Part shown: piece by piece, positions 1-13,277 of the stretch | How positions within the stretch are numbered: position 1 is the first letter of the stretch | How the letters are laid out: every line of letters begins with the position of its first letter | Assembly: GCA_945928585.1 (NCBI GenBank) | Contig: CAMENQ010000021.1 | Span: 1-13,277, forward strand | Direction: 5' to 3' | Source: an uncultured Roseburia sp. | Lineage (GTDB): Bacteria; Bacillota; Clostridia; Lachnospirales; Lachnospiraceae | DNA: 13,277 nt | The notes under the pieces: model-generated | Database searches by the model: none | Told to the model about the DNA's origin: nothing | The model's input: the letters and a program-made list of their open reading frames with translations, nothing else | Made by a program: the position numbers and the translations under genes

Positions 1-666
1 TTAAGTGCTAAAGAAAACAGAATAATAGAAATAGGCGCCATAAAGGTGTATGACGGACAGGTTCAGGACATATTTGAAACTTTTGTAAATCCCGGTTGCA
101 GCATTCCGGAAAGAATAACAGAGGTTACGGGAATTGATGACAGTATGGTGGCAGATGCACCTTATATTGAAACAGAAATAAAACGATTCATTGATTTTTC
201 AGAGGAACTTTCCCTTATAGGACATAATCTCATATTTGATTACAGCTTTTTAAAGGCAAACGCCGTAAACAATAAGCTTACATTTGAGAGAAATGGAATA
301 GATACACTTAAGATAGCCAGAGAGAAACTAAAGGAGCTGCCAAGCAAAAAACTGGATTTTTTGTGCAGCTATTTTGGAATACCTGATGAAAATCATCACA
401 GGGCTGTAAATGATGCTAAGGTTACATATGAACTTTATAAGCTTTTATGTGAACGTTTTGAGACGGAAAATGAAGTATTTACACCGTCAGAACTTGTTTA
501 TAAGGCAAAAAAACAAAGTCCCATAACAGATAAACAAATAAAATATCTGAAGGACCTTGCAGCGTTTCACAATATAAATATTGATTATGAGATAAATAAG
601 CTGACAAAAAATCAGGCATCACGCATAATAGATAATATAATTCTTGAACATGGCAGGATTTTTTGA
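1..666 (+). CDS. DEDDh-type 3'-5' exonuclease (DnaQ/PolC-exonuclease family), 5' end missing
   Basis: This frame is open from base 1, so the gene starts upstream; the GTG at 46 is an internal valine. 221 codons are visible. The first residues (LSAKENRIIEIGAIKV) match the segment that follows the ExoI Asp-x-Glu motif in the DnaQ/PolC exonuclease family. ExoII is visible as H-N-L-I-F-D (window residues 75-80). ExoIIIepsilon is visible as H-R-A-V-N-D (133-138), with the histidine of DEDDh enzymes. Such enzymes remove nucleotides from 3' ends of DNA or RNA in the cytoplasm. A separate C-terminal module (about residues 172-217, starting ITDKQIKYLKDLA) looks like a small helical domain of the kind found after accessory exonucleases in Clostridia. 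This is probably a stand-alone accessory exonuclease rather than PolC, because no polymerase domain follows. The two catalytic acids of ExoI lie outside the window. It is convergent with the next gene, 21 bp apart. Confidence 0.88.
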   Translation, partial: LSAKENRIIEIGAIKVYDGQVQDIFETFVNPGCSIPERITEVTGIDDSMVADAPYIETEIKRFIDFSEELSLIGHNLIFDYSFLKANAVNNKLTFERNGIDTLKIAREKLKELPSKKLDFLCSYFGIPDENHHRAVNDAKVTYELYKLLCERFETENEVFTPSELVYKAKKQSPITDKQIKYLKDLAAFHNINIDYEINKLTKNQASRIIDNIILEHGRIF

Positions 667-687
667 TATTATTACCCCATAGGAAAT

Positions 688-1308
688 TTATAAAAGCTCC
701 TTTAGGGCATTTATTATAGGCTGCTTCATAAGAGAATCCAGCTTTTCGGCATTTGCTATAAGAGCACTTATTTTATCAGATAATCCCCGTTCATGGTATA
801 TGCCGGCAAGCAATGTATATGTAGCCTTTATGTCAGAGCCTATATTTATTGCATATTCCAGAACAGGAAGGGCATCATCCGTATGTCCGTCATTGTGAAG
901 TGCTTCGGCATACTGCTGGAGTGTGCGAACCAAAAGGATATAATTTTCATCATATTCATTTAAAGCATCAAGATTGGCGGCGCCATATTCAAGCTTAAGG
1001 TCAGTGGATGTTTTTCCGGTAAGATTAAGGATACGTTTATCCTTAAGGCTTAAAAGAGTTTCTTCACACTGGGCGATGGCTTCGGTGTCAGCATATTTTC
1101 CCACTGGAAATCTGTCATAAGGTATAATAATATATTCTATGGCATCAAGGTTTTTACGACGTGTAAAATTTGCATCATGTTCACGCTGCCAAAAGTCGTC
1201 ATCACGCTTTTGCTGGAGCTTATCACTTTTTTTGCGTTCATATGAAAACCACAATATGAATATAATAAAGCATCCAAAAAAAGGAAATGCAAATGGTGAA
1301 AAATTCAT
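688..1308 (-). CDS. Membrane-anchored TPR-like hypothetical protein
   Basis: The product is 206 aa and I do not recognise a named family. Residues about 5-22 (PFAFPFFGCFIIFILWFS) form one hydrophobic segment. It is followed by a basic, charged stretch (ERKKSDKLQQKR), so the protein is probably anchored by its N terminus with the rest in the cytoplasm. The C-terminal half (about 120-206) reads as paired amphipathic helices with TPR-like spacing (QQYAEALHNDGHTDDALPVLEYAINIG, then YTLLAGIYHERGLSDKISALIANAEKL). This suggests two or so degenerate tetratricopeptide repeats and a role in protein-protein contact. The ATG at 1308 is preceded by AGAAAGGA (complement of 1317-1324) at 8 nt spacing, which supports this start. 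The gene is monocistronic in view and divergent from the small membrane peptide gene. Function unknown. Confidence 0.75.
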   Translation of the reverse strand: MNFSPFAFPFFGCFIIFILWFSYERKKSDKLQQKRDDDFWQREHDANFTRRKNLDAIEYIIIPYDRFPVGKYADTEAIAQCEETLLSLKDKRILNLTGKTSTDLKLEYGAANLDALNEYDENYILLVRTLQQYAEALHNDGHTDDALPVLEYAINIGSDIKATYTLLAGIYHERGLSDKISALIANAEKLDSLMKQPIINALKELL

Positions 1309-1344
1309 AGCAAGTGTCCTTTCTGAATTTTAAGAAAAATCCTC

Positions 1345-1373
1345 TATGATTTTAGCTTAAAAAATAGTATAAT
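1345..1373 (+). promoter_or_regulatory. Candidate promoter for the small peptide / AIR-synthase cluster
   Basis: A perfect TATAAT lies at 1368-1373. No good -35 box stands 16-18 bp upstream (TATGAT at 1345-1350 is poor), so the call rests on the -10 box, the AT-rich context and the position 62 bp before the first start codon of a plus-strand cluster. Confidence 0.4.
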
Positions 1374-1377
1374 GCAA
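1349..1377 (-). promoter_or_regulatory. Candidate promoter for the TPR-like gene
   Basis: On the minus strand TTGCAT (complement of 1372-1377) is followed after 17 bp by TAAAAT (complement of 1349-1354). Transcription would start about 1342, giving a short leader to the ATG at 1308. The -35 box is weak (three of six consensus bases). It overlaps the plus-strand -10 box at 1368-1373, so the two divergent promoters would compete for the same DNA. Confidence 0.4.
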
Positions 1378-1399
1378 TATAAATTAAAAATTATTATTA

Positions 1400-1417
1400 T
1401 ACAGTTCTGAAACTGTA
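1400..1417 (+). promoter_or_regulatory. 7-bp dyad in the leader of the small peptide gene
   Basis: TACAGTT-CTGA-AACTGTA is a perfect 7-bp inverted repeat with a 4-nt spacer. It lies 26 bp downstream of the -10 box and 6 bp upstream of the ribosome binding site. It could be an operator for a dimeric repressor or a small RNA hairpin. It is not followed by a T-run, so it is not a terminator. Confidence 0.45.
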
Positions 1418-1435
1418 GCAGAAAAGGAGAAAAAG

Positions 1436-1543
1436 ATGTTTAATATTTATAACAGTAAGAGCAAGAGAAAACTGACAATGATTATATGTATAGTGCTTAT
1501 TGTTGCAATGGTCGCCACATCCATACTTGCTATATTAATCTGA
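1436..1543 (+). CDS. Small single-span membrane protein, 35 aa
   Basis: The frame encodes 35 residues from ATG 1436 to TGA 1541-1543. The N terminus is short, polar and basic (MFNIYNSKSKRK). It is followed by one long hydrophobic span, about residues 13-35, rich in Ile, Val, Leu and Ala and running to the C terminus. By the positive-inside rule the N terminus should be cytoplasmic. AAGGAG at 1424-1429 stands 6 nt before the ATG, an excellent ribosome binding site. A -10 box and a 7-bp dyad lie upstream. These signals, with the clean basic-then-hydrophobic pattern, argue for a real gene despite its length. The AIR-synthase-like gene begins 65 bp downstream on the same strand, so the two may share a transcript. 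Function unknown; it might be a membrane-protein regulator or a toxin-like peptide, but nothing in the sequence decides this. Confidence 0.68.
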   Translation: MFNIYNSKSKRKLTMIICIVLIVAMVATSILAILI

Positions 1544-1608
1544 TAAAGACACATATAAAATGTGCTTATTAAAACCGAAGACTTATATTTCGGAGGTAAG
1601 GTGGCATT

Positions 1609-2595
1609 ATGAAGATTGGAAAGATTTCAGAGTCCGTATTAAAGAGGACTGTTATAAAGGAAATTAAATATAAAAATAAAACCGTAAAAAAAGGTTCGGC
1701 AGTTGGAAGCGATGGTGCAGTATTTGCCACAGATGGCAGAGATATGGTATCATCGATTTCTACATACATGGGAGACATTATTCTGTGTGGAAAGAGAGCC
1801 TTTGCAGGGGCAGTAAACAGTGTGGCAGCAGGGGAGGCAAAGCCCTTTGCGGTTCAGGTAAGTGTACTTATGCCGGAGACCATAAAGGAAAACAGGCTTA
1901 GGGCCCTTATGGTGACACTGCATGATATGGGAGAAGCCATAGGTGTACAGATAGCAGGCGGTCATACTGAGACAGTGTCAGGAATAGAAAAGCCTGTAAT
2001 AACAGTGACTGCATACGGTTACAGGGAGAAAATGTTTGATGGGCAGACATATAAAGGGCTTGATGAAGGATATGACATAGTTATGATAGGAGAGACAGGT
2101 CTTGAAGGAACGGCGGTGCTTGCCATAGAAAAAGAAGCTGAACTTAGGGAACGTTTCACGACAGGCTATATTGAAAAGGCAAAAGCATATGCGGAAGGAC
2201 TTATAATAGTAAATGAGGCTGCAGTCGCGGTTCAGCATGGTGGGAGAGCCATGCACGATACATCAAAAGGCGGAATATTTGGAGCATTATGGGAACTGGG
2301 AGAACGGTTAAAATGCGGTCTGGAGGTTAATCTCCGTGCTATTCCCATAAAGCAGGAAACAATAGAGCTTTGCGAGCATTTTGACCTGAATCCGTATTTT
2401 ATAAATTCATCCGGTGCATTGCTGGTGGTAGTAAAGGACGGAGAAAGCCTTGTAAGAAGTATGACAGGTACAAAAAAACCGGTATCAGTAATAGGACACA
2501 CGGTAAGCGGTCATCAGAAAACTATTATCAATAATGATGAAAAAAGATATCTTGAGTCCCCAAGGTCAGGAAAGCCGGAGGAAAATTTAGCATAA
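1609..2595 (+). CDS. AIR-synthase/HypE-like (PurM superfamily) protein of unknown substrate
   Basis: The product is 328 aa with the two-domain PurM/HypE/ThiL/SelD layout. An N-terminal AIRS domain covers about residues 30-140 and contains the conserved GGHTE (117-121). A C-terminal AIRS domain covers about 150-300 and contains MHDTSKGGIFGALWELGE (215-232), the counterpart of the HypE 'D-x-T-[RK]-GG' loop. NPYFINSSGALLVVV follows at 261-275. Members of this superfamily bind ATP and phosphorylate or activate carbonyl or amide groups. The C terminus (ENLA) lacks the Pro-Arg-Ile-Cys tail that HypE needs for the thiocarboxamide reaction, and no other hydrogenase maturation gene is near, so it is probably not HypE. 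GGAGGT (1592-1597) precedes ATG 1609 by 11 nt, slightly long. An Lrp regulator follows 54 bp downstream and an aminotransferase after that, suggesting an amino-acid-related job. The exact reaction is unknown. Confidence 0.82.
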   Translation: MKIGKISESVLKRTVIKEIKYKNKTVKKGSAVGSDGAVFATDGRDMVSSISTYMGDIILCGKRAFAGAVNSVAAGEAKPFAVQVSVLMPETIKENRLRALMVTLHDMGEAIGVQIAGGHTETVSGIEKPVITVTAYGYREKMFDGQTYKGLDEGYDIVMIGETGLEGTAVLAIEKEAELRERFTTGYIEKAKAYAEGLIIVNEAAVAVQHGGRAMHDTSKGGIFGALWELGERLKCGLEVNLRAIPIKQETIELCEHFDLNPYFINSSGALLVVVKDGESLVRSMTGTKKPVSVIGHTVSGHQKTIINNDEKRYLESPRSGKPEENLA

Positions 2596-2649
2596 AAGCA
2601 GATTTAAGGTACTTAGTCAGAATATAACATTATAATGGAGGAATAAAAA

Positions 2650-3150
2650 ATGGTTGAATTAAGTGAAATAAGAAAACAGATACTTGGAATTTTAGAGAAA
2701 AACAGCCGTATAGATTTAAAGGAACTTGCTGTTTTACTTGGAACTACGGAAGCGGAAATAGCAAATGAGGTAGCTGAAATGGAAAAGGAAAACATCATAA
2801 GCGGCTACCATACATTGATAAACTGGGAAAATACCAGTGAGGAAAAGGTCACAGCCATGATAGAGGTTATGGTTACACCTCAGAGAGGTGTAGGCTTTGA
2901 CCGTATTGCCGAGAGAATTTATAATTTCAGCGAGGTTAAGGCAATATACCTTATGTCAGGAGGCTATGATTTCCTTATTATGCTTGAGGAAAAGACTATG
3001 AGAGCAGTTTCACAGTTTGTATCTGAAAAGCTTGCTACGTTAGAGGAGGTAAGAGGAACGGCAACACACTTTGTACTTAAGAAGTATAAAGACCATGGAG
3101 CAGTATTGAAGGAAGAAAAACAGGATGAAAGGATGTTGGTGACACCATGA
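2650..3150 (+). CDS. Lrp/AsnC-family transcriptional regulator
   Basis: The product is 166 aa, the usual Lrp/AsnC size. Residues about 5-52 form the N-terminal winged helix-turn-helix (IRKQILGILEKNSRIDLKEL, then GTTEAEIANEVAEMEKENII). The linker SGYHTLINWE (51-60) leads into the C-terminal RAM/AsnC ligand-binding domain (about 66-148). That domain shows the typical SGGYDFLIML (103-112) and TATHFVLKKYKDHG (137-150). Proteins of this family form dimers and octamers and sense amino acids. GGAGG at 2637-2641 stands 8 nt before ATG 2650. The stop overlaps the aminotransferase start (ATGA, 3147-3150), so translation of the two is probably coupled. The regulator likely controls this cluster and may sense a substrate or product of the aminotransferase; that is inference. 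Confidence 0.93.
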   Translation: MVELSEIRKQILGILEKNSRIDLKELAVLLGTTEAEIANEVAEMEKENIISGYHTLINWENTSEEKVTAMIEVMVTPQRGVGFDRIAERIYNFSEVKAIYLMSGGYDFLIMLEEKTMRAVSQFVSEKLATLEEVRGTATHFVLKKYKDHGAVLKEEKQDERMLVTP

Positions 3151-4316
3151 GAAACCCATTATCAGATGTTGTAGTAGAAATGAAGCCTTCGGGCATAAGA
3201 AAATTTTTTGATATAGTAAGCGAGATGAAGGATGCCATTTCATTAGGTGTAGGTGAGCCTGATTTTGATACTCCATGGCATGTAAGGGAGGAGGCAATAT
3301 ATACACTTGAAAAAGGTAAGACTGTTTATACATCAAATGCAGGTCTTATGGAGCTTAGAGAGGAGATATGCAAATATCTTAAGAGACGCTTTAATGTAAG
3401 CTATGATTATAAAAATGAGGTTATGATAACTGTCGGCGGCAGTGAAGCCATAGATATGGCGTTAAGAGCCATGGTTAATCCAGGTGAGGAGGTTATTATA
3501 CCGGAACCATGCTATGTCTCATACCTTCCATGTGTACAGCTTACATACGGTAAGCCTGTTATAATAAATCTTAAGGAAGAAAACCAGTTCCGTCTTACAA
3601 AGGAGGAACTGCTTAATGCCATTACCGATAAGACGAAGGTGCTTATACTTCCGTTTCCAAATAATCCCACAGGTGCAGTTATGACAAGGGAAGATTTAAA
3701 GGATATAGCAGAGATATGTATAGAAAAAGACATTTTTGTAATATCAGATGAGATTTATGCTGAACTTACATATACAGGAGAAAGACATGTTACAATAGCA
3801 GAATTTCCGGGTATGAAGGAGAGAACAGTTCTTATAAACGGATTTTCAAAGGCTTATGCCATGACAGGCTGGAGACTGGGATATGCATGTGCACCTAAAA
3901 ATATATTGTCACAGATGCTTAAAATACATCAGTTTGCCATTATGTGTGCACCTACAACAAGCCAGTATGCTGCGGTAGATGCCTTGAAAAACGGTGATGA
4001 TGATGTAATGCATATGATGCAGTCATATAACCAGAGAAGACGTTTTGTATTAAATTCCTTTAAGGAAATGGGAATAGAATGTTTTGAGCCGTTTGGAGCA
4101 TTTTACACCTTCCCTAATATAAAGAAATTCGGACTTTCCTCAGAAGAATTTGCAAACAGATTTCTTCAGGAGGAAAAGGTAGCAGTAGTACCGGGTACGG
4201 CATTTGGTGACAGTGGAGAAGGTTTCCTTAGAATATCATATGCTTATTCCATTGAGCAGCTTAAGGAGGCTCTTGGAAGACTTGCAAGATTTGTAAAGAA
4301 ACTGGAGGCAGAATAA
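3147..4316 (+). CDS. Class I/II pyridoxal-phosphate aminotransferase
   Basis: The product is 389 aa, full length for fold-type I aminotransferases of the AspC-like branch. PLP-site residues are in order: NNPTGAV (172-178, with the cofactor-ring Asn173), SDEIYAEL with Asp201 and Tyr204, and SKAYAMTGWRLGY with the Schiff-base Lys235 and Arg243. Arg362 in GFLRISYA is the expected carboxylate-binding arginine. The N-terminal ISLGVGEPDFDTP (31-43) is the usual substrate-entry segment. The enzyme transfers amino groups between an amino acid and a 2-oxo acid in the cytosol. Whether it prefers aspartate, aromatic or branched substrates cannot be read from the sequence. The start overlaps the stop of the Lrp gene by four bases, and the stop overlaps the trmL start by one base. 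The pairing with an Lrp-type regulator suggests control by amino-acid supply. Confidence 0.94.
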   Translation: MRNPLSDVVVEMKPSGIRKFFDIVSEMKDAISLGVGEPDFDTPWHVREEAIYTLEKGKTVYTSNAGLMELREEICKYLKRRFNVSYDYKNEVMITVGGSEAIDMALRAMVNPGEEVIIPEPCYVSYLPCVQLTYGKPVIINLKEENQFRLTKEELLNAITDKTKVLILPFPNNPTGAVMTREDLKDIAEICIEKDIFVISDEIYAELTYTGERHVTIAEFPGMKERTVLINGFSKAYAMTGWRLGYACAPKNILSQMLKIHQFAIMCAPTTSQYAAVDALKNGDDDVMHMMQSYNQRRRFVLNSFKEMGIECFEPFGAFYTFPNIKKFGLSSEEFANRFLQEEKVAVVPGTAFGDSGEGFLRISYAYSIEQLKEALGRLARFVKKLEAE

Positions 4317-4810
4317 TGCTTAACATAGTACTTTTGGAGCCGGAAATACCTGCCAATACGGGAAATATAGGAAGAACCTGCTGTGCTACAGGTACAAGGC
4401 TTCATCTTATAGAACCTTTAGGATTTTCGCTTAGTGAGAAAGCGCTAAAGAGAGCGGGGATGGATTACTGGCAGGATTTAGATGTTACCATTTATGATGA
4501 TTATGAGGACTTTTTAAGAAAGAATCCTGACGCAAAGATATATTTTGCCACAACAAAGGCACCAAATGTCTATAGTGAGGCTCATTTTGAGCCTGACTGC
4601 TATATAATGTTTGGAAAAGAAAGTGCAGGCATACCTGAAAAAATCCTTGTGGACAATCAGGACACCTGCATAAGAATTCCCATGAATGAAAATATTCGTT
4701 CCTTAAATCTGTCAAATTCTGTGGCCATAGTGTTATATGAAGCCTTAAGACAAAATGATTTTGCAGGAATGGAGCTTTCAGGACACTTAAGGGGATACGA
4801 TTGGAAGTAG
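4316..4810 (+). CDS. trmL: tRNA (cytidine(34)-2'-O)-methyltransferase TrmL
   Basis: The product is 164 aa, close to E. coli TrmL/YibK (about 157 aa). It is a minimal SPOUT (trefoil-knot) enzyme that 2'-O-methylates the wobble nucleotide of certain leucine tRNAs using S-adenosylmethionine. All three SPOUT motifs are present. Motif 1 is NTGNIGRT (14-21), motif 2 is FGKESAGIPE (99-108), and motif 3 is IPMNENIRSLNLSNSVAIVL (121-140), which shapes the cofactor-binding knot. No extra RNA-binding domain is attached, which separates it from TrmH- and RlmB-type proteins. GGAGG at 4304-4308 inside the aminotransferase gene stands 7 nt before ATG 4316, and TAATG joins the two genes, so it is the last member of the plus-strand cluster. 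Its final 24 bases overlap the convergent sensor-kinase gene, and I see no terminator after it. Confidence 0.93.
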   Translation: MLNIVLLEPEIPANTGNIGRTCCATGTRLHLIEPLGFSLSEKALKRAGMDYWQDLDVTIYDDYEDFLRKNPDAKIYFATTKAPNVYSEAHFEPDCYIMFGKESAGIPEKILVDNQDTCIRIPMNENIRSLNLSNSVAIVLYEALRQNDFAGMELSGHLRGYDWK

Positions 4811-6220
4811 AGTCTTTTTAGAACGCTGCAGCGTAAATATAAACTCTGTTCCGACACCCTCAGTACTTATAACATTTATATTTTCGTTATGACTATTTAT
4901 AACTTCTTTTACGATAGACAGGCCCAGTCCGGTGCCTGTCTTATCTTTTCCTCTGGAAAGGTCAGTTTTATAAAATCTATCCCAGATTTTGCTTAAATTT
5001 TCCTTTGGTATGCCAATGCCGGTATCTTTAACGGAAACGAATATTTTATCATTTTTGTCAGTTATATTTATATTTATGGTTGAATTGTTATGGCTGAATT
5101 TTATTGCATTGTCCAACAGGTTATATATAACCTGCTGAATTTTAGTCTGGTCGCCGTTTACCATATATGATTTACAGCCAAAAACAACATCTATTGTAAT
5201 TTTCTTTTTTGAGCACTGTCCCTCAAAGGTGGCAACAATATTTCTTGTAAGAGGGACTAAATCAAAGTCAGTTAAATCAAGTTTTGTTCCTTTAGAATCC
5301 CATGTGTTAAGAAGCAGCAGGCTTTCCGTAAGCTTGTTTAAACGCTCTGTCTCAAAGAGAAGAATATTAAGATATTTTTCGTAGGCTTCAGGTGGTATGG
5401 TGCCATCTAACATAGCTTCCACATAACCCTTTATAGAGGTAAGGGGAGAACGGAAGTCATGGGAGATATTTGTTATAAATTTCTTTTGGTCATTGTCCTT
5501 CTCCTTCATTTCCTTTGCCATAAATTCAAGCTTTTCAGCTATGTCTCCTATTTCATCCTTAGAGTTAATCTTAAGATTTTCATAATCAAAATTACCCTTT
5601 GCATATTCATTTACAGCAAGTTTAACCTTTTTTATAGGACGATATACAGATAAATGGAATACTATAAGTATGGAAAGTGAAAAAACAAATACAAATAAAA
5701 ATATGCCATATATATAGTTGGAAAAAGGCGTAAAATCTGAGACAACAGATGAAAGCCGTCTGTTTAAAATAACGTAACCGTAAACTTTATAAGTGTTTAT
5801 AATAGGGGAGTAAACAGACACTACTTCATCACTTAAGAGATTGTCAAAGGTTGTCGTTGTATAAATGTCAGAGTTAAAATACACGGATAAATCACCAAGA
5901 TTACTTCCGTTATCCGTAGTGTGGGAACTGTATAAAATTTTACCGTCATCAGAAACAATCCAAAGTGTAGTATCATTAGGAAGCATAAATGTCTTAATGT
6001 CACTGTTAAAGTTATAATCATCATCAGAATTATTTATATTATAATGATAGCGGCTGTAATAGCCTGATATGCCGGTTGCCTGATTATAAAGGGATAATGC
6101 AGAGGAAGCAATCTGTTTGTCCATTATATCCTGCCTGTTTTCATAGGAAATAAATAACAGTGAAAGTAAGAAAAATACAACATATCCAAGTATAAATTTT
6201 ATATAGATTGTCTGTTTCAT
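4787..6220 (-). CDS. Membrane sensor histidine kinase
   Basis: The product is 477 aa. TM1 is about residues 8-26. An extracytoplasmic sensor region (about 27-168) contains TLWIVSDDGKILYSS, the strand pattern of Cache/PAS-like sensors. TM2 is about 170-190. A HAMP linker (about 192-243) includes KDEIGDIAEKLEFMAKEM. The HisKA domain has ISHDFRSPLTSIKGY with phospho-acceptor His254. The HATPase domain shows the N box (NLLDN, 367-371), G1 (DTGIGI, 399-404), F box (RFYKTD, 415-420) and G2 (GTGLGLSIV, 429-437). All catalytic motifs are intact, so it should autophosphorylate and pass phosphate to the response regulator encoded 106 bp upstream. ATG 6220 has GAGG (complement of 6226-6229) at 5 nt. The signal sensed is unknown. 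The 3' end overlaps trmL convergently, which is unusual. Confidence 0.95.
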   Translation of the reverse strand: MKQTIYIKFILGYVVFFLLSLLFISYENRQDIMDKQIASSALSLYNQATGISGYYSRYHYNINNSDDDYNFNSDIKTFMLPNDTTLWIVSDDGKILYSSHTTDNGSNLGDLSVYFNSDIYTTTTFDNLLSDEVVSVYSPIINTYKVYGYVILNRRLSSVVSDFTPFSNYIYGIFLFVFVFSLSILIVFHLSVYRPIKKVKLAVNEYAKGNFDYENLKINSKDEIGDIAEKLEFMAKEMKEKDNDQKKFITNISHDFRSPLTSIKGYVEAMLDGTIPPEAYEKYLNILLFETERLNKLTESLLLLNTWDSKGTKLDLTDFDLVPLTRNIVATFEGQCSKKKITIDVVFGCKSYMVNGDQTKIQQVIYNLLDNAIKFSHNNSTININITDKNDKIFVSVKDTGIGIPKENLSKIWDRFYKTDLSRGKDKTGTGLGLSIVKEVINSHNENINVISTEGVGTEFIFTLQRSKKTLLPIVSP

Positions 6221-6271
6221 AAAAACCTCATTTCCGGAGCGTTTATCTCAAATTTGCGTATGTTGTTATGG

Positions 6272-6330
6272 CTATTTTGTGCCTGTGCACATTTCCCATA
6301 TCAGAGTGGGAGTGCACAGACACAAATTAG
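6272..6330 (-). repeat. 59-bp hairpin between response-regulator and kinase genes
   Basis: Arms 6272-6290 and 6312-6330 are inverted repeats of 19 bp with two non-Watson-Crick positions. In the minus-strand (coding-direction) RNA one of these is a G-U pair. An inner stem pairs 6294-6298 (TCCCA) with 6307-6311 (TGGGA). The response-regulator stop codon lies in the base of the stem. On the coding strand no T-run follows, so it is not a standard intrinsic terminator. It may protect or process mRNA, attenuate kinase expression, or be a small palindromic insertion; the outer bases allow TA flanks. Confidence 0.75.
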
Positions 6331-7028
6331 TTTTTGGTTTCAAATTTATAACCGATACCCCACACGGTAGCAAGTGACCAGGATGAGTGGTCATTTATCT
6401 TTTCACGGATACGCTTTACGTGGACATCTACAGTCCGGGTGTCACCTATATACTCATAGCCCCATATATTATCAAGAAGCTGCTCTCTTGTGAAAACCTG
6501 ATTTGGAGAGGCTGCAAGAAAATGTAAAAGCTCGATTTCCTTCGGTGGCATATCTATCTGCTTTCCCATATATGTGACGGTATAATTTGCTATATTTATA
6601 ATAAGGTCATCAAAATTTAGTATACCGGTATCCTTAGATGTATTTGTCTCGGAAGCATAGGATGTGCGGCGTAAAACTGCTTTGACTCTGGCGACTAACT
6701 CCTTTGAGTCAAATGGCTTAATAATATAGTCATCAGCTCCCATTTCAAGACCAAGAACCTTGTCAAAAACCTCACCTTTTGCTGAAAGCATAATAACAGG
6801 CAGATGAGAGTTTTTTCTAAGCTCTCTGCATACCTGATAGCCGTCCATTCCTGGTAGCATAATATCAAGCAGCATAATATCAGGTCTGAAAGTATCTACT
6901 GCCTTTAGGGCTGATTCTCCATCCTCTACGCACATAGTTTCAAAACATTCCTTCATAAGATAGAGGGATATAAGCTCTGAAATATTTGTGTCATCATCTA
7001 CGATTAGAACTTTTTGCTTTGCTGCCAT
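6327..7028 (-). CDS. OmpR/PhoB-family response regulator
   Basis: The product is 233 aa. The receiver domain (about 5-118) has the acidic pocket at 11-13 (DDD) and phospho-acceptor Asp55 in LLDIMLPGMDG. It also has Ser82 at the conserved Thr/Ser switch position and Lys104 in YIIKPF. The C-terminal winged-helix DNA-binding domain (about 133-230) shows PPKEIELLHFLAASPNQVFTREQLL, then GDTRTVDVHVKRIREKI, then the family-ending GIGYKFE. It should bind direct-repeat operators as a phosphorylated dimer and regulate transcription, paired with the kinase encoded next. A CAGG (complement of 7036-7039) precedes ATG 7028 by 7 nt and a stronger AAAGGA lies a few bases further, so the start looks right. 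It starts 39 bp after the mutS2 stop with no clear promoter between, so it probably rides on the mutS2 transcript. Confidence 0.96.
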   Translation of the reverse strand: MAAKQKVLIVDDDTNISELISLYLMKECFETMCVEDGESALKAVDTFRPDIMLLDIMLPGMDGYQVCRELRKNSHLPVIMLSAKGEVFDKVLGLEMGADDYIIKPFDSKELVARVKAVLRRTSYASETNTSKDTGILNFDDLIINIANYTVTYMGKQIDMPPKEIELLHFLAASPNQVFTREQLLDNIWGYEYIGDTRTVDVHVKRIREKINDHSSWSLATVWGIGYKFETKN

Positions 7029-7067
7029 AATTATACCTGTCCTTTCTAAAAATGTATATTTTTATTC

Positions 7068-9479
7068 TTAACTCTTAAATTCAACAATAGTTACTCCCGT
7101 ATCACCTTCACCAAATACGCCCAGACGGAAGGATTTGACATACTTCTGCCTTTTCAGGTGTTTGTGTACTGCATTTCTCAAAGCACCGGTGCCTCTTCCG
7201 TGAACTACTCTTACACTTGGAAGATGTGCAAGATAAGCATCATCAAGATATTTGTCGAGAACTGCCACTGCTTCGTCTGTGGTCATACCGATAAGGTTTA
7301 TTTCAGCGGATACGGAGGCAGATTTTGAAACCTTTATTTTTCCTTTGTTGGTTTTTGTAAGGTTTGGGCCTGTTATGACAGGCTCATCTATAAGCTCAAT
7401 ATCACGAATGTTAATCTGGGAGCGTAAAATACCCATCTGTACATACATATCGCCTTTATTATTAGGCAGTCCGACCACATGACCGTTTACGCCGAGACTG
7501 AGCACCTTTACTGCGTCTCCAAGCTTTATATCTTTTGGTGTAACCTCTTTATTTGGTTTTTTATTTTTAAGGGCCAGTCTGCTTTGAGTGTCATCCAGCT
7601 TTTCACGCAGACGGGTTCTATGCTTTTCCATATCCTTAGTCATGCCTGCAGAAGAAAGCTTATTGATTTCTCTTATGGATTCATCTGCAAATGACTTGGC
7701 TTCCTGCAAAATAGCCTGTGCTTCTTCGTTTGCTTCCCTCAAAATGCGTTCCCGTCTGTCATCAAGATTTTCAGATTTTTTCTCAAGCTCACCTTTGAGT
7801 TTTTCTATTTCTTCTTTGTAAGATTTTATCTGAAGATGTTCTCTTTCGATTTCAAGCTTGCTTTCCTCAAGGTCGGAAATAATATCCTCGAAGGCTTCAC
7901 TGTCAGAGTCAATGCGGGTTTTGGCATCATCTATAATATATGACGGAAGTCCAAGCTTCCCTGCTATGGCAAAAGCATTACTCTTGCCCGGAATACCTAT
8001 AAGGAGTCTGTATGTTGGGCTTAAGGTTTCTACTGAAAATTCACAGCAGGCATTTTCCACGCCTTCAGTAGAAAGGGCAAACAGCTTTAATTCGCTGTAG
8101 TGGGTGGTTGTCATGGTACGCACCTTCATATTGTGTAAAAATGTAAGAATACTTATGGCAAGGGCAGCACCCTCTATAGGGTCAGTACCGGCACATATTT
8201 CATCGAAAAGTACAAGTGATTTATCATCAGCCTTTTCAAGTATATTTACTATATTTGTCATATGAGATGAAAATGTGGAAAGTGACTGTTCAATACTCTG
8301 CTCGTCACCTATGTCCGCGTAAACCTCAGTAAATATGCTGAGCTTTGAGCCGTCATCTGCAGGAATGTGAAGTCCTGACTGTCCCATAAGAGTGAATAAA
8401 CCTACAGTTTTTAAGGAAACGGTTTTTCCTCCTGTATTAGGGCCTGTAACAATGAGAAGGTCAAAATCATCTCCAAGATGGATATTTATCGGAACCACCT
8501 TCTTCCTGTCAAGAAGAGGATGACGACCGCATTTTATGTTTATAATGCCATCAGTGCCAATTAAAGGTTCACTGCAACTGTATTCCTTGGAGAGAGCTGC
8601 CTTTGCAAATATAAAATCAAGAACTGAAAGTGTTTCAAGATTGTAGTGGATTTCTTCTGTATGTTCACCGCACATATTGCTAAGGTCTGCAAGAATTTTT
8701 TCTATTTCAGCCTTTTCCTTTATTTCAAGCTCGCGGATTTCATTGTTAAGCTGAACAACAGCCATAGGCTCTACAAAAATAGTGGAGCCTGTAGAGGACT
8801 GGTCGTGAATCATACCCGGCATATTTCCCTTGCACTCAGCCTTAACAGGGAGACAATATCGTCCGTTTCTCATGGTTATGACAAAATCCTGAAGATTAGC
8901 ACGTACAGTCTGTGAATTTACCATAGAGTTAAGCTGATTGTGGATTTTCTCGTTTGTCCTTTTCATGGAACGGCGGATAGAAGCCAGTGTACTGCTGGCA
9001 TCATCGGCAATTTCATCCTCGGATATGATGCATCTTTTTATCTCATTGTTTAAAGGAGATAAAGGCTCAAGTCCGTCAAACATTTCGGAAAGTGAATCAC
9101 GTTTTTCATCAATGTCAGCATCATCTGCAGTCCGGGTGTTTCCGGCAGAAACAGGACCTCTTGAAAATGATTTTACTCTGAGAGTCACGTTTAATACGGA
9201 GCTTATGTCAAGAAGCTCCTTTACGGAAAGACAGCTTCCGATTTCAAGTCTTTTAAGTGTGGCACGAATATCCCTTGTGCCGGAAAAAGATATGCTTCCA
9301 CCCTGCCAAAGTCTTGAAAGGGCATCACTTGTCTCGGTCAGGGCTTTTTTAATCTCCTTAATATCGGTCATGGGAGACAGCTTACGGCACATATCCTGTC
9401 CTAACGGAGATGAAGCGTGTTCTGTAAGTTTATCTATTATTTTGTTATATTCCAGTGTCTTTAAAACCTTGCTGTTCAT
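7068..9479 (-). CDS. mutS2: MutS2 (endonuclease/ribosome-rescue ATPase with Smr domain)
   Basis: The product is 803 aa from ATG 9479, full length for MutS2. I prefer ATG 9479 to the in-frame TTG at 9494. GGAG (complement of 9489-9492) stands 9 nt before the ATG and the protein then begins MNSKVLKTLEYNKII, the family N terminus. Core and lever regions occupy about 1-310. Walker A is GPNTGGKT (346-353), the signature region is DEQSIEQSLSTFSSHM (392-407), and Walker B is LVLFDEICAGTD (422-433). A long coiled coil spans about 530-615. KOW follows (LGDAVKVLSLGVNGHVVG, about 653-670), then a C-terminal Smr domain (about 726-803) with HGRGTGAL (760-767). MutS2 lacks the mismatch-recognition domain; B. 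subtilis MutS2 acts on collided ribosomes, and other homologues suppress recombination. The Smr LDLRG-type motif reads INLIG here. It is first gene of the mutS2/two-component cluster. Confidence 0.97.
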   Translation of the reverse strand: MNSKVLKTLEYNKIIDKLTEHASSPLGQDMCRKLSPMTDIKEIKKALTETSDALSRLWQGGSISFSGTRDIRATLKRLEIGSCLSVKELLDISSVLNVTLRVKSFSRGPVSAGNTRTADDADIDEKRDSLSEMFDGLEPLSPLNNEIKRCIISEDEIADDASSTLASIRRSMKRTNEKIHNQLNSMVNSQTVRANLQDFVITMRNGRYCLPVKAECKGNMPGMIHDQSSTGSTIFVEPMAVVQLNNEIRELEIKEKAEIEKILADLSNMCGEHTEEIHYNLETLSVLDFIFAKAALSKEYSCSEPLIGTDGIINIKCGRHPLLDRKKVVPINIHLGDDFDLLIVTGPNTGGKTVSLKTVGLFTLMGQSGLHIPADDGSKLSIFTEVYADIGDEQSIEQSLSTFSSHMTNIVNILEKADDKSLVLFDEICAGTDPIEGAALAISILTFLHNMKVRTMTTTHYSELKLFALSTEGVENACCEFSVETLSPTYRLLIGIPGKSNAFAIAGKLGLPSYIIDDAKTRIDSDSEAFEDIISDLEESKLEIEREHLQIKSYKEEIEKLKGELEKKSENLDDRRERILREANEEAQAILQEAKSFADESIREINKLSSAGMTKDMEKHRTRLREKLDDTQSRLALKNKKPNKEVTPKDIKLGDAVKVLSLGVNGHVVGLPNNKGDMYVQMGILRSQINIRDIELIDEPVITGPNLTKTNKGKIKVSKSASVSAEINLIGMTTDEAVAVLDKYLDDAYLAHLPSVRVVHGRGTGALRNAVHKHLKRQKYVKSFRLGVFGEGDTGVTIVEFKS

Positions 9480-9499
9480 ATTATTATACTCCAATCTGC

Positions 9500-9531
9500 A
9501 GCCGGCAAAGCACTTACGGCTTAGGTCGGCT
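9500..9531 (-). promoter_or_regulatory. Alternative hairpins in the mutS2 leader
   Basis: AGCCG at plus-strand 9500-9504 can pair with CGGCT at 9517-9521 or with a second CGGCT at 9527-9531. The two stems share one arm, so they exclude each other. They end about 8 nt before the GGAG ribosome binding site. Only 5 bp each, so a regulatory role is speculative. Confidence 0.25.
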
Positions 9532-9551
9532 ATTTAAAATTTATATTTATG

Positions 9552-9580
9552 ATAATAACATATATTGTGAGGGGGTTCAA
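9552..9580 (-). promoter_or_regulatory. Promoter of mutS2
   Basis: On the minus strand TTGAAC (complement of 9575-9580) is followed after exactly 17 bp by TATTAT (complement of 9552-9557). TG one base upstream of the -10 makes an extended -10 element. Transcription would start near 9545, giving a leader of about 65 nt. This is the best sigma-A-type promoter in the window. Confidence 0.65.
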
Positions 9581-9603
9581 TAAAAAAGTCTTGCTTATAT
9601 AAT
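9576..9603 (+). promoter_or_regulatory. Candidate rightward promoter at the edge of the foldback element
   Basis: A perfect TATAAT lies at 9598-9603 with TTCAAT at 9576-9581 (16-bp spacer, weak -35). A start 7-9 bp after the -10 falls at about 9610-9612, exactly where the palindrome begins. It shares bases with the divergent mutS2 -35 box. Confidence 0.35.
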
Positions 9604-9611
9604 ATAGTGTG

Positions 9612-9935
9612 TAAGTCCTGCAGTCTGTCTGATTGCACCCCTGATGCGCCTGCGTAAACGCCGTATGGGCAGTGTTATATTGTGTGTGTAAGCTTCGGAG
9701 GAAGCAAGAAATTTTATTAGTACAATATGGCCATTTGTTAAGCGTCGACCGTAACTCGGAAGTGTCTGAATTCTCAGCCACTTCCTCAGACAGACGGTCT
9801 CTGCTAAACAAATGACCATATTGTGCTAATAAATTTCTAGCATCCTCCTCAATGCTTACACACCCAATATAACACTGCCCATACGGTGTTTACGCAGGCG
9901 CATCAGGGGTGCAAACAGACAGACTACAGGACTTA
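9612..9935. repeat. 324-bp foldback palindrome (MITE-like or structured RNA)
   Basis: Left arm 9612-9743 and right arm 9803-9935 are inverted copies. My hand alignment finds about 11 substitutions and 3 gap positions over about 132 nt (near 89% identity). The ends read TAAGTCCTG and CAGGACTTA. The centre continues the fold: GACCGT (9747-9752) with ACGGTC (9794-9799), GGAAGTG (9758-9764) with CACTTCC (9779-9785), and CTGA-ATTC-TCAG at 9766-9777. Each arm also holds a local side hairpin: GCTTC-GGAG-GAAGC at 9692-9705, and GCAT/ATGC at 9840-9855. The side-hairpin third pair is T-A in the left arm and A-T in the right arm read in the same sense, a compensatory change. It lies between divergent genes. 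ERIC-like miniature elements are full-length palindromes inserted at TA, which fits the ends, but the TA pair is itself part of the symmetry. No convincing reading frame is present. Confidence 0.9.
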
Positions 9936-9939
9936 TTAT

Positions 9940-9967
9940 AAAAAAGTGCCGCTCGGCAGCGGCACTT
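9940..9967 (-). terminator. Leftward intrinsic terminator
   Basis: AAGTGCCGCT (9944-9953) pairs with AGCGGCACTT (9958-9967) around a 4-nt loop, a perfect 10-bp GC-rich stem. Read leftward it is followed by TTTT (complement of 9940-9943), continuing the TT of the stem, the canonical layout. It would stop leftward transcription just before the foldback element. No leftward gene lies immediately upstream of it in this window, so it may act as an insulator or belong to the repeat cluster. Confidence 0.7.
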
Positions 9968-9969
9968 AT

Positions 9970-9991
9970 AAATTCGCATTCGCGAATTTTT
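9970..9991 (+). terminator. Rightward terminator-like hairpin
   Basis: AAATTCGC (9970-9977) pairs with GCGAATTT (9982-9989) around ATTC. Two more T residues follow, giving a five-T run. The stem is AT-rich, so termination may be weak. It could end a rightward transcript through the foldback. It also forms the start of direct-repeat copy 1. Confidence 0.4.
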
Positions 9992-10040
9992 GTTGCGCTA
10001 TTTTACGTTGTTGCTTTAGGAATTTCCTATTATATAAAAA
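9970..10040 (+). repeat. Degenerate direct repeat, copy 1
   Basis: This copy begins AAATTCGCATT, passes through a T-rich stretch to TTAGGAATTTCCT (10017-10028) and ends TTAT plus an A-run. It aligns with copy 2 (10160-10225) at roughly 70% by eye. The start and the TTAGGAATT(T)CCT block are best conserved. Confidence 0.6.
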
Positions 10041-10089
10041 ACAGGTATAAAAAAATTGCAAATGTCATAAAATGTTCATATTTACAATG

Positions 10090-10095
10090 TATAAT
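10090..10095 (+). promoter_or_regulatory. Candidate -10 box for the HtrA-like gene
   Basis: A perfect TATAAT at 10090-10095 lies in very AT-rich DNA 152 bp before the start codon. No recognisable -35 box stands 16-18 bp upstream. The leader (about 10102-10247) would contain the hairpin at 10124-10146 and repeat copy 2. Confidence 0.35.
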
Positions 10096-10123
10096 ATATA
10101 AGTTAATTATGGGATAAGAATTG

Positions 10124-10146
10124 CCTGCGCAAAAAGGCATCGCAGG
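10124..10146 (+). promoter_or_regulatory. Leader hairpin upstream of the HtrA-like gene
   Basis: CCTGCG (10124-10129) pairs with CGCAGG (10141-10146) over an 11-nt loop. A competing pairing is TGCC (10122-10125) with GGCA (10136-10139). No T-run follows. Function unknown. Confidence 0.4.
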
Positions 10147-10159
10147 GTGTGATGTATGC

Positions 10160-10225
10160 AAATTCGCATTTGGGATTTTTGGTTACGATTTTGTGCCGAG
10201 CATTAGGAATTCCTGTTATTAAAAA
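10160..10225 (+). repeat. Degenerate direct repeat, copy 2
   Basis: Same orientation as copy 1, 190 bp away, with identical AAATTCGCATT start. It contains the perfect palindrome AGGAATTCCT (10206-10215) and ends TTATT plus A-run. It lacks the perfect hairpin of copy 1. The frame through it happens to be open into the following gene but is better read as non-coding. Confidence 0.6.
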
Positions 10226-10247
10226 GTGTACAGAAATGAGGATTTTT

Positions 10248-11678
10248 ATGAGTGATGTTAAAAAAATTCATAATGATATAAATGAGAAGAATAATCTTCA
10301 GGAGGATTATACCTTTGTAAGGGAGACTATTAAAAAGAAACCGCCAGCTTTTGTGACCGTGCTTATGAAGATAGGAAAAGTTCTTGGCATGGGAGTGGTT
10401 TTTGGATTAGGCGTGTGTCTTGTGCTTTTTATTTTTAACAGGGATATAAGGGATGCATTTTTGGGAAATGAGAAAAGTGATAATGCTGATAAAGAGAAAA
10501 GCACATACAGTAGCGAGGAAAAGGACAGTACCATATCAGAGGCGGAAAGTGTAGGACTTGATGAAAAAATAGATGCACAGATTGTTGATGTTGCAGTAGT
10601 TTTTTATAAAGAGGAGGAAACTACTACTAGAGAAACTGAAAGTAATCAGGAAACTACAGTAATGTATCAGGAAGAGGAAGTGACTGCTGATATTTCTGAT
10701 AATAAGGAAATTCAGACAACTACTGCCACACAGCCGGAAAACACCACTGAAAAAAAGACAACAGGAGAAATAAATACAGAGTCAGAAACTACACAAAGTA
10801 CTGAAAACAAGCGTGTAGAAGAAAAGAACCACTATACAGGACTTGTAGTAGGTGCGGTGGGAGATGTGTTTATATGTGTTGAGAACGACAGAATAAGTGG
10901 TGCAGGTGATATTTTTGTTTCATTTGAAAATGGTAATTATGTAAATGCAACTGTGTATGGCTATGATGCCATGAACGGATTGGCTGTTCTGAGAGTTTTT
11001 GCAAAGGACATAGATGACGAAACGAAAGCAAAAATCAAATCTGTTAATGTAAAAGATATAGATGAGATGAATGAGGGAGATAAGCTGGTGTATGCGGGAA
11101 ACCCATATGGTAACGGAAGGCTTATGTATACAGGAACACTTGCAGGTGTTGATTCAGGTCATTGCAATTATGATACCTTTTACAGAGGTGTTGTAACTGA
11201 TATAAGTAATGGAGATATACAGGACGGCTTCATATTTGACAAAAACGGTGATATAGTGGCAATGGTGGTAGGTGATGAAGAACTTGGCTATAGGAACAAT
11301 ATTACAGGTGTATGTATGGAGGACATTATGTTTATTGTAAGGGCTCTTGCAGATGGAACCCTAATAAAACATATTGGCATAAAGGGTGAAGCGGTGACAG
11401 ATGATATGAGAGAGCTTACAGGAGAAAAAATGCCGGATGGAATGTATGTAACGGATGTTGCAAGAGAATCATCGGCATATAAATCCGGCATAATGGTTGG
11501 AGATATTGTCATATCAGTAGGGGACAGTCAGGTGGCTGATATGAAGGATATTCAGAAGGTTCTGGATAAAGCATCAGTCCGTGCAGATATTACTCTTGTG
11601 GTAAAGCGAAAAATAGGAACAGGCTATAGTGAATTTACCATAAAAGTTCCTGTGGAGGCTTATGGAGGAAGAAAGTGA
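10248..11678 (+). CDS. Membrane-anchored HtrA-like protein with degenerate protease domain and PDZ domain
   Basis: The product is 476 aa from ATG 10248, chosen because GAGG (10238-10241) stands 6 nt upstream. The frame is open further back, but only through repeat copy 2. Residues 1-44 are cytoplasmic and charged, and 45-64 are one membrane span. About 70-195 is a Thr/Glu/Ser-rich, low-complexity extracytoplasmic linker. About 196-365 has the trypsin-like HtrA layout: DAMNGLAVLRV (240-250) matches the usual D-x-x-x-DLAVLK segment but has Gly244 in place of the catalytic Asp. GNPYGNG (284-290) matches GNPLG. The GNSGGP loop is replaced around 322-331 (GDIQDGFIF), so the nucleophile Ser is gone. 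No TNxHV histidine is visible. A PDZ domain follows (about 374-468). It is probably a non-proteolytic binding protein of the envelope. The YhaM gene follows after 10 bp and uses a ribosome site overlapping this stop. Confidence 0.85.
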   Translation: MSDVKKIHNDINEKNNLQEDYTFVRETIKKKPPAFVTVLMKIGKVLGMGVVFGLGVCLVLFIFNRDIRDAFLGNEKSDNADKEKSTYSSEEKDSTISEAESVGLDEKIDAQIVDVAVVFYKEEETTTRETESNQETTVMYQEEEVTADISDNKEIQTTTATQPENTTEKKTTGEINTESETTQSTENKRVEEKNHYTGLVVGAVGDVFICVENDRISGAGDIFVSFENGNYVNATVYGYDAMNGLAVLRVFAKDIDDETKAKIKSVNVKDIDEMNEGDKLVYAGNPYGNGRLMYTGTLAGVDSGHCNYDTFYRGVVTDISNGDIQDGFIFDKNGDIVAMVVGDEELGYRNNITGVCMEDIMFIVRALADGTLIKHIGIKGEAVTDDMRELTGEKMPDGMYVTDVARESSAYKSGIMVGDIVISVGDSQVADMKDIQKVLDKASVRADITLVVKRKIGTGYSEFTIKVPVEAYGGRK

Positions 11679-11688
11679 GGATTAAATA

Positions 11689-12639
11689 ATGAAGTATATA
11701 GAGTCATTCCGAGAAGGAGAAAAAGTAGCAGGAGTTTATTTATGTAAATCAAAGGCTTCTGCAGTGACAAAGAATGGAAAACCGTATGAATCAGTAATAT
11801 TGCAGGATAAGACAGGAACCGTGGATGCTAAGATATGGGATCCGAATTCACTTGGAATAGAGGAGTTTGATGTTCTGGATTATGTGGATATAGTGGCAGA
11901 TGTTATTGTTTTTAACAGCGTGACACAGCTTAATGTTAAACGTATAAGAAAGGTAAGCGAGGGAGAATATGATCCGAAGGATTATCTTCCTGTCAGTGAA
12001 AAAAATATAGATGAAATGTTTGCAGAACTGGCAAAGTACATAGCATCTGTAAAAAATAAATATCTTAATACATTGCTAAACAGATTTTTTATAGAGGATA
12101 ATGCGTTTGCTGAAAAATTCAAAATACATTCAGCAGCCAAAAGCGTTCATCACGGATTTATGGGCGGACTTTTGGAGCATACTTTGTCAGTAGTAAAGTT
12201 CTGTGATTTTTACACTACCATGTATCCTATGTTAAACAGGGATCTGCTTATTACGGCAGCCATGCTTCACGACATAGGAAAGGTGGAGGAGATAGAAAGC
12301 TTTCCTGTAAATGATTATACAGATGACGGAAATCTTCTTGGACATATAGTGCTTGGAAGCGAAAAGGCGGGCAGAGTGGCAGACTCCATAGAAGGATTTC
12401 CAAAGCAGCTTAGAAGCCAGCTGCAGCACTGCATACTTGCACATCATGGTGAACTTGAGTATGGTTCACCTAAAAAGCCTGCACTTATGGAGGCTGTTGC
12501 ATTAAATTATGCAGACAATACAGATGCAAAACTTGAAACCATGAAAGAGCTTTTTGCAGGTGCAAATACCCAGGATAACAGCCAGTGGATAGGATATAAC
12601 AGGCTGTTTGAGTCTAATCTGAGAAGGACTGTTTGGTAA
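11689..12639 (+). CDS. yhaM: YhaM-family 3'-5' exoribonuclease (OB-fold plus HD domain)
   Basis: The product is 316 aa, nearly the length of B. subtilis YhaM (314 aa), and colinear with it. An N-terminal OB-fold (about 12-90) carries KNGKPYESVILQDKTGTVDAKIWD, the nucleic-acid-binding strand set. The HD phosphohydrolase domain (about 145-285) supplies metal ligands: HH (154-155), His164 in LLEHTL, His194-Asp195 in AMLHDIGKVEE, His219 in GNLLGHI, His252-253 in LAHHGELEYGSPK, and Asp276 in NYADNTDAK. YhaM degrades RNA and single-stranded DNA from the 3' end, often trimming terminator-released ends, in a metal-dependent way. GAGG (11677-11680) overlaps the stop of the HtrA-like gene and lies 8 nt before ATG 11689, so the two genes are probably co-transcribed and translationally coupled. 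All metal ligands appear intact. Confidence 0.93.
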   Translation: MKYIESFREGEKVAGVYLCKSKASAVTKNGKPYESVILQDKTGTVDAKIWDPNSLGIEEFDVLDYVDIVADVIVFNSVTQLNVKRIRKVSEGEYDPKDYLPVSEKNIDEMFAELAKYIASVKNKYLNTLLNRFFIEDNAFAEKFKIHSAAKSVHHGFMGGLLEHTLSVVKFCDFYTTMYPMLNRDLLITAAMLHDIGKVEEIESFPVNDYTDDGNLLGHIVLGSEKAGRVADSIEGFPKQLRSQLQHCILAHHGELEYGSPKKPALMEAVALNYADNTDAKLETMKELFAGANTQDNSQWIGYNRLFESNLRRTVW

Positions 12640-12770
12640 GAGGAAAATTGTCAGATGGCATTATAGGATATTTCATAGTGGTATTTATGACGGAGGGTCA
12701 CAAATAAATTCGTATATAAATTAAATATTTATGGTGACTGCAGCAGTAACGCCCGGGAGTGAGGATTAGC
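12640..12770 (+). promoter_or_regulatory. Intergenic region with two dyads upstream of rlmD
   Basis: This 131-bp gap has no terminator with a T-run and no convincing promoter; TTGTCA at 12648-12653 lacks a good -10 partner. An imperfect hairpin at 12684-12704 (TGAC/GTCA plus an outer TTT/AAA) presents GGAGG in its loop. A second dyad, GTGACTGCAGCAGTAAC (12734-12750), is nearly symmetric and could be an operator. The GC-rich stretch 12734-12760 contrasts with the AT-rich stretch before it. A short leader with regulatory structure is possible but unproven. Confidence 0.35.
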
Positions 12771-13277
12771 ATGAAAAAAAATCAGGAATTTACAGTTTTA
12801 ATAGAAGATATAAGTGTAAATGGAGAAGGAATAGGCAAGGCAGACGGTTATCCCTTGTTTATTAAGGACGCTGTTCCGGGAGACGTAGTTTTTGGAGTAG
12901 TGACAAAGGCTGAAAAGAGATATGGCTACGGAAGGGTGCTTAAGATTATTACGCCGTCACCTGACAGAGTGGAAGCAAAATGTCCCATAGCAAAAAGATG
13001 CGGAGGCTGTCAGCTTCAGGAAATGTCATATGAAAGACAGCTTGCATATAAGAAGGATAAAGTAAAAAATAATCTTGACAGAATAGGAAAGCTGACAAAT
13101 TATAAAATACACGATACCCTTGGCTGCGAAAATCCATTCAGATACAGAAACAAAGCCCAATTCCCCATAGGAAGAAATAAAAACGGAAAAATAATTGCAG
13201 GATTTTATGCAGGCAGAAGCCACGACATAATAGAATGTGATGACTGCATTATAGGCATAGAAGAAAATAAAAAAATA
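12771..13277 (+). CDS. rlmD: 23S rRNA (uracil-5-)-methyltransferase RlmD/RumA family, 3' end missing
   Basis: The first 169 residues are present and the frame is open to the last base. An N-terminal TRAM domain (about 3-60) contains EDISVNGEGIGKADGYPLFIKDAVPGD, the RNA-binding barrel of the family. The iron-sulfur cysteine cluster follows: Cys71, Cys77 and Cys80 (CPIAKRCGGCQ), with Cys156 or Cys159 as the fourth ligand. PFRYRNKAQFPIG (122-134) is the conserved segment that starts the next domain. Such enzymes methylate C5 of a uracil in 23S rRNA, or, in close relatives (TrmA-like, RlmCD), tRNA or two rRNA sites; the catalytic C-terminal domain is outside the window. Firmicute homologues are often RlmCD-type, so the exact target is uncertain. 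GAGG (12761-12764) stands 6 nt before ATG 12771. Confidence 0.92.
   Translation, partial: MKKNQEFTVLIEDISVNGEGIGKADGYPLFIKDAVPGDVVFGVVTKAEKRYGYGRVLKIITPSPDRVEAKCPIAKRCGGCQLQEMSYERQLAYKKDKVKNNLDRIGKLTNYKIHDTLGCENPFRYRNKAQFPIGRNKNGKIIAGFYAGRSHDIIECDDCIIGIEENKKI

Follow-up and report, generated by a model that had tools for sequence, protein, structure and literature searches.

A family of long foldback repeats with a conserved asymmetric centre in the genome of an uncultured Roseburia species

The attC sites of integrons have arms that vary in sequence while their pairing and unpaired landmark bases are kept, and these sites are recognised as a folded strand. The palindromic repeat ERIC is the same element as RU-1. 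In enterobacteria the RU-1 unit measures 127 bp (PMC2759123), and REP sequences, treated together with TnpA-REP, are described as palindromic, extragenic, present in many copies and 20-40 bp long (PMC3733652, PMC8266576). Hairpin stems can be kept paired by template switching, published as quasipalindrome correction (PMC8794818), the described cases being RNA genes and inverted repeats in coding sequence (PMC8794818, PMC8604942). Mitochondrial genes of Nematomorpha hold long perfect inverted repeats of up to 284 bp, and template switching has been put forward as one of the possible causes of the concerted evolution of their arms (PMC6649704). At replication in E. coli, SbcCD cuts the hairpin to which an interrupted palindrome of 246 bp folds (PMC3315005). 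Here we analyse a palindromic repeat from an uncultured Roseburia sp., of which we found no description in the literature searched.

The window, that is, the whole stretch of DNA analysed (13,277 nucleotides), carries a foldback element of 324 bp at 9612-9935, between a MutS2-like gene on the left (7068-9494, minus strand) and, on the right, a gene whose product has PDZ and trypsin-like domains (10149-11678, plus strand). Positions within the element are given on the plus strand, the orientation being defined by its core. Self-complementarity, folding and genome BLAST delimit the element, and the foldback that the preliminary description had drawn here is real and correctly placed, the sequence being self-complementary over its entire span. 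The palindrome is far beyond chance: a BLAST reverse-strand self-match reaches 84% across all 324 nt, while ungapped palindrome scores are at most 44% at unrelated centres in the window and the maxima of three shuffled windows were 42, 42 and 47%. The RNA fold of this copy has -235.8 kcal/mol (z -28.5), and the DNA folds of its two strands have z -26.1 and -28.5. Its outer arms (9612-9693 and 9854-9935, 82 nt) are 95% complementary and its inner arms (9710-9752 and 9794-9836, 43 nt) 84%, with halves that are not in ungapped register throughout. The earlier figure of arms of about 132 nt at about 89% identity is tenable only as a gapped estimate; ungapped, the first 132 nt are 69% identical. 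Outside the centre common to the copies, the 5' outer arm (9612-9675) is complementary to the 3' outer arm (9872-9935) at 61 of 64 positions, and the closest other copy matches the 5' arm at 65% over 60 nt, with no higher sharing. At 9938-10041 the window holds a second repeat, 83% identical to a stretch of the congener G001 (L031:1501-1603), which begins with a strong terminator-like hairpin (9944-9967, minus strand); akin stretches lie near 10160-10211 and, by eye, at the start of locus L012.

The draft genome to which the window belongs (G000) comprises 2.39 Mb in 369 contigs and is 84% complete. BLAST found at least 40 distinct places in it that carry the centre (9676-9871), with 40 of 100 candidates scored (two of the 42 matches are reverse readings of copies already counted), and a covariance model added at least 15 further places, with 150 of 1299 candidates scored. 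The family thus occupies at least 55 dispersed places. In 10 of them a contig end interrupts the core, so that two pieces may belong to one copy. The element is clearly not single-copy; a single copy was among the findings that, taken together, would have spoken against the mobile or conserved element proposed in the preliminary description. The polarity of the core is fixed: each of the 39 loci compared with the centre in both directions gave a clearly better score in one of them. Other arms and ends around a centre of the same type mark a second subfamily (L077-L083), and decayed or partial copies are present as well (L084-L088). The arm test used 40 of the 55 places, the other 15 being cut, half or decayed copies; 30 copies entered the core alignment, 37 the count of stop codons, 36 the comparison of arm identity, 35 that of composition, and 34 each the tests of end motifs and of target duplications.

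BLASTN, which had been proposed for the same genome and for other Lachnospiraceae, thus gave many matches in the former, but no relative of the element came out of a DNA search of 60 related genomes. The single DNA match there, 23 nt in G001, belongs to the neighbouring repeat and not to the palindrome. The covariance model had no match in three congeners and none in 298 other genomes of the family (G001 included), under strict filters with nine candidates scored per genome, by which weak relatives could be missed. No copy was found in the phages and plasmids searched. An exact pattern had no match in GTDB contigs and viral contigs, and a looser one gave six and one stretches, respectively, none of which fits the covariance model; these collections may omit records of this genome or of one very near to it. 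Within these limits, the family is seen in one species only. A palindrome scan of the fetched loci, itself blind to the family, gave nine matches in 278 kb (overlaps included), none with the core, and one match in 50 kb of congener loci.

What the copies have in common is an asymmetric centre of 196 bp (9676-9871), in which other copies are 70-84% identical to the window copy by BLAST and alignment. Its core (9690-9857) is the basis of our covariance model R1, with 168 positions and 60 pairs from the alignment of 30 copies. In this alignment the unpaired positions of the centre are invariant or nearly so, and the helices between them vary. An internal loop has TTC on its 5' side (9694-9696, invariant in all 30 copies) facing TCAAT on its 3' side (9849-9853), of which T, A, A and T are invariant and C is present in at least 90% of copies. 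Two A-A mismatches, 9706 with 9839 and 9740 with 9806, are invariant on both sides in 30/30 copies, as is a T at 9715 that is bulged in the consensus structure. In the alignment and consensus structure, the apical internal loop consists of an invariant AACTC (9753-9757) and of TCAGACAG (9786-9793), the first G of which is variable. One G-U pair of the core is constant in 29/30 copies. The preliminary description had further seen a small hairpin in each arm, and had read a T-A to A-T swap between them as a sign of selection. Both can be drawn in the window copy (9692-9705 and 9840-9855, the latter with a C-A mismatch beside its loop), but across 30 copies neither is conserved as a hairpin. We rejected selection on them because their pairing is at the shuffled level (55.7% of cells against 56.0%) and no pair is doubly changed; the supposed covariation is really the conserved difference between the arms, TTC versus TCAAT.

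How does this compare with the systems named above? Like ERIC, the family is an intergenic palindromic repeat of mobile type. The ERIC likeness suggested earlier breaks down on length, with copies of 226-424 bp in 37 of 40 cases (the remaining three have 158, 173 and 203 bp; a contig end truncates four of the 40, and uncut elements measure about 290-420 bp) versus 127 bp for the enterobacterial unit, although the two are set apart by description and not by sequence. REP sequences share with the family that they are palindromic, extragenic and present in many copies, and shortened forms of about 50-75 bp look REP-like, but full copies are roughly 10 times longer than the 20-40 bp REP/RAYT hairpin. 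No Y1 transposase (PF01797) was found in this 84% complete genome, five of 14 control genomes being positive, and neither was the reverse transcriptase (PF00078) of a retroelement or group II intron, for which three of 14 controls were positive. Within the limits of this incomplete genome we reject an element driven by either enzyme, and the search for these two yielded no mobilising gene. As in quasipalindrome correction, the arms remain complementary through joint two-sided changes; unlike in the published cases, the process would here work on a dispersed repeat of at least 40 copies whose asymmetric centre is protected. The palindromes of Nematomorpha are likewise long, and template switching is conceivable for their arms too, but they are protein-coding and mitochondrial and, in the account referred to above, are not presented as one dispersed family. 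With integron attC sites the family has in common variable arms, retained pairing and retained unpaired landmarks; it differs in being much longer and in having a conserved centre instead of conserved ends. By the features tested, the best reading of the distribution is mobile-type, similar to MITEs or REPs, and outside ERIC, REP and the typical MITE.

The core and the arms vary in a way that keeps them paired. Across the 30 aligned copies, 97.0% of the cells of the rod structure are paired and 42 of 60 core pairs show two-sided changes; none of 500 shuffles was as high on these measures, although the rod is favoured by having been derived from the same alignment on which it is tested. Sliding the partner by 1 to 3 columns lowers the pairing to 37-46%. 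The covariation that had been proposed as a check is therefore strong in the rod, and one-sided intermediates are rare among the core pairs. Outside the 168-nt core, the arms are 95.2% Watson-Crick (40 copies, 2797 columns, counted over the paired stretch as delimited by the alignment itself). Arm identity within a copy lies between 0.82 and 0.98 in 31 of 36 copies and is only 0.15-0.70 in the other five (L019, L034, L036, L078 and L081), while between copies its median is 0.37 (5-95% range 0.07-0.68), against a shuffled median of 0.23 (range 0.03-0.60). In 12 pairs of related copies, which were chosen for similarity and share copies, arm changes were two-sided in 116 columns, one-sided in 88 and of other kinds in 37, with 21 gap columns. 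Arms that are paired within a copy and divergent between copies suggest that one has been copied from the other at the DNA level.

The mismatches that remain in the arms bear on the same question. RNA stems tolerate G-U more than A-C, so G-U should be much the commoner if one RNA strand were the selected form. In the 40 copies we counted 53 G-T against 47 A-C mismatches (p 0.62), i.e. no wobble bias, judged against this general expectation for RNA stems and without a positive-control RNA family; an earlier count on 30 copies had given 49 against 38. In the core, once the constant G-U pair is left out, 13 pair columns contain G-T and 13 contain A-C; counted cell by cell, A-C is ahead (33 against 13). 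The p-values are optimistic, since the copies are related to one another and derive from a single genome. The lack of wobble bias argues against selection on one RNA strand and for homogenisation at the DNA level, and together with the two-sided changes it fits arm-to-arm copying in DNA.

On this evidence we consider it somewhat probable that the family is a non-coding foldback repeat of mobile type, multiplied in the genome of one species, whose arms are homogenised as DNA. The element would act as folded DNA, forming a hairpin or a cruciform during replication, and one arm would be copied from the other by template switching or by arm-to-arm conversion. Through such copying the sequence of the arms may drift while their pairing stays. 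Pure arm copying would erase the conserved loops too, and a selected function of the centre must therefore be assumed: its loops and mismatches could escape copying by being needed by a putative factor that recognises and spreads the element. The hairpins themselves might be tolerated through a lack of SbcCD. One observation is unexplained by a DNA-only account, namely the strand bias of the 5' outer arms, in which G+T makes up more than half in 30 of the 34 copies without a tie (35 tested); the flanks likewise hold more G than C on the G+T-rich strand.

That bias would suit a structured RNA, either a 3'-untranslated region or an independent non-coding RNA, in which the rod is selected as RNA and the copies are the 3' ends of genes. 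We hold this to be unlikely. The strong covariation of the rod, the invariant loops and the constant G-U pair are all what such an RNA would show, and an ORF of 120 codons or more stops within -25 to +15 nt of an element end in 21 of 37 copies, a raw count given without a background rate. Yet the neighbouring gene may sit on either side of the core. Nor do the flanks, read by eye, show a T-run behind the hairpin as a rule, exceptions including L018 and L007. A separate terminator-like hairpin occurs in 5 of 76 flanks (shuffled 1.6%), but the wrong strand also gives 5 of 76, and an association with terminators is therefore not supported. One copy (L026:1805-1954) lies behind genes for tRNA-Cys and tRNA-Asn and a terminator-like hairpin. 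Rfam 15 has no match at gathering score in the window, and the six loci of other copies searched gave three matches below it, all to microRNA precursor families, two inside the element and one (L003) outside; we took these as chance matches of a long hairpin and rejected a known Rfam RNA. The mismatch counts given above also weigh against the RNA reading. A published prediction bears on it as well: within-strand switching should enrich G-C and U-A pairs where G-U is tolerated (PMC8794818), which might favour an RNA stage.

A bolder form of the DNA reading, to which we give only a minor chance, is that the family represents mobile DNA of a new kind, recognised in the form of a folded strand, in which only the central loops and mismatches are specified by sequence, the arms being continually rewritten by template switching, and whose expansion was possible because the host lineage is without SbcCD. 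SbcD is over its family cut-off in all three congeners and in this 84% complete genome no SbcD reaches it; the profile matches only a different Mre11-like protein, which scores 59.6 bits where the cut-off is 77.65, and a Mre11/Rad50-like pair other than SbcCD lies at G000:C190 (L094:1092-4266). The SbcC of a congener had no match in this genome, in a search run without a positive control whose empty result alone shows nothing. For the gene next to sbcCD in one congener, the match in this genome is no better than 29%, and the neighbours of sbcCD differ among congeners. Given 84% completeness and a neighbour gene without a close match, an assembly gap may explain the absence of SbcCD. Moreover, SbcD is below the cut-off in 8 of 21 genomes, this one included; of the other seven, G011, G012, G039 and G043 are 95-99% complete, and a DNA search found no copy of the family in these four; a missing SbcD alone does not bring the repeat. 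That several well-completed relatives are also without an SbcD over the cut-off lowers the weight of the folded-strand reading with SbcCD loss.

Could the family instead be an ordinary MITE, whose transposase reads terminal inverted repeats and whose hairpin is a by-product? Like a MITE it is a short, non-coding element, dispersed over at least 55 places, with an inverted-repeat structure, size variants and truncated copies. An ordinary Pfam domain is present in 18 of 20 neighbouring ORFs scanned (37 listed), several of these domains extending to the C-terminus, so that these neighbours are not visibly truncated. A terminal motif, TAACAGTTCAG, is present at both ends (at least 9 of 11 bases) in 9 of 34 copies, and it matches the genome 53 times (reversed-pattern control 2), while three congeners have 0, 1 and 2 matches (controls 2, 3 and 4), no excess over controls. 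Among these 53 matches, on short contigs, there was no inward-facing pair at the spacing of an IS on one contig. Of 20 stretches read around further motif matches, 7 held short hairpins, about 50-75 bp long, that carry the motif at each end. Among 34 copies, direct repeats in the flanks reach 6 nt in 3, 7 nt in 2 and 8 nt in 1, where shuffling gave means of 0.43, 0.095 and 0.025; the 8-nt repeat is at L003, and for 7 nt none of 200 shuffles exceeded one. We nevertheless find a MITE of this kind quite unlikely. At the same threshold, 25 of 34 copies, the window copy included, are without the motif at one or both ends, which are less conserved than the centre, and the second subfamily differs in its ends. 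Conserved, inverted terminal repeats of the kind that a MITE has in common with its parent IS are thus not a feature of the family, and no parent transposase was found among the few families sought. The whole element is palindromic, which is unlike a MITE, and in 31 of 34 copies the flanks hold no repeat of at least 6 nt. No consistent target duplication emerges from this, and a TA duplication, as the TA-flanked ends proposed earlier would suggest, was not seen in the 34 copies. In two places the ends show further structure: a near-perfect palindrome of 75 bp and different sequence sits immediately inward of a family terminal motif (L120:229-303), and in the left flank of L034 an 18-nt arm-end unit (GGATGGCAGGCTGT...) is, by eye, tandemly repeated beyond the element, and only on that side.

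Very unlikely, in our view, is that the centre of about 196 bp is the mobile unit, inserting into pre-existing palindromes, with outer arms that are hairpins of the host. Short hairpins without the centre do carry the same terminal motif, and the outer arms of many copies look unrelated; but homology fades gradually outward, with TATATTATG and a GGCAGG-like stretch discernible by eye in many copies, and at least one shortened form, L107, has the look of a long copy with an internal stretch deleted. An assembly or amplification artefact, in the form of foldback chimeras, is barely credible even for a draft in which a contig end breaks the core at 10 of 55 places, since the copies have different host flanks and a common asymmetric centre, and about 5% of arm columns are non-Watson-Crick, which is unexpected for independent chimeras.

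By the features tested, the family is a new variant among bacterial palindromic repeats. Its centre is better conserved than its ends, a misfit with the usual picture of how small repeats spread. Covariation is usually taken as proof of a selected RNA; here, stems covary without wobble bias, and some 40 copies form a natural set for separating RNA selection from the copying of arms at the DNA level. Given the cleavage by SbcCD of an interrupted palindrome of 246 bp, folded as a hairpin, in E. coli (PMC3315005), a genome with some 55 long palindromes is also a natural test of the limits set to palindromes in bacteria. The unusual evolution of its arms makes the family useful as a natural test of how hairpins are maintained.
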